A stretch of DNA of 64,000 bases from contig NZ_MVDG02000001.1 in the NCBI RefSeq assembly GCF_002008315.2, positions 3,782,001-3,846,000 on the forward strand, given 5' to 3'. This DNA comes from Arthrobacter sp. KBS0703. Its GTDB lineage: Bacteria; Actinomycetota; Actinomycetes; Actinomycetales; Micrococcaceae. The number at the start of each line of letters is the position of its first letter. The stretch's first letter is position 1. Under the pieces are notes generated by a model. The model ran no database searches, was not told where the DNA came from, and was given only the letters and a program-made list of their open reading frames with translations. Of the stretch, positions 1 to 64,000 are shown one piece after another. A program made the translations under genes and the position numbers.

Positions 1-911
1 TTCCACGTCTCCACCCAGCTCGCCAGCCTGGACTACGTGTCCGGCGGGCGCGCCGGCTGGCTTGTTGCGGCGTCGGGCAGCGCGGAGGACGCCGCCGCCG
101 TGGGACGCGAGGCCGTCGGCGCGGAAGGACTCGCACGGGAGGCCGCCGATTCAATCGAGGTCAGCCGCCGGCTCTGGGACTCCTGGGAGGACGGCGCCGT
201 GATCCGCGACGTCGCCACCGGGCGCTACCTCGACGTCGACAAGCTGCACTACGCCGACTTCGCGGGAGAGAACTACTCCGTCAAGGGCCCGTCGATCATC
301 CGCGGCCGCTCCAGGGCCAGCTGCCCGTCCTGGTGCCCGCCGGACTGCTGACACAGGAAGTCGTGGCGTCCGGGGCTGCCGATGTGCTGCTCGTATCCGC
401 GCCCGGCGCCCGAGCTGCTGGCCGCCGAGGTCGCCGATGCCCGCGGCGCCGTCCGGTTCCGGGCGGCCACCGCCACCGCGGCCGGCGCACCGGCCATCCT
501 TGCCGAACCGGCGGTCATTGCCGAGCTCGACGTCGTCCTCGACGCCCGCGGCCAGACCGCCGCGGCCCGGCTCGCCGAACTGGACGCGCACACCCCGTGG
601 CAGAGCCGGAGGGCGCGCTTCGTCGGCACCGCCGCCGGGCTCACGGAGCTGCTGGCCGTCCTGCTGGAAACGGCCGACGGCGTCCGGCTGCACCCGGCCG
701 TCCTGGACGTGGAGCTGGAGGAACTGGCCCAGCTGGTACTTCCGGCGCTGCGGCGCCGGGGGCTTCTGGCTCCGGTCCGGCCGGGCGTCAGCTTCCGCGA
801 GCTGCTGGGGCTTCGCCGCCGGCCAGCCGCTATGCCGCCGTTCAGCCTGCTGCGGAGTCCGGCGATCAGCCGGCCGCGCAGTCCGCCGTGCCTTCCGGCG
901 CCGAAATCTAG
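1..911 (+). pseudogene. Luciferase-like flavin monooxygenase, NtaA/SnaA/DszA type, 5'-truncated and frameshifted
   Basis: The gene enters from the left edge, so its N-terminus is outside the window. Frame 1 reads LDYVSGGRAGWLVAASGS and later RLWDSWEDGAV, both hallmarks of the NtaA/SnaA/DszA branch of FMNH2-dependent two-component monooxygenases. The reading then changes frame near 301 (the next stretch reads GQLPVLVPAGLLTQEVVASG), near 410 (PELLAAEVADARGAVRF) and near 815 (RPASRYAAVQPAAESGDQ), and stops at 911, eleven bases before the next gene. Each frame continues family-like sequence exactly where the last one fails, so the protein is intact apart from about three one-base indels. They could be real decay or sequencing error; I favour error because similar indels cluster near the adapter scars elsewhere. 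The substrate is not visible; the family acts on chelators, sulfur heterocycles and similar compounds. Confidence 0.75.
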
Positions 912-921
912 GGAGAAAACC

Positions 922-2322
922 ATGACTGAAACACCTATCGGCGGCGGTTTCGTGCCGTCCGGCCAGCTGCAGCTCGGCGTCTTTTTCCAGGGCGTGAACT
1001 CGGGGACCATCTGGAAGTCATCGGAATCCGGCTCCCAGACCGACTTCGAGTCCTTCCGCCGGATCGCCCAGACCGCCGAGCGGGGCCTCTTCGCCGCGTT
1101 CTTCCTCGGCGAAGGCCTGCGGCTCCGCGAGCACCTCGGCAGGCCCCACGCCCTGGACGTCGCCGGCCGGCCGGACGCGCAGGCCATGCTCGCCGCCCTG
1201 GCCTCCGTGACCTCGCACATCGGCCTGGTCGCCACGCAGAACACCACCTACAACGATCCCGCGGACCTCGCCCACCGGCTGTCCACCCTGGACCTGCTCT
1301 CCGGCGGACGGGCCGCCTGGAACGTCGTCACCACGGACAATGCCTGGACGGGGGCCAACTTCCGCCGCGGCGGTTACCTGGACCACGCCGACCGCTACGT
1401 CCACGCCGAGGCGTTCGTGCAGACGGCCAAGCGGATCTGGGACTCCTGGGAGGACGGCGCCGTCGCCGCGTCGCAGGGTGCCGACTCCTGGGCTGCCCCC
1501 GGTTCCGCCCGGATTGTGCACCACGAGGGCCAGCACTACACCGTGGACTACCGCCCCAGGCTGCCGCGCAGCGCGCAGTTCCGGCCCGTCCTGTTCCAGG
1601 CCGGCGATTCGCCGGACGGCCGGGACTTCGCCGCCCGGCAGGCCGACGTCATCTTCTCGGCGCACCCCAAGTTCGACGACGCCCTCGAGTTCCGCCGCGA
1701 CATCGTCCGGCGCACCCTCAAAGCGGGCCGCGGCGCGAACGACGTCAAGATCATGCCGGCCAGCGAATTCATCCTCGCCGCCACGCCGCAGGAGGCACGG
1801 GACAAGAAGGAATGGGTGCGGAGCCTGCAGATCGGCCCGCAGCAGGCCCTCGCCTACCTCGAGCAGTTCTGGGGGCGCGAACTCCAGGACTTCGATCCGG
1901 ACGGACCCCTGCCCGCGATCGATCCCGTGGTGGAGGAGTCATCCGAGACCCGCGGCAGCGGCTTCCACGGCGCCAAGGCCCGGCAGCTGGCGGACCAATG
2001 GCGGGCCGAGGCAAAGGAAAAGGGCCTCAGCATCCGGCAGTTCGTCTCGGCCAGGACCAGCCGCGTCGACGCCACGTTCACAGGTTCCTACACGGAGGTG
2101 GCGGACAGGCTGGTGGACTATGCACGCACCGGCGCGGTGGACGGGTTCAACATCTCGCCGTGGCTGGTCCCCACCGGCCTGGACGACCTCGTCAACCACC
2201 TCGTCCCCGCACTCCAGGAGCGGGGCATCTATCCCGCCGAGTACGCCGGACGGACGCTGCGGGAAAACCTGGGGCTGGGTTCCCCGCGGAGGGCGGAAGC
2301 CGCCGTCGGACTGGAGGTGTGA
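922..2322 (+). CDS. FMNH2-dependent monooxygenase, NtaA/SnaA/DszA/SoxA family
   Basis: 466 residues, close to the usual 440-480 of the family. The ATG at 922 follows AGGGAGAAAACC, a good ribosome site, eleven bases after the previous monooxygenase stops, so the two look co-transcribed. The signature LLSGGRAAWNVVTTDNAW lies near residues 130-150 and KRIWDSWEDGAV near 175-190. These are the FMN and substrate pocket segments of the bacterial-luciferase-like TIM barrel. Such enzymes take reduced FMN from a separate reductase and use O2 to cleave C-N or C-S bonds. No reductase gene is visible here; it may lie to the left. A tandem pair of paralogues is common in sulfur-scavenging or xenobiotic loci of Arthrobacter. 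Family is certain, substrate unknown. Confidence 0.9.
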   Translation: MTETPIGGGFVPSGQLQLGVFFQGVNSGTIWKSSESGSQTDFESFRRIAQTAERGLFAAFFLGEGLRLREHLGRPHALDVAGRPDAQAMLAALASVTSHIGLVATQNTTYNDPADLAHRLSTLDLLSGGRAAWNVVTTDNAWTGANFRRGGYLDHADRYVHAEAFVQTAKRIWDSWEDGAVAASQGADSWAAPGSARIVHHEGQHYTVDYRPRLPRSAQFRPVLFQAGDSPDGRDFAARQADVIFSAHPKFDDALEFRRDIVRRTLKAGRGANDVKIMPASEFILAATPQEARDKKEWVRSLQIGPQQALAYLEQFWGRELQDFDPDGPLPAIDPVVEESSETRGSGFHGAKARQLADQWRAEAKEKGLSIRQFVSARTSRVDATFTGSYTEVADRLVDYARTGAVDGFNISPWLVPTGLDDLVNHLVPALQERGIYPAEYAGRTLRENLGLGSPRRAEAAVGLEV

Positions 2323-2471
2323 GCGCGTGGACAGGGCCGGCGCGGCCGCAGGTACCGAAACGGCGGACGCTGACACCGCCGGCAATGACACCGCCGGCAT
2401 CATCGGGCTGCTGCTGACCCTGCGCGAACAGCCCATCTAACGCCAAGCGCACGGGCGTTCCCAAAGGACCG

Positions 2472-2509
2472 TTGACGCGCAGGGTCTCTAGGACCATTAT
2501 TCTCCTAGA
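2472..2509 (+). promoter_or_regulatory. Promoter of the RND operon with palindromic operator over the -10
   Basis: TTGACG at 2472-2477 and CATTAT at 2495-2500 are separated by exactly 17 bp, a good sigma-70-like pair. TCTAGGA (2487-2493) and TCCTAGA (2503-2509) form a perfect 7-bp dyad with a 9-base spacer that spans the -10, the layout expected for a repressor site. No regulator gene lies beside it. The stretch 2323-2471 between the monooxygenase and this promoter holds only a short unsupported reading frame (2327-2440). About 230 bases of leader separate the promoter from the first RND gene. Confidence 0.6.
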
Positions 2510-2548
2510 CGATGGGGGGCGCTAAGGCACACGCAATGGAGCCGCGCC

Positions 2549-2734
2549 GTGAACGTTGATTCAGTCCAGAAAGTTTTCGTTGGTCACCTCGGAGAAAATC
2601 TGAAGGTAAATCCGCGCGGGGCGTTCCTGGGAACCCGGGAACCGACCCGCCTGAACGTAGGCCGATGGCGGTGGCGCCCCGGCTGGATCCACAAAGAAAT
2701 ACCGGCCCCGCAGTCTGCGCGGCAACGGCCATGA
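2549..2734 (+). CDS. Possible 61-residue leader peptide coupled to the RND gene
   Basis: A GTG at 2549, seven bases after TGGAG, opens a frame that begins MNVDSVQKVFVGHLGENL and ends in a TGA (2732-2734) overlapping the ATG of the RND gene in an ATGATG context. The RND start has no ribosome site of its own, so termination-reinitiation from this frame would explain how it is translated. The product is basic, has no membrane segment and resembles nothing I recognise. It could equally be a chance frame in the 5' leader. Confidence 0.3.
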   Translation: MNVDSVQKVFVGHLGENLKVNPRGAFLGTREPTRLNVGRWRWRPGWIHKEIPAPQSARQRP

Positions 2735-5700
2735 TGGCCGCGGTACTTCGATGGGTTATGCAGTTCCGGCTCTTGGTTCTCGTGGTGGCAGCAGGCGTCC
2801 TCGCCTACGGGTTCACCGCGCTGCCGGGCATGTCCGTGGACGCCTATCCGGAATTCGCCCCGCCACAGGTTGAGATACAGACCGAGGCCCTGGGACTGTC
2901 TGCCGCGGAGGTCGAACAGCTGATCACCTCCCCCATGGAGGCCGACCTGTTGAACGGCGTGGCCTGGGTGGAAGCCATCCGGTCCAAGTCGGTTCCGGGC
3001 CTGTCCTCGATACCACTGGTGTTCAAGCCGGGGACTGACATGTTCCGGGCACGCCAACTGGTGGCGGAACGCCTGACCCAGGCCAGGGCCCTGCCGAACG
3101 TTTCGGCCGCACCGGTCCTCATGCAGCCGCTGTCATCAACCAGCCGGGTCATGATGATCCGGCTCACATCCAAAGACATATCGGCCATCGACATGTCCGT
3201 CCTGGCCCGGTGGACCATGAAGCCCGCACTTCTGGCCGTCCCCGGAGTCGCGAACATCTCCATCTGGGGACAGCGCGACCAGCAGCTCCAGGTGCTCGTG
3301 GATCCCGCGCAGCTCGAGGCAAAGGGAGTGACGCTGGACCAGGTCATCAGAACCACCGGAAACTCCGTGTGGGTGTCACCGCTGAGCTATCTGGAGGCGT
3401 CCACACCCGGCACCGGCGGATTCCTGGAGACAGGACATCAGCGGCTTGGCGTCCAGCACGTCCTTCCCATCACCACACCCCAGGACCTGGGGAAAGTCAG
3501 CCTCCAGGGCACATCCCACAAATTGCTCCTGGGCGATGTCGCCAAGGTGCAGACAGACCATCAGCCGCTGATCGGTGACGCCCAGGTGGGCCCGAACGCT
3601 GAGCTGCTGCTCGTGATCGAGAAGTTCCCGGACACGAACACCGCTGACGTCACGAGGGGAATCGATGAGACCCTGCACGGACTTCAGCCCGGGCTGCAGG
3701 GCGTGGTCGTGGACACCAGCGTGTACCGCCAGTCGTCATTTATTCAGGACGAGGTGGGCAGCCTCGGCGACGCGATGCTCGTCACGTTGCTCCTGATCGG
3801 GGCAATGTTTGGATTCGTTTTCCGTTCATGGCGCACGGCGCTCATCAGCCTGATCGCCATTCCGCTCTCGCTCATCGCGGCAGCCCTGCTGCTCTCCCTG
3901 CGTGGCGGCGGACTCAACACCATGGTCCTGGCCGGCATGATCCTCGCCCTCACGGTCATCATCGGCGACGTGACCGAAGACCTCACCGGCACCATCAGGG
4001 CCCACCGCACGTCACGCACAGCGGATACCGGGGAGCCACGAAGCAACCTGCTGGTTGGGGCCTTCCAGGCGGTTCGGACGCCGCTGGTCTACTCCCTGCT
4101 GATCATCGCACTGAGCGTCCTGCCGGCGTTCTTCGTTCCGGGTGAGAACGGCGCGATGTTCGGACCCCTGGTGCTCACCTACCTGCTGGCACTGGCCGTC
4201 TCCATGATTGTGGCGTTGACCGCCACCATGGCCCTGGCGTTCCTCCTGCCGGAATCCTCCTCCCGGAAGCGGGAAGGCCGGGCCATGCAGCGCCTGCGCA
4301 TCCGGTACGGGCGGTTCCTGGCACGCCGGAACGGCAAGACCTGGTGGGCTTTCGCCGCCGTCGCGGTCATCGCCCTGGCCGGACTTGCCCTGGCACCCGG
4401 GCTGGTCACCGATAAGCCTGTGGTGCCCGTGCTCGCAGACAAGACGCTGGTAGTTGAGTGGAAGGCGATGACCGGCACGTCGGACCAGGAAATGACCCGG
4501 ATCACCGACGCTGCCGCGCGCGAACTCGGGGCCCTGCCCGGAGTCGCCACTGTCGGAACGGAGGTGGGGCGCGCGATTACGTCCGACCATGTGGGTGACG
4601 TCAGCTCCGGCGAGATTTGGGTGACTGTGGCCGCGGATGCGTCTTACCGCAACACCGTTAGCGCCATCCAGAGGGTCGTGGACGGCTACCCCGGCCTGAC
4701 CGGGAAAGTCTCGACATACCCGCAACAGAAGATCGACCAGATCCGGGAAGCCGCCGACTCCGGATTTGCGGTCCGTGTATACGGCGTGGACATGGCTACC
4801 CTCCGCCAAAAGGCAGAGGAGGTGCGGCAGGTCCTCGCACACACGGCCGGTGTGGTGAACCCGCGTGTAGATGCGCCCAACGAACAACCCACCGTCGAGG
4901 TCAAGGTCGATCTGGCCAAGGCCCAGAAGGCAGGCGTCGTTCCCGGTGAAGTGCGGCGCGCGGCTGCAGCCCTGCTGCAGGGCATCGAAGTGGGCAACGT
5001 CTACGAACAGCAGAAAGTCTTTTCCGTGGTGGTGAAGGGAACACCGTCCACCCGCAACAGCGTCACCAGCGTCCGCGATTTGCTGATCGACACCCCCAAC
5101 GGCGGCCATGTGCGCCTTGGCGACGTCGCCGGGGTCAACGTGGTGCCGAACGAAGCCGTGATTCTTCACGACGACACGTCACGGCGCGTTGATGTGAAGG
5201 CCGACATTCAGGGGCGCGCGTTGAGTGATATCCAGCAGGACATCGAAAGGGGCATCCAGGCGATCCAGTTCCCGCTGGCCTACCATGCCGAGATCCTCAC
5301 CCAGTATGCCCAGCAGCAGTCCGCTTTCCAGTGGTTGTGGCTGCTGGCGGCCGTGGCGGCCTTCGGCATCCTGGTCCTCCTCCAGACCGCGCTGGGAGGC
5401 TGGCGCCTCGCCGCCGCAGTCTTCCTTGGGCTGATCGTTTCCATGTCCGGTGGCGTCTTTGCCGCCTCGCTTGCGGGCGGAACCAATTCCCTGGTGGCAG
5501 TGATCGCGTTCTCGGCCGTCCTGGGAATCGCAGCCCGCAGCTGCCTGCTTCTCGCCGGCGAGGTGCGGAACCTCCGCTCCAGGGCGGGTGCCACTCCCGC
5601 GCCGGCCGACGTGATCCGTGCCGCGCGGCATCGGTTGCAGCCGACCCTCGCCTCCTTTGTGATGGCGGGCCTGGCCTTGCTGCCGCTGGTTCTTCTCGGC

Positions 5701-5886
5701 GGAGCGACCGGTGCCGTGGTCATCCAACCGCTCGCAATCATCATCTGGGGCGGCCTTCTGACAACCGCCCTCTACACCCTCTTTGTCCTGCCCGCCACAC
5801 TGCTCCGCTTCGCGCCCGACCAGGCACCCGCGGACGGCATTTTTGGCGAACGCCGGGCAGCATCTGAAAGCCGGGATCCGTCATGA
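2731..5886 (+). CDS. RND efflux permease, heavy-metal (CusA/CzcA-like) type, divergent paralogue
   Basis: About 1051 residues from the ATG at 2731; an in-frame start at 2665 would add 22 residues, but homologues begin near the first membrane helix (RLLVLVVAAGVLAYGF). The architecture is classic RND: helix 1, a porter half with SVDAYPEFAPPQVEIQT, a helix bundle near 345-525, a second porter half, and a final bundle near 870-1035. It aligns without gaps to the second RND protein through residue 420. There the helix-4 proton-relay segment [10 protein letters not shown] (411-420) of its partner is IGDVTEDLTG here, so Asp412 is Gly and Glu419 is Thr; Asp413 is kept. The helix-10 segment [11 protein letters not shown] is GIAARSCLLLA. 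It may be a structural partner of a heterotrimer, as in MdtBC, rather than an independent pump. Its stop overlaps the lipoprotein gene by four bases. Confidence 0.88.
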   Translation: MMAAVLRWVMQFRLLVLVVAAGVLAYGFTALPGMSVDAYPEFAPPQVEIQTEALGLSAAEVEQLITSPMEADLLNGVAWVEAIRSKSVPGLSSIPLVFKPGTDMFRARQLVAERLTQARALPNVSAAPVLMQPLSSTSRVMMIRLTSKDISAIDMSVLARWTMKPALLAVPGVANISIWGQRDQQLQVLVDPAQLEAKGVTLDQVIRTTGNSVWVSPLSYLEASTPGTGGFLETGHQRLGVQHVLPITTPQDLGKVSLQGTSHKLLLGDVAKVQTDHQPLIGDAQVGPNAELLLVIEKFPDTNTADVTRGIDETLHGLQPGLQGVVVDTSVYRQSSFIQDEVGSLGDAMLVTLLLIGAMFGFVFRSWRTALISLIAIPLSLIAAALLLSLRGGGLNTMVLAGMILALTVIIGDVTEDLTGTIRAHRTSRTADTGEPRSNLLVGAFQAVRTPLVYSLLIIALSVLPAFFVPGENGAMFGPLVLTYLLALAVSMIVALTATMALAFLLPESSSRKREGRAMQRLRIRYGRFLARRNGKTWWAFAAVAVIALAGLALAPGLVTDKPVVPVLADKTLVVEWKAMTGTSDQEMTRITDAAARELGALPGVATVGTEVGRAITSDHVGDVSSGEIWVTVAADASYRNTVSAIQRVVDGYPGLTGKVSTYPQQKIDQIREAADSGFAVRVYGVDMATLRQKAEEVRQVLAHTAGVVNPRVDAPNEQPTVEVKVDLAKAQKAGVVPGEVRRAAAALLQGIEVGNVYEQQKVFSVVVKGTPSTRNSVTSVRDLLIDTPNGGHVRLGDVAGVNVVPNEAVILHDDTSRRVDVKADIQGRALSDIQQDIERGIQAIQFPLAYHAEILTQYAQQQSAFQWLWLLAAVAAFGILVLLQTALGGWRLAAAVFLGLIVSMSGGVFAASLAGGTNSLVAVIAFSAVLGIAARSCLLLAGEVRNLRSRAGATPAPADVIRAARHRLQPTLASFVMAGLALLPLVLLGGATGAVVIQPLAIIIWGGLLTTALYTLFVLPATLLRFAPDQAPADGIFGERRAASESRDPS

Positions 5887-6338
5887 TGGGGAAATCGCCG
5901 CGGCCGTGCCGCCTACTGGTTCTACTCGCCCTGGTCCTCCTGGCGCTGACCCTGCCCGGCTGCAGCCAGCCGTCGGCGGAGGCTACCACCGCCGGCGACG
6001 CCGCTGCTAGCCTTCAGGAGATTCCGGGATCCGACGTCAAGCGCATCGTCCTCACCGAGCATGCGCTTGGGAACATCGGGCTGCAGACCTCCACGACGTC
6101 AGCGGATCCGAAGAGCGGGAAACTCAGTGTTCCGTACCTGGCCATCCTGTACGACAGCCAGGGAAAGACGTGGGTCTACACGAATCCCGAGCCCTTGGCC
6201 TTCGTCCGCCAGCCCGTAACCGTGGTGCGCATCGACGGGGAAGTCGCCCAGCTGAGCGGCGGCCCGGCGCCGGGCACCAAGGTGGTCACCCTCGGGGCCG
6301 AGGAACTGTTCGGCGCAGAGCTGGATACGGCGAACTGA
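5883..6338 (+). CDS. Small lipoprotein, probable truncated RND adaptor
   Basis: 151 residues. A hydrophobic signal ends in the lipobox LPGC near residue 28, predicting a lipid-anchored exported protein. The mature part has one recognisable stretch, GKLSVPYLAILYDSQGKTWV through QLSGGPAPGTKVVTLGAEEL. It resembles the beta-barrel and membrane-proximal domains of HlyD/CusB adaptors (conversion of a value at the cell, then a saturating-loop ending in GAEELFG). The alpha-hairpin and lipoyl domains that reach an outer-membrane channel are absent, which suits a monoderm cell. The ATG lies in an ATGA overlap with the upstream RND gene and the next RND gene starts one base after its stop, so the three are tightly coupled. 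Adaptor role is inferred from context and partial resemblance. Confidence 0.7.
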   Translation: MMGKSPRPCRLLVLLALVLLALTLPGCSQPSAEATTAGDAAASLQEIPGSDVKRIVLTEHALGNIGLQTSTTSADPKSGKLSVPYLAILYDSQGKTWVYTNPEPLAFVRQPVTVVRIDGEVAQLSGGPAPGTKVVTLGAEELFGAELDTAN

Positions 6339-6339
6339 C

Positions 6340-9300
6340 ATGCGCTGGATCATAGGAATCAGCCTCAGGTTCCGAACGATCGTCGTTGCGCTGGCGTGTG
6401 TGGTGATGGTGCTGGGTTCCCTCCAGCTCAGTTCTGCGTCAATCGACGTCTTTCCCGAATTCGCGCCGCCACGCGTGGAAATCCAGACTGCCTGCCTTGG
6501 TTTGACCGCGCAGGAAGTCGAGGAGCTGGTCTCGGTGCCCATCGAGGCATCCCTGAGCGGCATGCCCGGCCTCGACGAGCTCCGCTCGAAATCCGTGCCC
6601 CAGCTTTCCTCGATCGTGCTGGTGTTCAAACAGGGCACGGATCTGCTCAACGCCCGCCAGCTTGTATCGGAACGCATGGCGTCGGTGACGGCGGCGCTGC
6701 CCACCTGGGCCGCTCCGCCGGTGATGCTGCAGCCGTTGTCGTCCACCAGCCGCGTCATGAAGATCGGCATGACCTCGTCCAACCGGTCCATGATCGAAAT
6801 GTCCATGCTGTCCTACTGGACCATCCGGGCCAGGCTGCTCAGGGTCCCGGGCGTGGCCAACGTGGCCATTTGGGGCGAACGGCTCCAGATGCTGCAGGTC
6901 CAGGTCCAGCCCGAGCGGCTCAAAGCCCAGAATGTCTCGCTCAACCAGGTCATGGAGGTCACCGCCGGAGCCGTGGACGCGGGGCTGCTTCAGTACTCGC
7001 CCGGAAAGTTCATCGGCACCGGCGGCTTCGTCGGCAGCCCGAATCAACGGATGAGCGTCCGCCATGTCCAGCCGATCACCAGCCCCGCTGACCTGGCCCG
7101 CGTCACCATTCGGGAAAATCACGGCGTCGCGCTCCATCTGGGCGACGTGGCACGGGTCGTCGAGGACCACCAGCCGCTGATCGGCGACGCGGTCATCAAC
7201 AACGGGCACGGGCTCATGCTCATCGTGGAGAAGCTTCCGTGGGGAAACACGCTGGACGTGACGAAGGGGGTCGAGGAAGCCCTTCACGAACTCCAGCCGG
7301 GAATGAGCGGCATCACCTTTGACACCACCATCTTCCGCCCGGCCAGCTTCATCGAGGAGGCGATTTCCAACCTGAGCCTGGCCCTGCTCCTGGGCTGCCT
7401 GCTGGTGGTCATGATTCTCAGCGCCTTCCTGTTCCAATGGCGCACCGCGCTGATCAGCCTGGCGGCCATTCCGCTCTCCCTGCTCACGGCCGTCATGGTC
7501 CTCTACGCCACCGGCAGTTCGGTGAACACGATGGTCCTCGCCGGGCTCGTCATTGCGGTGGGGGTCGTCGTCGACGACGCAATCATCGACGTCGAAAACA
7601 TCATGCGCCGGCTGCGGCAGTACCGCGCCCGGGGCAGCGACGAATCCACGGCGTCGGTGGTCCTGAAGGCCTCGCTGGAAATGCGGAGCCCCATTGTCTA
7701 CGCGACCCTGATTATTGTCGTGGCCGCCTTTCCCATCCTTTTCTTGGACGGGCTGACAGGCGTCTTCTTCAGGCCACTGGCCGTCTCCTACACCCTGGCT
7801 GTCATGGCGTCGATGCTGGTGGCGCTGACAGTGACGCCCGCCCTGGCGCTGATCCTGCTGGGCCGGGCAAAACTGGAACAACGCGACCCGCCGCTGGTCC
7901 GCGTCCTCAAGCGCGGATACCATGCCGTCCTGTCCCGCATCATGAAACGGCCTCGCTACGGCTACCTCGGTTTCGGAGCACTGGCGGTTGTGGGGCTTAT
8001 GGCCGCTCCCCTGCTAGGCCAATCCCTGTTCCCCACGTTCAAGGAACGCGACTTCCTGATGCACTGGGTGTCCGAGCCCGGCACGTCGGCGGCAGAGGAA
8101 TACCGCATTGCCCAGCGGGGCTGCGAGGCCTTCCTCAAGGTGCCCGGTGTCCTCAATTGCGGGACGCACATCGGGCAGGCTTTCCAGGCGGACGAAATAG
8201 TCGGCGTCAACGCCGGCGAACACTGGATCAGCATCGACCGCCACGCCGACTACAACAAGACAGTGGCAGCGGTCCAGGAAGTCGTCGACGGTTACCCGGG
8301 CCTGCACCGTGACGTGCAGACGTACCTGAAGGAGAGGATCGAAGAAGTCCTGACCGGCGCCAGCGAACCGATCCTGGTGCGCGTCTACGGGGACGACCTC
8401 AACGTGCTGCGTGAGCAGGCACAACGGATCCACAAGATCCTCACCGACATCCCGGGAACTGACGATGCGCACATCTCCCTGGAGGTTGAAGTGCCGCAGA
8501 TCACCGTCAAGGTGAATCTCGCGGCGGCGGAAAAGTACGGGCTGAAACCCGGCGACGTGCGGCGGGCGGCCGCAACGCTCGTGGCCGGCGAAGAGGTGGG
8601 CGACGTCTTCCGGGACGGAAGGGCCTACGATGTCCAGGTCTGGAGCACTCCGGAGACCCGCACCAGCGTCACGAGCATCCAGGACCTGCCCATCGATACG
8701 CCGAGCGGGCAGCGTGTGCGCCTTGCCGATGTCGCCGCGGTCAGCGTACAGCCCACCCCGAACCTCATCGACCGGACCAACGGTTCGCGCAGGGTCGAAG
8801 TCGGTTCCTTCATCGATGCCGGGGCGGACCTGGGCCAGGTGGTCTCACAGCTGCAGAACCGGCTGGAATCCCTTGACCTGCCCGAAGGCTACAGCGTCCA
8901 GCTTCTTGGCGAATACACCGAGCGGCAGGCTGCCACCGAACGCCTGACAATTTTCGCGGTGGCGGCCCTGGCACTGATCTTCGTGTTCCTCCAGGCATCG
9001 TTCCGGAGCTGGCGGCTGGCCGTCCTCGCCCTCCTCACCTTGCCCATAGCGCTCGTGGGCGGGGTGCTTGCCGCTTATTTCTCCGGCAGGGTCCTCTCGC
9101 TGGGATCGCTCGTAGGGTTCCTGACGGTCATGGGAATCGCGGCCCGGAACGGCATCCTGCTCATCAGCCATTGCCAGCACCTGGAACGGAATGAAGGAGT
9201 CGCGTTCGGCGGTCCGCTCGTGTTGCGGGGCGCAGGGGAAAGGCTGTCGCCGATCCTCATGACCACCCTCGCCACCGGGCTCGCCCTGGTGCCGCTGGTC

Positions 9301-9489
9301 ATCATGGGAGACGTGCCGGGCCACGAGATCGAGCACCCGATGGCCATCGTCATCCTGGGAGGCCTCCTCACCTCAACGCTGCTCAACCTCTTCATTGTGC
9401 CGTCGCTGTATCTGCGGTTCGCCAAGAGCAAACGCGCCCGTGCCCGGCAACCCGGATCTGCGGATCCGGCACTGCAGCCCGCTCAGTGA
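6340..9489 (+). CDS. RND efflux permease, heavy-metal (CusA/CzcA-like) type, canonical
   Basis: 1049 residues, the normal length of an HME-RND pump. The motifs [16 protein letters not shown], helix 4 [20 protein letters not shown] (proton-relay Asp412/Asp413 and Glu419), and helix 10 [17 protein letters not shown] are intact. Twelve membrane segments fall at the expected places: one near 10-30, five near 340-530, one near 540-560, and five near 890-1030. The proteins exchange protons for metal ions or small organics. This is the third gene of the RND-lipoprotein-RND operon and starts one base after the lipoprotein stop without its own ribosome site. HME pumps are best known from diderms, so a pair in an actinobacterium is notable. 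Substrate cannot be read from sequence. Confidence 0.9.
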
Positions 9490-9556
9490 TGCGGCCAAAC
9501 TGACGACGGCGGCATGGTCGCCTCGCCGGAACAGGCACTCCGCCCGCCGGCAGTCA

Positions 9557-10969
9557 CTAAAAGTGGCCGCCGGCGGCGGCGGCGCGGTAGCGTGCGAGCA
9601 CGTCGGGGGCCGGACGGGCGGCTGTCTCTTATACACATCTAGATGTGTATAAGAGACAGGAGCACGCCGGCAGCCTGCCGGGCCGCGCCGTCGGCCACGT
9701 ACTCCCCGGTTCCGGCACCACGACCGGCAGGCCGAAGATGGCTGCCGCCGCCTGCTGCACGGCGGCGGAGCGCGCGCCTCCGCCAACCAGGATGATCCGC
9801 TCCGCGGAAACCCCCAGGTCCGTGAGCGCCTTCAACCCGTCCGCGAGGGAGCAGACGATTCCCTCGACGGCGGCGCGGGCCAGGTTCTCCGGCGTGAAAT
9901 TCTGCAGCGTCATCCCGTGCAGCGAGCCCGTCGCGTCCGGGAGGTTGGGGGTGCGCTCACCCTCGAAGTACGGGACGAAGACGAGGCCGTCGGCGCCGGG
10001 ACCGGCAGAAAGCGCGAGCTCGGAGAGCCGCGGCAGGCTCACCGACAGCAAGGCGGCGGTCGCGTCGAGCACCCGGGAAGCGTTGAGTGTGCACACCAGG
10101 GGCAGGTAGTGGCCCGTTGCGTCAGCGAAACCCGCAACCAGGCCGAGGGGATCAGCCGTGGGTTTGTCGGCGACGGCGAAGACCGTGCCGGATGTCCCGA
10201 TCGAAACCACGACGTCGCCCACCCCGGCGGCCACGCCGAGAGCCGCCCCGGCGTTGTCCCCGGCGCCGGGGCCGATCAGTGCGCCGGCGGGCGTGGCGAA
10301 ACCGCTGGCAAGCGGCGCAAGGACCGCAGGCAGCACGGGCACGTGCCCGAGCGTGCCCCCAAGTACCTCGGGGAGGTAGGCGCCGGTTGCGGGTGACCAA
10401 TAGCCCGTTCCGGAGGCATCTGAGCGGTCCGTCCGGAGCGCGGCCAGGCCCTCCGCGCCGCTTCCGGGTCCGAACCCGGCCAGCCGCCAGCTGAGCCAGT
10501 CGTGCGGGAGGCAGACGGCGGCCGTGCGGGCTGCGTTGTCCGGTTCGTTCTCGGCCAGCCAGCGCAGCTTGGTGGCCGTTATGGAAGCGACGGGTACCGT
10601 ACCGGTGGTCCGGGCCCAGTGCCGCCGGCCGGCGTCGTCGCTCCCCTGTCCGGCTTCCTTGATCAGGGCCGCTGCGGACGGGGCGGAACGCGTGTCGTTC
10701 CACAGCAGGGCAGGGCGGACCACGTCGCCGGACGCGTCGAGGCAGACCATCCCGTGCTGCTGGCCCCCCACTGATATCGCGGCAACGCCGTCGAGGCCGC
10801 CCGCCTGGGCGATCGCTTCCTGCAGGGCCTCCCACCAGGCGTCGGGGTGCACCTCGGAGCCTCGCGGATGCCGGGCTGATCCGTGGCGCACCAGCGCACC
10901 GGTCTCGGCGTCACGGATGACCACCTTGCAGGATTGGGTGGAGCTGTCGACTCCGGCAACCAGGGGCAT
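9557..10969 (-). CDS. xylB: Xylulokinase, interrupted by an adapter scar and a frameshift
   Basis: Phosphorylates D-xylulose to xylulose 5-phosphate. The protein starts [20 protein letters not shown] (FGGY ATP-binding phosphate 1), continues with [14 protein letters not shown] and LLWNDTRS (sugar-binding segments typical of XylB), and has the C-terminal [13 protein letters not shown] and [19 protein letters not shown] motifs. Near 9704 one G is missing: [19 protein letters not shown] can be read only by shifting frame. The mate-pair adapter follows at 9622-9659. Beyond it the frame [20 protein letters not shown] then stop (9557) reads as the natural XylB C-terminus. So the gene is probably whole in the organism and damaged only in the assembly, with some 10-30 residues missing. 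It lies downstream of xylA in the same direction. Confidence 0.85.
9622..9659. other. Nextera mate-pair junction adapter (library artefact)
   Basis: CTGTCTCTTATACACATCT is followed directly by its own reverse complement, 38 bp in all. This is the circularisation junction of the Nextera mate-pair kit (two Tn5 mosaic ends head to head), not genomic sequence. Both sides carry xylB sequence in the right order and strand, so the scar most likely fills a small local gap rather than joining distant loci. Confidence 0.97.
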
Positions 10970-11013
10970 CGGCTGTTCTTTCGGTCGGGGCCCACGCCGG
11001 GGCGGGGGCCGGT

Positions 11014-11045
11014 GCTGCCGGGCCCGCAGGAGCGGGCCCGGCAGC
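11014..11045 (-). terminator. Hairpin between xylA and xylB
   Basis: GCTGCCGGGCCCG (11014-11026) and its exact complement (11033-11045) form a 13-bp GC-rich stem with a 6-base loop, 18 bases past the xylA stop on the minus strand. No U-tract follows. It may protect the xylA 3' end or lower xylB expression relative to xylA. Confidence 0.6.
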
Positions 11046-11062
11046 GGTTGAGGATTCCGGTA

Positions 11063-12250
11063 TCAGCGGGCGCCGAGCAGGTGTTCGATGGCGAGCTGGT
11101 TGAGCCGAACGAACGCGAAGGAACGCTCGGCGGTTTTGTCGGCGTCGAACATCGCGAACGCGCTGGCGTCAGCCAGCAGGTCCGCGGTGGTCTCGCCGGC
11201 GGCCAAGGTGGATTCGCCCAGCTCGAAAACGCCGGAGGTCTTCAGGGCTTCCTGGACGTCGGGGTCGGCGCGGAAGGCTAGGGCGCGTTCCTTCAGCAGC
11301 AGGTACATGGCCATGTTGGACTTCGCGGATTCCCAGACGCCGTCGTAGCCGTCCGTACGCGAGGGCTTGTAGTCGAAGTGGCGCGGGCCGTCGTACTTCG
11401 GGCCGCCGTTGGGGAAGCCGTTTTCGAGCAGGTCCACGGTGAAGAAGGCGCTGGTCAGGTCGCCGTGGCCGAAGACCAGGTCCTGGTCGTACTTGATGCC
11501 GCGCTGGCCGTTGAGGTCGATGTGGAAGAGCTTGCCGGCCCACAGCGCCTGGGCGATGCCGTGGGTGAAGTTCAGTCCGGCCATCTGCTCGTGGCCGGTC
11601 TCGGGGTTGAGTCCGACGATGTCGCCGTGCTCGAGCTGGGCGATGAAGGCCAGGCCGTGCCCGACGGTGGGCAGGAAGATGTCGCCGCGGGGCTCGTTGG
11701 GCTTGGGCTCCAGGGCGATGCGGAGGCCGTAGCCCTTGTCCTTGATGTAGGCGGCCGCCGTGTCGACGCCCTCCTTCATCCGATCCAGGGCGGCGGAGAG
11801 GTCCTTTGAGCCGTCGTATTCGCTGCCTTCCCGCCCGCCCCACATGACGAAGGTTTCGGCGCCGAGTTCAGCGGCCTGGTCAATGTTGCGCAGCACCTTG
11901 GCGAGGGCGAACCTGCGGACGGACCGGTCGTTGGAGGTGAAGCCGCCGTCCTTGAACACCGGGTGGCTGAAGAGGTTGGTGGTCACCATGGGGGTCTTCA
12001 GGCCCGTCTCGGCCAGGGCTGCCTTGAAGTTCTTCAGGATCAGCTCGCGTTCGGAGGACGTGGCATCGAAGGGAACGAGGTCGTTGTCGTGGAACGTGAT
12101 GCCATAGGCGCCGAGTTCGCCCAGCTTGTGGACCGCCTCCACCGGGTCCAGGGCCGGGCGGGTGGCGACGCCGAACGGATCGGCGCCGGTCCAGCCGACA
12201 GTCCACAGGCCGAAGGTAAAGCGGTCTTCCGGGGTTGGCGTAACAGCCAT
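11063..12250 (-). CDS. xylA: Xylose isomerase
   Basis: 395 residues, the length of the well-known Arthrobacter and Streptomyces class I enzymes. Interconverts D-xylose and D-xylulose with two divalent metals. [11 protein letters not shown] holds catalytic His54 and Asp57. [14 protein letters not shown] holds metal ligand Glu181 and catalytic Lys183, at the same numbers as in the crystallised enzymes. I place the start at the ATG at 12250 ([16 protein letters not shown]), nine bases after TGAGG; a GTG three codons upstream is less likely. It heads a minus-strand xylA-xylB unit and is divergent from a ROK regulator, the usual actinobacterial xylose arrangement. Confidence 0.97.
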
Positions 12251-12417
12251 AGTGAGCACCTCATTGGGCTAGCAGGATATGGTTCCAGAAAAGGAAACGA
12301 ATTAGTATGGAATCTGAACTATATGGGTTGTGGTGAACTTGGGTCAAGAGTTTTTGGCGCGATGCCGAAAGAAACCGGAACGAACAGCGGAAGGGCGGAC
12401 GATGCGCGGGGTAGACA
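12251..12417. promoter_or_regulatory. Divergent xylA / ROK regulator promoter region
   Basis: 167 bp between two divergently transcribed genes, markedly AT-richer than its surroundings. TGAACT occurs twice in direct repeat (12315-12320 and 12334-12339) and a partial dyad GTTCC/GGAAAC lies near 12281-12294. I see no single convincing operator. The pair of genes must be controlled from here, most simply by the ROK protein. Confidence 0.45.
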
Positions 12418-13608
12418 GTGCAGGCTGAGGCTCCCGGCCGGGTCCAGGATGTGCGGCGGCAGAATCTGGCCGTGGCGCTGGGCGCCATCCGGCGGACGGA
12501 ACGCTGCACCCGGGCCGAGATCGCCGCTCGCACGGGCCTGACCAAGGCGTCTGTCTCGAGCCTGGTCGCCGGCCTGCTGGAAACCGGACTGCTTCAGGAA
12601 GTGGGGGTCACCCGCGACGGCGAGCGCGGCCGGCCAGGAAGCGGACTCGTGCTCAACCGGCAGCGGGGGGCGCTCGGCGCGGAGATCAACGTTGACTACC
12701 TGGCAGCCGGCGTCGTGGACCTGCTCGGTGAAGTGCGCGTCCAGGAAGTGGTTGAGCGGCCACCGGGCGGCAGCCCGGAGGAGGTGCTCGGGGAACTACG
12801 CGCCCTGGCGCGGCGGGTCACCACGGCAGCCGAGGCTGACGGGATGGTGCTGCTGGGCGGAGGGCTGGCCGTGCCCGGCCTCGTGGATCCGGCGCGCGGA
12901 ACCGTCCTGACCGCACCGAACCTCGGCTGGCGGGATGCCACGCTGGTGCAGCACCTGGAGGCCCTGCTCCCCGGGGCCCCGCTCGGCGTCGTCCTCTCCA
13001 ACGAGGCCAACAGCGCAGCCCTGGCGGAACTTTGGTACGGCCACGGCTCCTCCTACCGGGACTACCTCTACGTCTCGGGCGAAGTCGGCGTGGGCGGCGG
13101 GCTCATTTTCGGGTCCGAGCTCTTCGCGGGCCCCGGCGGACATGCCGGCGAAATCGGGCACCTGGTGGTGCAGCCCGACGGCCGGCCATGCAGCTGCGGG
13201 GGCCGCGGATGCCTGGAGACCGTCGCCGGACAGCAGGCGATTTTCTCCGCCGCGGGCATCGACGGCACAACGACCGCCGACCGGATGGCCGCACTCCTGG
13301 GAGCCCTTGGGGCCGGCTCGCCGGAGGCGTCCCGGGCCGTGGAGACGGCCGGCCATTATCTGGGCGTAGCACTCGCGTCCGCCGCCCGCATGGTCAACGT
13401 GTCCGCGGTGATCCTGGGCGGGCATTTCGCCGGGCTGGACCGGTGGATCCGGCCGAGCCTGCTGCGGAGCCTCGGCAGCTACGCCCCCGGCGTGGTGCCC
13501 CCGGACGGCGTCGCCTTCTCCGGCCTCGGGCAGACCGCTGCGCTGCGCGGGGCGGCGGGAAGCAGGCTGCGCGAGGTCTTTGCCAGTCCGCATGACCTGC
13601 TGAACTGA
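12418..13608 (+). CDS. ROK-family transcriptional regulator, XylR-like
   Basis: 396 residues: N-terminal winged helix-turn-helix (RAEIAARTGLTKASVSSLV near residues 27-45) followed by a ROK sugar-kinase-like domain. The ROK signature GGGLIFGSELFAGPGGHAGE and the zinc motif CSCGGRGCLE are intact. Proteins of this build repress xylose genes and release DNA on binding xylose. Start chosen at GTG 12418 after GGGGTAGACA; the ATG upstream at 12402 runs into a stop. Its position divergent from xylA argues that it controls xylAB and itself. Sugar specificity is inferred from context only. Confidence 0.88.
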   Translation: MQAEAPGRVQDVRRQNLAVALGAIRRTERCTRAEIAARTGLTKASVSSLVAGLLETGLLQEVGVTRDGERGRPGSGLVLNRQRGALGAEINVDYLAAGVVDLLGEVRVQEVVERPPGGSPEEVLGELRALARRVTTAAEADGMVLLGGGLAVPGLVDPARGTVLTAPNLGWRDATLVQHLEALLPGAPLGVVLSNEANSAALAELWYGHGSSYRDYLYVSGEVGVGGGLIFGSELFAGPGGHAGEIGHLVVQPDGRPCSCGGRGCLETVAGQQAIFSAAGIDGTTTADRMAALLGALGAGSPEASRAVETAGHYLGVALASAARMVNVSAVILGGHFAGLDRWIRPSLLRSLGSYAPGVVPPDGVAFSGLGQTAALRGAAGSRLREVFASPHDLLN

Positions 13609-13652
13609 CCGGCTGAGCGGACCCTTCGCAGGGGTGCTTCGGCGGGGGGCTC

Positions 13653-14696
13653 TCAGCGGCGGGCAGTCAGCGGCGCAGTCGACTCGCGGACCACCAGGTG
13701 AGTGGCTAATTCCACGCGGCGGGAGTCCAGCAGCTCGCCCCGGGCCTGCCTCAGCACGAAGCGCATTGCGGCCCGACCCATCTCCTGCAGGGGCTGCGCC
13801 ACGGACGTCAGCGCGGGCACCGCCTCCTCGGCCTGGAACGTGCCGTCGAAGCCCACCAGGCTCAGATCATCGGGAATGCGGATGCGCTGCCGGCGGGCCT
13901 CGGCAAGCACGCCCAGGGCAATGCTGTCACTGGCCGCAAATATCGCCGTCGGGCGTTCATCCAGGGCCAGAAGCTTCCGCAGGCCCCGCACGCCGTGCTC
14001 CGGACGGAAAACGCCCGGGACGACGTACTCGTCGTTCACCGCCACCCCGCTTGCCATCAGCGCGGCCATGTAGCCGTGCTGGCGGGCCTGGCTGCATTCG
14101 GCTTCCGGCGGACCGCCCAGGTAGGCAATCCGGCGATGCCCCAGCTCCAGCAAGTGGGCGGTGGCGGATTTTCCACCGGCCCAATTGCTCGCGCCGACGC
14201 TCACCACATCTCCCGGCGGCGGATTAAGCGGATCGATGACGACGACGGGAATGTGCCGCCGGTAGAACGCGTCCAGCTGCGCCTCCCCAAACGCGGAAGT
14301 CACAACAATCAGCCCCACGCGGCCTTCATCCAGGATGCGCTGGGCCCGCCGCTCGGGGGTCAGCTTTGATGCCGACTGCTGGCTGGTGACGTTCAACATG
14401 ACCTGGACGTCCTCGGCGGCGGCATGTTCCATCACTCCGTTGAGGACCTCCACGGAGTAAGCGGAGTTGAGGGAATCGAACACCACTTCCACGGTCGGTG
14501 TGCGGCCCTCGGCCGTCCTGCGCTGCAGGGGAGACTGGTACCCCGTGAGCTCAAGCGCGGCCAGAACCTTGGCCCGGGTGACGGCAGCAACGTCTTCCCG
14601 CCCGTTGATGACCTTGGAGACGGTCGGAGCCGAGACGCCGGCTTCCCGCGCGACAGCGGCCAGCGTTGGCCTGTCCACGCCCTGAACAGTTGACAC
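13653..14696 (-). CDS. LacI-family regulator of the adjacent sugar operon
   Basis: 347 residues from the GTG at 14696, which follows GGGGGTTCTT; an ATG at 14732 would extend the protein across its own promoter and operator, so I reject it. LAAVAREAGVSAPTVSKVIN is the LacI helix-turn-helix and hinge, followed by a periplasmic-binding-protein-like sensor domain (VGLIVVTSAF, HRRIAYLGG, ALDERPTAIFAASDSIALGV, SLVGFDGT). It is divergent from the ABC sugar operon at 14978, and both upstream regions carry the same 10-base element (GTTTCGAAAA and its complement), a likely operator for this protein. Confidence 0.9.
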   Translation of the reverse strand: MSTVQGVDRPTLAAVAREAGVSAPTVSKVINGREDVAAVTRAKVLAALELTGYQSPLQRRTAEGRTPTVEVVFDSLNSAYSVEVLNGVMEHAAAEDVQVMLNVTSQQSASKLTPERRAQRILDEGRVGLIVVTSAFGEAQLDAFYRRHIPVVVIDPLNPPPGDVVSVGASNWAGGKSATAHLLELGHRRIAYLGGPPEAECSQARQHGYMAALMASGVAVNDEYVVPGVFRPEHGVRGLRKLLALDERPTAIFAASDSIALGVLAEARRQRIRIPDDLSLVGFDGTFQAEEAVPALTSVAQPLQEMGRAAMRFVLRQARGELLDSRRVELATHLVVRESTAPLTARR

Positions 14697-14710
14697 AAGA
14701 ACCCCCGGAA

Positions 14711-14720
14711 GTTTCGAAAA
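14711..14720. promoter_or_regulatory. Candidate LacI operator upstream of the regulator
   Basis: GTTTCGAAAA with core TTTCGAAA, lying just upstream of the regulator start and followed directly by another GTTTCG half. It is the exact reverse complement of the element at 14866-14875 in front of the sugar operon. Confidence 0.5.
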
Positions 14721-14805
14721 GTTTCGATGCAAACAGTTTGTACCGTGCGCCCCGCGAGGTCAACCGTTCATTAGTCAACGTTCTGAACTTTTTTCAGTTT
14801 TGGTC

Positions 14806-14835
14806 TTGACTGGTGATCTGGGTCACCGTTACTTT
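14806..14835 (+). promoter_or_regulatory. Promoter of the sugar ABC operon
   Basis: TTGACT (14806-14811) and TACTTT (14830-14835) with an 18-bp spacer. The transcription start would fall about 20-25 bases before the TTTTCGAAAC element, a position where a bound LacI-type repressor blocks the polymerase. Confidence 0.55.
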
Positions 14836-14865
14836 GGGTTGCACGAGTCGCAGGTTTTACGAAAT

Positions 14866-14875
14866 TTTTCGAAAC
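14866..14875. promoter_or_regulatory. Candidate LacI operator of the sugar operon
   Basis: TTTTCGAAAC, within a longer imperfect dyad running from GGTTTTACGAAA at 14854 to 14876. It repeats in inverted orientation the element in front of the divergent LacI gene. Confidence 0.55.
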
Positions 14876-14977
14876 CCAAGACCACACAAATCATCATCAG
14901 CGGCACGCGGCCTCCCGTTGGACGGCAGGCCTGCCACCTCTCACACCCGGGCAATCAGCGCCGACCCCGGAGGACGG

Positions 14978-16312
14978 ATGAAAGATCAGATGAATACCCG
15001 TAAGTTGCGCACCGCCGCCATGGCCATCTCCGCCGCCGCACTGTCTGTCAGTCTGGCGGCGTGCGGTTCCAGCGGCCCCGCAGGTTCCACCTCCGCAGGT
15101 TCCGGCACCGCCACGATGTGGGGACTGACCGGAGGCAACCAGCCTGTGCTGCAGAAGTCGGTGGCGACATGGAACAGCGCCCACAGCGACCAGACCATCA
15201 AGCTGGACTTTTTCGCCAACGATGCCTACAAGACGAAGGTCCGCACAGCTGTGGGCGCCGGCGAGGGCCCCACCTTTATCTACGGGTGGGGCGGCGGTGT
15301 CCTGAAGTCCTACGTGGATGCCGGCCAGGTGGAGGACCTCTCCGCGTTCATCAAGGAGAACCCCCAGGTCAAGGACCGCTACCTTCCCTCCGTCCTGAAG
15401 AACGGTGAAATCAACGGCAAGACCTACGCGCTGCCCAACAACAACGTCCAGCCCGTCGTCCTGTACTACAACAAGGAAGTGTTCGACAAGGTCGGCGCCC
15501 AGCCGCCCAAGACCTGGGACGACGTCATGGCCCTCGTGCCGAAATTCAAGGAGGCCGGAATTGCGCCGTTCTCCCTGGGCGGGCAGTCCAAGTGGCCGGA
15601 CCTGATGTGGCTGGAATACCTTGTTGAGCGCATCGGCGGCCCCGAGGTCTTCGCCAACATCGCTGCAAACAAGGCCGGTGCGTGGTCGGACCCCGCGGTC
15701 AGCGAGGCACTGACCAAGATCCAGGAACTGGTCGACGCCGGCGGCTTCGTGAACGGCTTCTCCTCCATCGCGGCTGACAGCAACGCGGACCAGGCCCTGC
15801 TCTATACCGGCAAGGCAGCCATGGTGGTGCAGGGCGGCTGGATCTACCAGGGCATGAAGAAGGACGCGGCAGACTTCGTGAGCAGCGGCAAGCTCGGCTT
15901 CACCACCTTCCCCACTGTCTCGGGCGGAAAGGGCGACCCCGCCAACGTCGTCGGCAATCCGTCCAACTTCTGGTCGATCTCTTCCAAGGCCACAGACGAG
16001 CAAAAGAAGGCCGCACTCAACTACGTCAAGGACGGAATGTTCACTGACACCGATAAGGACGCCCTGATCAGTTCCGGGGCTGTGCCGGTGGTCAACGGCA
16101 TCGACAGCAAGCTCGCAGCGTCACCGGACAAGGACTTCCTCACGTTCGTCTACGGCCTGGCCAAGGCGGCCCCGAGTTTCACCCTCTCCTGGGACCAGGC
16201 GCTGAGCCCCGCCCAGGGCGACGCGATGCTGTCCAACCTTGACCAGATCTTCCTCAAGAAGATCACGCCCGAGCAGTTTGTCTCCACGATGAACGCCACG
16301 ATCGGAAAGTAG
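14978..16312 (+). CDS. ABC sugar transporter, extracellular binding protein (CUT1)
   Basis: 444 residues. A lysine/arginine-rich start, hydrophobic core and lipobox LAAC near residue 27 mark an exported lipoprotein. The mature part has the family 1 solute-binding fold (GKTYALPNNNVQPVVLYYNK, PKTWDDVMALVPKFKEAGI, KAAMVVQGGWIYQGMKKD). It captures a mono- or oligosaccharide outside the cell. Start at ATG 14978 after GGAGG; a second in-frame ATG lies at 14990. First gene of an operon with two permeases and five enzymes. No ATPase gene is present, so it must share a housekeeping MsiK/MsmK-type ATPase. Confidence 0.93.
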   Translation: MKDQMNTRKLRTAAMAISAAALSVSLAACGSSGPAGSTSAGSGTATMWGLTGGNQPVLQKSVATWNSAHSDQTIKLDFFANDAYKTKVRTAVGAGEGPTFIYGWGGGVLKSYVDAGQVEDLSAFIKENPQVKDRYLPSVLKNGEINGKTYALPNNNVQPVVLYYNKEVFDKVGAQPPKTWDDVMALVPKFKEAGIAPFSLGGQSKWPDLMWLEYLVERIGGPEVFANIAANKAGAWSDPAVSEALTKIQELVDAGGFVNGFSSIAADSNADQALLYTGKAAMVVQGGWIYQGMKKDAADFVSSGKLGFTTFPTVSGGKGDPANVVGNPSNFWSISSKATDEQKKAALNYVKDGMFTDTDKDALISSGAVPVVNGIDSKLAASPDKDFLTFVYGLAKAAPSFTLSWDQALSPAQGDAMLSNLDQIFLKKITPEQFVSTMNATIGK

Positions 16313-16316
16313 AGCC

Positions 16317-17219
16317 GTGGCTGTAGACAGTTCCATCCGCCGGGGGGTCCGCGACGCGGGCCCCTCGGGGTGGCTGGCAGTGCCGGCCCTCGTATTCTTC
16401 CTGGTGTTCGCCGTTGTGCCGCTGGCGGGCGTGGTTTTCCTCAGCTTCACGAGCTGGGACGGGCTACGCGAGATCCGCCTTGACGGGTTGAGCAGCTGGG
16501 CGACCGTCCTCAGCGATCCGGTCACCGGCAACGCTCTGCTCGTAACCGCCAAGATCATGTTCTTTTCCTTCATCGTGCAGGCGCCGATCAGCCTCCTGCT
16601 GGGGGTGTTCACGGCGGGCGGTCAGAAATACCGGGCAGCACTCGCCGTCCTCTACTTCCTGCCGCTGCTGCTATCGTCAGCCGCTGTTGCCATCGCGTTC
16701 AAGGCGCTCCTGGACCCCAACTTCGGCCTCGGCCCCGGGCTCCAGGTGCCCTTCCTGATCCAGGACTGGCTCGGAAACTCGGACCTGGTCCTGTTCGTGG
16801 TGGTGTTCGTCATCGCTTGGCAGTTCGTCCCGTTCCACACGCTCATCTACCAAGGCGGCGTGCGGCAGATCCCCACATCGCTGTATGAGGCGGCAGAAAT
16901 CGACGGCGCCGGCCGCGTCCGGCAGTTCCTGAACATCACCCTGCCCCAGCTGAAGTACACCATCATCACCTCCTCCACCCTCATGGTGGTGGGAAGCCTG
17001 GCCTACTTCGACCTCATTTTCGTCCTGACCGGCGGCGGCCCCGGTTACAGCACCAGGCTACTGCCGCTGCACATGTACCTGACCGGTTTCAAGGCCAACG
17101 ACATGGGCGCCGCTAGTGCCCTCGGCGTCATCCTGATCGCCATCGGGCTGGGCCTCGCCCTGCTCCTGCAGCGGCTTGGCGGCAAAAACCGGAACGCAAG
17201 CCAATTGGAAGGAGCCTGA
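16317..17219 (+). CDS. ABC sugar transporter permease, MalF type
   Basis: 300 residues with six predicted membrane segments. The cytoplasmic EAA loop reads YEAAEIDGAGRVRQFLNITL, the docking site for the ATPase. GTG start at 16317, four bases after the binding-protein stop. Its stop overlaps the next permease start (TGATG), so the two are translationally coupled. Confidence 0.93.
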   Translation: MAVDSSIRRGVRDAGPSGWLAVPALVFFLVFAVVPLAGVVFLSFTSWDGLREIRLDGLSSWATVLSDPVTGNALLVTAKIMFFSFIVQAPISLLLGVFTAGGQKYRAALAVLYFLPLLLSSAAVAIAFKALLDPNFGLGPGLQVPFLIQDWLGNSDLVLFVVVFVIAWQFVPFHTLIYQGGVRQIPTSLYEAAEIDGAGRVRQFLNITLPQLKYTIITSSTLMVVGSLAYFDLIFVLTGGGPGYSTRLLPLHMYLTGFKANDMGAASALGVILIAIGLGLALLLQRLGGKNRNASQLEGA

Positions 17220-18121
17220 TGGCTTCCACGACACAGCTTCCGGTTCCGCCGGCGGCACCCGTCCGCACCGCGGCGGCCCCCCGTCCGGCAATCAGGCGTG
17301 CCTCGCGTTTCCGGCCGAACCTCCTCGGCGGCCTCGGTGGCTGGCTCTGGCTCCTCGTCATCATCCTGCCCATCTACTACGTGGTGGTCACCAGCCTGAA
17401 GAACCAGGCCGGGTTCTTCGCCTCCAACCCCATGCTGCCGCCCGCTGCACCCACACTGGACAACTACAAGCTGGTCCTGGAAAACGATTTTGTCCGGTAC
17501 TTCACCAACAGCGTCATCGTCACGCTGGGCACCGTCATTCCGGCACTGTTCGTCTCGTTCATGGCCGCCTACGCAATCGTCCGCGGCAAGGGCCGCTTCC
17601 TGAGCTGGACCAACAACCTTTTCCTGCTCGGGCTGGCCATTCCCTTGCATGCCACCATCATTCCGATCTACTGGATGATCACCCGCGCTCACCTGTACGA
17701 CACCCTGCTGGCGCTCATCCTGCCGTCCATAGCGTTCGCCATACCCGTCTCCGTGCTGATCCTTTCCAACTTCATGCGGGACGTGCCCAACGAACTTTTC
17801 GAGTCAATGCGGCTGGACGGCTGCTCCGACTGGTCCATGCTGTGGCGCCTCGCGCTGCCGATGACCAAGCCGGCCGTGATCACCGTGGGCATCTACAACG
17901 CCCTGCACGTCTGGAACGGCTTCCTGTTCCCGCTGATCCTGACCCAGAGCCCGGGCACCCGCGTGCTGCCGCTCTCGCTGTGGACGTTCCAGGGCGAATT
18001 CAGCGTCAACATCCCCGCGGTTCTGGCGTCCGTGGTGCTGGCCACGCTGCCGCTGCTGGTGCTCTACGTTGTGGCCCGGCGCCAGCTTCTCAGCGGCCTG
18101 ACCGCGGGCTTCAGCAAATAA
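17219..18121 (+). CDS. ABC sugar transporter permease, MalG type
   Basis: 300 residues, six membrane segments after a proline-rich cytoplasmic N-terminus. The EAA loop is FESMRLDGCSDWSMLWRLAL. It pairs with the MalF-type protein to form the channel; the ATG overlaps the preceding stop. A repeat-rich hairpin follows immediately and separates the transport genes from the enzyme genes. Confidence 0.93.
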   Translation: MASTTQLPVPPAAPVRTAAAPRPAIRRASRFRPNLLGGLGGWLWLLVIILPIYYVVVTSLKNQAGFFASNPMLPPAAPTLDNYKLVLENDFVRYFTNSVIVTLGTVIPALFVSFMAAYAIVRGKGRFLSWTNNLFLLGLAIPLHATIIPIYWMITRAHLYDTLLALILPSIAFAIPVSVLILSNFMRDVPNELFESMRLDGCSDWSMLWRLALPMTKPAVITVGIYNALHVWNGFLFPLILTQSPGTRVLPLSLWTFQGEFSVNIPAVLASVVLATLPLLVLYVVARRQLLSGLTAGFSK

Positions 18122-18127
18122 TGCCGC

Positions 18128-18200
18128 GGTGGTCGAGCTTGTCGAGGCCCGGTTTCGGCAAGCTCGCCACCAGAAGCTCAACCACCAGAACCTCGACCAC
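18128..18200. repeat. REP-like inverted and direct repeats between transport and enzyme genes
   Basis: GGTGGTCGAGCTTGTCGA (18128-18145) is nearly complementary to TCGGCAAGCTCGCCACC (18155-18171), giving a long stem. It is followed by degenerate direct copies of GCTCxACCACCAGAA up to 18200. Elements of this wording are scattered in actinobacterial intergenic regions. Here it may stabilise the transporter mRNA. Confidence 0.6.
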
Positions 18201-18222
18201 CTAATAGCCGGAAGGACCACTC

Positions 18223-19416
18223 TTGACTGATACACAGCCGCTGCGCGTCGGCATGGCCGGGTACGCGTTCATGGGCGCCGCCCACTCACACGCCTGGCGG
18301 ACGGCGCCCCGCTTTTTCGACCTGCCCCTGCAGCCGCAGCTCACGGCGGTGGCCGGCAGGAACGCCGATGGCGTCCGGGCTGCCGCCGGGAAATTGGGCT
18401 GGGAGTCGGCCGAAACCGACTGGCGGCGCCTGATTGAACGCGACGACATTGACCTGGTCGACATCTGCACCCCCGGCGACACCCATGCCGAAATCGCGGT
18501 CGCCGCCCTTGAGGCCGGCAAGCACGTGCTCTGCGAAAAGCCGCTGGCCAACTCCGTGGACGAGGCGGAGCGCATGACCGCCGCAGCCGAGGCGGCCGCA
18601 AAGCGCGGGGTGTTCGCCATGTGCGGATTCAGCTACCGCCGCACGCCGGCGCTTGCACTGGCCAAGCGGATGGTGGAGGAAGGCCGGCTCGGAACCATCC
18701 GGCACGTCCGCGCCCACTACCTGCAGGACTGGCTGAGCGACGAGAACGCGCCCATGACCTGGCGGCTGGACAAGGGCAAATCCGGATCCGGCTCCCTAGG
18801 CGACATCGGTGCGCATATCATCGACACCGCCCAGTGGCTCACCGGCCAGAAGATCGCCGGTGTTTCGGCGCTGCTGGAAACGTTCGTGCCCGAGCGGCCC
18901 CTGGCCGGGAACCTCGTGGGGCTCGGCGGGCAGGGTGACGCAGGCGCTGAGGCGCCCCGCGGGGCCGTCACCGTTGACGACGCCGCGATCTTCAGTGCCC
19001 GGTTCGACGGCGGCGCTGCTTCAGCTGGCGCCGTCGGCGTCTTCGAAGCCACCAGGTACGCCCTCGGCAGGAAGAACGCGATGCGCCTGGAGCTGAACGG
19101 CACCAAGGGATCCCTCGCCTTCGATTTCGAGGACATGAACGTTCTTTCCTTCTACGAGGCCGCCGACTCCCCCGACGCCGGATTCCGCCGGATCCTCGTG
19201 ACAGAACCCGAACACCCCTATGTGGGCCATTGGTGGCCTACCGGCCACGGCCTGGGCTACGAGCACGGGTTCACCCACCAGGTGGTGGACCTCGTCAACG
19301 CGCTGGCGCAACGACGGCAGCCGGAACCGACGTTCGCGGACGCCCTCCAGGTCCAGCGGGTGCTGGCCGCCGTGGAATCCAGCGCGGCACATTCCAGCCA
19401 GTGGCAGGCGGTCTAA
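18223..19416 (+). CDS. Gfo/Idh/MocA-family sugar dehydrogenase
   Basis: 397 residues. Rossmann fold at the N-terminus ([16 protein letters not shown]), then the family catalytic/NAD motif CEKPLANS near residue 105 and [16 protein letters not shown] with the catalytic-region histidine. The HYLQDW segment and overall wording recall the levoglucosan-dehydrogenase/inositol-dehydrogenase-like subgroup. Members oxidise a ring hydroxyl, often C3, of a sugar or glycoside with NAD(P). TTG start at 18223 after GGAAGGA. It is the first enzyme gene of the operon, followed by a TIM-barrel protein, ThuA and a second family member, a combination typical of 3-keto-sugar routes. Confidence 0.88.
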
Positions 19417-19444
19417 GCGCATGAATACAGAACAGGAAAGCACC

Positions 19445-20449
19445 ATGACCCGACCTATTACGCTGTTCACCGGCCAGTGGGCCGACCTGCCCTTTGAGGA
19501 GGTAGCCCGGCTCGCCGGCGAGTGGGGCTTTGACGGGCTGGAGATTGCCTGTTGGGGCGATCACCTCGACCCGCGCCGCGCCGCGGAGGACGATGAGTAT
19601 CTCCAGGGCCGTCTGGATATCCTCGAAAAGAACAACCTGCAGGTCTTCGCCATCGCCAACCACCTGACCGGCCAGGCCGTGTGCGACGACCCGATCGACG
19701 AACGCCACCGGGACATCCTCACCCCGGAGGTCTGGGGCAACGGCGACCCGGAAGGCGTCCGTTCCCGCGCCGCGCGCTCCATGATGGACACGGCCCGGGC
19801 CGCGGCCCGGCTTGGCGTGAAGACCGTCACGGGCTTCACCGGTTCCTCGATCTGGAAGGCCGTGGCGATGTTCCCGCCGGCGTCCGAGGCCATGATCGAC
19901 GCCGGGTACCGGGACTTCGCGGACCGCTGGAACCCCATCCTTGATGTGTTCGATGAGGTTGGCGTGCGCTTCGCCCTGGAGGTCCACCCCTCCGAAATCG
20001 CCTATGACTACTGGACCACCAAACGCACGCTCGAGGCCATCGGGCATCGGCCGGCCTTCGGGCTTAACTTCGATCCGTCCCACTTCATCTGGCAGGACTT
20101 GGACCCCGTGATGTTCCTGCAGGACTTCGCCAAACACATCCTGCACGTCCATGTGAAGGAATCCGTGCGCCAGCTCGACGGCCGCAACGGCCGGCTCGGT
20201 TCGCACCTGCCTTGGGCCGACCCGCGCCGCGGCTGGGACTTCGTGACGGCCGGGCACGGGGACGTGCAGTGGAACAGGATCTTCCGGACGCTGAACGCGA
20301 TCGGCTACGCCGGACCCACCAGCATCGAATGGGAAGACGCCGGCATGGACCGCCTCACCGGCGCCCCGCAGGCCCTCGCCCTCGTGAGAGGCCTCGCTGC
20401 CATCGCCCCGCCCGCCGCGGCATTCGACGCCGCCTTCGCCACCCGCTGA
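19445..20449 (+). CDS. Sugar phosphate isomerase/epimerase-like TIM barrel
   Basis: 334 residues of the AP-endonuclease-2 (xylose-isomerase-like) TIM-barrel fold. [19 protein letters not shown] opens the barrel. Metal-ligand candidates are the Glu in FALEVHPSE, the Asp/His in [10 protein letters not shown], the His in HILHVHVKE and the Glu in [12 protein letters not shown]. Relatives are isomerases, epimerases or, in anhydrosugar and C-glycoside pathways, 3-keto-sugar beta-eliminases and hydratases. Start at ATG 19445 after AGGAAAG; an ATG eight codons upstream (19421) is also in frame. The operon context favours a lyase or isomerase acting on the keto product of the preceding dehydrogenase. 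Confidence 0.87.
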
Positions 20450-20493
20450 CCACACTTCCGCCGGCCACCGCCGGCGCTCATCAAAGGAACCCC

Positions 20494-21192
20494 ATGACAG
20501 AACGCAAGACCGCCCTGGTGGTCCGTGGCGGCTGGGACGGGCACCAGCCCTTCGAAGCCACCGAACTTTTCATTCCGTACCTTAAAGACAACGGCTATGA
20601 AGTCCGCGTCGAGGAGTCGCCCAAGATTTACGCCGACGCTGCCTTCATGGCCGGCGTCGACCTGATCCTGCAGTGCATGACCATGACCACCATCGAAAAA
20701 GAGGAGTTCGCCGGCCTGCGGACCGCCGTCGAAAACGGCACGGGACTGGCCGGCTGGCACGGCGGGATCGCCGATTCCTACCGGAATAACTCCGACTACC
20801 TGCACCTGATCGGCGGCCAGTTTGCCTGCCATCCCGGCAAGCACCCGGACGAGTGCGCCGGTGAGCAGTCCGATAACTACGTGCCCTACACCGTGAACAT
20901 GCTGCCCGCCGCGGCCACTCATCCCATCACCGAGGGCATCTCCGACTTCGATCTGGTCACCGAGCAGTACTGGGTGCTCTCCGACGACTACATCGACGTC
21001 CTCGCCACCACCACCCAGAAAGCCCGCGAATGGGACCCCTGGCACCGGGAAGTCACCTCACCGGCCATCTGGACGCGGCAGTGGGGCGAAGGCCGGATCT
21101 TCGTCGCAACCCCCGGCCACCGCGTCGAAATCCTCCAAGACCAGAACGTACGCACCATCATTGAAAGGGGCCTGCTGTGGGCAAGCCGTTGA
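20494..21192 (+). CDS. ThuA-like protein
   Basis: 232 residues of the ThuA family (class-I-glutamine-amidotransferase-like fold). The start MTERKTALVVRGGWDGHQP, the central GTGLAGWHGGIADSY and the C-terminal GHRVEILQDQNVRTIIERGL are typical. In rhizobial trehalose use ThuA works with the Gfo/Idh dehydrogenase ThuB on 3-keto-trehalose. Here too it sits between two Gfo/Idh genes, so a role in handling a keto-disaccharide or keto-glycoside is plausible. Its 3' end overlaps the next gene by 16 bases. Confidence 0.85.
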   Translation: MTERKTALVVRGGWDGHQPFEATELFIPYLKDNGYEVRVEESPKIYADAAFMAGVDLILQCMTMTTIEKEEFAGLRTAVENGTGLAGWHGGIADSYRNNSDYLHLIGGQFACHPGKHPDECAGEQSDNYVPYTVNMLPAAATHPITEGISDFDLVTEQYWVLSDDYIDVLATTTQKAREWDPWHREVTSPAIWTRQWGEGRIFVATPGHRVEILQDQNVRTIIERGLLWASR

Positions 21193-22286
21193 AAGTAGGA
21201 ATCATTGGCTGCGGCGCCATCATCGCCCAGTACCTGACCAATTTCCGCAGACTCGACCAGATCGAGTTGGTGGCCGTCGCGGACCTGGACCCCGCACGCG
21301 CCGAGGCCGTCGCCCTGGGCTACGACGGCGTCCGTGCCGTCTCCGTGGAGGACCTGCTCGCCGCGGACGACGTCGACCTGGTACTGAACCTGACCATCCC
21401 CGCCGCGCACGCCGAGGTCGCCCTGAAGGCCATTGCCGCTGGGAAGAGCGTCTACGGCGAGAAGCCGCTGGCGGCGGCCACGGCCGAGGCGCGGCAGGTG
21501 CTGGAGGCCGCCCGCGAGGCGGGCGTAGCCGTCGGCTGCGCCCCTGACACGGTGCTCGGCACCGGGATCCAGACCGCCCGCAAGGCGATCGACGACGGCC
21601 TGATCGGCGCACCGGTTTCCGCCACCGCCACCATGGTGACCCCCGGGCACGAACGGTGGCACCCGAACCCGGACTTCTACTACCAGCCCGGCGGCGGCCC
21701 GCTGCTGGACATGGGACCCTACTACGTCACCGCCCTGGTGACCCTGCTCGGCCCCGTGGTCTCGGTCATGGGTGCCGCCAGCCATACGCGCACCGCACGC
21801 ACCATCGGTTCGGGGCCGCGCCAGGGCGAACGAGTCCCCGTTGACATCGACTCCCACGTCACCGGGGTCCTGGTCCATGCCTCCGGCGCGCTCTCCACGT
21901 TGTTCATGAGCTTTGACGCCGTAAACTCCAAGTCGTCCAACATCGAGATCCACGGCGAACTCGGATCGCTGGTGGTGCCGGATCCGAACCATTTCGACGG
22001 CGAAGTCCAGCTGTTTCCGCTCGGCGCCGAGGCATGGGAGACCCTGCCGGTGTCGGCCGGCTACGTTGACTCGGGCCGCGGCTTCGGCATCGCCGACCTC
22101 GCCTCAACGCCGCCGGGCGCAGAGCCGCGGGCAGGCGGGAGGCTGGCGTACCACGTCCTCGACGTCATGGAATCGGTCCTCGAATCTGCCCGCAGCGGCG
22201 CATCGGTCATCATCCAGAGCACCGCCGAGCGGCCGGACGCCGTCGAACTGACAGTGCTCGCCAACGACGCTGTGCTCTCCAGCTGA
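21177..22286 (+). CDS. Gfo/Idh/MocA-family oxidoreductase, second copy
   Basis: 369 residues. VGIIGCGAIIAQYL is the dinucleotide-binding loop and YGEKPLAAATAEA the EKP catalytic motif. FYYQPGGGPLLDMGPYYVTA holds the second conserved block. GTG start at 21177 lies inside the ThuA gene. It is only distantly similar to the first copy, so the two probably catalyse different steps, for example oxidation of the incoming sugar and reduction of a later keto intermediate, as LgdA and LgdC do in levoglucosan breakdown. Confidence 0.87.
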   Translation: MGKPLKVGIIGCGAIIAQYLTNFRRLDQIELVAVADLDPARAEAVALGYDGVRAVSVEDLLAADDVDLVLNLTIPAAHAEVALKAIAAGKSVYGEKPLAAATAEARQVLEAAREAGVAVGCAPDTVLGTGIQTARKAIDDGLIGAPVSATATMVTPGHERWHPNPDFYYQPGGGPLLDMGPYYVTALVTLLGPVVSVMGAASHTRTARTIGSGPRQGERVPVDIDSHVTGVLVHASGALSTLFMSFDAVNSKSSNIEIHGELGSLVVPDPNHFDGEVQLFPLGAEAWETLPVSAGYVDSGRGFGIADLASTPPGAEPRAGGRLAYHVLDVMESVLESARSGASVIIQSTAERPDAVELTVLANDAVLSS

Positions 22287-22314
22287 CCGTGCTCGCCAAC
22301 CAGAAGGAACCGCA

Positions 22315-23589
22315 ATGACCCCTGTCCGCGTCAGCGAACGAAACTGGGCCGGAAACCTCGCCTACGGCGCCGAGCACGTGGCGCATCCGGAAACCGTTGA
22401 AGAACTGCAGGAGCTCGTAGCCGGCGCCGGCAAGATCCGGGCGCTGGGCTCCCGCCACTCCTTCAACGACATCGCCGACACCGCCGGTGTCCTGGCCGCC
22501 CTGGACAGGCTGGACCCGGAAATCGCCGTGGATGCCGCCAACCGAACGGTCACCGTCAGTGGAGGGACCCTGTACGGGACCGCTGCCGCCGAACTGCAGC
22601 GCCAGGGTTTCGCCCTCCACAACCTCGCCTCGCTGCCCCACATCTCCATCGCCGGGGCCGTGGCGACCGCCACCCACGGCTCGGGGGACACCAACGGGAA
22701 CCTGGCCACCGCGGTTGCCGGCCTCGAAATGGTGACGGCCGATGGCAGCCTCCTGGCCGCGCTCCGCGGCGAGACGCCGGACTTTGAGGGCATGGTGGTC
22801 GGGCTGGGGGCCCTGGGCATTGTCACGCGGCTGACCCTGGACATCGAGCCCGCGTTCGAGGTGGCCCAGACGGTTTTCGAAAAGCCCGCCTGGGACCAGG
22901 TGCTGGCAGACTTCGATGCCGTGACGTCCTCGGCCTACAGCGTCAGCCTGTTCACGGACTGGTCCGGCGCCGCGGCCGGGCAGGCGTGGCTGAAGCGGCG
23001 GACCACGGATCCGTCCGGGCCGGCTGCTGCTGATTTCTTCGGCGGAACCCCCGCGGCGGAAGCGCAGCACCCCATTCCGGGGGTAGCCGGCAGTACCTGC
23101 AGTGAGCAGCTGGGTATTCCCGGGCCCTGGTCCGACAGGCTCGCCCACTTCCGGATGGAGCACATGCCCAGCAAGGGCGATGAGCTCCAGTCCGAATACC
23201 TGGTACCCCGGGAGCACGCGGTGGACGCCATCCGGACCATGCGCTCCCTCTCCCACCTGGTGACGCCGCTCCTGCTCATTTCAGAGATCCGTACGGTGGC
23301 TGCGGACAACCTCTGGATGAGCCCGAATTACGGGCGCGACGGGATCGCCCTCCACTTCACGTGGCAGCCCGACCAGCAGCGGGTCGAAGCATTGCTGCCG
23401 GTCATAGAGGCGGCGCTGGCACCATTCCGCGCTCGCCCGCACTGGGGCAAGCTCTTCACCAGCGACGCGTCAGGCCTTGCGCCGCTGTACCCGCGCTTTG
23501 GGGACTTCGTGGCGCTGGCCACCGCCATGGATCCGGAAGAAAAGTTCCGGAACGGCTTCCTCCGCCGCACAGTGTTCAACCACCGATAG
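22315..23589 (+). CDS. Alditol (xylitol) oxidase, AldO/XyoA type
   Basis: 424 residues, matching Streptomyces AldO in length and order: RNWAGNLAYGAEH, RALGSRHSFNDIAD (His48 is at the position of the histidine that binds FAD covalently), NLASLPHISIAGAVATATHG (FAD domain), EIRTVAADNLWMSPNYGRD and RPHWGKLFT (active site). The enzyme oxidises the terminal hydroxyl of xylitol or sorbitol with O2, giving the aldose and H2O2. ATG after AGAAGGA. Last gene of the operon; its presence hints that a polyol is taken up or formed. Convergent with the next gene. Confidence 0.9.
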   Translation: MTPVRVSERNWAGNLAYGAEHVAHPETVEELQELVAGAGKIRALGSRHSFNDIADTAGVLAALDRLDPEIAVDAANRTVTVSGGTLYGTAAAELQRQGFALHNLASLPHISIAGAVATATHGSGDTNGNLATAVAGLEMVTADGSLLAALRGETPDFEGMVVGLGALGIVTRLTLDIEPAFEVAQTVFEKPAWDQVLADFDAVTSSAYSVSLFTDWSGAAAGQAWLKRRTTDPSGPAAADFFGGTPAAEAQHPIPGVAGSTCSEQLGIPGPWSDRLAHFRMEHMPSKGDELQSEYLVPREHAVDAIRTMRSLSHLVTPLLLISEIRTVAADNLWMSPNYGRDGIALHFTWQPDQQRVEALLPVIEAALAPFRARPHWGKLFTSDASGLAPLYPRFGDFVALATAMDPEEKFRNGFLRRTVFNHR

Positions 23590-23630
23590 GTTCAGCAAAC
23601 GGCAGCGTCCGGCAGGCGGCGGAGGTACGT

Positions 23631-23661
23631 CGGCGGGCCTACTTCTTGGGCAGGCCCGCCG
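23631..23661. terminator. Hairpin at convergent gene ends
   Basis: CGGCGGGCCT (23631-23640) and AGGCCCGCCG (23652-23661) form a 10-bp stem between the ends of the sugar operon and the minus-strand binding-protein gene, overlapping the stop codon of the latter. No U-tract. Confidence 0.5.
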
Positions 23662-24658
23662 GGTTCAGTTCGGACTTCTGCACGGCCTCGGAGGAGAGGC
23701 CCCAGCGGTCCAGGATCTTGGCGTAGCTGCCGTCGTCGATCAGGTGGTTCAGCCCGGCCTGGGCGGCGGCCGCGAAGCCGTTGCCCTTCTTGGTGGTGGC
23801 CGCGATGCTTGCCTTCAGCGGCCAGCCGCCGTCCACCAGGCCCACGAGCTTGGTCTTGGCGTCGCTGGCGGCCTTGTAGGCTGCGGTGGCGTTCGGTCCG
23901 AACGTGAGGTCCGCCCGGCCGGACTGCAGCGCCAGGTTCGAGGCGGAGTCGTCGTCGTAGTACTGGAACTCAACCGGCTTGAGCCCCTTGGCCTTGTTCT
24001 CCTCGTCCCAGCGCAGCAGGATGGCTTCCTGGTTGGTGCCCGAGCCGACGATGATCCGCTTTCCGGCCACGTCCGCGGCGGATTCGACCTTGGTCACGCC
24101 GCTGTCGTTCTTGGCGTAGAAGCCCAGCTTGTCGTCCCGGTAGCTCGCGAAGTCGAACTTGAGCTTGCGCTCCTCGGTCACCGTGACGTTGGACAGTACG
24201 GCCTCGTACTTGCCCGATTCCACGCCAAGCGGCCAGTCCGCCCAGGCGGTCGGCACGATGTCGGCCTCCAGTCCCAGCGTCTGGGCCAGCGCGACGGCGA
24301 TGTCCACCTCATTGCCCACCGGCGTCTTGTTGTCGGTGGCGTACACCGCCAGCGGCGGTGCGAACGGACTGACGGCCACGGTCAGCTTGCCGTCCTTCTT
24401 GATGGCTTCCGGAACGAGGGCGGCCGCGGCCTGGTCCACGGTGACCGGGACGCGGTCCTGCTGCGGAGACAGGTTGAAGGTCTTGGCTCCGGAAGTCTTG
24501 GCTCCCGCAGAGGACGAGGAGGCTGTGGGAGCATTTCCTGCGGCCGCGGCCCCCGGATCCGAGCAGGCGGACAGCGCCAGCAGCGCAGTGGCCGCGAGAG
24601 CCACGCCAACGCCGGGCCTGAGCGTTCCGAGGCCGGATGTGAGAGAGTTGCGGGCCAT
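23639..24658 (-). CDS. ABC transporter binding protein, amino-acid (SBP family 3) type
   Basis: 339 residues. Lipobox LSAC near residue 30 and a serine/alanine linker precede a family 3 domain: KLTVAVSPFAPPLAVYATDN, NEVDIAVALAQTLGLEADIV, AVLSNVTVTEERKLKFDFAS, FGPNATAAYKAASDAKTK. Proteins of this fold bind amino acids or small organosulfur and amine compounds. ATG at 24658 follows AAGGGGA. No permease or ATPase gene is next to it: the neighbours are the convergent sugar operon and a divergent hypothetical, so it is an orphan receptor here. Confidence 0.9.
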   Translation of the reverse strand: MARNSLTSGLGTLRPGVGVALAATALLALSACSDPGAAAAGNAPTASSSSAGAKTSGAKTFNLSPQQDRVPVTVDQAAAALVPEAIKKDGKLTVAVSPFAPPLAVYATDNKTPVGNEVDIAVALAQTLGLEADIVPTAWADWPLGVESGKYEAVLSNVTVTEERKLKFDFASYRDDKLGFYAKNDSGVTKVESAADVAGKRIIVGSGTNQEAILLRWDEENKAKGLKPVEFQYYDDDSASNLALQSGRADLTFGPNATAAYKAASDAKTKLVGLVDGGWPLKASIAATTKKGNGFAAAAQAGLNHLIDDGSYAKILDRWGLSSEAVQKSELNPAGLPKK

Positions 24659-24824
24659 GATTTTCCCCTTGGAAGTAGCGGCTGAGGTTCTTGTGGCAGC
24701 AACTATCCGGCAGCGGAAAAACGCCGTCAAAGCACCCTGAAACGGTGGGATACACGGCGTAACGGCGGTTCATCCTGCGTCCGCCGCCGTCATGTCCCCT
24801 GTCCGGTGGCCGGCAAACGGCTCT

Positions 24825-24830
24825 AGGCTC
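24825..24830 (+). promoter_or_regulatory. -10 element of a probable leaderless gene
   Basis: TAGGCT ends six bases before the ATG of the next gene, so transcription would start at or next to the A of ATG. No ribosome site precedes that ATG. This is the usual layout of actinobacterial leaderless mRNAs. Confidence 0.5.
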
Positions 24831-24836
24831 GAAACT

Positions 24837-25451
24837 ATGAACAATCACTTTACGGACGAGCGGGACGGCTACGGCAGGCTCCTGGTGGACAGGGAAGTGT
24901 GGCGGCAGGCCACCACACTTGCCGCCGCGGGCGAGCTGACCGCACGGTGGCTGGAAGGCAAGAGCCAGTACCAGGCGGGAACCCTCGCCCCAAGCTTCGA
25001 CGCCGAAACCGGACCCATCGCCGGGCAGCTCGCCGAAATCAACCGCAGCGGGCTCTTCACGAAGGAATCCCAGCCGGGCCTGCCACCCGGGGCGAGTCAC
25101 TCCCAGCGGCAGTACGTGACGGGCTTCTGCTCCGCCGAGTCGGCACGGATCCTCCTGCAGCTCTCGACGCAGACCGAGATCGTCGCCGTCGCCCACGCCC
25201 CCGGAGAGATGAGCAGCGCGTCCATCCCGGTGACGCTCGACGGCGACGAGGTGGTCACCGTCCTCGGGACCAGCGAAAGCCCCATCGAATCCGAACAGAT
25301 CCGGGACTGGGCCGACGAAAGCAACGAGACGCTTGCCCTGGTCCTTGCCGACTCCTGGTACCTCGAGCTGCTCGATCCCGTGTGGGGGCGGAACGACCGC
25401 CTCCTGCCTGCCGTACTGGGCGCACTGGCGTCCGCGCCTGACGCTTTTTAA
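24837..25451 (+). CDS. Actinobacterial protein of unknown function, DUF6919-like
   Basis: 204 residues, soluble and acidic, no signal or membrane segment. ELTARWLEGKSQYQAG, LAEINRSGLFTKESQPG and SQRQYVTGFC are the kind of conserved segments seen in a family of uncharacterised actinobacterial proteins that I recall as DUF6919; the family name is from memory. Probably translated from a leaderless mRNA. Divergent from the amino-acid-type binding protein. No function can be assigned. Confidence 0.75.
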   Translation: MNNHFTDERDGYGRLLVDREVWRQATTLAAAGELTARWLEGKSQYQAGTLAPSFDAETGPIAGQLAEINRSGLFTKESQPGLPPGASHSQRQYVTGFCSAESARILLQLSTQTEIVAVAHAPGEMSSASIPVTLDGDEVVTVLGTSESPIESEQIRDWADESNETLALVLADSWYLELLDPVWGRNDRLLPAVLGALASAPDAF

Positions 25452-25578
25452 CGGTTTGCGACTCAAGATGAACGTTCGCGACGCCCGGTGAATCCCTGCT
25501 ACGGCGGCCGTTGTGGGCGGCCTGAGGCTCTACGTAACCTCAGTCCAACACCCCCAACACAGCCCCGAAGGAAACACC

Positions 25579-26742
25579 ATGTCGACCTCACAGGACAACC
25601 CGGGATCCACCCGCATCGCGGCGGGTGAGACCCGCAGCCCGAAGTACTCCCGCCGGCTCAAGATCGGCATCGCCGCCGGCGTGCTGGCCGTTCTCGGCGC
25701 CGGCGCCGCCGTGGCGTCCACGGCCGCCCAAAACACGCAACCGGCAGCGGCCAACCCCGCCGCCGCCACGAGCCCGGCCGCGGAGCTGAAGCTGGGCTAC
25801 TTCGGGAACATCACCCACGCCGCCGCTTTGGTGGGCGTGAAGCAGGGCTTCATCAAGGAGAACCTGGGCGGCACCAAGCTTTCCACCCAGGTGTTCAACG
25901 CCGGCCCCGCGGCGATCGAGGCGCTGAACGCCGGAGCGATCGATGCGACCTACATCGGCCCGAACCCGGCCATCAACTCCTTCGTCAAGAGCAAGGGCGA
26001 GTCCATCAGCATCATCGCCGGCGCCGCCTCGGGCGGGGCGCAGCTGGTGGTCAAGCCCGGGATCAAGACCGCGGCGGATCTGAAGGGCAAGACCCTGGCC
26101 TCGCCGCAGCTGGGCGGCACCCAGGACGTGGCGCTGCGCGCCTGGCTGGGCAAGCAGGGCTACAAGACCAACACCGACGGCGGCGGAGACGTGGCGATCA
26201 ACCCCACCGAGAACGCCCAGACGCTGAAACTGTTCCAGGACGGCAAGCTCGACGGCGCGTGGCTGCCCGAGCCCTGGGCCTCCCGCCTGGTGCTCCAGGC
26301 CGGCGCGAAGGTCCTGGTGGATGAGAAGGACCTGTGGGACGGTTCGCTGACCGGGAAGCCGGGCGCGTTCCCCACCACCGTCCTGATCGTGAACAAGAAG
26401 TTCGCCGCCGAGCACCCGCAGACCGTGGAAGGACTGCTCAAGGGGCACGTCGAAGCGGTGAAGTGGCTCAACGACACCCCGGCCGCGCAGAAGGCCACCG
26501 ACGTCAACGCCGCACTCAAGGAAGCCGCCGGGAAGGCGCTGCCGCAGGACGTCATCGACCGCTCGCTGCAGAACATCGTGTTCACCGTTGACCCGCTCGC
26601 CGGCGCCTTCACCAAGCTCCTGCAGGACGGCGTGGACTCTGGCACCACCAAAAAGGCCGACATCAACGGCATCTTCGACCTCACCACGCTGAACACGGTC
26701 ACCGGGCAGAAGACATCCGCGGCCGGGCTCGGCAAGGAATAA
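25579..26742 (+). CDS. ABC transporter binding protein, sulfonate/taurine (SsuA/TauA) type
   Basis: 387 residues. A 25-residue basic tail precedes a single hydrophobic segment (IGIAAGVLAVLGAGAAVAS), then an NMT1/SsuA-like domain: LKLGYFGNITHAAALVGVKQ, GPAAIEALNAGAIDATYIGP, GKTLASPQLGGTQDVALRAW, DGAWLPEPWASRLV. Such proteins bind aliphatic sulfonates or related molecules under sulfur limitation. There is no lipobox. ATG after GAAGGAAA. A strong terminator follows at 26781 and no permease or ATPase gene is linked, so the rest of the transporter must be elsewhere or missing from the assembly. Confidence 0.9.
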   Translation: MSTSQDNPGSTRIAAGETRSPKYSRRLKIGIAAGVLAVLGAGAAVASTAAQNTQPAAANPAAATSPAAELKLGYFGNITHAAALVGVKQGFIKENLGGTKLSTQVFNAGPAAIEALNAGAIDATYIGPNPAINSFVKSKGESISIIAGAASGGAQLVVKPGIKTAADLKGKTLASPQLGGTQDVALRAWLGKQGYKTNTDGGGDVAINPTENAQTLKLFQDGKLDGAWLPEPWASRLVLQAGAKVLVDEKDLWDGSLTGKPGAFPTTVLIVNKKFAAEHPQTVEGLLKGHVEAVKWLNDTPAAQKATDVNAALKEAAGKALPQDVIDRSLQNIVFTVDPLAGAFTKLLQDGVDSGTTKKADINGIFDLTTLNTVTGQKTSAAGLGKE

Positions 26743-26780
26743 TCCGGCACGGCTGGTCCGGCACACTCAACAATCCACCA

Positions 26781-26826
26781 AACAGCAAAGGTCCGGCGGG
26801 AAGATTCCCGCCGGACCTTTGCTGTT
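26781..26826. terminator. Strong bidirectional terminator
   Basis: A perfect 22-bp stem (26781-26802 with 26805-26826) with a two-base turn, GC-rich in the middle, ending GCTGTTTG. It separates the SsuA-like gene from the convergent hypothetical gene. Confidence 0.8.
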
Positions 26827-26885
26827 TGCCGATCTTTTGTGGCCGGGCTTTAGCGTGGTCGGTCTTGTCCTGCGCAAGGCGCCTA

Positions 26886-27320
26886 TTACGCCGTCGGGCC
26901 TTCCGCGAAACTGTATAGATCTTCGGCGGACTTCAACGCATAGTGAAAGACCATCCCGCCGGGGCTCTCCTGGCTTCCGATGTATTCGGCCATCACCCAC
27001 GGCGCCTCGGCCACCGCGCCGGCCCATGCGTGGGCTTCCTCCCAGTGGACGCTTGATGCCCTCCGGTCGGGCTGAAGGTTCATGGCCACCGCCACGCCCA
27101 CCGCCGTACTCCCGTGACCGGGAAGCCAGCGCGTGAAGCCGACGATCTCCACGGACACGCCGGGAGTGGCCAGGCAGGGCCGGCGGGCCATGGTGGTGGC
27201 CGCTGCGTCCAGGCCTCCGGGGCCGATGTCCTGCCAGGCCAGGGCGTGCACCTGGCTGCGGAAGAGATTCAGTTCCGCGCTGCACTGCGTCCGGATCCTG
27301 TGAACCAAAGCTGTAATCAT
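26886..27320 (-). CDS. Hypothetical protein
   Basis: 144 residues from the ATG at 27320 (MITALVHRIRTQCSAELNLF), preceded by GGGGGGCC. The protein is soluble, with HALAWQDIGPGGLDAAATTM and VEIVGFTRWLPGHGSTAVGV as its most structured segments. I do not recognise a domain. Codon use is normal for the window and no frame problem is seen. It ends at the shared terminator and stands alone. Confidence 0.55.
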   Translation of the reverse strand: MITALVHRIRTQCSAELNLFRSQVHALAWQDIGPGGLDAAATTMARRPCLATPGVSVEIVGFTRWLPGHGSTAVGVAVAMNLQPDRRASSVHWEEAHAWAGAVAEAPWVMAEYIGSQESPGGMVFHYALKSAEDLYSFAEGPTA

Positions 27321-27505
27321 GGCCCCCCGATTCAAGGAGGGCGCTGGGCCACCCCGTCGATGCTTGTGGACCCACACAACCACCCGGCTACATACTTCTC
27401 AATGCCCGGCGACACCGTCCGACGCTGGGCGCAACATAGGTTAATGTGGCGCCGTGCGGCGTAAGGAACCGCCGGCCGGGCCGGAGTCTTAGGCGGGCCG
27501 CACTC

Positions 27506-28222
27506 CTAGACGTGCATCCGCGCCACGAAGCGGAACCGGTCGCCCCTGAAGACCGATTCCGTCCACTCAACGGCCCGGCCGTCGGGGTCGAGGCCGAGCC
27601 GGTGCACCAGCAGCATGGGCGCCCCCATTTCCACGTCCAGCAACCGGACCTCCTCGGGGCCGGCGAGCTTGGTCTCCACCGTATCCTCGACTTCGCTGAT
27701 GCGGATTCCGTAGTCTTCGCGCAGGGCCGAGTACAGCGATCCCCGGGCCTCCACCTTGCCTGCAAGATCCGGCAGGTCGCCCGCGAGGAACGCCGTTTCG
27801 TGGGCGAGCGGTTCGCCGTTGACCAGCCTGATGCGCTCCACCCGGTGCACGCCGGTGCCCGGTTCCACGGCCAGCCGCTTGGCGGTCACGGTATCCGCCG
27901 GCACCTCGCTGATGTCCAGGATCCGCGCGGAGGCGGTCATCCCCTGGCTTGCCGCGTCGTCGGTGAACGAGGTGAGCTGGCGGACGTGCGTCACCTTGGG
28001 CGGCGCGACGAACGTGCCCCTCCCCTGGGTGCGGTCGAGGCGGCCCTCCGCCACGAGTTCGCCGATCGCCTGCCGCACCGTGGTGCGGGACGTGCCGTAT
28101 TGCTCGGCGAGCGCCCGCTCCGTCGGAATCAGCGTTCCCGGGACCGCGTCCTCGATGAGGGTGAGGATCTGCTCCTTGAGTACGTAGTACTTGGGCAGCG
28201 CGGCAGCGGCGGGGGTCTCCAT
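27506..28222 (-). CDS. GntR/HutC-family regulator of amino-sugar genes (DasR/NagR-like)
   Basis: 238 residues. GntR winged helix (TERALAEQYGTSRTTVRQAIGEL near residues 35-57, then EGRLDRTQGRGTFV) and a C-terminal UTRA effector domain (RIRLVNGEPLAHETAFL, DTVETKLAGPEEVRLLDVE). DasR and NagR proteins of this build bind 16-bp dre sites and respond to glucosamine phosphates. Two such sites lie in the divergent promoter at 28240-28291, and the genes beyond are for N-acetylglucosamine use. Start at 28222. Confidence 0.9.
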   Translation of the reverse strand: METPAAAALPKYYVLKEQILTLIEDAVPGTLIPTERALAEQYGTSRTTVRQAIGELVAEGRLDRTQGRGTFVAPPKVTHVRQLTSFTDDAASQGMTASARILDISEVPADTVTAKRLAVEPGTGVHRVERIRLVNGEPLAHETAFLAGDLPDLAGKVEARGSLYSALREDYGIRISEVEDTVETKLAGPEEVRLLDVEMGAPMLLVHRLGLDPDGRAVEWTESVFRGDRFRFVARMHV

Positions 28223-28239
28223 GGATCCGATATTACCTA

Positions 28240-28291
28240 TTGACAGGAAAATTGGTCTACGCCAAAATAGGAGAAATTGGTTTATACCAAT
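28240..28291 (+). promoter_or_regulatory. nag promoter with two dre-like operators
   Basis: TTGACA at 28240-28245 with CAAAAT 17 bp downstream (28263-28268) make the promoter. ATTGGTCTACGCCAAA (28251-28266) covers the spacer and -10; ATTGGTTTATACCAAT (28276-28291), a perfect dyad, covers the likely start site. Both fit the TGGTCTAGACCA pattern of DasR/NagR sites. The 25-bp spacing places the sites about two and a half turns apart. Confidence 0.8.
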
Positions 28292-28348
28292 CCTCCGGGG
28301 CCCCGCCCCGGACACACTCCCCCACATTTCCCCACGCACAAGGACCCA

Positions 28349-29755
28349 ATGATGTCGTTCCTGCAAGACCTGCGCCAAACTCCCCGTCTCGGGCTTCTGG
28401 TCGGCGGCACCGCCGCGACCATCGGAATTATCTACGGCTACGACCTGTCGAATATTGCCGGCGCCCTGCTGTTCATCACCAAGGAATTCCAGCTCTCCAC
28501 CAGCCAGCAGGAGCTGGTGACCACCGCCGTCGTCATCGGCGAAGTGCTCGGTGCCGTCCTGGGCGGCTGGCTCGCGAACAAGATCGGCCGGAAGGCCTGC
28601 ATGGTGGGCGTCGCCGGAGCGTATGCCGTCTTCGCGGTGCTCAGTGCCCTCGCGGCCGACGTCCCGATGCTGCTCGTCGCACGCCTCCTGCTCGGCCTCA
28701 CCATCGGCATTTCGGTGGTTGTGGTGCCCGTCTTTGTGGCGGAATCTGCGCCCCCGAAGGTGCGCGGCGCCCTGCTCGTGGCCTATCAGGTGGCCACCGT
28801 CATCGGCATCATCGTCGGGTACCTCGCCGCCTACGCGCTGTCCGCATCCGAGAACTGGCGCCTGATGCTGGGCCTCGCCGCAGTTCCCGCCGTCGCGGTC
28901 CTTGCCGTCACGCTCCGCCTCCCGGACACCGCCCGGTGGTACATGATGCGCGGACGCAGGGAAGATGCCCGCCGCACGCTGTCCTCCATTGAACCCGACG
29001 CCGATGTGGACGCCGAACTGGCCGACATGCAGCGTGCCATCAGCGAGGAACGCGGCGGAGGCCTGCGGGAGATGCTGCGCTCCCCCTACCTCAAGGCGAC
29101 CGTCTTCGTCGTCGGCCTCGGCTTCTTCATCCAGATCACGGGCATCAACGCCGTGGTGTACTACAGCCCGCGGATCTTCGAGGCGATGGGCTTCACCGGC
29201 AACGCCGCGCTCCTCCTGCTGCCGGCGCTGGTCCAGGCGGCGTCGCTGGTTGCCGTCTTCGTATCGCTCTCGCTGGTGGACCGGGTGGGACGCCGGCCCA
29301 TCCTCCTCGGCGGCATCGGCATGATGATCGCCGCCAACGTCATCCTGGTGGGCGTATTCATGGCCGGACGTGACTTCGGCGGCGCCCTGACCGTCATCGG
29401 GTTCCTGGGAGTCCTGCTTTTCACTGTCGGCTTCACCTTCGGCTTCGGCGCGCTGGTCTGGGTCTACGCCGGCGAGTCCTTCCCCGCCCGGCTCCGCTCC
29501 CTGGGCGCCAGCGCCATGCTGACCTCGGACCTCGTGGCCAACGTGATTGTCGCGGCGTTCTTCCTCACCATGCTGCAGCGCCTGGGCGGCGCCGGCACCT
29601 TCGCCGTGTTCGGTGTGCTGGCCATCGCCGGATTCATCTTTGTCCACCGCCTCGCCCCGGAGACCAAGGGCCGGAACCTCGAGGAAATCCGCCACTACTG
29701 GGAAAACGGCGCCCGCTGGCCGGAAGCCACCGGCAGCAAGCCGGCGGCCAAGTGA
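28349..29755 (+). CDS. MFS sugar transporter, probable N-acetylglucosamine permease
   Basis: 468 residues, 12 predicted membrane helices, sugar-porter family: GGWLANKIGRK loop (D/R-G-R-R/K), VAESAPPKVRGALLVAYQV after helix 4 (PESPR-like region reads LPDTARWYMMRGR), VDRVGRRPILLGG, and FVHRLAPETKGRNLEEI at the C-terminus. ATG at 28349 after AAGGA. It is the first gene after the dre operators and overlaps the kinase gene (TGATG), so it is probably the importer for the N-acetylglucosamine pathway; substrate is inferred. Confidence 0.88.
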   Translation: MMSFLQDLRQTPRLGLLVGGTAATIGIIYGYDLSNIAGALLFITKEFQLSTSQQELVTTAVVIGEVLGAVLGGWLANKIGRKACMVGVAGAYAVFAVLSALAADVPMLLVARLLLGLTIGISVVVVPVFVAESAPPKVRGALLVAYQVATVIGIIVGYLAAYALSASENWRLMLGLAAVPAVAVLAVTLRLPDTARWYMMRGRREDARRTLSSIEPDADVDAELADMQRAISEERGGGLREMLRSPYLKATVFVVGLGFFIQITGINAVVYYSPRIFEAMGFTGNAALLLLPALVQAASLVAVFVSLSLVDRVGRRPILLGGIGMMIAANVILVGVFMAGRDFGGALTVIGFLGVLLFTVGFTFGFGALVWVYAGESFPARLRSLGASAMLTSDLVANVIVAAFFLTMLQRLGGAGTFAVFGVLAIAGFIFVHRLAPETKGRNLEEIRHYWENGARWPEATGSKPAAK

Positions 29756-30708
29756 TGCGGGTCCTGGGCCTGGATATCGGCGGCTCCAAGACCCACGCCA
29801 TTCTTACCGACGGCGGCGGCGCCAGCGTCGCCGAGTGCACGGCGGGCAGCGCGAACATCGCCTCCGTCGGGCACGAGGCAGCAGCCTCGGCACTGGACGA
29901 GATCGCCGGCCGGCTCGGCGCGGGAAACCGTACCAGCCACGGAATACACGCCGTCTTCGCCGGTGCAGCCGGGGCGGACACGCGCGACGGCCGGGACCGC
30001 CTGGCCGCCCTGCTGTCCCGCCGGTTTCCCGGCGCACGGATCCGCGTGGTCCATGACACCCGCATCATCCTCGCCGCCGGAGGGCTCGACGCCCGGCACG
30101 GTGCTCATCTCCGGCACCGGCTCCGCGGCCTGGGCACGGACCGGCGAAGGCCGCGAGGCCAGGGCAGGCGGCTGGGGATACCTGCTGGGCGACGAGGGCA
30201 GCGGTTACGCGGTGGCCCGCAGTGCGGTCCGCAACGCTCTCTCGGAGCACGACGGCGGCCTGCCCGCCGGGCCGCTGACCGCCCAGCTTCTGAAACGGAC
30301 CGGTGCTGCTGAGCCCGCGGACCTGCTGGACCTGTTCTACCGGAACCCGGAGCGCCGGTACTGGGCCGGCCTGGCCGGAGCGGTCTTCGATCTTGCGGCC
30401 CGGGGCGACCGGGCCGGCGCCGCGATCGTCGACGACGCCGCCCGGTACCTGTCCGGTCTCGCCGCCGCGGTCAGCGAGAGGCTGGGCACCGTCCCCGCCG
30501 CGCCCGGGCACGCCGGTCCGCCCGTCCTGCTGGCCGGCGGGATGCTGGTCAACCAGCCGGTCCTGGCCGGCCGGGTCAGGGAGCTTCTAGGAGAACGCGG
30601 CATGGCCGACGTGCGGGTGCTGGACCGGGCCCCGCCTGGGGCGCCGTGAAACTGGCCCTCGACGACGTCGCCGCGCCAGCCCACCAGCACCGCCCCGTCC
30701 CGGCCTGA
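29755..30708 (+). pseudogene. nagK: N-acetylglucosamine kinase (BadF/BadG family), frameshifted in this sequence
   Basis: The ATG overlaps the transporter stop. MRVLGLDIGGSKTHAILTDG is the ATP-binding phosphate 1 motif, and IHAVFAGAAGADTRDGRDRL follows. Near 30085 the frame moves; the next frame continues GTVLISGTGSAAWARTG (phosphate 2), GGWGYLLGDEGSGYAVARSA and PPVLLAGGMLVNQPVLAG. Near 30630 it moves again and reads WGAVKLALDDVAAPAH to a stop at 30708. Total about 315 residues, normal for this kinase. Both shifts are single-base and leave conserved blocks in order, so the enzyme is probably intact in the organism. Confidence 0.8.
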
Positions 30709-30773
30709 ACACCCTGCCCCTTCTGTTTCCCGCTTCAAAAGCACCCACCCCCAAGCCCCTTTCGAGGAGACAC

Positions 30774-31864
30774 ATGACAACGCCGAACACCACCCTTGCC
30801 GCAGCCGGCGCCGCCACCCAGCCTCCCGGCGTGCTGATGGCCGCCGAAATCCTCGAGCAGCCAGAGGCCCTCGCCCGGCAGCTCGACCACGGCCGCCCCG
30901 AGATCCGCCGCCTGGCCGCCGTCCTTCGGGACGCGGACATCCGGTACGTCCTCCTGGCCGCCAGGGGCACGAGCGACCACGCCGCCCTGTACGCGAAGTA
31001 CCTCATCGAGACCGTCCTGGGCCTGCCGGCAGGGCTCGCGTCGCCGTCGAGCCTTACCGTGTACCGCGCGGAACCCAAGATGGACGGGGTCCTCTGGCTG
31101 GCCGTGAGCCAGTCGGGCGGATCCCCGACCTGGTGGACTCCACCGCCGCGGCCGCCCGCGGCGGCGCGCTCACCGTTGCGGTGACCAATGCGCCGTCCTC
31201 GCCCCTGGCGGCGCGGCCCGGCACCACCTGGACATTCTGGCCGGGCCGGAGCGTGCCGTGGCCGCCACCAAGAGTTACACCTCCCAGCTGCTGGCGCTCT
31301 GGCTGCTCATCGACGCCTGGGCGGCGGTGCCGGGACCGATGCGCTGGCCCTGCCCGGCCACGCGGCGGATGTTTTGGCCAGACCGGAGATACTGGAGGTG
31401 GCAGACCGCTACCGCTACGTGAACCACATCATCACCACCGGGCGCGGATTCTCATATCCCACCGCACGGGAGGCGGCGTTGAAACTGATGGAAACGTCCT
31501 ATCTGGCCGCCCATGCCTTTTCCGGAGCCGATCTCCTGCACGGACCGTTCGCGATGATCGACGAGGACCGTCCCGTCATCGCGATCGCCTCCCCGGGCGC
31601 CGGCGGACGCGCCCTGCAGCCGGTGCTGGAGCGCCTGGCGGCGCGCGGGGCCGACGTCTGCCTGGTGGGCGACCCCGCGGCGGCCCGCCCGCAGAACCAT
31701 GTGGTGCCCCTCCCGGCCGTCAGCGAACGGCTCGCTCCGGTCCTCGAGATACTGCCGCTGCAGCGCCTGGCCCACGCCATGGCAGCGGCCCTGTCTCTTA
31801 TACACATCTAGATGTGTATAAGAGACAGCCCCGGGGCCTGCGCAAGATCACGGAAACCTGGTGA
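30774..31864 (+). pseudogene. SIS-domain glucosamine-6-phosphate deaminase (NagB-II-like), broken by three frameshifts and an adapter
   Basis: ATG at 30774 after CGAGGAGAC. Two SIS domains without a glutaminase domain, as in NagB-II: YVLLAARGTSDHAALYAKYL, then LAVSQSGGSPDLVD across a missing G near 31126, AVAATKSYTSQLLALWLLID after a shift near 31215, and GRGFSYPTAREAALKLMETS with AFSGADLLHGPFAMIDEDRP after a missing G near 31322. Each of the three shifts is consistent with loss of one base. The adapter at 31791-31828 then replaces a few codons; PRGLRKITETW, the typical C-terminus, follows and stops at 31864. It would convert glucosamine 6-phosphate to fructose 6-phosphate and ammonia after NagA. 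Confidence 0.82.
31791..31828. other. Nextera mate-pair junction adapter (library artefact)
   Basis: Full 38-bp head-to-head mosaic-end junction. The SIS gene reads up to it (LPLQRLAHAMAAA) and resumes after it (PRGLRKITETW) in the same direction, so only a handful of codons are missing. Confidence 0.97.
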
Positions 31865-33000
31865 GTCCGACGCTCATCTCGGCCGCCCGGGTGATCACGC
31901 CCGAGGCTGTCCTCGAGCCGGGCTGGGTGGAAGTCCGGTCAGGCCGCATCAGCGCCGCGGGCAGCGGGACCCCGCCCCGCGAACCAGACGCCAGCTATCC
32001 GGACGGGACACTGGCCCCCGGCTTCATTGACGCCCACATCCACGGCGGCGGCGGCTTCAGCTTCAATGACGCTGATCCCGCGGCCGCCGCGGTCCGGATC
32101 GCCGCAGTGCACCGTGAGCACGGGACCACCACGCTCATGGCGAGCCTCGTCACAGCCTCCCTGGAGCACCTTGAGGCCGCGGTGGCGGCGCTGGCGGACC
32201 TGGTGGAAGAGGGCGTGCTGGCGGGAATCCACCTGGAAGGACCCTGGCTCAGCCCGTACCACCGGGGCGCGCACACCAAGAGCCTGCTGCGGACCCCGGA
32301 CCCGGCCAGCATCGACCGGCTCATGCTGGCCGGCCGGGGCACGATCAAAATGGTCACCATCGCCCCTGAGCTGGAAGGCGGCCTCGCGGCCATCCGGCAG
32401 ATCACCGGCTACGGCGCGGTGGCCGCCGTCGGGCATACCGGCGCCGACTATGACCTGGCCCGCCAGGCGATCGCGGCGGGCGCCACTGCCGGGACGCACG
32501 TGTTTAACGCGATGCGGTCACTCCACCACCGCGAACCCGGGCCTGCCCTGGCGCTGCTGGAGGACCCGGCAGTTTTCGCCGAGGTGATAGCCGACGGCGT
32601 GCACCTGCACCCGTCACTGGTCCGCTTCATCGCGGGCAGCCCGGCCCGGGCCGTTTTTGTCACGGATGCCATGGCGGCGGCGTGCGCCCACGAGGGAACG
32701 TATGATCTCGGCGGGCTCGAGGTCCGGGTGGCCGACGGCGAGGCCCGGCTGGTCAGCAACGGCGCCATCGCCGGCAGCATCCTCACGCTCGATGCCGCAG
32801 TGCGGCACGCGGTCCGTCACGCGGGCATCCCGCTCGCCGACGCAGTCCGCGCAGCCACGCAGAATCCGGCGGACATGCTGGGGCTAACCGACGTCGGCCG
32901 GATTAGGCAGGGCCTGCGTGCGGATCTGGTGGTTCTCGGCGGGGACCTCGAGGTTGCGGCGGTCATGAAGGCCGGGGAATGGTTCCAGCCCGCTAGTTGA
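31861..33000 (+). CDS. nagA: N-acetylglucosamine-6-phosphate deacetylase
   Basis: 379 residues of the amidohydrolase superfamily. DAHIHGGGGFSFND carries His59 and His61, GIHLEGPWLSP the metal ligand Glu126, AAVGHTGADYD His192, AGTHVFNAMRSLHHREPG His213 and the substrate loop, and AVFVTDAMAA the catalytic Asp. It removes acetate from GlcNAc-6-P to give glucosamine 6-phosphate. GTG start at 31861 overlaps the SIS-gene stop by four bases. Last gene of the nag operon and convergent with the phosphatase gene. Confidence 0.95.
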   Translation: MSPTLISAARVITPEAVLEPGWVEVRSGRISAAGSGTPPREPDASYPDGTLAPGFIDAHIHGGGGFSFNDADPAAAAVRIAAVHREHGTTTLMASLVTASLEHLEAAVAALADLVEEGVLAGIHLEGPWLSPYHRGAHTKSLLRTPDPASIDRLMLAGRGTIKMVTIAPELEGGLAAIRQITGYGAVAAVGHTGADYDLARQAIAAGATAGTHVFNAMRSLHHREPGPALALLEDPAVFAEVIADGVHLHPSLVRFIAGSPARAVFVTDAMAAACAHEGTYDLGGLEVRVADGEARLVSNGAIAGSILTLDAAVRHAVRHAGIPLADAVRAATQNPADMLGLTDVGRIRQGLRADLVVLGGDLEVAAVMKAGEWFQPAS

Positions 33001-33010
33001 GCCCACCGGG

Positions 33011-33598
33011 TCAGACCTCGACGGCGGCCGCTACCCGCTCGCCGTTGAAGTATTCCAGCTCCCAGCCGTCAACAGCATGGTGGTGGGCCAGGTTGAGCAC
33101 GGCGTTGTCGATGCTCTGCAGGGTGCGGCCGATGGCGAGGCCGAGGCTCACCCGGAGGAGCGTGCCGTGGGCGACGACCAGGACGCGGCGGCCGCGGAAC
33201 TCCTCGGCCAATGCTTCCAGCGCGGCCAACCCGCGAGAGGCCGCCGCGTCCTCGCTTTCTGCGCCGCGGAAACCGCCATCAGGCGTGCGCAGTGCTTCCA
33301 GTTCAGGGCCGGCCTGCAGGCCCTCCGCGGGTCCGAAGCTACGCTCGGCGAGCTCGGGCACGCGCCGGTCAACGCTGAGCCCCAGCCCGGCGGCAATCAG
33401 GTTGGCGGTCTCGGCGGCACGGCTCAGCGGCGAGGACACGACGGCGTCCCACTGGTAGTCCTGCAGGACGGCGACGGCGTCGCGGGCCTGGCCGCGGCCG
33501 ACGTCGTTCAGCGGAATGTCCGTGGATCCCTGCAGCCGGCGCTGCGCGTTCCAGTCTGTCTGGCCATGGCGGACAAGGGCTAGCGTCGTAAAGGTCAT
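33011..33598 (-). CDS. Histidine phosphatase (phosphoglycerate-mutase-like)
   Basis: 195 residues. LALVRHGQTDWNAQRRLQG is the phosphohistidine motif, SSPLSRAAETANLIAAGLG the arginine segment, and VLVVAHGTLLRVSLGLAIG the second histidine. The single-domain family includes cofactor-dependent mutases and many sugar- or nucleotide-phosphate phosphatases; the substrate cannot be told. Start could be three codons further upstream (33607). Stops ten bases from the nagA stop, convergent. Confidence 0.88.
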   Translation of the reverse strand: MTFTTLALVRHGQTDWNAQRRLQGSTDIPLNDVGRGQARDAVAVLQDYQWDAVVSSPLSRAAETANLIAAGLGLSVDRRVPELAERSFGPAEGLQAGPELEALRTPDGGFRGAESEDAAASRGLAALEALAEEFRGRRVLVVAHGTLLRVSLGLAIGRTLQSIDNAVLNLAHHHAVDGWELEYFNGERVAAAVEV

Positions 33599-33667
33599 GC
33601 CTTCCATTGTCCGTTACAGCGGGGAACGGGCCGTCCAGGCGAACGGCACCAGAACCGTGCGGCCGAA

Positions 33668-33880
33668 TCAGGACACGCCGGAGAGAACCCCGTCGATCCG
33701 GGAAAGCAGGCCCGGCCACCCGTTGCCCATGCCCTCGAAGGCCTGCTGGCCCATGGGAGTGTCGAGCCGAAAGCCCTGGTGTTCAAGGTGCGGGACGGTC
33801 CCGTCCTCGGCCGCCTCGAGCCGCCACGTCACGGTGGTGTCTAGCTGGCCCTCGGAGAACAGGAAACTGATCAGCGCGCC
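33668..33880 (-). pseudogene. SRPBCC/AHSA1-domain protein, C-terminal fragment
   Basis: Reads LISFLFSEGQLDTTVTWRLE, then HQGFRLDTPMGQQAFEGMGN and GWPGLLSRI before a stop at 33668. This is the second half of an activator-of-Hsp90-like START-fold protein. The N-terminal half is missing and there is no start codon; upstream DNA belongs to an ArsR remnant in another frame. The two families normally lie side by side as whole genes, so an internal deletion has probably fused them. Confidence 0.65.
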
Positions 33881-34020
33881 GGGTTGGCCAGCGCGTCGAC
33901 TCGCTGGGTCCAGTAGTGCTCGAAGTGCTTCACCCAGCCGCCGACCTCCGCGAGACCCGCGGCCCGGATGTGGTAAGGCCGTTGGCGTCCGCGCCGGGCC
34001 GGCCGGACTTTGCGCGCATC
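33871..34020 (-). pseudogene. ArsR-family regulator, C-terminal fragment
   Basis: Reads ARRGRQRPYHIRAAGLAEVG then GWVKHFEHYWTQRVDALANP to a TGA at 33871. This is the end of an ArsR winged-helix regulator (the wing and the closing helix that carries a W-x5-RLD-like pattern). The DNA-recognition helices are absent; at about 34020 the sequence passes into an unrelated reading frame. It overlaps the SRPBCC fragment by ten bases, as ArsR/SRPBCC gene pairs often do. Confidence 0.55.
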
Positions 34021-34367
34021 AGACGGCGTCGGTCGGGGCGGCGCGGTGATCTACCTCGGCATTGAGCTCGTCGATCCGATCAAGCGCGGCGTTCAGATGC
34101 TCGACCATCGCCCACCAGGCTGGATGCTCCTTTCGGATGCTTTCGAGCGTGGCGCCTGTGGATGTGAGCGCGGCGAGATCGAAAGTCAGAACAGCGGATG
34201 CCTTGGCCGCTTCGACGGATGCCCGGTGTATTGCGTCCTCACGCTCCGGCCCCGGCACCAGGCGAAACGCGGCCCCGAAAGCCTCAGATGCTGACGCGTC
34301 GCCATCCGCCAGCCCAAGAGCGGCCTCCTGTCGAGTGTCGAGTCGTTACCGCTTCAGAATCAGCCAT
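34019..34367 (-). pseudogene. Hypothetical protein, probably frameshifted
   Basis: From an ATG at 34367 the frame reads MADSEAVTTR; a one-base shift near 34345 leads into LDTRQEAALGLADGDASASE, then VEAAKASAVLTFDLAALTST and HPAWWAMVEHLNAALDRIDE to a stop at 34019. The shorter intact frame (GTG 34258) is 79 residues. It is helical and soluble, with no family I know. Either a small live gene or more debris of the 33.7-34.4 kb patch. Confidence 0.35.
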
Positions 34368-34418
34368 GACACCAAGTGCGCCCCCTGGTTGACCTGCCGC
34401 ACGATCAGGAGGGCACAG

Positions 34419-34452
34419 CAGCGGCCCAGCCTCGCTGAGGTCTGGGCCGCTG
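34419..34452 (-). terminator. Terminator hairpin after the MFS gene
   Basis: CAGCGGCCCAG (34419-34429) pairs with CTGGGCCGCTG (34442-34452), 11 bp with a 12-base loop, about 28 bases beyond the stop of the minus-strand transporter gene. No clear U-tract. Confidence 0.6.
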
Positions 34453-34480
34453 TGGTGCCGTACTTGTGTGCTGCTGCCGG

Positions 34481-35878
34481 TTAGGGCGAGAGCTCTTCGA
34501 GGACGCGGCCCTTGGTTTCGATGGCGAAGACGATGGTGATGAGGCCTCCGATGAGGGCGACGGCCGCGAACACGGTGAAGACGTAGCTGACGCCGAAGTT
34601 GTCGACGATCCATCCGACGAGGAGCGGTCCGACGGCGGACCCCGCGCGCAGCCATGCACTGCCGAAGCCGGTGCCGATGGCACGGAGCCGGGTCGGGTAG
34701 AGCTCGGCGGAGTAGAGGTACAGCGAGAACGAAATTGTCTGCAGAATGGCGTAGGCGACGCTGGCGAACACAACGACCTGCGTCGCTGAGACGGCTCCCA
34801 GGGCCGTGAGGATGATGAGGGGAACGGTGGAGGCGAGGAAGGCCACGGAATACCAGCGCTTGCGGCCGACCCGGTCGATGAGCAGGGCGCAGAGGATCGA
34901 AGCGATCACACCGACAGCCGACGTTACCCAGCCGTAGGCGAGGCTGGTCTGCAGTGGCAGGTTGAAGGTCTGCTTGTACAGTGTGGGCAGCCAGGTGATG
35001 AGTCCGTTGTTGACCATGTAGACGCAGATCCACAGGAACCAGATGGTGAAGGTGCGTTTGCGGTAGATGCCTTTGAAGAGTTCACGCCAGTCGGAGCGGG
35101 CGGTGGCCTTGGGGTCCACCGGCCGTACTACGGGTTCGGGCAGGGCGGCCCCGGCTTTGAGTGCTTCGTTTTCGAGCATGCTGACGACGGCGTCGGCCTT
35201 CTTGACGCGTCCGGTGGAGGCGAGCCAGCGGGGAGACTCGGGCATCAGCGCCCGCATGGGGATGGTGAGTACCGCGGGGATGAGACCGACGATGAACATG
35301 GCTTTCCAGCCGAAGACCGGTACCAGCAAGTAGCCGGCGATGCCTGCAAACATGAGGCCGACAGGGAAGATCACCTCGTAGAGGAGGAAGAACCGGCCGC
35401 GTTTTTTGGCCCCGATGAATTCGTTGATGTAGGCGCTGGCGACGGGCACTTCGCCACCGGTGCCGATTCCTTGGAGGAAGCGGAAGACGATCATGGCCCA
35501 TGCGCCCCAGGCGAAGAGGCAGGCGATGTCCATGGTGACAAACAGCAGGATGGTGATGAGCAGGACGGGCAGCCGTCCGATCCTCTCTGCCAGGTGCCCG
35601 AAGAAGAGGGAGCCAAAGATCTGGCCGACGTAGCCGGCTGAGAGGATCATTCCGATCTCGCCAGCGCTGAGGTGCCATTCGGCCGCGAGCTGGGGCATCG
35701 CGAAGGCGATGGCCAGGACCGTGTAGGCGTCGAAAAAGGTTGCTGACCCGATGATGATGCGGATGAGGGTCAGGCGTCGCGTGACCGGGAGCCGTTCGAG
35801 CCTGGCTACGAGCTGCGCGTTGATTCTGGCGGCGTCCGGGCCGCTGGGGATGGTTGCGGTGCTGTTCGGCTCGCGCAT
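34481..35878 (-). CDS. MFS transporter, metabolite:H+ symporter type
   Basis: 465 residues, 12 helices. GHLAERIGRLPVLLITILLF and LLIDRVGRKRWYSVAFLAS are the two conserved MFS loops; FRFLQGIGTGGEVPVASAYI follows the helix-4 pattern and LMPESPRWLASTGRVKKADA the central loop. FAIETKGRVLEELSP closes the protein. The start at 35878 follows GGAGG; upstream in-frame codons would run into the terminator of the preceding gene. It lies behind a DapA-family lyase gene and near a LacI regulator, so it probably imports a sugar acid or similar carboxylate; inferred. Confidence 0.88.
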   Translation of the reverse strand: MREPNSTATIPSGPDAARINAQLVARLERLPVTRRLTLIRIIIGSATFFDAYTVLAIAFAMPQLAAEWHLSAGEIGMILSAGYVGQIFGSLFFGHLAERIGRLPVLLITILLFVTMDIACLFAWGAWAMIVFRFLQGIGTGGEVPVASAYINEFIGAKKRGRFFLLYEVIFPVGLMFAGIAGYLLVPVFGWKAMFIVGLIPAVLTIPMRALMPESPRWLASTGRVKKADAVVSMLENEALKAGAALPEPVVRPVDPKATARSDWRELFKGIYRKRTFTIWFLWICVYMVNNGLITWLPTLYKQTFNLPLQTSLAYGWVTSAVGVIASILCALLIDRVGRKRWYSVAFLASTVPLIILTALGAVSATQVVVFASVAYAILQTISFSLYLYSAELYPTRLRAIGTGFGSAWLRAGSAVGPLLVGWIVDNFGVSYVFTVFAAVALIGGLITIVFAIETKGRVLEELSP

Positions 35879-35946
35879 TGCGAGTCCTCCTTCTCCAGCT
35901 GCGGTGCTGGGGTCCTCATTGACCAAGAGTGGAGTGAAAGTTTTGG

Positions 35947-35979
35947 AAAGGATGGCGGGCGGACGGCCCGCCATCCTTT
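35947..35979 (-). terminator. Terminator between the DapA-like and MFS genes
   Basis: AAAGGATGGCGGGC (35947-35960) and GCCCGCCATCCTTT (35966-35979) form a perfect 14-bp stem with a 5-base loop, 12 bases past the stop of the lyase gene. Read on the minus strand it ends in CTTTCC. It should reduce read-through from the lyase gene into the transporter gene. Confidence 0.75.
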
Positions 35980-35990
35980 GGATCCGGGGA

Positions 35991-36926
35991 TCAGACGGGA
36001 ACTGTGACGCTGCCCAGGTTGGCGGATTTCAGGGCCAGGGCGATTTCATCGCCGGCGCCTTCGGCCAGGGGAAGCAGCGGAGGCCGGACGGTAGCGTGCT
36101 CGAGGATGCCGCGGGCAACGAGGCCTTCCTTGAGGGCGACTGTGCCTTCCATGTGCGACCCGCGGTGATAGACGTTCTTGGTCACCGGCAGGAGCCGGTC
36201 GTGGATGGCGCGGGCCGCGGCGTAGTCCTTGGCCTTGCCGGCGGCGATGAGCTCCACGAGCGGTTCGGGGGCGAGTCCGCCGTATCCGACCAGTGCGCCG
36301 TCGACGTCGAACATGGTGTGCAGCAGGTACTCGTCGTGGCAGGTCAGGATCTGCAGGCCAGGATAGGTGGCCCGCAGGACGGGGATTTCAGTGTCCCAGC
36401 GCTTCATGTTCCGCACACCGTTCTTGGTGGCGAACACGCCTTCCTGGCCCGCGATCTCGAGCTGGGTTTCCAGGTCGTAGGTGGCCTTGGTGGCGTCCGG
36501 GTACTGGAAGAGGATCAGCGGCAGGCCGGAAGTTTCGTAGATTTCCTTATAGCGGGTCTGCGGGGCGCCCTGCTGGTAACCGAAACGGAGCCAGCCGTGG
36601 GACGGATAGACCAGGCCGGCCTCGGCGCCGGCCTCGACCGCGCGTTTGGCTTCCAGGGCAGCGACCGTGTTCCCCTCCCCGGTGATGCCGGCAATGATCG
36701 GGATCTCGCCGTTGACGGCGTTCTTGAACTCACTGATGACGAGTGCCTGCTCGTCCTGGGTCAGGAAGGTCCCTTCGCCGGCGTGGCCCAGGACCACCAG
36801 GCCTTTGACGCCTTCGACGCTGGCCAGCCAGCCGCCGAGCCGGTGGATGGCGTCGACGTCGACGCTGCCGTCCCGGTTGAACGGCGTTACAGGTGCGGGA
36901 ACAAGTCCGCGGAGATCGATGGTCAT
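35991..36926 (-). CDS. Dihydrodipicolinate-synthase-family aldolase/dehydratase
   Basis: 311 residues of the DapA/NAL TIM-barrel family. The Schiff-base lysine is Lys168 in GVFATKNGVRN and the partner tyrosine Tyr142 in LILFQYPDATKA, spaced as in DapA. The loop normally GTTGE reads GHAGEGTFLT, so this is not a housekeeping DapA; catabolic relatives include 2-keto-3-deoxy sugar-acid aldolases and 5-keto-4-deoxyglucarate dehydratases. ATG at 36926 after AGAGGAAG. Divergent from a LacI regulator and followed by an MFS transporter: a small sugar-acid locus. Confidence 0.86.
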   Translation of the reverse strand: MTIDLRGLVPAPVTPFNRDGSVDVDAIHRLGGWLASVEGVKGLVVLGHAGEGTFLTQDEQALVISEFKNAVNGEIPIIAGITGEGNTVAALEAKRAVEAGAEAGLVYPSHGWLRFGYQQGAPQTRYKEIYETSGLPLILFQYPDATKATYDLETQLEIAGQEGVFATKNGVRNMKRWDTEIPVLRATYPGLQILTCHDEYLLHTMFDVDGALVGYGGLAPEPLVELIAAGKAKDYAAARAIHDRLLPVTKNVYHRGSHMEGTVALKEGLVARGILEHATVRPPLLPLAEGAGDEIALALKSANLGSVTVPV

Positions 36927-36968
36927 GAGAGCTTCCTCTGTCTTCTTGATCGTAGTCCCGCTAGAATG

Positions 36969-36994
36969 TGAGAACGTTTGCGGGAACGTTTTCA
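36969..36994. promoter_or_regulatory. Candidate LacI operators in the divergent promoter
   Basis: Two copies of GAACGTTT (starting at 36972 and 36984, 12 bp apart) with the LacI-family core AACGTT lie in TGAGAACGTTTGCG and GGAACGTTTTCA. They sit between the divergent lyase and LacI genes and are the obvious targets of that regulator. Confidence 0.5.
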
Positions 36995-37053
36995 TTGTGG
37001 AGTGTGGCTCACCTCACTGTCAAGGGGCACGTTCCGAACAAGGAGGAAATAGA

Positions 37054-38112
37054 GTGTCTTCTAGGACGATCCCGAACAGGAGTACTCGCATGGAACCGGC
37101 TGCACCAGGCCCAAGTGTCACACTGCGGGATGTTGCAGCCGCCAGCGGGGTGAGCCTTTCCACGGCCAGCCGCGCCCTGGACGAACGCGGCACCCAATCC
37201 CGCTCGGCCGCGGCCCAGCACGTCAGGAAGGTGGCAGCGGACCTCGGATACCGCCGAAACTCGTTCGCCTCGAGCCTGCGCCGCGGGGAAACCCGGACCC
37301 TGGGAGTGCTCGTGCCGCGCCTCAGCGACACGGTGATGGCCCTCATGTTCGAGGAGCTCGAGCGCGCAGCAGCGGACCGCGGCTACTTCGCCATGGTCGC
37401 CACCAGCGGGGACGACCCGGAAGAGGAGCGCCGGGCCGCAGAAACCCTGCTGGACCGCAACGTGGACGGGCTCATCCTCGCCACGGCCCGGCTCGACGAC
37501 GCGCTTCCCCGCCGTCTTCGTGAGCGGGGCGTCGCGCATGCTTTGGTGCTCCGCACCGACGGTGTGAGCCCCTCCGCCGTCGGAGACGACGACGTCGGCG
37601 GCTACCTTGCCGTCCGGCACCTTATCGACCTGGGCCACCGCGAGATCGCCGTCGTCACCGGCCCGTCCTTCACTTCCAGCGCGGTCGGCCGGCTAGCCGG
37701 CGCCCGCAGAGCCTTGGACGAAGCAGGCATCAATCCGCCCGAAGAATGGCTGATCGCCGCCGGCTACGGAATCGAAAACGGACTCTCCGCCGGCGAGTCG
37801 CTCCTGGGCGGGAGCGCCGGAAAACGGCCCACCGCCGTTTTCGCCGCCAACGACAACATCGCAATGGGCATCATCGCCGCGGCCCAACGCTCCCACATCA
37901 CCGTCGGACAGGATCTGGCATTGGTCGGATACAACGACACCCCCCTCGCGGCCAGGCTTCCCATTCCTTTGTCATCGGTGCGTGTCCCGCTGAGCCAGAT
38001 CGCAAGCACGGCCATCGATTTGCTCGTCAACCCCGGCAAAGAGCCGACCATCCGGAAATCAGTACCAACACTCATCCCCCGCGAGTCCAGCGGCCCCCCA
38101 AGACAGGCGTGA
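37054..38112 (+). CDS. LacI-family regulator of the DapA-like/MFS locus
   Basis: 352 residues from the GTG at 37054, seven bases after AGGAGG; an internal ATG at 37090 is possible. VTLRDVAAASGVSLSTASRA is the DNA-binding domain. The sensor domain shows RTLGVLVPRLSDTVMALMFE, DLGHREIAVVTGPSFTSSAV, PTAVFAANDNIAMGIIAAAQ and LALVGYNDTPLAARLPIPLS. It is divergent from the lyase gene, with AACGTT operators between. Confidence 0.9.
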   Translation: MSSRTIPNRSTRMEPAAPGPSVTLRDVAAASGVSLSTASRALDERGTQSRSAAAQHVRKVAADLGYRRNSFASSLRRGETRTLGVLVPRLSDTVMALMFEELERAAADRGYFAMVATSGDDPEEERRAAETLLDRNVDGLILATARLDDALPRRLRERGVAHALVLRTDGVSPSAVGDDDVGGYLAVRHLIDLGHREIAVVTGPSFTSSAVGRLAGARRALDEAGINPPEEWLIAAGYGIENGLSAGESLLGGSAGKRPTAVFAANDNIAMGIIAAAQRSHITVGQDLALVGYNDTPLAARLPIPLSSVRVPLSQIASTAIDLLVNPGKEPTIRKSVPTLIPRESSGPPRQA

Positions 38113-38161
38113 GCTGAACCATCAACCGCGCCCGCCGGTTATGCCGGGCACGGGCTTTCGA

Positions 38162-38626
38162 TCAAGGGATCGGAAGCGGCGACAGCGGTTTTGTGACGGC
38201 GAAGGCGAACGTCGTCTTGATCGATGCGAGCGACGGAATGGCGCGGAGGTCCTTGCGCAGGAGCTCCTCGTAGGTGGCGAACGAATCGACGACGATCTTG
38301 ACGAGATAGTCGTCATCACCGGCGAGCAGGTAGGCCTCGACCACTTCCGGGACCGAGCGGAGCTTCGCCTCGACCGCGTCTACGACCTGCGGGGTGTGCG
38401 ATAGGAGCGTCAGCCGGGCAAAGGCCGTGATGGCAAGCCCGACCGCGCCCTGCGACACAACGGCGGTGTAGCCCGCAATGACTCCGCTGTCCTGCAGATG
38501 CCGCACGCGGCGAAGGCACGGCGATGGCGATAGGCCCACGCGGTCCGCCAATTCCTGGTTCGTCAGCCGGCCGTCCTGCTGCAGCTCAAGCAGGATATGC
38601 CGGTCAATGTCATCGATGGTCACCAT
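38162..38626 (-). CDS. Lrp/AsnC-family regulator
   Basis: 154 residues. DIDRHILLELQQDGRLTNQE and RVGLSPSPCLRRVRHLQDSG form the AsnC helix-turn-helix; the RAM effector domain follows (AYLLAGDDDYLVKIVVDSFA, IKTTFAFAVTK). Divergent from an EamA exporter, a frequent pairing in which the Lrp protein induces amino-acid export. A perfect 16-bp dyad lies between the two genes. Confidence 0.92.
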   Translation of the reverse strand: MVTIDDIDRHILLELQQDGRLTNQELADRVGLSPSPCLRRVRHLQDSGVIAGYTAVVSQGAVGLAITAFARLTLLSHTPQVVDAVEAKLRSVPEVVEAYLLAGDDDYLVKIVVDSFATYEELLRKDLRAIPSLASIKTTFAFAVTKPLSPLPIP

Positions 38627-38651
38627 TGGCAGATTCTACTACTGGAAGGCA

Positions 38652-38667
38652 ATTTCTTAGCAGAAAT
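38652..38667. promoter_or_regulatory. Candidate Lrp-type operator
   Basis: ATTTCTTAGCAGAAAT is a perfect dyad (6-bp arms, 4-base centre) of the size and AT-rich make-up bound by Lrp/AsnC proteins, in the 108-bp divergent promoter. Confidence 0.55.
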
Positions 38668-38734
38668 GGCAATCGCCTGCCTGACTCATTTCCCTAACAT
38701 TGCTCACATACACGGAGATTGAAGGGAGTTGCCG

Positions 38735-39721
38735 GTGAACAGCCAGGTGCATACGAGGCTGATGGGCGCAGGCGCTCTCGCCGCCACGATTGTTCTTTGG
38801 TCCTCATTTGCGCTGTCGGCCAAGGGAATCGGCGCATCAAGCCTGACCACGGTCGATGTCGCGCTTATCCGCTTCCTGACGCCGGCGGTGCTCCTCATTC
38901 CGTGGATCCCACCCACGGTGCGCGCACTTCGGCGGGAGCAGCCAGACGCACTCCTCCTGCTCCTCGTCGGCGGATTGCCGCACTTCCTGCTCTTTGCACT
39001 CGGGGCGCGCCTGACCACAGCGGGCCTGACTGGCCTGCTCGTGCCCGGCACGGTACCCCTGTTCGTCACCGCGGCCGCCTTTCTCGCCTGGCGCAGCCGT
39101 ATCCCCGGGCGGCAGCTGCTCGCCCTCGGCGCGATCGTCACGGGTGTCGCGGCGAGCGCGCTCCAGGCAACGACGGCGACGACGCTCGCCGGCATCGGCG
39201 TGCTGCTCGCCGGCGGGCTGGCCTGGGCCCTGTTCACGGTCGGCCTCCGGCGCACGCAACTGGACCCTGTTGGCGTCGTCGTTCTTATCTGCGCGCCCTC
39301 GGCGCTGGCCGCCGCCGGCCTCGCCATCTCCGGCCTCATGCCATCGAGTCTGGCGGACGGCACGGCAAAACTGCCCGACGTGCTGATGTTCACCGCGCTT
39401 CAGGGCGTCGGGACAGGGCTGCTGTCCACACTCTGCTACGCCTACGCCGTGCGCGCACTCGGCAGCAGTATTTCCGCCGCCACCGGCGCCATGAGCCCGG
39501 TCCTGACGGCAGTGGTCGCGGTCCCGCTCTTTGGCGAGCACATCACCCCGGCCCTTGCCGTCGCCTTGACCCTCATCGTTGTCGGCGTCATCACCTTCAA
39601 CCTCAAGCCAACGCGCGCCAGAGGGAACGCCACGTGCGGGCAGCCGCAGCGCACCGGCGCGGCGCCCGGCCCGCCCCATCCCGCGCACGAGCGGGATGGC
39701 CAGCCCGCGGATGTGGGCTAG
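38735..39721 (+). CDS. EamA/DMT-family exporter
   Basis: 328 residues with ten membrane helices in two five-helix EamA repeats (LWSSFALSAKGIGASSLTTV, then ALGSSISAATGAMSPVLTAV near the end) and a short disordered C-terminal tail. GTG at 38735 is seven bases after GAAGGGAG. Members export amino acids or other metabolites. Regulation by the divergent Lrp protein is likely from position. Convergent with and overlapping the MarR gene by four bases. Confidence 0.87.
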   Translation: MNSQVHTRLMGAGALAATIVLWSSFALSAKGIGASSLTTVDVALIRFLTPAVLLIPWIPPTVRALRREQPDALLLLLVGGLPHFLLFALGARLTTAGLTGLLVPGTVPLFVTAAAFLAWRSRIPGRQLLALGAIVTGVAASALQATTATTLAGIGVLLAGGLAWALFTVGLRRTQLDPVGVVVLICAPSALAAAGLAISGLMPSSLADGTAKLPDVLMFTALQGVGTGLLSTLCYAYAVRALGSSISAATGAMSPVLTAVVAVPLFGEHITPALAVALTLIVVGVITFNLKPTRARGNATCGQPQRTGAAPGPPHPAHERDGQPADVG

Positions 39722-40218
39722 GCAGCCAAGGTCACGCCAGGCCGTCCCGGCCTACGGTGGCGTGGCCAGCCGCCCGCGGCCTCCTGCTGGATCCGGGCGG
39801 ACCGGGTGGAATAGTCGGCAATCGTGCGCAGCTGATCGTCGCTGTAACCCTCCAGGAGTGCCGCCAGCCCGTCCATGAAGTCCGCAAAGTAGGGTGCCGC
39901 CGCGGCTGCCTGGTCGCCCACGAGCTCGATCAGGACCTTGCGCCTGTCGTCCGTGTGCCGGACCCGGCGGGCGACGCCCTTGCTCTCCAGCCGCTGCATC
40001 AATCCGGTCACTGACGCAGGCGCGAGCCCGGAATGTTCACCGAACTCGCCGGCCGTCATGGGCCCGAAGCGCATGAGGATGTCGATCGCCTTGCCTTCCG
40101 TCGCGGAGAGCCCGCGCAGCTCGGACAGTGCCGTGTGGAACATGACGGCCGCCGTCGACAGTTCCCGGCCCGACTCGTACACCGCGGCCACCAGGGCTTC
40201 TCGCTGATCGGTTTGCAT
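39718..40218 (-). CDS. MarR-family regulator
   Basis: 166 residues: winged helix GPMTAGEFGEHSGLAPASVT followed by GLMQRLESKGVARRVRHTDD and RRKVLIELVGD, the MarR recognition helix and wing. Divergent from an FAD monooxygenase; the shared 111-bp promoter carries two related ATTTCGTT elements. Likely represses the monooxygenase until its substrate is present. Confidence 0.9.
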   Translation of the reverse strand: MQTDQREALVAAVYESGRELSTAAVMFHTALSELRGLSATEGKAIDILMRFGPMTAGEFGEHSGLAPASVTGLMQRLESKGVARRVRHTDDRRKVLIELVGDQAAAAAPYFADFMDGLAALLEGYSDDQLRTIADYSTRSARIQQEAAGGWPRHRRPGRPGVTLAA

Positions 40219-40238
40219 GTTCCGAGGCTAGCAAAAGT

Positions 40239-40311
40239 ATTTCGTTTGACCGAAGGGATTGACCGCCGGCACCGCCTGAAATTATATTTCTTTCATCCGA
40301 ACGAAATAATA
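40239..40311. promoter_or_regulatory. Candidate MarR operators
   Basis: TATTTCGTTTG at 40239-40249 and, inverted, CCGAACGAAATAATA at 40297-40311 (complement TATTATTTCGTTCGG) share the core ATTTCGTT(T/C)G. The second lies within a larger imperfect dyad that includes TATATTTC just to its left. Both are in the divergent MarR / monooxygenase promoter. Confidence 0.55.
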
Positions 40312-40329
40312 TCCTGATGGGACGTCGCC

Positions 40330-41561
40330 ATGTTGAACTGCCTGATCATCGGCTCCGGGATTTCCGGGCTGTCTACCGCCCTTGCCCTCCGGAAGGCCGG
40401 TCATGCGGCCACGGTCTATGAGGCTTACCCCGAACCGTCCGACGGCGTGGGCGGCTTCCTGACCCTCGCCGTCAACGGCTTCGACGCCCTGGAAACACTT
40501 GGCCTCAAGAATGCCGCCCGCCGCCTGGGCTTCAGCACGCCACGCATGTCGATGTATCTGGGCAGCACCGGGAGGCACCTTGCCGACTTCAACTACGGCG
40601 GCACACTGCCGGACGGAACCACAGCCCGCACCATGACCCGCTCGGAGCTCTACGCCCTGCTCCGCAACGAGGCCGTCGAGCGCGGCGCCCGCATCGAGTA
40701 CGGCAAGCGCCTGCAGGCCGTTGAGGAAGGGTCCGATGGCGTGACCGCCCGTTTCGACGACGACACCATCGCTTCCGGCCACCTCCTGATAGGCGCCGAC
40801 GGACTGCGGTCCGCCGTACGCCCGCTCATTGCGCCTTCATCCCCGCAGCCCAGGAGCATCCCGCTGCTGAACACCGGCGGGATTGTTCCGGCGGGCCGCG
40901 GACCCGCACTGGACGTTGAGTCCGGCCGGATGAAAATGGTCTTCGGCAAGCGCTGTTTCTACTGCTACATGCCGGACCCGGACGGTAGGATCTGGTGGTT
41001 CGCCAATCCGCTGCAGCGGTCTTCCGGCAATGCTGCCGAGCTGGATGCTCCCGCACTCAAGAACTGGCTGACGGGTCTCGTGTCCGGGGACCGTACACCG
41101 ATGGCCGCGATTATTGAAGCCACCTACGGCATCATCACCCGTACATGACCTATGACTTCCCCACCATTCCGAGTTGGCAGCGCGGCCGAATGGTCCTGGT
41201 CGGCGATGCCGCCCACGCGGCCTCGCCGTCGTCGGGGCAGGGCGCCTCCATGGCCATCGAGGACGCCGTCACGCTGGGCGGCGGCCTCCTCGGCGTCGGG
41301 GCGGAAGGCATTACCCCGGCCTTGGCACACTACGAATCGGAGCGCCGCGGCCGGGCAGAAGCGGTGGTGGAATGGGGGCGCCGGAATGCGGCGCCGAAGA
41401 TCAGGGGCCAGTTCCAGCGGGTCTTCCAGGACCTGGCCCTCAGGGCGGTCTTCCGCTCGCTGTCACGCGGCACGGCCGGCGACTTCGACTGGGTATACGG
41501 CCACCACATTCCATGGGGCCCGGCCCGGGGCGAGGCGGTCAACAGCGAGGTGGCCGCATAG
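40330..41561 (+). pseudogene. FAD-dependent aromatic/UbiH-type monooxygenase, split into two frames
   Basis: The first part (40330-41148) has the FAD dinucleotide motif LIIGSGISGLSTALALRKAG, the middle GADGLRS motif in HLLIGADGLRSAVRP, and stops at ATYGIITRT. The second part (41145-41561) begins MTYDFPTIPSWQRGRMVLVG and holds GDAAHAASPSSGQGASMAIE, the flavin ribityl motif. Joined, they make one normal-length enzyme of about 410 residues; about four extra bases (ATGA) near 41145 break it. The junction also forms an ATGA stop-start overlap, so two polypeptides could in theory be made, but neither would be a complete flavoenzyme. No adapter is nearby, so this may be a real mutation. Confidence 0.8.
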
Positions 41562-41619
41562 CCCAGCTGATTCATGGGCGCCTGCCGCCGGCCGGGATGA
41601 TACTTCCCGTGAGGAGAGG

Positions 41620-41781
41620 CTATTGCTTTCCGTATTTGGGGTGGACGGCCTGCTTACTGACCCCCAGGCACAGTGCAATCGCCTCCCAGGACAGGCCCGA
41701 CTGCCGGGCCTTGCGGGCCAGGGATGCCTCGGCGCGCCCGACTTCCTTGTGCGAGGTGCCGTCAACATAAGTTGACAGTGG
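41620..41781 (-). pseudogene. Small helix-turn-helix protein, start missing
   Basis: An open frame reads VDGTSHKEVGRAEASLARKA then RQSGLSWEAIALCLGVSKQA and ends VHPKYGKQ. The second part is a helix-turn-helix of a kind common in short actinobacterial proteins (SWEAIA-LGVSKQAVH-KYG). No ATG, GTG or TTG precedes it in frame before a TAG at 41782-41784; an ATG exists one frame over in the palindrome. So it is frameshifted or a remnant. Confidence 0.4.
41761..41776. promoter_or_regulatory. Perfect dyad at the start of the small HTH gene
   Basis: GTCAACATAAGTTGAC: 6-bp arms around ATAA. It lies exactly where the small HTH protein should begin, as expected for an autoregulator's operator. Confidence 0.45.
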
Positions 41782-41839
41782 CTATGAAACGGCCGGGGCA
41801 AAGAGGCTTAGCGACATATGCCCCGCGGGGCGGCGTCCG

Positions 41840-44028
41840 TCACGGCGTGACTTCCCAGGCGAACATCATGGCGTGGTCCTCGTGCGCCAGGTTGTGGCAA
41901 TGCCCCACATACGGCCCCGTGAAGTCCCTGAAGCCCCGGTAGACGATCACTGACTCGCCGGGGTCCAGCGCTGCGGTGTCTTCCCTCGAGGCGTCATCGG
42001 GGTGCCCCGGATCCACCGTGCGGGTCACGTCCTTGCCGTTGCGCATGACGGTCCGGTGCTCCTCCATATGCAGGTGGAACGGGTGCACCCAGCCGCCACC
42101 GCCGTTGCGCAGCTCCCAGAGGTTGAAGCTGCCCTTCTTTTGCCGGGCCAGGGGTGTGCGGCCGGCACGGTTTGTCAGGCTCGCCAGCACGCTCGCCGGG
42201 TCGAAGGGCTTGCCGTTGATGAGCCACTCGGTCTCGCCGCCCACGCTCCCGCGCTTCACCTCGAAGATCATGCGGTTATCCAGCAGACTCTGCCAGTTGG
42301 ACGGCAGCGGCGGGAGCGGACGCAGGGCAGCGGGTATCTGGCTGTCATCCTGCGCGGTATCGCCAATCACGATCTTCAGGACCGGCACCTTGTACTTCGG
42401 GTCGGGGAAGAACCGGGACGAATTCGACCACATCCGGCCGTTGGGCATCTTCATGACGTTGGTCAGGTAGACGACGTCGCCCTTGGTGGTCGGTGTGCCG
42501 TCCTGGTACCGCGTGAAATCAACGATCACCTCGCGGCGCTTGGCCGGCCACAGCTCAAAGGAATCCCGCTTGATGGGGATCGGCAGGAGCCCGCCGTCCG
42601 TGGCAATCTGGGTGAACTGCATGCACTGCTGGCCGTCCTCGATGCGGTACTGGCCCTCAAGCTCGTCGTCCTCGTAACCGAGCGACGCCGACGATTTGGG
42701 GCCCAGCGTCGAGCTCATCAGCTTGAACTCGTAAATCCGGGAGACGGAGGCGTCCAGGAACCGGAAGCGGTACTTGCGCCGCTTCACCGTCAGCACCGGA
42801 AAGGCCGTGCCGTTGACCGTGCAGACGTCGCCGACGAATCCGTGGTTGGGGAAGTGCTTGTAGAACGTCTTGCCCCACCACTCCGGATGGGTCGCCGGGT
42901 TCTTGGCGGCCGGGAACTCGCCCTGCACATCGTGGATGTCCTTGTGCATGGTGACGCCGTCGTCGAACCGGAAGTCGGTGAAGGCCAGCGGGATATCGTA
43001 CTTGACGTCGAAGGATCCGTCCGGGTTGTTCGTGCGGACCCCCGGCAGCCGCAGCCCCTGCCGCTCGTCACCCATATCCGTGCCGTTCTTCGGGTCATAG
43101 ATCGGGTAGAGGCCCACCAAGCCCTTGTACACGTTCGAGCCGGTGTGGTCCATCGTGTGGTCGTGGAACCAGAAGAAGCTCTGCTTCTCGCGGTCGTCCC
43201 CGCCGGCGGGCCGGTTCAGGTAGAGGTTGTCGACAGACATCTGCGGCCTGAAGCCCGGGTGCCTCGGCCCTGCCACCATCGAGTAATGCGGGTTACCGTC
43301 ACTCTCGGGCGCGGTGTGGCCGTTGTGCAGGTGGGTCAGGAACGACAAGTCGGGAGATCCGAAGTCCTGGCGGTCCAGGTTCAGCGGGTTCTCGTCCAAG
43401 TGGTTCTCGAACCGGACCAGGACCGGCCTGCCGTATTCGGCGTTGATCATCGGCCCAAGGAAGGTGCCGTTGAAACCGTAGATCGTGCTCGGAGGCAGGG
43501 CCCGCCTCGTGCCTGCGGCGAATTTCCTGCCGGAGGCATCGAACGAGACAGCCGGCCTGCCGTTCGAGTCGATCGGCAGCACCTGCGACGTAGTGAACGA
43601 GTGGGTCCGCAGAAGCAGGTTGATCTTGTAGACGATCGGGTCTGGAAGGCCGACCTGGCTCGTCCAGACCTGGTGCCGTTCATTGCGCAGCGAGTTCTGC
43701 TGACCCGGTCCCGGTCCCGGCGGATTCCGCCAGGCGCTGAAGACGGATTTCGGCACCGGTGCCAGCGCCTTCGGGATGCGCAGCGGGTCGCTGAACGGCG
43801 AGATGATCAGCGGGCTGGTGGGGAATTTTTCAATGTAGAACAACTCGTCACTTAGCGCCGTCGACGCGGCGGCGAAGGCGCCGTCCGGCGAGAGCAGCCC
43901 CCGCTGAGCCAGCAGCGGAGCGGCCCAGGCCTGCGCCGCCACGAGTGCGGCCCCTGCTCCCCGGCCGCCCCCAGGCGCAGTATCGTGCGCCGCGCGACCC
44001 CGCTAGATTCTGCAGATTCCTCGGACAT
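41840..44028 (-). CDS. Tat-exported multicopper oxidase (CotA/bilirubin-oxidase-like)
   Basis: About 729 residues. All four copper blocks are present: FLTHLHNGH, FFWFHDHTMDH, VHPFHLHMEEH and VGHCHNLAHEDHAMMF, the last with the type 1 Cys, His and axial Met. The enzyme oxidises phenols, bilirubin-like compounds or metal ions and reduces O2 to water. The long continuous frame starts only at 43942, but the natural start is the ATG at 44028 after AAGGAGG. It gives MSEESAESSGVARRTILRLG, a twin-arginine signal, whose hydrophobic core ALVAAQAWAAPLLA is reached only by a one-base shift near 43965. That shift is probably a sequence error; otherwise export would be lost. Confidence 0.9.
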
Positions 44029-44333
44029 GGTCTGCGCCTCCTTGGCGTGGGGCACACGTCAACACAGCTGCACCGATCGTCACCTTCATGCGGTTCCGAG
44101 ACCCGACTCCTGACCACGAGACCTCCTCGTCCCGCGGGTAACTCTTCTGCGCGATTCCCCCAGGCGACAACTGTGGGTTGCGAACCCTGCAAAAAAGCTG
44201 GCACCCAAACGCTGCAGACCCTCCAAATTGGCGGTGAACGTCCGTGGCCGGCGACGGTCCTGCACCTTCCCAGATCGTCCAGGTCGACTACGCCGCACGG
44301 CGGTGTCGGCTCGGCCGGCCGCGCCGTAGTAAT
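44029..44333. other. Intergenic, no feature recognised
   Basis: About 300 bp upstream of the oxidase gene. No reading frame with family resemblance and no clear dyad. It presumably holds the oxidase promoter; GC content is lower than in flanking genes. Confidence 0.5.
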
Positions 44334-44552
44334 TCACTGCCCGATCGCGGCGTTGAGTCCGGCGGGGCTTGTTTCCCGCTGCCATGTCACCGGCTGCACA
44401 TTCACGCCGGGAAGGACCGCCCCCTCGTGTAATCCGCGCGCCTGCCCGTATTCGGTCTCTGGGCGCGAAGCGGCAGGTACCGGGCACTCGGTGCGGGTCT
44501 TGGCTGTATGAAGATCGCGGCGGCGAGAATTCACCAAAGCCCGTTTTTTCAT
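44334..44552 (-). CDS. Short ORF of unknown function
   Basis: 72 residues, MKKRALVNSRRRDLHTAKTR through PGVNVQPVTWQRETSPAGLN. Its ATG overlaps the stop of a dehydrogenase remnant (ATGA) and GGAG lies eight bases upstream. Basic N-terminus, no membrane segment, no family known to me. It lies in a decayed patch and may not be expressed. Confidence 0.25.
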   Translation of the reverse strand: MKKRALVNSRRRDLHTAKTRTECPVPAASRPETEYGQARGLHEGAVLPGVNVQPVTWQRETSPAGLNAAIGQ

Positions 44553-44950
44553 GACCGCGGCTCCTTTGACGGGTCGCCGTGCTGTTCTGACATCGCGAAG
44601 AATGAGTTCTCGCCGTCCGTCGCGGACCTCTGGAACGGTCCCGCCTGGACGAGGTTGGCCGGCGCCCGGCCCTCGGCGAGGGCGGACAACTGCTTCGCCA
44701 GCAGCTTGCGGATTCGTGGTTCGAAGGCGTTTCCGCCGATGTGTGGTGTGATCAGCGCGTTCGCGGCCTGCCAGAGAGGGTGTTCCTTCGGCTACGGTTC
44801 GGGATCGACGACGTCGAGTGCGCAATGCAGGCGACCCGAGGCCACCTCTGCCGTCAGAGCGTCCGTGTCCACGACGGGTCCTCGCCCGACGTTGACCACC
44901 AGCGCGGGACGCACGGCACGCCCCGGCGCCGATGATCGGCCCCGCAACGG
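44549..44950 (-). pseudogene. D-2-hydroxyacid dehydrogenase, C-terminal remnant with a nonsense codon
   Basis: Reads LVVNVGRGPVVDTDALTAEV, ASGRLHCALDVVDPEP, then an in-frame TAG at 44792-44794 where the family has leucine, then KEHPLWQAANALITPHIGGN and AFEPRIRKLLAKQLSALAEG to a stop at 44549. These are the catalytic Glu (DPEP) and His (TPHIGG) blocks of NAD-dependent D-2-hydroxyacid dehydrogenases. The NAD-binding half is missing or scrambled upstream. Substitution to a stop plus loss of the front half indicate true decay. Confidence 0.65.
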
Positions 44951-45046
44951 ACGCTGGCCGCCGACAGTGCCGCCAGACCGCGGCACGGCAGCGACACGCG
45001 CATCTCATGTCCGCGTGATTGGCGAAGCCAGTGCCACCATCGATAT

Positions 45047-45472
45047 ATGAGCGCTCCAACGGTGGATGCAGCGATCAATGACCTCATGGACTGGGCTTGG
45101 CACGCCGTCTACGAACTGCTCGCGGCGAATGGCCTGCTCGGTGAAGGTCTGGATGTCCGGGAGTACACCGGGATGTCATCCTGGGTGGAGGGCCCGACCC
45201 GCTATACGGTGGTGCACTCCCTGTCGGTGGCCATTCTTTTCATCGACACCGATCCGGTGGACGCCATCAGTTTCCACCGTGATCTCTTGGGTTCGGAGGA
45301 CCCGAAGTTGTTCTTCAGCGCCGACGCGGTCGAACGCCAAGGGGTGAGGCCCCAAACCGGTCGCGGGACGGATTCCATCGATGGGGATCTTCACTTCACG
45401 CGAGGATGCCGAACGCTTCATCGCCGGCGATCCGTTCACAGTCGAGGGGCTCGCCGTTCCGCGCATCCTTGA
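45047..45472 (+). CDS. Hypothetical protein, possibly truncated
   Basis: 141 residues. The first 100 (MSAPTVDAAINDLMDWAWHA, YTGMSSWVEGPTRYTVVHSL, FHRDLLGSEDPKLFFSADAV) look protein-like; the last 40 are arginine- and histidine-rich and run antiparallel in frame to a YCII remnant. The real protein probably ended or continued in another frame near 45350. No family recognised; no clear ribosome site. Confidence 0.35.
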   Translation: MSAPTVDAAINDLMDWAWHAVYELLAANGLLGEGLDVREYTGMSSWVEGPTRYTVVHSLSVAILFIDTDPVDAISFHRDLLGSEDPKLFFSADAVERQGVRPQTGRGTDSIDGDLHFTRGCRTLHRRRSVHSRGARRSAHP

Positions 45473-45497
45473 GTGGAACGCCTTGCGCTTCGATTAG
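45381..45497 (+). pseudogene. YCII-domain protein, C-terminal fragment
   Basis: MGIFTSREDAERFIAGDPFT then VEGLAVPRILEWNALRFD and stop. The S-x-E-A-E-x-F-x-A-x-DPF pattern with a closing EWN is the end of a YciI-like small protein. The first two thirds are absent; upstream DNA is in the frame of the preceding hypothetical gene. Confidence 0.5.
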
Positions 45498-45766
45498 CGC
45501 AACGCCGCCCGTTGGGCCCAGTACACTTCCACATCGAGCGCACCGATGGTGAAGCATGACGCTCGCATTGCTTGCCGCCCTAAAGCCAGACGACCCGAAG
45601 CGCAATTAATGGTCCCACGCCGGCATCCAGCGCTCCGGGCAAATCCGGCAGACGGCGGCCCGGCCCTCGCCCCGGATAACCGCTAACTGAGGACAGAGTT
45701 GTTGGCTGTATTCTCAATAGGCGGACCGGCGATCTTGCCGGTCAGGCGTCTCATGGGGGGATTGTA

Positions 45767-46885
45767 GTGAAATTTGTCAAGGTGCCGGTGGCCGCTGTGG
45801 TCGGCGCTCTGCTGCTGCTCGGCGCACCGCCGGCCCTGGCTGGCGAAGGCTCGGTCGTTGACGTCGGGGGCGTTCCCCTCGGCGTTGCCACGGACTCGGA
45901 TGGCACGGTCTATGTGTCCAACTACGGGCTTCCCGGCGGCATCCGTGTACTTCAACCCGGCGCAACGGAACCATCGCGGACCATCCGCACTGGTAGTTAT
46001 CCGTCGTCGCTCGCGGCCGCCCCGGACGGCACCCTCTATGCCCTGCAGGGCAGTCCGGGCAAAGTTGAAATCGGCGTAATCGCCAAAGACGCGGATGCCG
46101 TAGCGAGGACCATACCCGTCTCCCCCGGAGAACACCGGCTGGCTGTCGGGCCGGACGGGTCGCTCTATGTCGTGAACCCGTCCGAGCGCACGTTGTCCGT
46201 GATCCTCCCGCACGGCACTGCGGTGGACCGGAGCATCCCCGTTGGTTCCGGGGCGAGCCAGGTGGCCGTGGCGAAGGACGGGACAGCGTTCGTCACGAAC
46301 CAGTACGACGGCACCGTGTCCGTCGTCCCGCCCAGCGCCGTGCGCGCCGCCCGCACCATCGACGTCGGTGCCACCGCCAACCCGCACGGCATTGCCGCCG
46401 GGCCGGACGGCACTGTTTACGTCGCGACCGTCAAACGCGATGAGGTCGCCGTCATCGAAGCCGGCGCCACAGCGGTGGCCCGGACTGTCTGGGTGGGCCA
46501 CGGACCACAAGATGTCGCCGTAGCTCCTGACGGCACCGCGTACGTCACGAACAGTGGGGACCAGACCCTGTCGGTCATTCCGTCCGGAGCTTCGGAAGCA
46601 ACGCGCACAGTCGCGACGGGCAAAGACCCGGGGCGCCTCGCGGTGACGCCGGACGGCACCGTCGTCGTCGCGAACAGGGCAGACGCCACCCTGACCGTTC
46701 TGGCACCAACTGCCACTGCGTCTGACGCGCCGTCACCCGCCGTCGTTCCTTCAACGACGGCGGCCGCCCAGGCGGACAGCGTTCCCGCGGGAAGCGGTCC
46801 TCCTTGGCTGGCTGCCGCTGGCGGCGCTGCCGCGCTGGTCCTGGCCGGTACAGCGGCCGCCCTTTGGCGCCGTCGAAGGTCCTGA
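45767..46885 (+). CDS. Secreted YncE-like beta-propeller protein with C-terminal membrane anchor
   Basis: 372 residues. Signal peptide (VAAVVGALLLLGAPPALAG), then about seven repeats of roughly 42 residues built on VAVAPDGTAYVTNSGDQTLS followed by VIPSGA and RTVATGKDPG, the blades of an NHL/YncE-type propeller. A Ser/Thr/Ala-rich linker, one hydrophobic helix (LAAAGGAAALVLAGTAAALW) and RRRRS end the protein, so it is displayed outside the membrane. GTG start after GGGGGGA. Function unknown: such proteins bind ligands or partner proteins, not usually enzymes. Confidence 0.82.
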   Translation: MKFVKVPVAAVVGALLLLGAPPALAGEGSVVDVGGVPLGVATDSDGTVYVSNYGLPGGIRVLQPGATEPSRTIRTGSYPSSLAAAPDGTLYALQGSPGKVEIGVIAKDADAVARTIPVSPGEHRLAVGPDGSLYVVNPSERTLSVILPHGTAVDRSIPVGSGASQVAVAKDGTAFVTNQYDGTVSVVPPSAVRAARTIDVGATANPHGIAAGPDGTVYVATVKRDEVAVIEAGATAVARTVWVGHGPQDVAVAPDGTAYVTNSGDQTLSVIPSGASEATRTVATGKDPGRLAVTPDGTVVVANRADATLTVLAPTATASDAPSPAVVPSTTAAAQADSVPAGSGPPWLAAAGGAAALVLAGTAAALWRRRRS

Positions 46886-47016
46886 CCCTCCCCCAGGTAC
46901 CAACTCGCAACCCGGCCGCCGATTTGGTTGCGGTGAATGGCCACAGCTGTTAGTCCTGAGGTACGTGCAGGGCCGCCATAAGGTCGCTGCGTTGGAGAGC
47001 GACAGGAAGAGTGGCC

Positions 47017-49350
47017 ATGGTGCGCGAGAATCCTCCGGTGAAAGAACCCGACGAGAACGACATCGAGGTCGGGATGCCCAAGAACTGGGCCGCCGGCATG
47101 CCGGGCGTGCTGCATTCCATGGTCCCGGCTTTGGAGCATATGGGCGTGGAGCGGACGCGGAAAACCCTGCTGTCCATGAACCACAAGGACGGCTTCGACT
47201 GCATGAGCTGCGCATGGCCAGACCCGGATCACCGCAAGGCCTTCGAATTCTGCGAGAACGGTGCCAAGGCCGTCACCTGGGAGGCGACCCCCGTTGTCGT
47301 TTCATCCGACTTTTGGGCCGGGCATCCTGTGTCCGACCTGCTCAGCCGCTCCGAGTACTGGCTGGGCATGCAGGGGCGCCTGACCGAGCCCGTCTACAAA
47401 CCTGCCGGCGAGGACCACTACCGGCCGGTCAGCTGGGACGAAGCGTTCTCGATTGTCGGCAACAAACTCAACAGCCTCGATTCCCCTGACCAGGCTGCCT
47501 TCTACACGAGCGGCCGCACCTCCAACGAGGCCGCCTTCGCCTATCAGCTGTTCGTCCGCGGCTACGGCACCAACAACCTGCCCGACTGCTCCAACATGTG
47601 CCACGAATCCTCCGGCTGGGCCATGGGCCAGACCATCGGCATCGGCAAGGCCACCATCTCCTACGACGACTTCGGCAAGGCCGACCTGATCATCATCATG
47701 GGCCAGAACCCGGGCACCAACCATCCCCGCATGCTCACCGCCCTGGAGGAGGCCAAGGACAACGGCGCGGAAATCGTCGCCGTCAACCCCCTGCCGGAGG
47801 CGGGCCTGAAAAGGTACAAGAACCCCCAGCAGGTCAAGGGCATCATCGGCCACGGCACCGAGATCGCCGACCAGTTCATCCAGATCCGCCTCGGCGGTGA
47901 CATGGCCCTGCTCCAGGCCGTCTCCAAACGCGTCCTCGACGCCGAGGCCCGGAACCCCGGGACCGTCCTGGATCACGCGTTCCTCCAGGAGCACTGCGAA
48001 GGCCTCGAGGAGCTCAAGCTGCACCTCGCCGAGCTGGATGAAGACGCCGTCCTGGAGGCCACCGGGCTGCGCGTCGAAGAGATCGACGAACTGGCCGCCC
48101 GCTACCTCAAAGCCGATAAGGTCATCGTCACCTGGGCAATGGGGCTGACGCAGCAGAAACGGGGTGTGGCCACGATCAAGGAGATCATCAACCTGCTGCT
48201 GCTCCGCGGCAACATCGGCAAACCCGGTGCGGGCGCCTCGCCGATTCGCGGCCACAGCAACGTCCAGGGGGACCGGACGATGGGCATCTGGGAGCAGATG
48301 CCGCCGTCGTTCCTGGATGCCCTCGGCAAGGAGTTCGATTTCGAACCGCCCCGGGACCACGGCGCCGACGCCGTCAAGACCATCCAGTCCATGCGCGAAG
48401 GTGGCATCAAGTTCTTCATGGCCATGGGCGGCAACCTGGTCGGGGCGATCTCGGACAGCAACGCCGCCGAGGCCGCCATGCACGGCACCGAGATGACCGT
48501 CCAGGTCTCCACCAAGCTGAACCGGTCACACGCCGTGACGGGCAGCGAGGCCCTTATTCTGCCCACCCTGGGACGCAGCGAAATCGACCGGCAGGCCGCC
48601 GGCGAGCAGTTCGTCTCCGTGGAAGACACCGTCTGCGCCGTGCACCCCTCCTTCGGCAAGGTTGAACCCGTGGCGGCGGCCCTGCTCTCCGAGGTCGCCA
48701 TCATCACCCGGCTGGCTCGGGCGACCATCCCGGGCAAAACAAGCGCCGACTGGGCCGGCTTCGAGAAAAACTACGATCTGATCCGCGAACACATCTCCCG
48801 CGTCGTGGACGGCTGCGAGGACTACAACACGAAAATCCGCCAGGAAGGCGGCTTTGTCCTGCCCAACGGCCCGCGCGATTCCCGCACCTTCCCCACGCCG
48901 ACCGGCAAGGCCGTGATCACCGTCAACGAGCTGGAGCACCTGGACCGCCCGGCCGGCACCCTAATCCTGCAGACCCTGCGCTCACACGACCAGTTCAACA
49001 CCACCATCTACGGCTTCAACGATCGCTACCGCGGCATCAAGAAGGGCCGGCACGTCATCTTCGTCAACCCGGAGGATCTGGCAGAGCTCGGGCTGACGGA
49101 CGGCCAGCGGGTGGACGTCCACGGGATCTCCGACGACGGCGCGGAGCGCGTACTGCGCAACTACCGGATCGTGGCCTACCCGAGCGCCAAGGGGTGCGCC
49201 GCCGCCTACTACCCGGAAGCAAACGTCCTGGTTCCCTTGGAGAACGTGGCCCACGGCAGCAATACGCCCGTGTCCAAGGCCGTGATCGTCCGGCTGGACC
49301 CCGCCCGGGAGCAGGAGCCCGTGGCGCCAACGACAGCGGCCGGGGAGTAG
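47017..49350 (+). CDS. FdhF/YdeP-family molybdopterin oxidoreductase
   Basis: 777 residues, the length of the YdeP/FdhF-like alpha-subunit family. The N-terminal DGFDCMSCAWPDPDH segment with FCENGAKAVTWE provides the cysteines of a probable [4Fe-4S] site. RTSNEAAFAYQLFVRGYGTN, NLPDCSNMCHESSGWAMGQT, GASPIRGHSNVQGDRTMGIW and LILQTLRSHDQFNTTIYGFN are bis-MGD binding blocks. The cytoplasmic enzymes are annotated as formate-dehydrogenase-like or acid-resistance proteins; the true substrate is unproven. ATG 47017 lies six bases after AGGAAGA; an earlier GTG abuts the ribosome site. It is alone on its strand and convergent with a DUF6457-like gene. Confidence 0.9.
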   Translation: MVRENPPVKEPDENDIEVGMPKNWAAGMPGVLHSMVPALEHMGVERTRKTLLSMNHKDGFDCMSCAWPDPDHRKAFEFCENGAKAVTWEATPVVVSSDFWAGHPVSDLLSRSEYWLGMQGRLTEPVYKPAGEDHYRPVSWDEAFSIVGNKLNSLDSPDQAAFYTSGRTSNEAAFAYQLFVRGYGTNNLPDCSNMCHESSGWAMGQTIGIGKATISYDDFGKADLIIIMGQNPGTNHPRMLTALEEAKDNGAEIVAVNPLPEAGLKRYKNPQQVKGIIGHGTEIADQFIQIRLGGDMALLQAVSKRVLDAEARNPGTVLDHAFLQEHCEGLEELKLHLAELDEDAVLEATGLRVEEIDELAARYLKADKVIVTWAMGLTQQKRGVATIKEIINLLLLRGNIGKPGAGASPIRGHSNVQGDRTMGIWEQMPPSFLDALGKEFDFEPPRDHGADAVKTIQSMREGGIKFFMAMGGNLVGAISDSNAAEAAMHGTEMTVQVSTKLNRSHAVTGSEALILPTLGRSEIDRQAAGEQFVSVEDTVCAVHPSFGKVEPVAAALLSEVAIITRLARATIPGKTSADWAGFEKNYDLIREHISRVVDGCEDYNTKIRQEGGFVLPNGPRDSRTFPTPTGKAVITVNELEHLDRPAGTLILQTLRSHDQFNTTIYGFNDRYRGIKKGRHVIFVNPEDLAELGLTDGQRVDVHGISDDGAERVLRNYRIVAYPSAKGCAAAYYPEANVLVPLENVAHGSNTPVSKAVIVRLDPAREQEPVAPTTAAGE

Positions 49351-49365
49351 GGCCCGTCCGTCCAC

Positions 49366-49407
49366 GCGGCGGAGCCAGGGCCGGTCGACCGGCCCTGGCT
49401 CCGCCGC
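49366..49407. terminator. 42-bp perfect palindrome, bidirectional terminator
   Basis: Two 21-base arms meet at GGTCGACC with no spacer. The first arm starts GCGGCGGAGCCAGGG at 49366. It lies exactly between the stops of the convergent molybdoenzyme and DUF6457-like genes and should terminate both. Confidence 0.8.
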
Positions 49408-49716
49408 TTACTGGGCCGTTCCGGACCAGCCGCCCCGTCCCCAATGCTCGTTTTCCAGCAGTCGTTCGGCAACGTCAATGGCCGAGTTCACGGAGGCCTC
49501 CACACCGGTCTTGCCGTTCTTGGCGCCCTGACCGGCCGCGAAACCGACCAGGAAAGCACTGACCGGACCGGCCGACGGGTTGACCGCCTCAGCCGATTTC
49601 GCCGCCAGGTCCAGGATCGCCTGATCTTCGACTTCCAGGTCCAGGATCTGCAGCGCCTGGGCCAGGCTCCTGCTCCAATGACTCAACTCCCGCTGGTCAT
49701 CATTCGACTCGGTCAT
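49408..49716 (-). CDS. DUF6457-like small protein
   Basis: 102 residues from the ATG at 49716 after GGAGGAG. LDLEVEDQAILDLAAKSAEA and VNPSAGPVSAFLVGFAAGQG match the pattern I know from DUF6457 proteins, which in actinobacteria are found fused or next to molybdenum-cofactor proteins such as MobA and FdhD. Its place beside a molybdoenzyme supports a link to cofactor supply or insertion. The family name is from memory. Confidence 0.7.
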   Translation of the reverse strand: MTESNDDQRELSHWSRSLAQALQILDLEVEDQAILDLAAKSAEAVNPSAGPVSAFLVGFAAGQGAKNGKTGVEASVNSAIDVAERLLENEHWGRGGWSGTAQ

Positions 49717-49859
49717 GGCTACTCCTCCATCAGTTGAAGTGCCTTCCGCCGGCAAAGAGGCCCGCGAAAGCAGTGTCGGTCTCCACCCTTGCACCGGGAG
49801 CGGCTGAGCACAACGCAAAGCAGTGCGGGCTGCCCGGTGAGGGCACCAGCCGTGTGGAT

Positions 49860-50606
49860 TTATTCGGCCGGGCCTGCCTGCGCGGCGTAGGCGATGGCCT
49901 GGTCGCGCACGTGGCTCACGTAGGAATCAGACTGGTTGTAGGAGTAGATGGCGTCGGTCCAGCCCTGCGCGGTGGTGAGGTCGCGGCTGCCGGCGCAGAG
50001 GTACGAGGCGGCACTCAGGGCGGCATCGTCGATGCTAAGGGGGTCGGCTTCGCCGTCCCCGTTTCCGTCCCGCCCGGCCAGCTGCCAGGTGGTGGGAATG
50101 AACTGCATTGGTCCCACGGCGTGGTCCCAGCGGGCGTCGCCGTCCAGGGCGCCGTCGTCCGTGTCCGGGATGGCGGCGAAGCCGTCGCCGTCGAGGCTTG
50201 GGCCGACGATGGGCCGGCTCGCCTGCCCGGCGGCATTCAGGCTTCCGCCGCCGTGAGTTCCGTGGGCGGATTCGATGAAGCCGATGGCCGCCACCGTGTT
50301 CCAGCCGATCCTGCACGCCGGTGCCTCGGCGTTCGCCACCCCGGCCGCAGCCGCGTAGGCACGAAGGGCGCGGACCGGTATCTCGGTCCGCGCCGCCGTC
50401 CGGACGAGCCATTGGGCGTCAAACTTGCCGTGGGTGACGTTGACGGCGCTGTTGGCTGAGAGCACCCCAAGTTTCGCCTCCGATTGGGGCGGCGGATTGG
50501 CCCCGCTGGCCTCCGTACCGGAGACGTGGAGCGCCCAGAACGTGAGACCGGTGATGACGCAGAACGCGAAAAGGGCGAGGACCGCAAGGCGTTTCAGGCG
50601 GAGCAT
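49860..50606 (-). CDS. Lytic murein transglycosylase, membrane-anchored
   Basis: 248 residues. One N-terminal membrane helix (LAVLALFAFCVITGLTFWAL), then a lysozyme-like domain: CRIGWNTVAAIGFIESAHGT with the catalytic Glu, DHAVGPMQFIPTTWQLAGRD, GEADPLSIDDAALSAASYLC and AIYSYNQSDSYVSHVRDQAI. It cleaves peptidoglycan glycan strands from outside the membrane. Start at 50606. Stands alone; the 180 bases upstream hold nothing recognised. Confidence 0.85.
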   Translation of the reverse strand: MLRLKRLAVLALFAFCVITGLTFWALHVSGTEASGANPPPQSEAKLGVLSANSAVNVTHGKFDAQWLVRTAARTEIPVRALRAYAAAAGVANAEAPACRIGWNTVAAIGFIESAHGTHGGGSLNAAGQASRPIVGPSLDGDGFAAIPDTDDGALDGDARWDHAVGPMQFIPTTWQLAGRDGNGDGEADPLSIDDAALSAASYLCAGSRDLTTAQGWTDAIYSYNQSDSYVSHVRDQAIAYAAQAGPAE

Positions 50607-50786
50607 CTAGCCGAACCAACCCGCGGGCATCCCGGTCCGGGCGTCGTCGTAATCGGTTGCCACGTGGGTGATTCTCTTTCCGGGGGTTGTTGTCTGACCG
50701 GAATGCAACCTACACCATTGCACGGAGTTTCCCTGCCGGGAGGCCCATCGGGCACTACGGAAGCGCGCCGTCCCGGACCTGGATAA

Positions 50787-51212
50787 CTCATTTCCCAACT
50801 GTCGCAGTCGCTGGCCGGCAAAGTGGTGATCGACCCGTCCAACCCAATAGGCCCCGACGGGCACGGCGGCTATACCAACACGCTGCCGGCCGACCGATCA
50901 GCTGCCTCGGTCCTGGCGGCCCTGCTCCCCGCCGGAGCGCACTTCGTGAAGGCCTTCGGCACGCTGGGAGCAGAGGCCCTGGGTTCGGCGGCCAACCGGC
51001 CATCCGGGCGCGCGGTTCTGTTCTATGCGACCGACGACGACGACGCGGCCGAGACGGTGGAACGGCTCATCATCGCCTCCGGTTTTGATCCGGTCGAAGC
51101 CGGCGGAATCGACGCGGCCGGCCGGCTCGAGCTGATGCGCGGCGACCTTCACCAGAACGGCGGGCTGGGCGGGAAACTTCTGAACGCCGACGAAGCCCGG
51201 GCCGCTCTCTAG
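50787..51212 (+). pseudogene. NADP oxidoreductase, coenzyme-F420-dependent type, 5'-truncated
   Basis: SLAGKVVIDPSNPIGPDGHG, AALLPAGAHFVKAFGTLGAE and IDAAGRLELMRGDLHQNGGL belong to the F420H2:NADP-reductase-like Rossmann family. The first 70 or so residues with the dinucleotide-binding loop are missing: a TAA sits at 50784-50786 just before the conserved part, and the only start (GTG 50823) lies inside it. No ribosome site. Probably a remnant. Confidence 0.6.
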
Positions 51213-51332
51213 GTAGTCCTACCGGTGGCGACGCCGGCCTAGCCGACGGCAATGAAAGGACGTGGCGTAAACTGCGCGGCGGCGAGAGAATCCTTATAGG
51301 AGACTGAACAGGACCCAAAGGAGTGTGCAGTC

Positions 51333-53189
51333 ATGATGACTGCTGCGCATGCGCGGGCGGTGGTTAGCCGGGACGGGTATCTCCCGATCGAGGACCACGG
51401 GCTTATCGGCGACGGATCCACCTGCGCGCTGGTGGGGCGTGACGGGGCCATCACGTGGCTCTGCCTGCCAGAATTCGACAGCCCTCCCTTCCTGGCCGGG
51501 ATTCTCGATATGGAGTACGGCGGCCGCTTTGAAATCGCCCCGGTTCGAACGCTGGCATCCTTCCAGCGCTACACCGAGGATTCGTGCGTGCTGGTCACGT
51601 CACTCATGTCCGACCGCGGCACGCTCCAACTGACTGACGCCCTGACCCTGCGCTCCGGTGCCGACCTGTCGGAGCCGGTCCCGGCCGGCCGCTCCGAACT
51701 GCTACGGCACGCGAGGGCAGTGGGCGGGGACGTCCCGATCCGCATCCGCCTGATCCCCAAGGCCGGTGTCACGTTCAACGCGCTGGCCACTGGCTGGAGA
51801 TTCGACTGGCGCCAGGACGGAATGCAGGAAGTCTATCTGTGGTCTTCCGTCGAACTCCTTCCTGACGGGCACGGACTGTCCGCGGCCTTCACGCTTCGCG
51901 CGGGAGAATCCCTGACCATGGTCCTGCACTGGGCAGGCCGGTTCCGGCTGCGTCAGCATCCGGAATCCAAGAAGCTGATCGACCAGACCGTGTATGCCTG
52001 GCGCCGCTGGGCCTCCGGCCTGGACTGCGAAGGTTCCCAGGCGGAGCTAATGAAGCGCTCCGCCCTCACGCTCAAAATGCTGGACCATGCCGAGACCGGC
52101 GCCATTCTGGCAGCCGCGACGTCGTCCCTGCCGGAATGGCCCGGCACGCCGCGCAACTGGGACTACCGGTACACCTGGGTCCGTGACGCCTCATTCTCCA
52201 ACTATGTTCTCAGGCGCATTGGCGACCCGAGCGATGCGGACGTGTTCCTCGCATGGGTCCTGACCAACGTTGAACGCGACGGCGTGCCGCACGTGATGTA
52301 TGCCCTGGACGGATCCCAGCCGCCCGACGAAGTACAGGACCCGCAGTTGCGGGGATACCGCGGATCGGCGCCGGTCCGGTGGGGAAACGGCGCCCGCTAC
52401 CAGCTCCAGCACGATGTGTATGGCGAGATCATCGACATCGCCTACCAGTGGTCGGGGAGCGGCAAGCGTGTGGACAACCGGCTCTGGGCTGCGCTGACGC
52501 CGATTGTTGAAATGGCTATCAGGAAGTGGCGCGTCCCGGACTCCGGTCCGTGGGAAATCCGTGGCACGGGCCGCCCCTTCACCTACTCGGCGGCGCTGTG
52601 CTACGTCGCCATCGACCGCGCCATCCAGATCGCGCGCAGGGACGGGCTTCCGTACCCAAAGCGCCGCTGGGAGGCAACCGCCCGGGAAATCCGGCAGGCT
52701 GCCCTGAACCAGTCCTGGGATGCCAAGAGGCGCACGCTTACTGAGCACCTGGGCGGGAGCGGAGGGCTGGACGCGTCCTTGCTCTCGCTTCCCGTTCGAA
52801 ATGTGATTGATTTCGATGACCCGCGGATGGTGTCCACTACCAAGGCCATCGCCGCCGAACTCGATGCCGGAAACGGCCTCCTGTTCCGCTATCTGCCTGA
52901 GGTTTCTCCGGACGGGCTTCCCGGCAATGAGGGCGCGTTCCTGCTCTGCAGCTTCTGGCTGGTGGACAACCTGGCCGGCCAGGGCCAGGTTGAAAAGGCC
53001 CACGAACTCTACGAGTCCCTCTGCAGCCGTGCGAACCCGCTGGGATTGCTGCCGGAACAGATCCATCCGGATACCGGCGAATTCCTCGGAAATTTCCCCC
53101 AGGCGTTCAGCCACGTCGGCGTCCTGGCCAGCGGGCTGCGGCTGCTGAAGGCCGAGCGTCGAGCCGCCAATAGTCGGCCCCAGTCCTAG
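51333..53189 (+). CDS. Glycoside hydrolase family 15 protein (glucoamylase/trehalase-like)
   Basis: 618 residues, the usual length. DGYLPIEDHGLIGDGSTCAL and VGRDGAITWLCLPEFDSPPF form the N-terminal beta-sandwich; the (alpha/alpha)6 barrel has RNWDYRYTWVRDASFSNYVL, the proposed acid in SGPWEIRGTGRPFTYSAALC, and the second acidic residue in GNEGAFLLCSFWLVDNLAGQ. Actinobacterial members without signal peptides include trehalases and intracellular glucoamylase-like enzymes; this one has no export signal. ATG after AAAGGAGTG. Monocistronic by position. Confidence 0.92.
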   Translation: MMTAAHARAVVSRDGYLPIEDHGLIGDGSTCALVGRDGAITWLCLPEFDSPPFLAGILDMEYGGRFEIAPVRTLASFQRYTEDSCVLVTSLMSDRGTLQLTDALTLRSGADLSEPVPAGRSELLRHARAVGGDVPIRIRLIPKAGVTFNALATGWRFDWRQDGMQEVYLWSSVELLPDGHGLSAAFTLRAGESLTMVLHWAGRFRLRQHPESKKLIDQTVYAWRRWASGLDCEGSQAELMKRSALTLKMLDHAETGAILAAATSSLPEWPGTPRNWDYRYTWVRDASFSNYVLRRIGDPSDADVFLAWVLTNVERDGVPHVMYALDGSQPPDEVQDPQLRGYRGSAPVRWGNGARYQLQHDVYGEIIDIAYQWSGSGKRVDNRLWAALTPIVEMAIRKWRVPDSGPWEIRGTGRPFTYSAALCYVAIDRAIQIARRDGLPYPKRRWEATAREIRQAALNQSWDAKRRTLTEHLGGSGGLDASLLSLPVRNVIDFDDPRMVSTTKAIAAELDAGNGLLFRYLPEVSPDGLPGNEGAFLLCSFWLVDNLAGQGQVEKAHELYESLCSRANPLGLLPEQIHPDTGEFLGNFPQAFSHVGVLASGLRLLKAERRAANSRPQS

Positions 53190-53298
53190 GAATCGGGTCC
53201 GGCAATTGGTATCCGCTGACGCGCTCGAGTTCTATACTCATTGCACCGGCGGATCACTGCAGTCGCAGCGACGGTAGCGTGGAAGGGTCGCGGTCACC

Positions 53299-53529
53299 GT
53301 GGTCAGGAATCCATTCAAGCACCCCATGCATGGACATGACGATAAGTCGAAGACCGGCATTCACCATTCTTCCTGGCTTCAGCGCGAGAACGACGCCATC
53401 AGCCACGGCAAGAGCAGCCTCTTCTTCATCGCCCACGAAGGTCCGCCGCCGCCGTCGACGACCTGCATTCAGGGACACGAAATCCCGCCCGGGGAAACCA
53501 CCTGCAGTAAAGGGCATCCAATCGGCTAA
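53299..53529 (+). CDS. Small Cys/His protein, possible zinc ribbon
   Basis: 76 residues from a GTG at 53299 (an ATG at 53326 is alternative). The C-terminus TCIQGHEIPPGETTCSKGHP has the C-x2-GHE-x8-C-x2-GHP arrangement of a small zinc-binding ribbon; the rest is rich in His, Lys and Ser. No strong ribosome site. It lies alone in a 560-bp gap between two genes that otherwise holds nothing recognised. Confidence 0.4.
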   Translation: MVRNPFKHPMHGHDDKSKTGIHHSSWLQRENDAISHGKSSLFFIAHEGPPPPSTTCIQGHEIPPGETTCSKGHPIG

Positions 53530-53749
53530 TAAGCGGACGCTGATCTGCATACCGTCACTCCCCCACCGGGGAAAGCCGTTGGGTCTGCGTGCTCATGCTT
53601 CCAAAACACGGCCCAGTGCCGTGAACCGGCCGGCGCTGATCTGCCAGTCAGCGCCGGAATGCATGGCCCTGCCCGAACGTTAATTCCATGGACGTAATTT
53701 GGGTACCTGCCCCTCCGGAAGCGCGGGCAGGCCAAGGAACAGGAAGGGA

Positions 53750-54202
53750 ATGAGTAACTCCATAGAATCCGTGGAGGACGACGGCGGGAATGTCGCCACG
53801 TACCGACGCCATGCCAACGGCGGCGGTCTCATCGGCCGGGGCGTGAAGGTGGGCGAGGCGTCAGTCATCGGGGCCGGCACGTATGTGGAAGCGGGCGCCC
53901 AGGTCGGTTCCGGATGCCGCATCGGCGCCGGCAGCTGGATCAACCGGAGGGCGCACATCGGTGACCGCGCCGTCATCGGGGACGCCGTCTACGTGGGCGC
54001 GGGTGCAGTCCTCGGCAACAGCGTCCGCATCGGAAGCCACTCGCGCATCGGGGCCCGCGCTCAAATAGGGGACGGCGTCCGACTGCACGCCGACAGCACC
54101 GTGCCCGAAGGCGCCGTCATCTCAGTCGTCAACAGGCCGTCTCCACAGCCTTCGGCAGCCGCCTTGGCCGGCCACAAACGGCCGAAGCGGAGCGCGGCGT
54201 AG
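53750..54202 (+). CDS. Left-handed beta-helix (hexapeptide repeat) protein
   Basis: 150 residues. From residue 25 to 120 it is an unbroken run of hexapeptides of the (I/V)G-x4 type (VKVGEASVIGAGTYVEAGAQ, IGDRAVIGDAVYVGAGAVLG, VRIGSHSRIGARAQIGDGVR). They fold as a left-handed beta helix as in gamma-carbonic anhydrases and acyltransferases. No catalytic His triad or acyl-CoA-binding C-terminal helix is visible; the tail is Pro/Ala/Lys-rich. ATG follows AGGAAGGGA. Function unknown. Confidence 0.78.
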   Translation: MSNSIESVEDDGGNVATYRRHANGGGLIGRGVKVGEASVIGAGTYVEAGAQVGSGCRIGAGSWINRRAHIGDRAVIGDAVYVGAGAVLGNSVRIGSHSRIGARAQIGDGVRLHADSTVPEGAVISVVNRPSPQPSAAALAGHKRPKRSAA

Positions 54203-54392
54203 GGATGCGCCGTTCCGGTCAGCCGGCAGCCCGGGCCGCAACCCGGCAGAAGTGCGGGCCACCTGGATCACTGGTATGACTCCGGGAGCCATGCGCCCAA
54301 CACGGCCAGCGCACTGACCCAGGTTGTTCTCTGCCGTTTCCGGCCCGCACCGTCGGGATGACCCCTGCCGCTCCCTTTATTATGGCGCGGCC

Positions 54393-55436
54393 CTACCCTG
54401 ATTCCGCGGGCCGCCCGGAATCCCGGGTGACGGCAGCCGTGCTGCTCCGGACCACGAGTTGAGGGGGAAGCACTTCAAAGCTTTGGGGCCGGAGGGGGTC
54501 GGCCATGCGCTGCAGGAGCAGATCCGCGGAATGTATGCCGACGTCGCGGCTGACGGGGTCCACGGTGGTCAGCGAAAGGTGCCGGATCTGACCCAGGTAG
54601 GTGTTGTCGTACCCGACGAGTGAGAGCTGCGCGGGAATGCTGACGGAGCGCTCGGCGGCGGCAGAGAGCCCTCCGACGGCGAGGACATCGTTGGCGGCAA
54701 AGACGGCGGTGGGCTGCCGCCCGCCGTCGAGAAGCCGGCTCATGGCCTCAAAGCCGGACCTTTCAGTCATGTCCGTCTGCTCCACCCGGACGTAGTCTTG
54801 GAGGCCGTTGCGGGACATGGTGTCCCGATACGAGCCGGCCCGCAGGGCACCGGACCTGGTGGGTGCGGCAAGATGGGCGATATCGCGGTGGCCGAGGTCT
54901 ATCAGGTGTTCGACGGCGATGCGCGCGCCGGCGACGTCGTCGTTGGCGACAAGGTCTGCCGCTGGCAGGTCGAAGCCGCGGATGCCGGCTACGACCGTCG
55001 GTGTGTGCATGGATGCCCGTGTCAGGTCGTCGTCGGGCGCGATGTCTCCGGCGATGACGAGTCCGTCCACACGCAGATCCATGAACGGGGACACCGGGCT
55101 TTCTCCCGGGCGGGCGAGGTAGCGGGGGTCGCCGAGGACCATCCGCAGGTCTTTCTCCAGGAACACGCTCCTGAGCCCATCGAGCAACTCCACGAACCAG
55201 GGATTCGCCAGGTCATCGAGCAGCACTCCCACAATGCCCGTGCGTCCGCTGGCCAGCGAGCGCGCTGCGTTGCTCGGCCTGTAGTCCAGGGCGGCCATTG
55301 CCTCGGCGACGGCTGTTCGCTTTTGCTCGCTGACCTTGGGCGAACCCCGCAGCACCAGGGAAACGAGTGCGCGCGAGACGCCGGCTTCCTGCGCAACGTC
55401 CTCAATGGTGGCGCGCTTGCCCGTTCCCCTTTGCAT
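54393..55436 (-). CDS. LacI-family regulator of the adjacent MFS gene
   Basis: 347 residues. ATIEDVAQEAGVSRALVSLV is the DNA-binding domain; the sensor part shows RTGIVGVLLDDLANPWFVEL, DLGHRDIAHLAAPTRSGALR, PTAVFAANDVLAVGGLSAAA and LSLVGYDNTYLGQIRHLSLT. Start at 55436. It lies downstream of an MFS sugar transporter on the same strand, separated by a hairpin. An 18-bp perfect dyad in the transporter promoter (57148-57165) is the likely operator. Confidence 0.88.
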   Translation of the reverse strand: MQRGTGKRATIEDVAQEAGVSRALVSLVLRGSPKVSEQKRTAVAEAMAALDYRPSNAARSLASGRTGIVGVLLDDLANPWFVELLDGLRSVFLEKDLRMVLGDPRYLARPGESPVSPFMDLRVDGLVIAGDIAPDDDLTRASMHTPTVVAGIRGFDLPAADLVANDDVAGARIAVEHLIDLGHRDIAHLAAPTRSGALRAGSYRDTMSRNGLQDYVRVEQTDMTERSGFEAMSRLLDGGRQPTAVFAANDVLAVGGLSAAAERSVSIPAQLSLVGYDNTYLGQIRHLSLTTVDPVSRDVGIHSADLLLQRMADPLRPQSFEVLPPQLVVRSSTAAVTRDSGRPAESG

Positions 55437-55486
55437 CACTTCATTCCCCGACAATTGCCCGCCTCTTTCCGGCCAGCGTACCGCGC

Positions 55487-55512
55487 GGGGGCGGCGGGCA
55501 CCCGCCGCCCCC
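55487..55512 (-). terminator. Hairpin between the MFS gene and its LacI regulator
   Basis: GGGGGCGGCGGG (55487-55498) pairs with CCCGCCGCCCCC (55501-55512), a perfect 12-bp stem with a two-base turn. No U-tract. It may partly insulate the regulator gene from the transporter transcript. The very GC-rich stem may also explain the assembly trouble next to it. Confidence 0.6.
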
Positions 55513-55559
55513 GGCAGCCTCGACTGGAAGAGCCGCTTACGGCCGGTGCAGGGCAACTG

Positions 55560-55596
55560 CTGTCTCTTATACACATCTAGATGTGTATAAGAGACA
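55560..55596. other. Nextera mate-pair junction adapter, last base lost (library artefact)
   Basis: 37 of the 38 bases of the mosaic-end junction, the terminal G being replaced. It truncates the C-terminal tail of the MFS gene next to a GCCGTC tandem run. Confidence 0.96.
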
Positions 55597-57063
55597 CCGC
55601 CGCGTCGCCGCGGACTCGCCGGCCGCCGTCGCCGTCGCCGTCGCCGTCGGGGGAACGATGATGGGCAAAGCGCCGGTGCGGAAATGCACCTCCAGTTCTT
55701 CCAGGGACTGCCCGCTCGTCTCCGGCACGAACTTGGCAACGAAGACCAGGGACAGAACATTGACCAGCACAAACACGGCGAAGGTTCCCGTCGATCCCAA
55801 GGCGACCACGAGGATCGGGAACAGGAAGGAGATCGCCGCGTTGACGGTCCACAGGGCAAAGACCGCGATCCCCATGGCGAATCCCCGGATGGCCATCGGG
55901 AAGATCTCCGAAAGCAGCAGCCAGACGCAGGTCCCGATGAAGCACTGCACGAAGGCCACGAAGAGCATCATGGCGGCCAGGATCGTGTAACTGACGGCGT
56001 TGGACTGCGGAAGCATGAAGACGACGGCGAGAAGCGCCTGGGATCCGACAACACCGGAGAATCCGATGATGAGCATGCGGCGGCGCCCGACGAAGCCCAG
56101 GAGCCAGATGCCCACGATGGTCATGACCACCGATGTCACGCCCACGGCAATGGTTGCCACCAGCGACGCGCTCACACCGAGCCCGCTGCGTTCAAGGATG
56201 CTGGGCGCGTAGTAGTTCACCGTGTTGATCCCGGTCGCCTGCTGGACGACCGCGAGTCCGATGCCGATCCACAGCAGCCGGCGCATCCACGGGTTGTTCT
56301 TCAGGTCGCGCCAGGCATGCGAGCGCTCGTTGCGGGCCGTCGTGGCGGACTCGACGATCTCCTTGTACTCAGCCTCTGCTTCGTCCCGGTCCCGGCTCAG
56401 GTCCAGGATCCGCCGGCTATCCGCGAATCGGTCCCGGAGCGCGAACCAGCGCGGCGATTCCGGCAGCATCAGCATGCCGATCAGAAGCGCAATCGCGGGG
56501 ATCGACGCCACGCCGAGCATCAGGCGCCACACGGACGTGTCATGGATGAGGGTGTCGAGAAGAGCGTTGATGGCGAAGGCGAGCATCTGACCGGTGACGA
56601 TCATCAGCTCGTTGATGGTGACCATGCGGCCCCGCAGGTTTGCCGGCGCCATTTCCGCCAGATACAGGGGGCAGGTTACCGCCGCCGCGCCCACACCGAG
56701 GCCGAGGATCACGCGGGAGGACACCATGAAGGCGACATTGGGGGCGATGGCGCAGCCCAGGGCGCCCAGGAGGAACAGCAGTGCGCAGACAAGGAGCGTG
56801 CCGCGGCGGCCGAGTGCGTCAGCGAGCCGGCCTCCGGTCAGTGCACCCGCGGCGGCGCCGGGGAACAGCAGGGCACTGACCACCGTCGCCTGCTCGACGG
56901 CGTTCATGTTCAACGAGTCCTGCATGTACAGCAGCGCACCGGAGATGACTCCGGTGTCGTAGCCGAACAGGAGTCCGCCAAGCGTGGAGATGATGGTCAG
57001 GCGGGTGAGATACCCGCCGTGTTTGGAGCCCGATGCGGGCCGGTGTGCTGCGTGCAACGACAT
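55597..57063 (-). CDS. MFS sugar transporter, sugar-porter/IolT type, 3' end lost at the adapter
   Basis: About 490 residues to the adapter. Twelve helices; STLGGLLFGYDTGVISGALL opens helix 1, GGRLADALGRRGTLLVCALL and LGFVGRRRMLIIGFSGVVGS are the conserved loops, MLMLPESPRWFALRDRFADS the central PESPR motif, and KFVPETSGQSLEELEVHFRT the C-terminal PET motif. Close relatives carry myo-inositol or pentoses. The last residues are a Thr-Ala repeat (from GCCGTC repeats) running into the adapter. On the far side a frame reads AVALHRP to a stop, so little seems missing. Start at 57063 after AAGGA; a start three codons upstream is possible. Confidence 0.88.
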
Positions 57064-57146
57064 TGTTGACATCCTTGGATCGTTCGGCCGGACTGCCACG
57101 GCCTTCGGGCGGGGAATGCTACGAGTGGTGCAGTTCAGTTCCCACC

Positions 57147-57175
57147 AGATTAGAGCGCTCTAATCGCTGGGTCAA
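57147..57175 (-). promoter_or_regulatory. Promoter of the MFS gene with an 18-bp palindromic operator
   Basis: On the minus strand TTGACC (57175-57170) and TAATCT (57152-57147) are 17 bp apart. GATTAGAGCGCTCTAATC (57148-57165), a perfect dyad with the CG centre typical of LacI operators, fills the spacer and overlaps the -10, so binding would exclude polymerase. The LacI gene downstream is the obvious ligand-dependent repressor. Confidence 0.8.
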
Positions 57176-57227
57176 TAGTTTGTTCTGACATACGCTCAAA
57201 GTATGCGCACCACCGGAAGGAGACATC

Positions 57228-57506
57228 ATGCGCGGCAACCGCACGCAGTCCCCCGGCACACTGACCTCCCGCCTCAGCGAGGCTGGTCACCGCCCGTACT
57301 GCGCGGCCCATGAAGCTCGCCGCCACGAGGCGCTCCCAGCCCCGCACGCGGACGCTTCGCGCGTGCGGTGCAGGCTCCCTAAACTCCGGCGCCGTACCCC
57401 CATACGGCGGCGCCGGGCCCCCCTCCGCCCAAACCCCGGGCCCTGCAGCTGCCGGCCTTCACGTGCGCCAGGCCTTCCTCCACCAGTGCGGCCCACCGGA
57501 GCGTGA
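57228..57506 (+). CDS. ORF with good ribosome site, unknown product
   Basis: ATG preceded by GGAAGGAGACATC. The protein begins MRGNRTQSPGTLTSRLSEAG but soon turns into Arg/Pro-rich low-complexity sequence, typical of an out-of-frame reading of GC-rich DNA. Probably the 5' end of a damaged gene. The rest of the gap to 57719 shows only another weak minus-strand frame (57379-57570). Confidence 0.25.
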   Translation: MRGNRTQSPGTLTSRLSEAGHRPYCAAHEARRHEALPAPHADASRVRCRLPKLRRRTPIRRRRAPLRPNPGPCSCRPSRAPGLPPPVRPTGA

Positions 57507-57719
57507 CACCATCCGCCGTGGCGAACTCCCCGATGCTCCACTGACATCCCGAGCCCGTTGCTTGTGTCATGCGTGCGACGCCAATTCCTGACGTCGCGTG
57601 AGGTACAACAGCGAGACGCAGTGGCCGCTGCTGAGCCAATACTGAGAGTTGTTGTGGACAGGCTGAGAAACCTGGGCCCGGACTTTGTATATGGCCGGTG
57701 ACGGTTGCATCCTTGGAGC

Positions 57720-59237
57720 ATGGATGCTGTCCGGACGCTTGCCGGCCGTGGCCTGCCCCGGAAGCTCTGGGGTGTGCGAAAACGCGCAACGGCCACTGCT
57801 GTCTTCGTCGTGGCCGTGGCGCTCCTCATTGGCGGCCTGACGCTGCTGATACTGCTCCGGACGTCGCTCGTCTCCGCCGCGGAGGTCGCCGCCCGGGCCG
57901 AAGCCGCGGAGGTCGCCGCCCAAATCTCCGGCCAGGGCCTGGATGAAGGACGCCACTTCATTGAGTCTGGCGCGGACACCGGGCAGTATGTCCAGATCCT
58001 GGATCCGAAGGGGGCGGTTCTCGCCTCCTCGGTGCCTGCCGCGGCAGCAACTCCCCTGACCGCTTCGCGCCCAAGCGCCGGGCAAATGCTCATCCAGGGT
58101 GTGCCGGAACTGCCCAGCCTCGGAAACGACGACGAGTTCCTGGTTGTGGCGACCGGCGTCCGTGACAAGGGCGCCCTCTATACGGTGGTGGTGGCAGCCA
58201 CAGTCCAGGTCGAGGCCAACACCGTCGCCACCGTGTCGTGGTTCGTGCTCGGCGCCATTCCGCTGCTGTTGGCGCTGGTAGGGATCGCCGTCTGGATGCT
58301 GGTAGGCAGGTCCCTGCGCCAGGTGGAGAGAATCCGCGGCCAAGTCGCCATGATCAGCGCCCGCCGCCTGGACGGACGGGTGGAGGTGCCGCCCACGGCC
58401 GACGAGATACAGGCCCTGGCGCAGACCATGAACTCGATGCTGGACCGGATTGAGGCAGCCGATCTGGAACAGCGGCGCTTCGTCTCGGACGCCAGCCATG
58501 AACTGCGCAGCCCCCTCGCCACCCTCAGCGCCGGGGTGGAAATTGCCGCCGCCGACCCCTCCGGACGCACGTGGGAGGAGATGAAGTCGGTCCTTGCCGG
58601 CGAGACCGCACGGATGCGGTACCTCGTTGAAGATCTGCTCACGCTTGCCAAGGCCAACGACGGAGGACTGCGCCTGGAGAAGTCCGACGTGGATTTGGAC
58701 GACATCCTCAACGACGAGGTGGTCCGCCTGCGTTCCACAAGCCGGCACCGGATTGTGGCGCACCTCGAACCGGCCCGGATTACCGGCGATGCGCGCAGGC
58801 TGGCCCAGGTGGTCCGTAACGTCCTTGACAATGCCGACCGGCATGCCAAGTCCGTGGTGACCATCGAGATTCGCAACGGCGAGAGCCAAGCCATCATGAC
58901 CATCGATGACGACGGGCCGTCTGTGCCGGCCCCGGACCGGGAGCGGATCTTCGAGAGGTTTGTCCGGCTTGATGAGAGCCGGTCCCGTGAACAGGGCGGC
59001 AGTGGTCTGGGCCTTGCCATCGCCGCCGCCGTGATGGCAGCCCACGACGGGTCGATCAGGACAACGGAAGCGCCAGGAGGGGGCTGCCGCTTTGAAATGG
59101 TCTTCCCGCACGCCGCGCCTGCCGACGAGGCCGGGGCAGGGACCGGGGCAGGGACCGGGGCCGGGGCCGGGGCCGGGGCCGGGGCCGGGACGAAAATCGC
59201 CGGGACGAGAATCCCGGGGAAGAAAGTCCCGCGCTAG
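57720..59237 (+). CDS. Sensor histidine kinase, HAMP/HisKA type
   Basis: 505 residues. Two membrane helices (near 24-46 and 172-196) flank an extracytoplasmic sensor of about 125 residues without Cys. A HAMP domain (RSLRQVERIRGQVAMISARR) leads to the HisKA motif FVSDASHELRSPLATLS with His260. The ATPase boxes are NVLDNADRHAKS (N), DDDGPSVPAPDRERIFERFV (G1/F) and EQGGSGLGLAIAAAVMAAHD (G2). The tail is an unusual Gly-Ala-Thr repeat encoded by a GGGGCC tandem. Start taken at the ATG at 57720; no strong ribosome site. Its likely partner regulator lies 11 bases beyond its stop but on the opposite strand. Confidence 0.92.
   Translation: MDAVRTLAGRGLPRKLWGVRKRATATAVFVVAVALLIGGLTLLILLRTSLVSAAEVAARAEAAEVAAQISGQGLDEGRHFIESGADTGQYVQILDPKGAVLASSVPAAAATPLTASRPSAGQMLIQGVPELPSLGNDDEFLVVATGVRDKGALYTVVVAATVQVEANTVATVSWFVLGAIPLLLALVGIAVWMLVGRSLRQVERIRGQVAMISARRLDGRVEVPPTADEIQALAQTMNSMLDRIEAADLEQRRFVSDASHELRSPLATLSAGVEIAAADPSGRTWEEMKSVLAGETARMRYLVEDLLTLAKANDGGLRLEKSDVDLDDILNDEVVRLRSTSRHRIVAHLEPARITGDARRLAQVVRNVLDNADRHAKSVVTIEIRNGESQAIMTIDDDGPSVPAPDRERIFERFVRLDESRSREQGGSGLGLAIAAAVMAAHDGSIRTTEAPGGGCRFEMVFPHAAPADEAGAGTGAGTGAGAGAGAGAGTKIAGTRIPGKKVPR
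59133..59190 (+). repeat. GGGGCC/GGGGCA tandem repeat in the kinase gene
   Basis: About nine hexamer units (ggggca-ggga-cc variants, then six near-perfect ggggcc) encode the Gly-Ala tail of the histidine kinase. Unit number is likely to vary between strains or be miscounted in assembly; changes in whole units keep the frame. Confidence 0.75.
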
Positions 59238-59248
59238 CTAGCGCCGCG

Positions 59249-59935
59249 CTATCCCACCGGGGCCTTGTCGGCGGTGAGCAGGTAGCCCATCCCCCGCACC
59301 GTCATCAGGCTCTGCACGCCGAACGGGACGTCGATTTTCCGGCGGAGATATCCAACGTAGACCTCGACGACGTTATCTCCGCCGTCAAAGGCGGCATCCC
59401 ACACGTTGTCCAGGATCTCGCCCTTTGAAATCACCTGGCCAGGCCGCCGCATCAGGAAGTGCAGCAGAGCGTACTCCTTGGCGGTCAAGGCAATCGCGGC
59501 CTCCCCCCGGCGCACCTGGCGGCTTGCCGTGTCAAGGCTCAAAGATCCCAGCTCCAGGACGACAGGCCGCTCCGGCGCTCCGCGGCGCACCAGCGCCCTG
59601 ATCCTGGCGACCAGGACGAGGAAGCTGAACGGCTTCGTCAGGTAGTCATCGGCTCCGAGGTCGAAGGCATCCGTCTGGTCGTACTCGCCGTCCTTGGCCG
59701 TCAGCACCAGAACGGGCGTCCAGATTTTGCGGCCCCGGATTTCTTTCAGTACGTCATAGCCATTCTGCAGCGGCAGCATCAGATCGAGCAGAATCACGTC
59801 GTAGGGCTTCTCCGTCGCAGCCCAGACCCCGCTGATGCCGTCATGAACGACGTCCACCACGAATCCTTCGTTGGCCAGCCCGCGGCGGACCGTATCGGCC
59901 AGCTGCTTTTCATCCTCGACAACCAGAATTCTCAC
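59249..59935 (-). CDS. OmpR/PhoB-family response regulator
   Basis: 228 residues. Receiver domain: acidic pair in MRILVVEDEKQLADTVRRGL, phosphoacceptor Asp51 in DVILLDLMLPLQNGY, Thr/Lys switch residues in VLTAKDGEYD and YLTKPFSFL (Lys101). The C-terminal winged helix has LTAKEYALLHFLMRRPGQVI, GGDNVVEVYVGYLRRKIDVP and MTVRGMGYLLT. Closest in wording to the MprA/TcrA-like and CusR/CopR groups. It is convergent with the histidine kinase rather than in an operon with it, an unusual layout for a cognate pair. Confidence 0.93.
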   Translation of the reverse strand: MRILVVEDEKQLADTVRRGLANEGFVVDVVHDGISGVWAATEKPYDVILLDLMLPLQNGYDVLKEIRGRKIWTPVLVLTAKDGEYDQTDAFDLGADDYLTKPFSFLVLVARIRALVRRGAPERPVVLELGSLSLDTASRQVRRGEAAIALTAKEYALLHFLMRRPGQVISKGEILDNVWDAAFDGGDNVVEVYVGYLRRKIDVPFGVQSLMTVRGMGYLLTADKAPVG

Positions 59936-60081
59936 GCCTGCCCCCGCCCATTCATTCTCGAAGTATCCCTGACGGAGGGCCGGTCTGTCCCTACGGCACG
60001 GGCTTCTCAGCTTGCTCTCATGACCGGTGCACCATCCTGTGCATGAGACCTTCGTGATCCGCTACAGGAAAGAATGCCACC

Positions 60082-60165
60082 ATGTACGCCACCTCCAGAC
60101 CCGCGGCCGTAATTTATCGCGCGCTGGGCTTCCGGCGGTGGATGAGCACGAACAGGCCGCCCTAA
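60082..60165 (+). CDS. Possible 27-residue peptide
   Basis: MYATSRPAAVIYRALGFRRW then MSTNRPP, with AGGAAAG nine bases before the ATG. Too short to judge; it lies in the 280-bp gap between the response regulator and the next gene. Confidence 0.22.
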   Translation: MYATSRPAAVIYRALGFRRWMSTNRPP

Positions 60166-60217
60166 CCCTTTCTCGCCTCAAGACAAGCGGAAGAACCGAC
60201 CGAGGAAGTGAAAGTCA

Positions 60218-60670
60218 GTGGCAAACATACGATGGGATCTTGTTCCCAACCCGGAGTGGGTACGGATGTACCGGCGCGGCCTCAGCCGCGGCCAAATCTC
60301 GGATCAGACCGGGGCGCCCATATCGACCGTGGGTTACCACCTGACGGCGGCACGGACCGCCGATCCGGCGCTTCGTGAGGAGCACTTTGCCGCCGCCAAC
60401 GGAGACCCTGCCAGGGCAACCCGGCGAAGCGTCGAACGTATGAACGAGCTCGTCGGAATGGTGCGGCAAACGGGCCGGTACCCCGCAACCAACGCGCCCG
60501 ACGCCTCGGAACGCAACCTCGCAGCATGGCTGCGCCGCCGCCGCCGGGACGCTGCAGCGGGATCGCTTACCCGCATCATCGATGACGGCCTGAGCGTTCT
60601 GCCGGACTGGAAGACCCCCAAGCGCGCCGGTCGGAGTGACGCCGGCCTGACGGCAGCGCGCCGGCGCTAG
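60218..60670 (+). CDS. Helicase-associated-domain protein
   Basis: 150 residues. GLSRGQISDQTGAPISTVGY is a helix-turn-helix. GRYPATNAPDASERNLAAWL then RRRRRDAAAGSL and LSVLPDWKTP match the helicase-associated domain found in short proteins scattered through Arthrobacter genomes, often in several copies. Probably binds nucleic acid; function unknown. GTG start at 60218 after GAGGAAGTGAAAGTCA. Confidence 0.72.
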   Translation: MANIRWDLVPNPEWVRMYRRGLSRGQISDQTGAPISTVGYHLTAARTADPALREEHFAAANGDPARATRRSVERMNELVGMVRQTGRYPATNAPDASERNLAAWLRRRRRDAAAGSLTRIIDDGLSVLPDWKTPKRAGRSDAGLTAARRR

Positions 60671-60682
60671 CGGGAGTGTTCC

Positions 60683-60710
60683 GCCTGTCGGAACCTCGAT
60701 CTCGACAGGC
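60683..60710. terminator. REP-like hairpin between convergent genes
   Basis: GCCTGTCG (60683-60690) pairs with CGACAGGC (60703-60710); the intervening bases read AACCTCGATCTC. The wording (CCTCGA, CTCGACAGG) resembles the repeat at 18128-18200. Lies between the ends of the helicase-associated gene and the PepSY-like gene. Confidence 0.5.
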
Positions 60711-60749
60711 TCGATCAGCGGGCGGGCTCCATCAGCGGACGGGCGGCGG

Positions 60750-61079
60750 TCAGTCGTCCTCGGCGCCCTGGTTCAGGACCTGGAAGTCCGGGCCGAGGTT
60801 CACTTCGACTTCCGGGCCGCTGTTCAGCCGGATCTCAACTTCGTAGGCAGAGCCCGGGTCCCCGCCGCCCTCAACATCGGTCACCGTCCCCGGCCCCACC
60901 TTGGCAAGCGCGGCCTCGACAGCTTTGTCGCGATCGGCCTGGCTCAGGGTGCTCTGGGAACCTCCGTTGGAGGTCAAGTCGTCAACCACCAGGCTTCCGG
61001 CCGCCGCCGCAACCGTTGCGCCGCCCAGGGCTGCCGCAGCCACTGCTGCTCCGATGATCCATGCTGTTCTCTTGCGCAC
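60750..61079 (-). CDS. Small secreted PepSY-like protein
   Basis: 109 residues. RKRTAWIIGAAVAAAALGGA is an export signal or anchor. The mature part contains LSQADRDKAVEAALAKVGPG, TVTDVEGGGDPGSAYEVEIR and EVEVNLGPDFQVLNQGAEDD, a single PepSY-type unit (helix followed by a V-x-D-V-E...Y-E-V-E-I strand pair). GTG start at 61079 after AAAGGAG. Such proteins sit outside the membrane and are thought to modulate peptidases or sensors. Confidence 0.78.
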   Translation of the reverse strand: MRKRTAWIIGAAVAAAALGGATVAAAAGSLVVDDLTSNGGSQSTLSQADRDKAVEAALAKVGPGTVTDVEGGGDPGSAYEVEIRLNSGPEVEVNLGPDFQVLNQGAEDD

Positions 61080-61211
61080 AACAGTCTCCTTTCACATCGT
61101 TTTCCCCAGTGTCCTACCGATTTTGGACCGCCACAACGCCCCACAGGAAACGCCCGCCCGGGCTACCCCCGGGCGGGCGAATCTCGTTCTTGCGGCGGGT
61201 GGGCTGTCCCG

Positions 61212-62372
61212 CTACAGGAGGCTTGTTCCGATGTCTTTGCCGATCCGTTGGAGCAGAGCGGCGGAGAGTTCGGGGTCCTTGGACGAGTCCTGGTCGGTGT
61301 ATTCGGCCAGGGTGTACACCCTCGTCAGCGACATTTCGGACCACCGCTCCCGGGGCAACAGGGAACGGCCGGCGACGGCGATGATCGGGCGGGAGCCAGA
61401 CCGGCGGGCGACGGCGGCCGGCAGCTTGCCGGACAGCGTCTGTTCGTCGATGCTGCCTTCGCCGGTGATGACCACGTCGCAGCTGTCCTTGCGGGCGTTG
61501 AAGCCGAGCAGGTCCAGGAAGTAGTCCGCGCCGGAGACCTGTTTGGCGCCGAGGAGCAGGCAGGCGTAGCCGATTCCCCCGGCGCTTCCGGCGCCGGCGT
61601 GCCCCGCCAGCGCCGTTGCGTCGGCGAACCCTGCCTCCGCCATCTTGGCGACGAGGTGCTCCAGGCCCTGGTCGAGGGCTGCGATGTCCTTCGGCTCGGC
61701 GCCTTTTTGCGGGCCGAAGACCGCCGGTGCCCCCTGGCCGCCGAGCAGCGGGTTGTGGACGTCGCTGGCGACGATGAGTTCCGTGTCCGCCAGTTCGGGG
61801 AGTCCGGTCCGGTGGACGGAGTCGATCAGTGCGAGGGCCCTGCCGCTGCCGTAGAGGTGCCGGCCGTCGGCGTCGCGGAAGCTGTAGCCCAGGGCTGTGA
61901 GCATTCCCATGCCGCCGTCGGTGCTGGCGCTGCCGCCCAGGGCCATGACGATCCTGGCCGGCTTCAGGCTGAGGGCGAACAGGATGGCTTCGCCGAAGCC
62001 GCGGCTGGATGCGCTGAGCGGTTCCAGCTTTCCGTCCGGGAGGAGCCCGAGGCCGCAGGTGTTGGCGACCTCGACGACGGCGGTCTCGCCGTCGAACGCG
62101 ATGTCCGCCTGGACGTGCTGGCCCGTGGGGCCGGCGACCGTGTAGCTTCGCCGGGTGAAGCCGGAGGCGACGGCGGCATCGACGCTGCCGTCACCTCCGT
62201 CCGCCAGCGGAAGCAGTTCGCAATGGACCGCTCCGGCTGTGCCGGCGGCACCGGCTGCCGAGCGGAGCCCCGCGGCCAGGGCGGCCGCAACCTCGCCGGC
62301 GGTGAGGCTGCCTTTGAACTTGTCGGGCGCGATGAGGGTCCGCACGGTTTTCGGGGCGGTGGTGCTGTGCAT
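61212..62372 (-). CDS. Glycerate kinase, class II-like GlxK/GarK family
   Basis: 386 residues. LIAPDKFKGSLTAGEVAAAL at the N-terminus, ELLPLADGGDGSVDAAVASG, VMALGGSASTDGGMGMLTAL and VVITGEGSIDEQTLSGKLPA are the four signature blocks of the GlxK/GarK glycerate kinases. It phosphorylates D-glycerate, the end product of glyoxylate/tartronate-semialdehyde or glucarate breakdown. The ATG at 62372 is one base past the stop of the upstream symporter gene, so the two are coupled. Confidence 0.92.
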   Translation of the reverse strand: MHSTTAPKTVRTLIAPDKFKGSLTAGEVAAALAAGLRSAAGAAGTAGAVHCELLPLADGGDGSVDAAVASGFTRRSYTVAGPTGQHVQADIAFDGETAVVEVANTCGLGLLPDGKLEPLSASSRGFGEAILFALSLKPARIVMALGGSASTDGGMGMLTALGYSFRDADGRHLYGSGRALALIDSVHRTGLPELADTELIVASDVHNPLLGGQGAPAVFGPQKGAEPKDIAALDQGLEHLVAKMAEAGFADATALAGHAGAGSAGGIGYACLLLGAKQVSGADYFLDLLGFNARKDSCDVVITGEGSIDEQTLSGKLPAAVARRSGSRPIIAVAGRSLLPRERWSEMSLTRVYTLAEYTDQDSSKDPELSAALLQRIGKDIGTSLL

Positions 62373-62373
62373 G

Positions 62374-63846
62374 TCAGACGGTTTCCGAGTAGGCCGGACC
62401 GCGGCGGCGGGAGTGTCCGGCTTCATCGGCGCCCCCGTCATGTTTTGGGCTGATTTCCTTGGGGGCGTGGTGGCCGTATTCGGCCAGGTCGTCGTCGATG
62501 TCCGTGACCTCGTCGAGGTGGATCGGGTCCTCGCTGGGCATCGGCTCAACCGTCTCGCCGGCGAAGACGCGGCGGGCGCGGTCCGCGTCCAGGGTCCGGT
62601 CCCACCAGGCGATGAACAGCGTGGCGACGGCGTTGCCCGTGAAGTTCACCAGGGCCCGGCACTCGGACATGAACTTGTCGATGCCGAAGATGAGCATGAT
62701 GCCGGCGGCCGGGATGGTCCCGATGGTGGTGAGCGTGGCGGTCAGGGCGATGAAGCCGCCACCGGCGACGCCCGCTGCGCCCTTGGAGGTGAGCAGCATG
62801 ACCGCGAGCAGGCCCAGCTGCTGGCCGATGGTCAGGTCCGTGTTGGTGGCCTGGGCGATGTAGAGGGCGGCAAGGGAGAGGTAGATGGCGGCGCCGTCGA
62901 GGTTGAAGCTGTAGCCGGTGGGGACGACGAGTCCGACGGTTTCCTTCTTCACGCCGGCATGTTCGAGCTTCCGCATCAGGCCCGGCAGGGCAGGTTCGGC
63001 AGTGGACGTGCCCAGGATGAGCATGTATTCCTCTTTGAGGTGCCGGATCATCGTGAAGATGTTCAGCTTCAGGAACGCCATGACGGAGCCGAGGACCACG
63101 ACGACGAAGAGGATCGAGGTGGCGTAGAAGAGTGCGATCAGCCCGCCCATGCTGGTGAGTGAGGAGACGCCGTACTTGCCGACGGCGAACGCCATCGCGC
63201 CAAAGGCGCCGATGGGAGCGGCCTTCATGATGAAGCTCAGGATCTTGAACATGACTCCGGTGAGGCGCTGCACGCCGTCCAGGACGGGCGCGCCGACCTT
63301 GCCCATGGCATTCAGGGCGATGCCAAAGACGACGGCGATGAAGATGATCTGGAGGATGTCGCCTTCGACGAAGGGGCCAACGATGCTGTTGGGAATGATG
63401 TGGGTCAGGAACTGCCACCATTCCTGGTGGGCACCGGCGTCGATAAGCTTCGCGGCAGACTCTGAGGTCTTGATCGAACCCGCGTCCGCGTTGACGCCGT
63501 CGCCGAGGCGGAAGATGTTAATGGCGACCAGGCCGAAGATCATGGCGAAGATGGTGCCGACCTGGAAGTAGGTCAGGGCCTTCAGGCCGGTCATGCCAAC
63601 TTTTTTGAGGTCCGCGACGCTGGCGATGCCGCCGACGATGGTCAGGAACACGATCGGGCCGATGAGCATCTTCATCGAGCTGACGAAGGTGGTGCCGATG
63701 GGTTCCATGGCGATGCCGACTGTCGGTGCGAGCCAGCCGACCAGGATGCCGATGAGAATGGCGGTCAGTACCCAGAAGTACAGCTGCTTGTACCAGCGTG
63801 TCTTGGGTGCCGGCGTTGCCGTGCCGGCGGTGGTGATGTGATCCAT
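62374..63846 (-). CDS. Dicarboxylate/amino acid:cation symporter, DctA/GltP family
   Basis: 490 residues of the DAACS family with eight helices and two hairpin loops. SSMKMLIGPIVFLTIVGGIA, the serine-rich loop in LILGTSTAEPALPGLMRKLE, GYSFNLDGAAIYLSLAALYI (substrate loop) and ECRALVNFTGNAVATLFIAW are the conserved elements. It imports C4-dicarboxylates or related acids with protons or sodium. The C-terminal 60 residues are a charged extension. ATG at 63846 after GAGGTAGGAA. Coupled to the glycerate kinase gene, so the substrate may feed glyoxylate or glycerate metabolism. Confidence 0.93.
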   Translation of the reverse strand: MDHITTAGTATPAPKTRWYKQLYFWVLTAILIGILVGWLAPTVGIAMEPIGTTFVSSMKMLIGPIVFLTIVGGIASVADLKKVGMTGLKALTYFQVGTIFAMIFGLVAINIFRLGDGVNADAGSIKTSESAAKLIDAGAHQEWWQFLTHIIPNSIVGPFVEGDILQIIFIAVVFGIALNAMGKVGAPVLDGVQRLTGVMFKILSFIMKAAPIGAFGAMAFAVGKYGVSSLTSMGGLIALFYATSILFVVVVLGSVMAFLKLNIFTMIRHLKEEYMLILGTSTAEPALPGLMRKLEHAGVKKETVGLVVPTGYSFNLDGAAIYLSLAALYIAQATNTDLTIGQQLGLLAVMLLTSKGAAGVAGGGFIALTATLTTIGTIPAAGIMLIFGIDKFMSECRALVNFTGNAVATLFIAWWDRTLDADRARRVFAGETVEPMPSEDPIHLDEVTDIDDDLAEYGHHAPKEISPKHDGGADEAGHSRRRGPAYSETV

Positions 63847-63911
63847 GATTCCTACCTCGTTGTGGAATGTCGCTGGAGGGTGCTTTGAAGAATGAAAGTG
63901 GCGGAAAGGGC

Positions 63912-63936
63912 GGCGGCGGTTTGCGGCACCGCCGCC
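63912..63936. terminator. Hairpin upstream of the symporter gene
   Basis: GGCGGCGGT (63912-63920) pairs with ACCGCCGCC (63928-63936), 9 bp with a 7-base loop. Beyond it, on the minus strand, a gene seems to end at 63988 (AAV then TAA) at the right edge; too little is visible to name it. Confidence 0.45.
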
Positions 63937-64000
63937 CACTCCGGGCTTGTACTGACCGCCGGTTTGTCGGCTGGTCCGGTGTTCTGGTTAGACGGCGGCC

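Follow-up and report, generated by a model that had tools for sequence, protein, structure and literature searches.

In the window, by which we mean the whole 64,000-nucleotide stretch of DNA from the soil bacterium Arthrobacter sp. KBS0703 that was analysed, we found three plus-strand open reading frames in a row: a gene for an RND permease of 1051 aa (RND1; the open frame begins upstream, at 2665), a gene for a 151-aa lipoprotein that we call the stub (lipobox at residues 24–27) and a gene for a second RND permease, of 1049 aa (RND2). The RND1 stop codon and the stub start codon share the bases ATGA, and a single base separates the stub stop codon from the ATG of RND2. This anatomy is solid and is the order of overlapping or abutting RND, lipoprotein and RND genes that an earlier note on this DNA had claimed. 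Coupling of this kind may bring about equal synthesis of the products, as that note proposed. When each gene was compared with three relatives, we found dN/dS values of 0.15–0.18 for RND1, 0.07–0.08 for RND2 and 0.20–0.37 for the stub, indicating purifying selection on all three genes. The positions of the genes and of the residues discussed below are given in Table 1.

Table 1. Features of the RND1–stub–RND2 operon, in window coordinates
Feature	Position	Strand	Evidence
RND1, divergent RND permease, predicted non-autonomous partner subunit	2731..5886	+	ACR_tran 484 bits; single RND1 clade; dN/dS 0.15–0.18
RND1 docking-domain (DN) loop SPLSYLEASTPGTGGF, within 29-residue segment (18 in single-RND relatives)	3376..3423	+	
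RND1 Gly412 at first proton-relay Asp site (AcrB D407, CusA D405)	3964..3966	+	
RND1 Glu576 at CusA Met573 site (His in 83/83 RND2)	4456..4458	+	
RND1 Gln670 at CusA Met672 site (Glu in 83/83 RND2)	4738..4740	+	
Stub, 151-aa lipoprotein, predicted adaptor with membrane-proximal domain only	5883..6338	+	
Stub lipobox LPGC	5952..5963	+	Loose lipobox pattern in homologues
Stub Gly138, counterpart of AcrA Gly363 by motif VVxxG	6294..6296	+	
RND2, canonical RND permease, predicted engine subunit	6340..9489	+	ACR_tran 716 bits; relay signature of all 83 RND2 (one differs at E414 site)
RND2 docking-domain loop, 19 residues	6973..7029	+	
RND2 proton-relay Asp412-Asp413 (AcrB D407/D408)	7573..7578	+	
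RND2 His575 at CusA Met573 site, invariant	8062..8064	+	
RND2 Glu669 at CusA Met672 site, invariant	8344..8346	+	

The contig that carries the window (C1) makes up 4.42 of the 4.86 Mb of the genome (G000, 37 contigs), and it holds a second RND1–stub–RND2 operon (L093; G000:C1:3255000-3268000) whose RND1 likewise carries Gly at the first relay position. Among the fetched loci, the closest relatives of RND1, the stub and RND2 come from Arthrobacter. The window also contains three sequences (9622–9659, 31791–31828 and 55560–55597) that we take to be Nextera-type adapter dimers, with six half-sites, one of them mismatched, where shuffles are expected to give none; this suggests that the contig contains artefactual joins. 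The first dimer falls where a carbohydrate-kinase ORF ends, a short way 3′ of RND2, so the sequence 3′ of about 9620 may be a false neighbour of the operon.

Family assignment of the permeases

Both permeases match the Pfam family ACR_tran near full length and far above its gathering score of 28, which places them among the RND permeases. The earlier note had called them heavy-metal type, a label that is loosely right: the nearest PDB sequences to each are ZneA and then CusA, but against TIGR00914 (CusA/CzcA heavy-metal RND) RND1 scores 373.3 bits and RND2 579.5 bits, under the curated cut-off of 701.45, and the operon is therefore not filed in the CusA/CzcA family. At the sites of CusA Met573, Met623 and Met672, RND2 has His, Phe or Ala, and Glu, respectively. 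A Pfam search found no common metal gene among 20 flanking genes. We file the system as a variant of RND exporters that is neither a CusA/CzcA family member nor a full adaptor system.

The stub is predicted to be a membrane-proximal adaptor domain

Pfam gave no match to the stub, and searching PDB sequences with only the stub gave nothing significant (best E 0.18). The C-terminal end of TIGR00999 matches stub residues 79–140 (E 1.2e-4, 21.3 bits, far under the cut-off of 319.3), the C-terminal end of TIGR01730 also matches the stub (E 2.5e-4, 20.1 bits, far under the cut-off of 94.9), and a PDB search with a stub profile found one adaptor (E 3.7e-5). When the stub is aligned to longer adaptors, the beta-barrel, lipoyl and hairpin segments are gaps. 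The predicted fold is related to that of adaptors and agrees with the earlier proposal that the stub resembles only their membrane-proximal (MP) end; the assignment to the periplasmic adaptors (MFP/PAP) as a predicted MP domain and nothing more is thus supported. Among the best 120 homologues, 108 of the 118 that are 200 aa or less have a loose lipobox pattern. The VVxxG glycine of the MP domain is retained in the stub, and passages of the cited papers describe the role of its AcrA counterpart, G363 (PMC4338810), and the activation of transporters by MP domains (PMC4338810; PMC8277102). In one stub relative (P0080), the N-terminus resembles, by eye, the tail of an RND permease, which would fit a fusion of the two genes.

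The stub lacks the beta-barrel, lipoyl and hairpin segments of CusB and ZneB, the MFP/PAP adaptors of heavy-metal RNDs, and, unlike in their systems, no TolC-like ORF was found beside stub operons in 109 fetched stretches (two TolC queries, E<=1e-8), leaving these stretches with no outer-membrane factor by this search. The hairpin-less Borrelia adaptor BesA has an outer-membrane partner, BesC, according to parts of PMC8277102, and is larger (263–275 residues in solved chains), whereas the stub retains the MP domain only. By description, the stub can be likened to mycobacterial MmpS5, a small membrane-anchored all-beta periplasmic accessory that secures the RND-superfamily MmpL5 trimer; on the same descriptive footing, MmpS5 has a TM-helix anchor and a single MmpL partner, unlike the lipid-anchored stub with its two RNDs (passages of PMC12346298).

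Linkage and distribution

We took as related loci the best 80 of 100 stretches carrying a relative, and called an RND complete at at least 950 aa. Complete RNDs lie on both sides of the stub at 67 of these 80 loci; the other 13 comprise seven with both RNDs but cut or frameshifted, four at contig ends with one RND visible and two orphan stubs. A further 15 loci gave 12 complete, two cut and one false match. A search for the same order in Actinomycetota, which the earlier note had proposed, covered 396 genomes of the window's phylum: the stub profile gave 16 matches, one of them false (G207), and all 15 true carriers have such RNDs. The RND1 profile (E<=1e-150) found 17 of the 396 genomes, namely the 15 stub carriers and G258 and G440, the only ones with an RND and no stub, where only RND2 pieces are visible, at contig ends. 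Throughout the loci and phylum genomes examined, RND1 and RND2 were never apart save where contigs end. The linkage that the earlier note had expected is thus conserved across genomes, and complete loci at this frequency, together with purifying selection on the three genes, indicate that the arrangement is more than chance. The distribution is sporadic, with the stub in 10 of 59 near-relative genomes, the window's own included.

The record titles of the best 80 of 100 loci name Actinomycetota, Chloroflexi, Rokubacteria, Bacteroidota, Planctomycetes, Trueperaceae, Gemmatimonadetes, a Rhodoferax assembly and others; many of the records are MAGs, whose labels may in some cases be wrong. In L040, a MAG titled Phaeodactylibacter, an outer-membrane porin gene (PF07396) adjoins the operon, and the stub therefore occurs in at least one diderm. 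We rejected a monoderm-only reading on this ground, and the earlier idea that the hairpin is missing because there is no outer membrane does not hold as the sole cause.

Several loci depart from the common order. In L137, from one genome of the phylum, the order is stub–RND1–stub–RND2, and the stub before RND1 is longer (203 aa). In L087 (Chloroflexi), two ORFs between RND1 and a 272-aa adaptor (5965–8357) look by eye like an ABC ATPase and a permease, and a gap of about the same size is present in L090; both loci were scored complete despite about 2.4 kb between RND1 and the adaptor. The orphan stubs, L038 and L066, are without RND genes in the flanking sequence fetched (up to 9 kb). A conserved adjacent regulator was considered and rejected, as an OmpR-type regulator or kinase (E<=1e-15) is present in only 7 of 109 stretches.

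RND1 lacks relay and cleft residues that RND2 keeps

To compare the two permeases residue by residue, we counted 86 RND1 and 83 RND2 sequences. RND ORFs under 700 aa were excluded throughout, while the RND1 of L037, L068 and L071 were counted as pieces of 735–752 aa and no RND2 pieces from L147 and L148 entered the count. The counts omit L023 and L032, where the stub was found inside an ORF >400 aa (L023 is also broken), L135 and L142, which by length lie on the same contigs as L053 and L089, and the cut locus L134. L094–L105 were excluded from later residue comparisons; seven are duplicates and five (L096, L097, L098, L104, L105) are outside the main locus set. Including these five would not alter the picture, since the first relay site is Gly in every one of their RND1 and Asp in every RND2.

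In RND2, the residues of AcrB D407, D408, N415, R971 and T978 are present in 83/83 sequences, as is Arg at the K940 site, and E414 is present in 82/83. In RND1 (n = 86), the D407 site is Gly in 41, Asp in 33, Ala in 5, Thr in 3, His in 2, Ser in 1 and Asn in 1; E414 is kept in 12, N415 in 15 and T978 in 40, whereas D408 is kept in 83, Arg at the K940 site in 81 and R971 in 74. The cleft His (CusA Met573 site) is present in 83/83 RND2 and 11/86 RND1, and the cleft Glu (CusA Met672 site) in 83/83 and 19/86. The window follows this pattern: RND1 has G412, T419, G420, S975, E576 and Q670 where RND2 has D412, E419, N420, T975, H575 and E669, and it retains D413, R936 and R968. As described in parts of a review of AcrB, D407 bonds T978, R971 contacts E414/N415 and substituting any one of D407, D408, K940 and R971 abolishes extrusion (Chem. 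Rev. 2021, PMC8277102). In the window's RND1 the partners are changed for both contacts.

RND1 forms one clade of 86 with no RND2 within it (support 0.91), and clade and neighbourhood together give two adjacent paralogous RNDs from one duplication, as in heteromeric RNDs of the MdtBC type. At the D407 site, a Fitch reconstruction places Asp at the root of the RND1 clade and counts five changes. Asp gave way to Gly and then Thr in Micrococcales, to Ala in Catellatospora, to His in Rhizohabitans/Nonomuraea, to Ser in one Chloroflexi MAG and to Asn in one genome of the phylum, and 44 of the 53 losses (41 Gly, 3 Thr) fall within one Micrococcales clade. Because 33 of the 86 RND1 keep the first relay Asp, a dead RND1 subunit would be neither ancestral nor universal. 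Taken together, these sequences point to an asymmetric pair in which RND1 is probably without parts of the proton relay and the substrate cleft, and the statistical asymmetry is strong.

E. coli MdtBC, a heterotrimeric RND, and MuxBC likewise consist of two adjacent paralogues from one duplication, and differing subunit roles have been proposed for them in the passages cited (PMC7015380, PMC4462101). MdtB and MdtC each keep D407, D408, K940, R971 and T978, which the window's RND1 does not, and here the adaptor gene sits between the two RND genes. The TolC-linked single-RND relatives (Methylomonas, Hymenobacter, Sphingomonas, Burkholderia plasmids) have relay and His/Glu cleft residues as in RND2; they differ in having one RND in the stretch, an adjoining TolC gene, an adaptor of 314–419 aa and a docking segment of 18 residues instead of 29. 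In the first three of these genera the adaptor ends AELFGTE, close to the end of the stub. Three single-RND relatives on plasmids (L110, L111, L112) have PAP2 phosphatase genes and two-component systems nearby, with DedA genes in L111 and L112.

Domains of RND1 evolve at different rates

We compared RND1/RND2 distance ratios by domain in 34 representatives (561 pairs), using presumed AcrB subdomain boundaries. The ratio is lowest in DN, at 0.78 (bootstrap 0.71–0.87; 0.86 without the loop), and is 1.01 in PN1 (0.87–1.24), 1.05 in DC, 1.13 in PC2b, 1.30 in PN2, 1.64 in the PC cleft, 1.78 in TM2-6 and 2.02 in TM8-12 (1.88–2.17). The correlation of RND1 and RND2 distances (0.927) is inflated by shared ancestry. 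The docking segment (around AcrB 200–226) is 29 residues long in all 83 RND2 and in 83 of the 86 RND1 (the remaining three are fragments), against 22 in AcrB and 18 in CusA, MdtB, MdtC and four single-RND relatives. Much of the RND1 docking loop is conserved at 0.84–0.98 per position. According to passages of PMC8277102, PN1 faces the inside of the trimer, and a hairpin from the neighbouring protomer completes the docking-domain sheet. The slow docking domain of RND1 could also come from binding of the stub or another partner, as an alternative to trimer assembly.

A LolA-like protein associated with the RND pair

A family of secreted proteins with a LolA-like predicted fold is encoded at L018:4511-5503, L047:12509-13444 and in 45 other fetched stretches, and is associated with the RND pair by neighbourhood and co-occurrence. 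In the window's genome its gene (G000:C1:1231651-1232505) is unlinked to the operon. A PDB sequence search with the protein gave no match. A tentative and rather doubtful extension would be a four-part exporter, with an asymmetric RND heterotrimer containing a passive protomer, the lipid-anchored MP-only adaptor as switch and the LolA-like protein as secreted carrier, for which the cargo would be a lipid or amphiphile, not a metal ion.

Proposed mechanism and alternatives

We think it probable, by a modest measure, that the product of the operon is a heteromeric RND exporter. RND2, whose proton-relay residues are present and whose periplasmic substrate cleft is intact, would be the working permease. 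RND1, derived from an RND2-type gene through one duplication, would serve in that trimer mainly in a structural or regulatory capacity, its trimer-building parts (PN1 and the docking domain) kept and its proton pathway and cleft left to drift. We infer that the stub, as a lipid-tethered adaptor reduced to its MP domain, would seat on and activate this mixed trimer without bridging to an outer-membrane channel, for which there is no gene nearby, and that the export product would be released at the cell surface or wall.

RND1 and RND2 might instead each assemble into a homotrimeric pump of its own, the two pumps sharing the stub and RND1 relying on altered coupling (the second Asp and Arg) for another substrate. 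D408, Arg at the K940 site and R971 are kept in most RND1, so some proton coupling may remain there, and RND1 is under purifying selection; the second stub upstream of RND1 in L137, as if one per RND, fits as well. We nevertheless consider separate pumps unlikely, because the first relay Asp and the cleft His were lost repeatedly while the RND1 docking domain evolved more slowly than that of RND2, because RND1 and RND2 are apart only at contig ends, and because a single relay substitution costs AcrB its extrusion (as described in parts of PMC8277102). The loss of catalytic residues and the faster rate of most RND1 domains would also fit a decaying duplicate on its way to a pseudogene. To this we give very little credence: RND1 has full-length ORFs across phyla, its docking domain is better conserved than that of RND2 and its docking loop is strongly conserved, and its dN/dS of 0.15–0.18, on which we rejected a pseudogene, indicates that it is not simply decaying.

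For the stub, being small and lipid-anchored would suit a CusF-like chaperone for a metal or ligand, with an adaptor-derived fold and no adaptor role, and CusB-type adaptors also pass on metal (passages of PMC8277102). This seems improbable, given that among 24 aligned stubs the start Met and the lipobox Cys are the sole Met, His or Cys columns conserved in half or more, on which we rejected a metal chaperone with conserved ligands, and that the glycine of the activating MP domain is retained.

Within titles and abstract beginnings of the open literature, a scope that most subscription papers fall outside, we found no description of an RND–stub–RND operon or an MP-only adaptor. One related mention came up: a gene annotated as CzcA in Arthrobacter sp. 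H-02-3, the source of loci L021 and L062 (passages of PMC6978705). A 2024 survey of HME, NFE and HAE-1 pumps left out Actinobacteria, Chloroflexi and Firmicutes, according to the part cited (PMC10872679), which may explain why the system went unnoticed.

If the four-part arrangement is true, a LolA-like carrier would take the substrate across the wall or periplasm in place of an adaptor-channel conduit. The stub, if its predicted fold is right, is the missing case of an MP domain alone, in pure form, and would allow activation to be tested apart from bridging. As a natural experiment, the RND pair, whose RND1 appears to have repeatedly lost relay and cleft residues that RND2 kept, bears on whether an RND trimer needs three active protomers.
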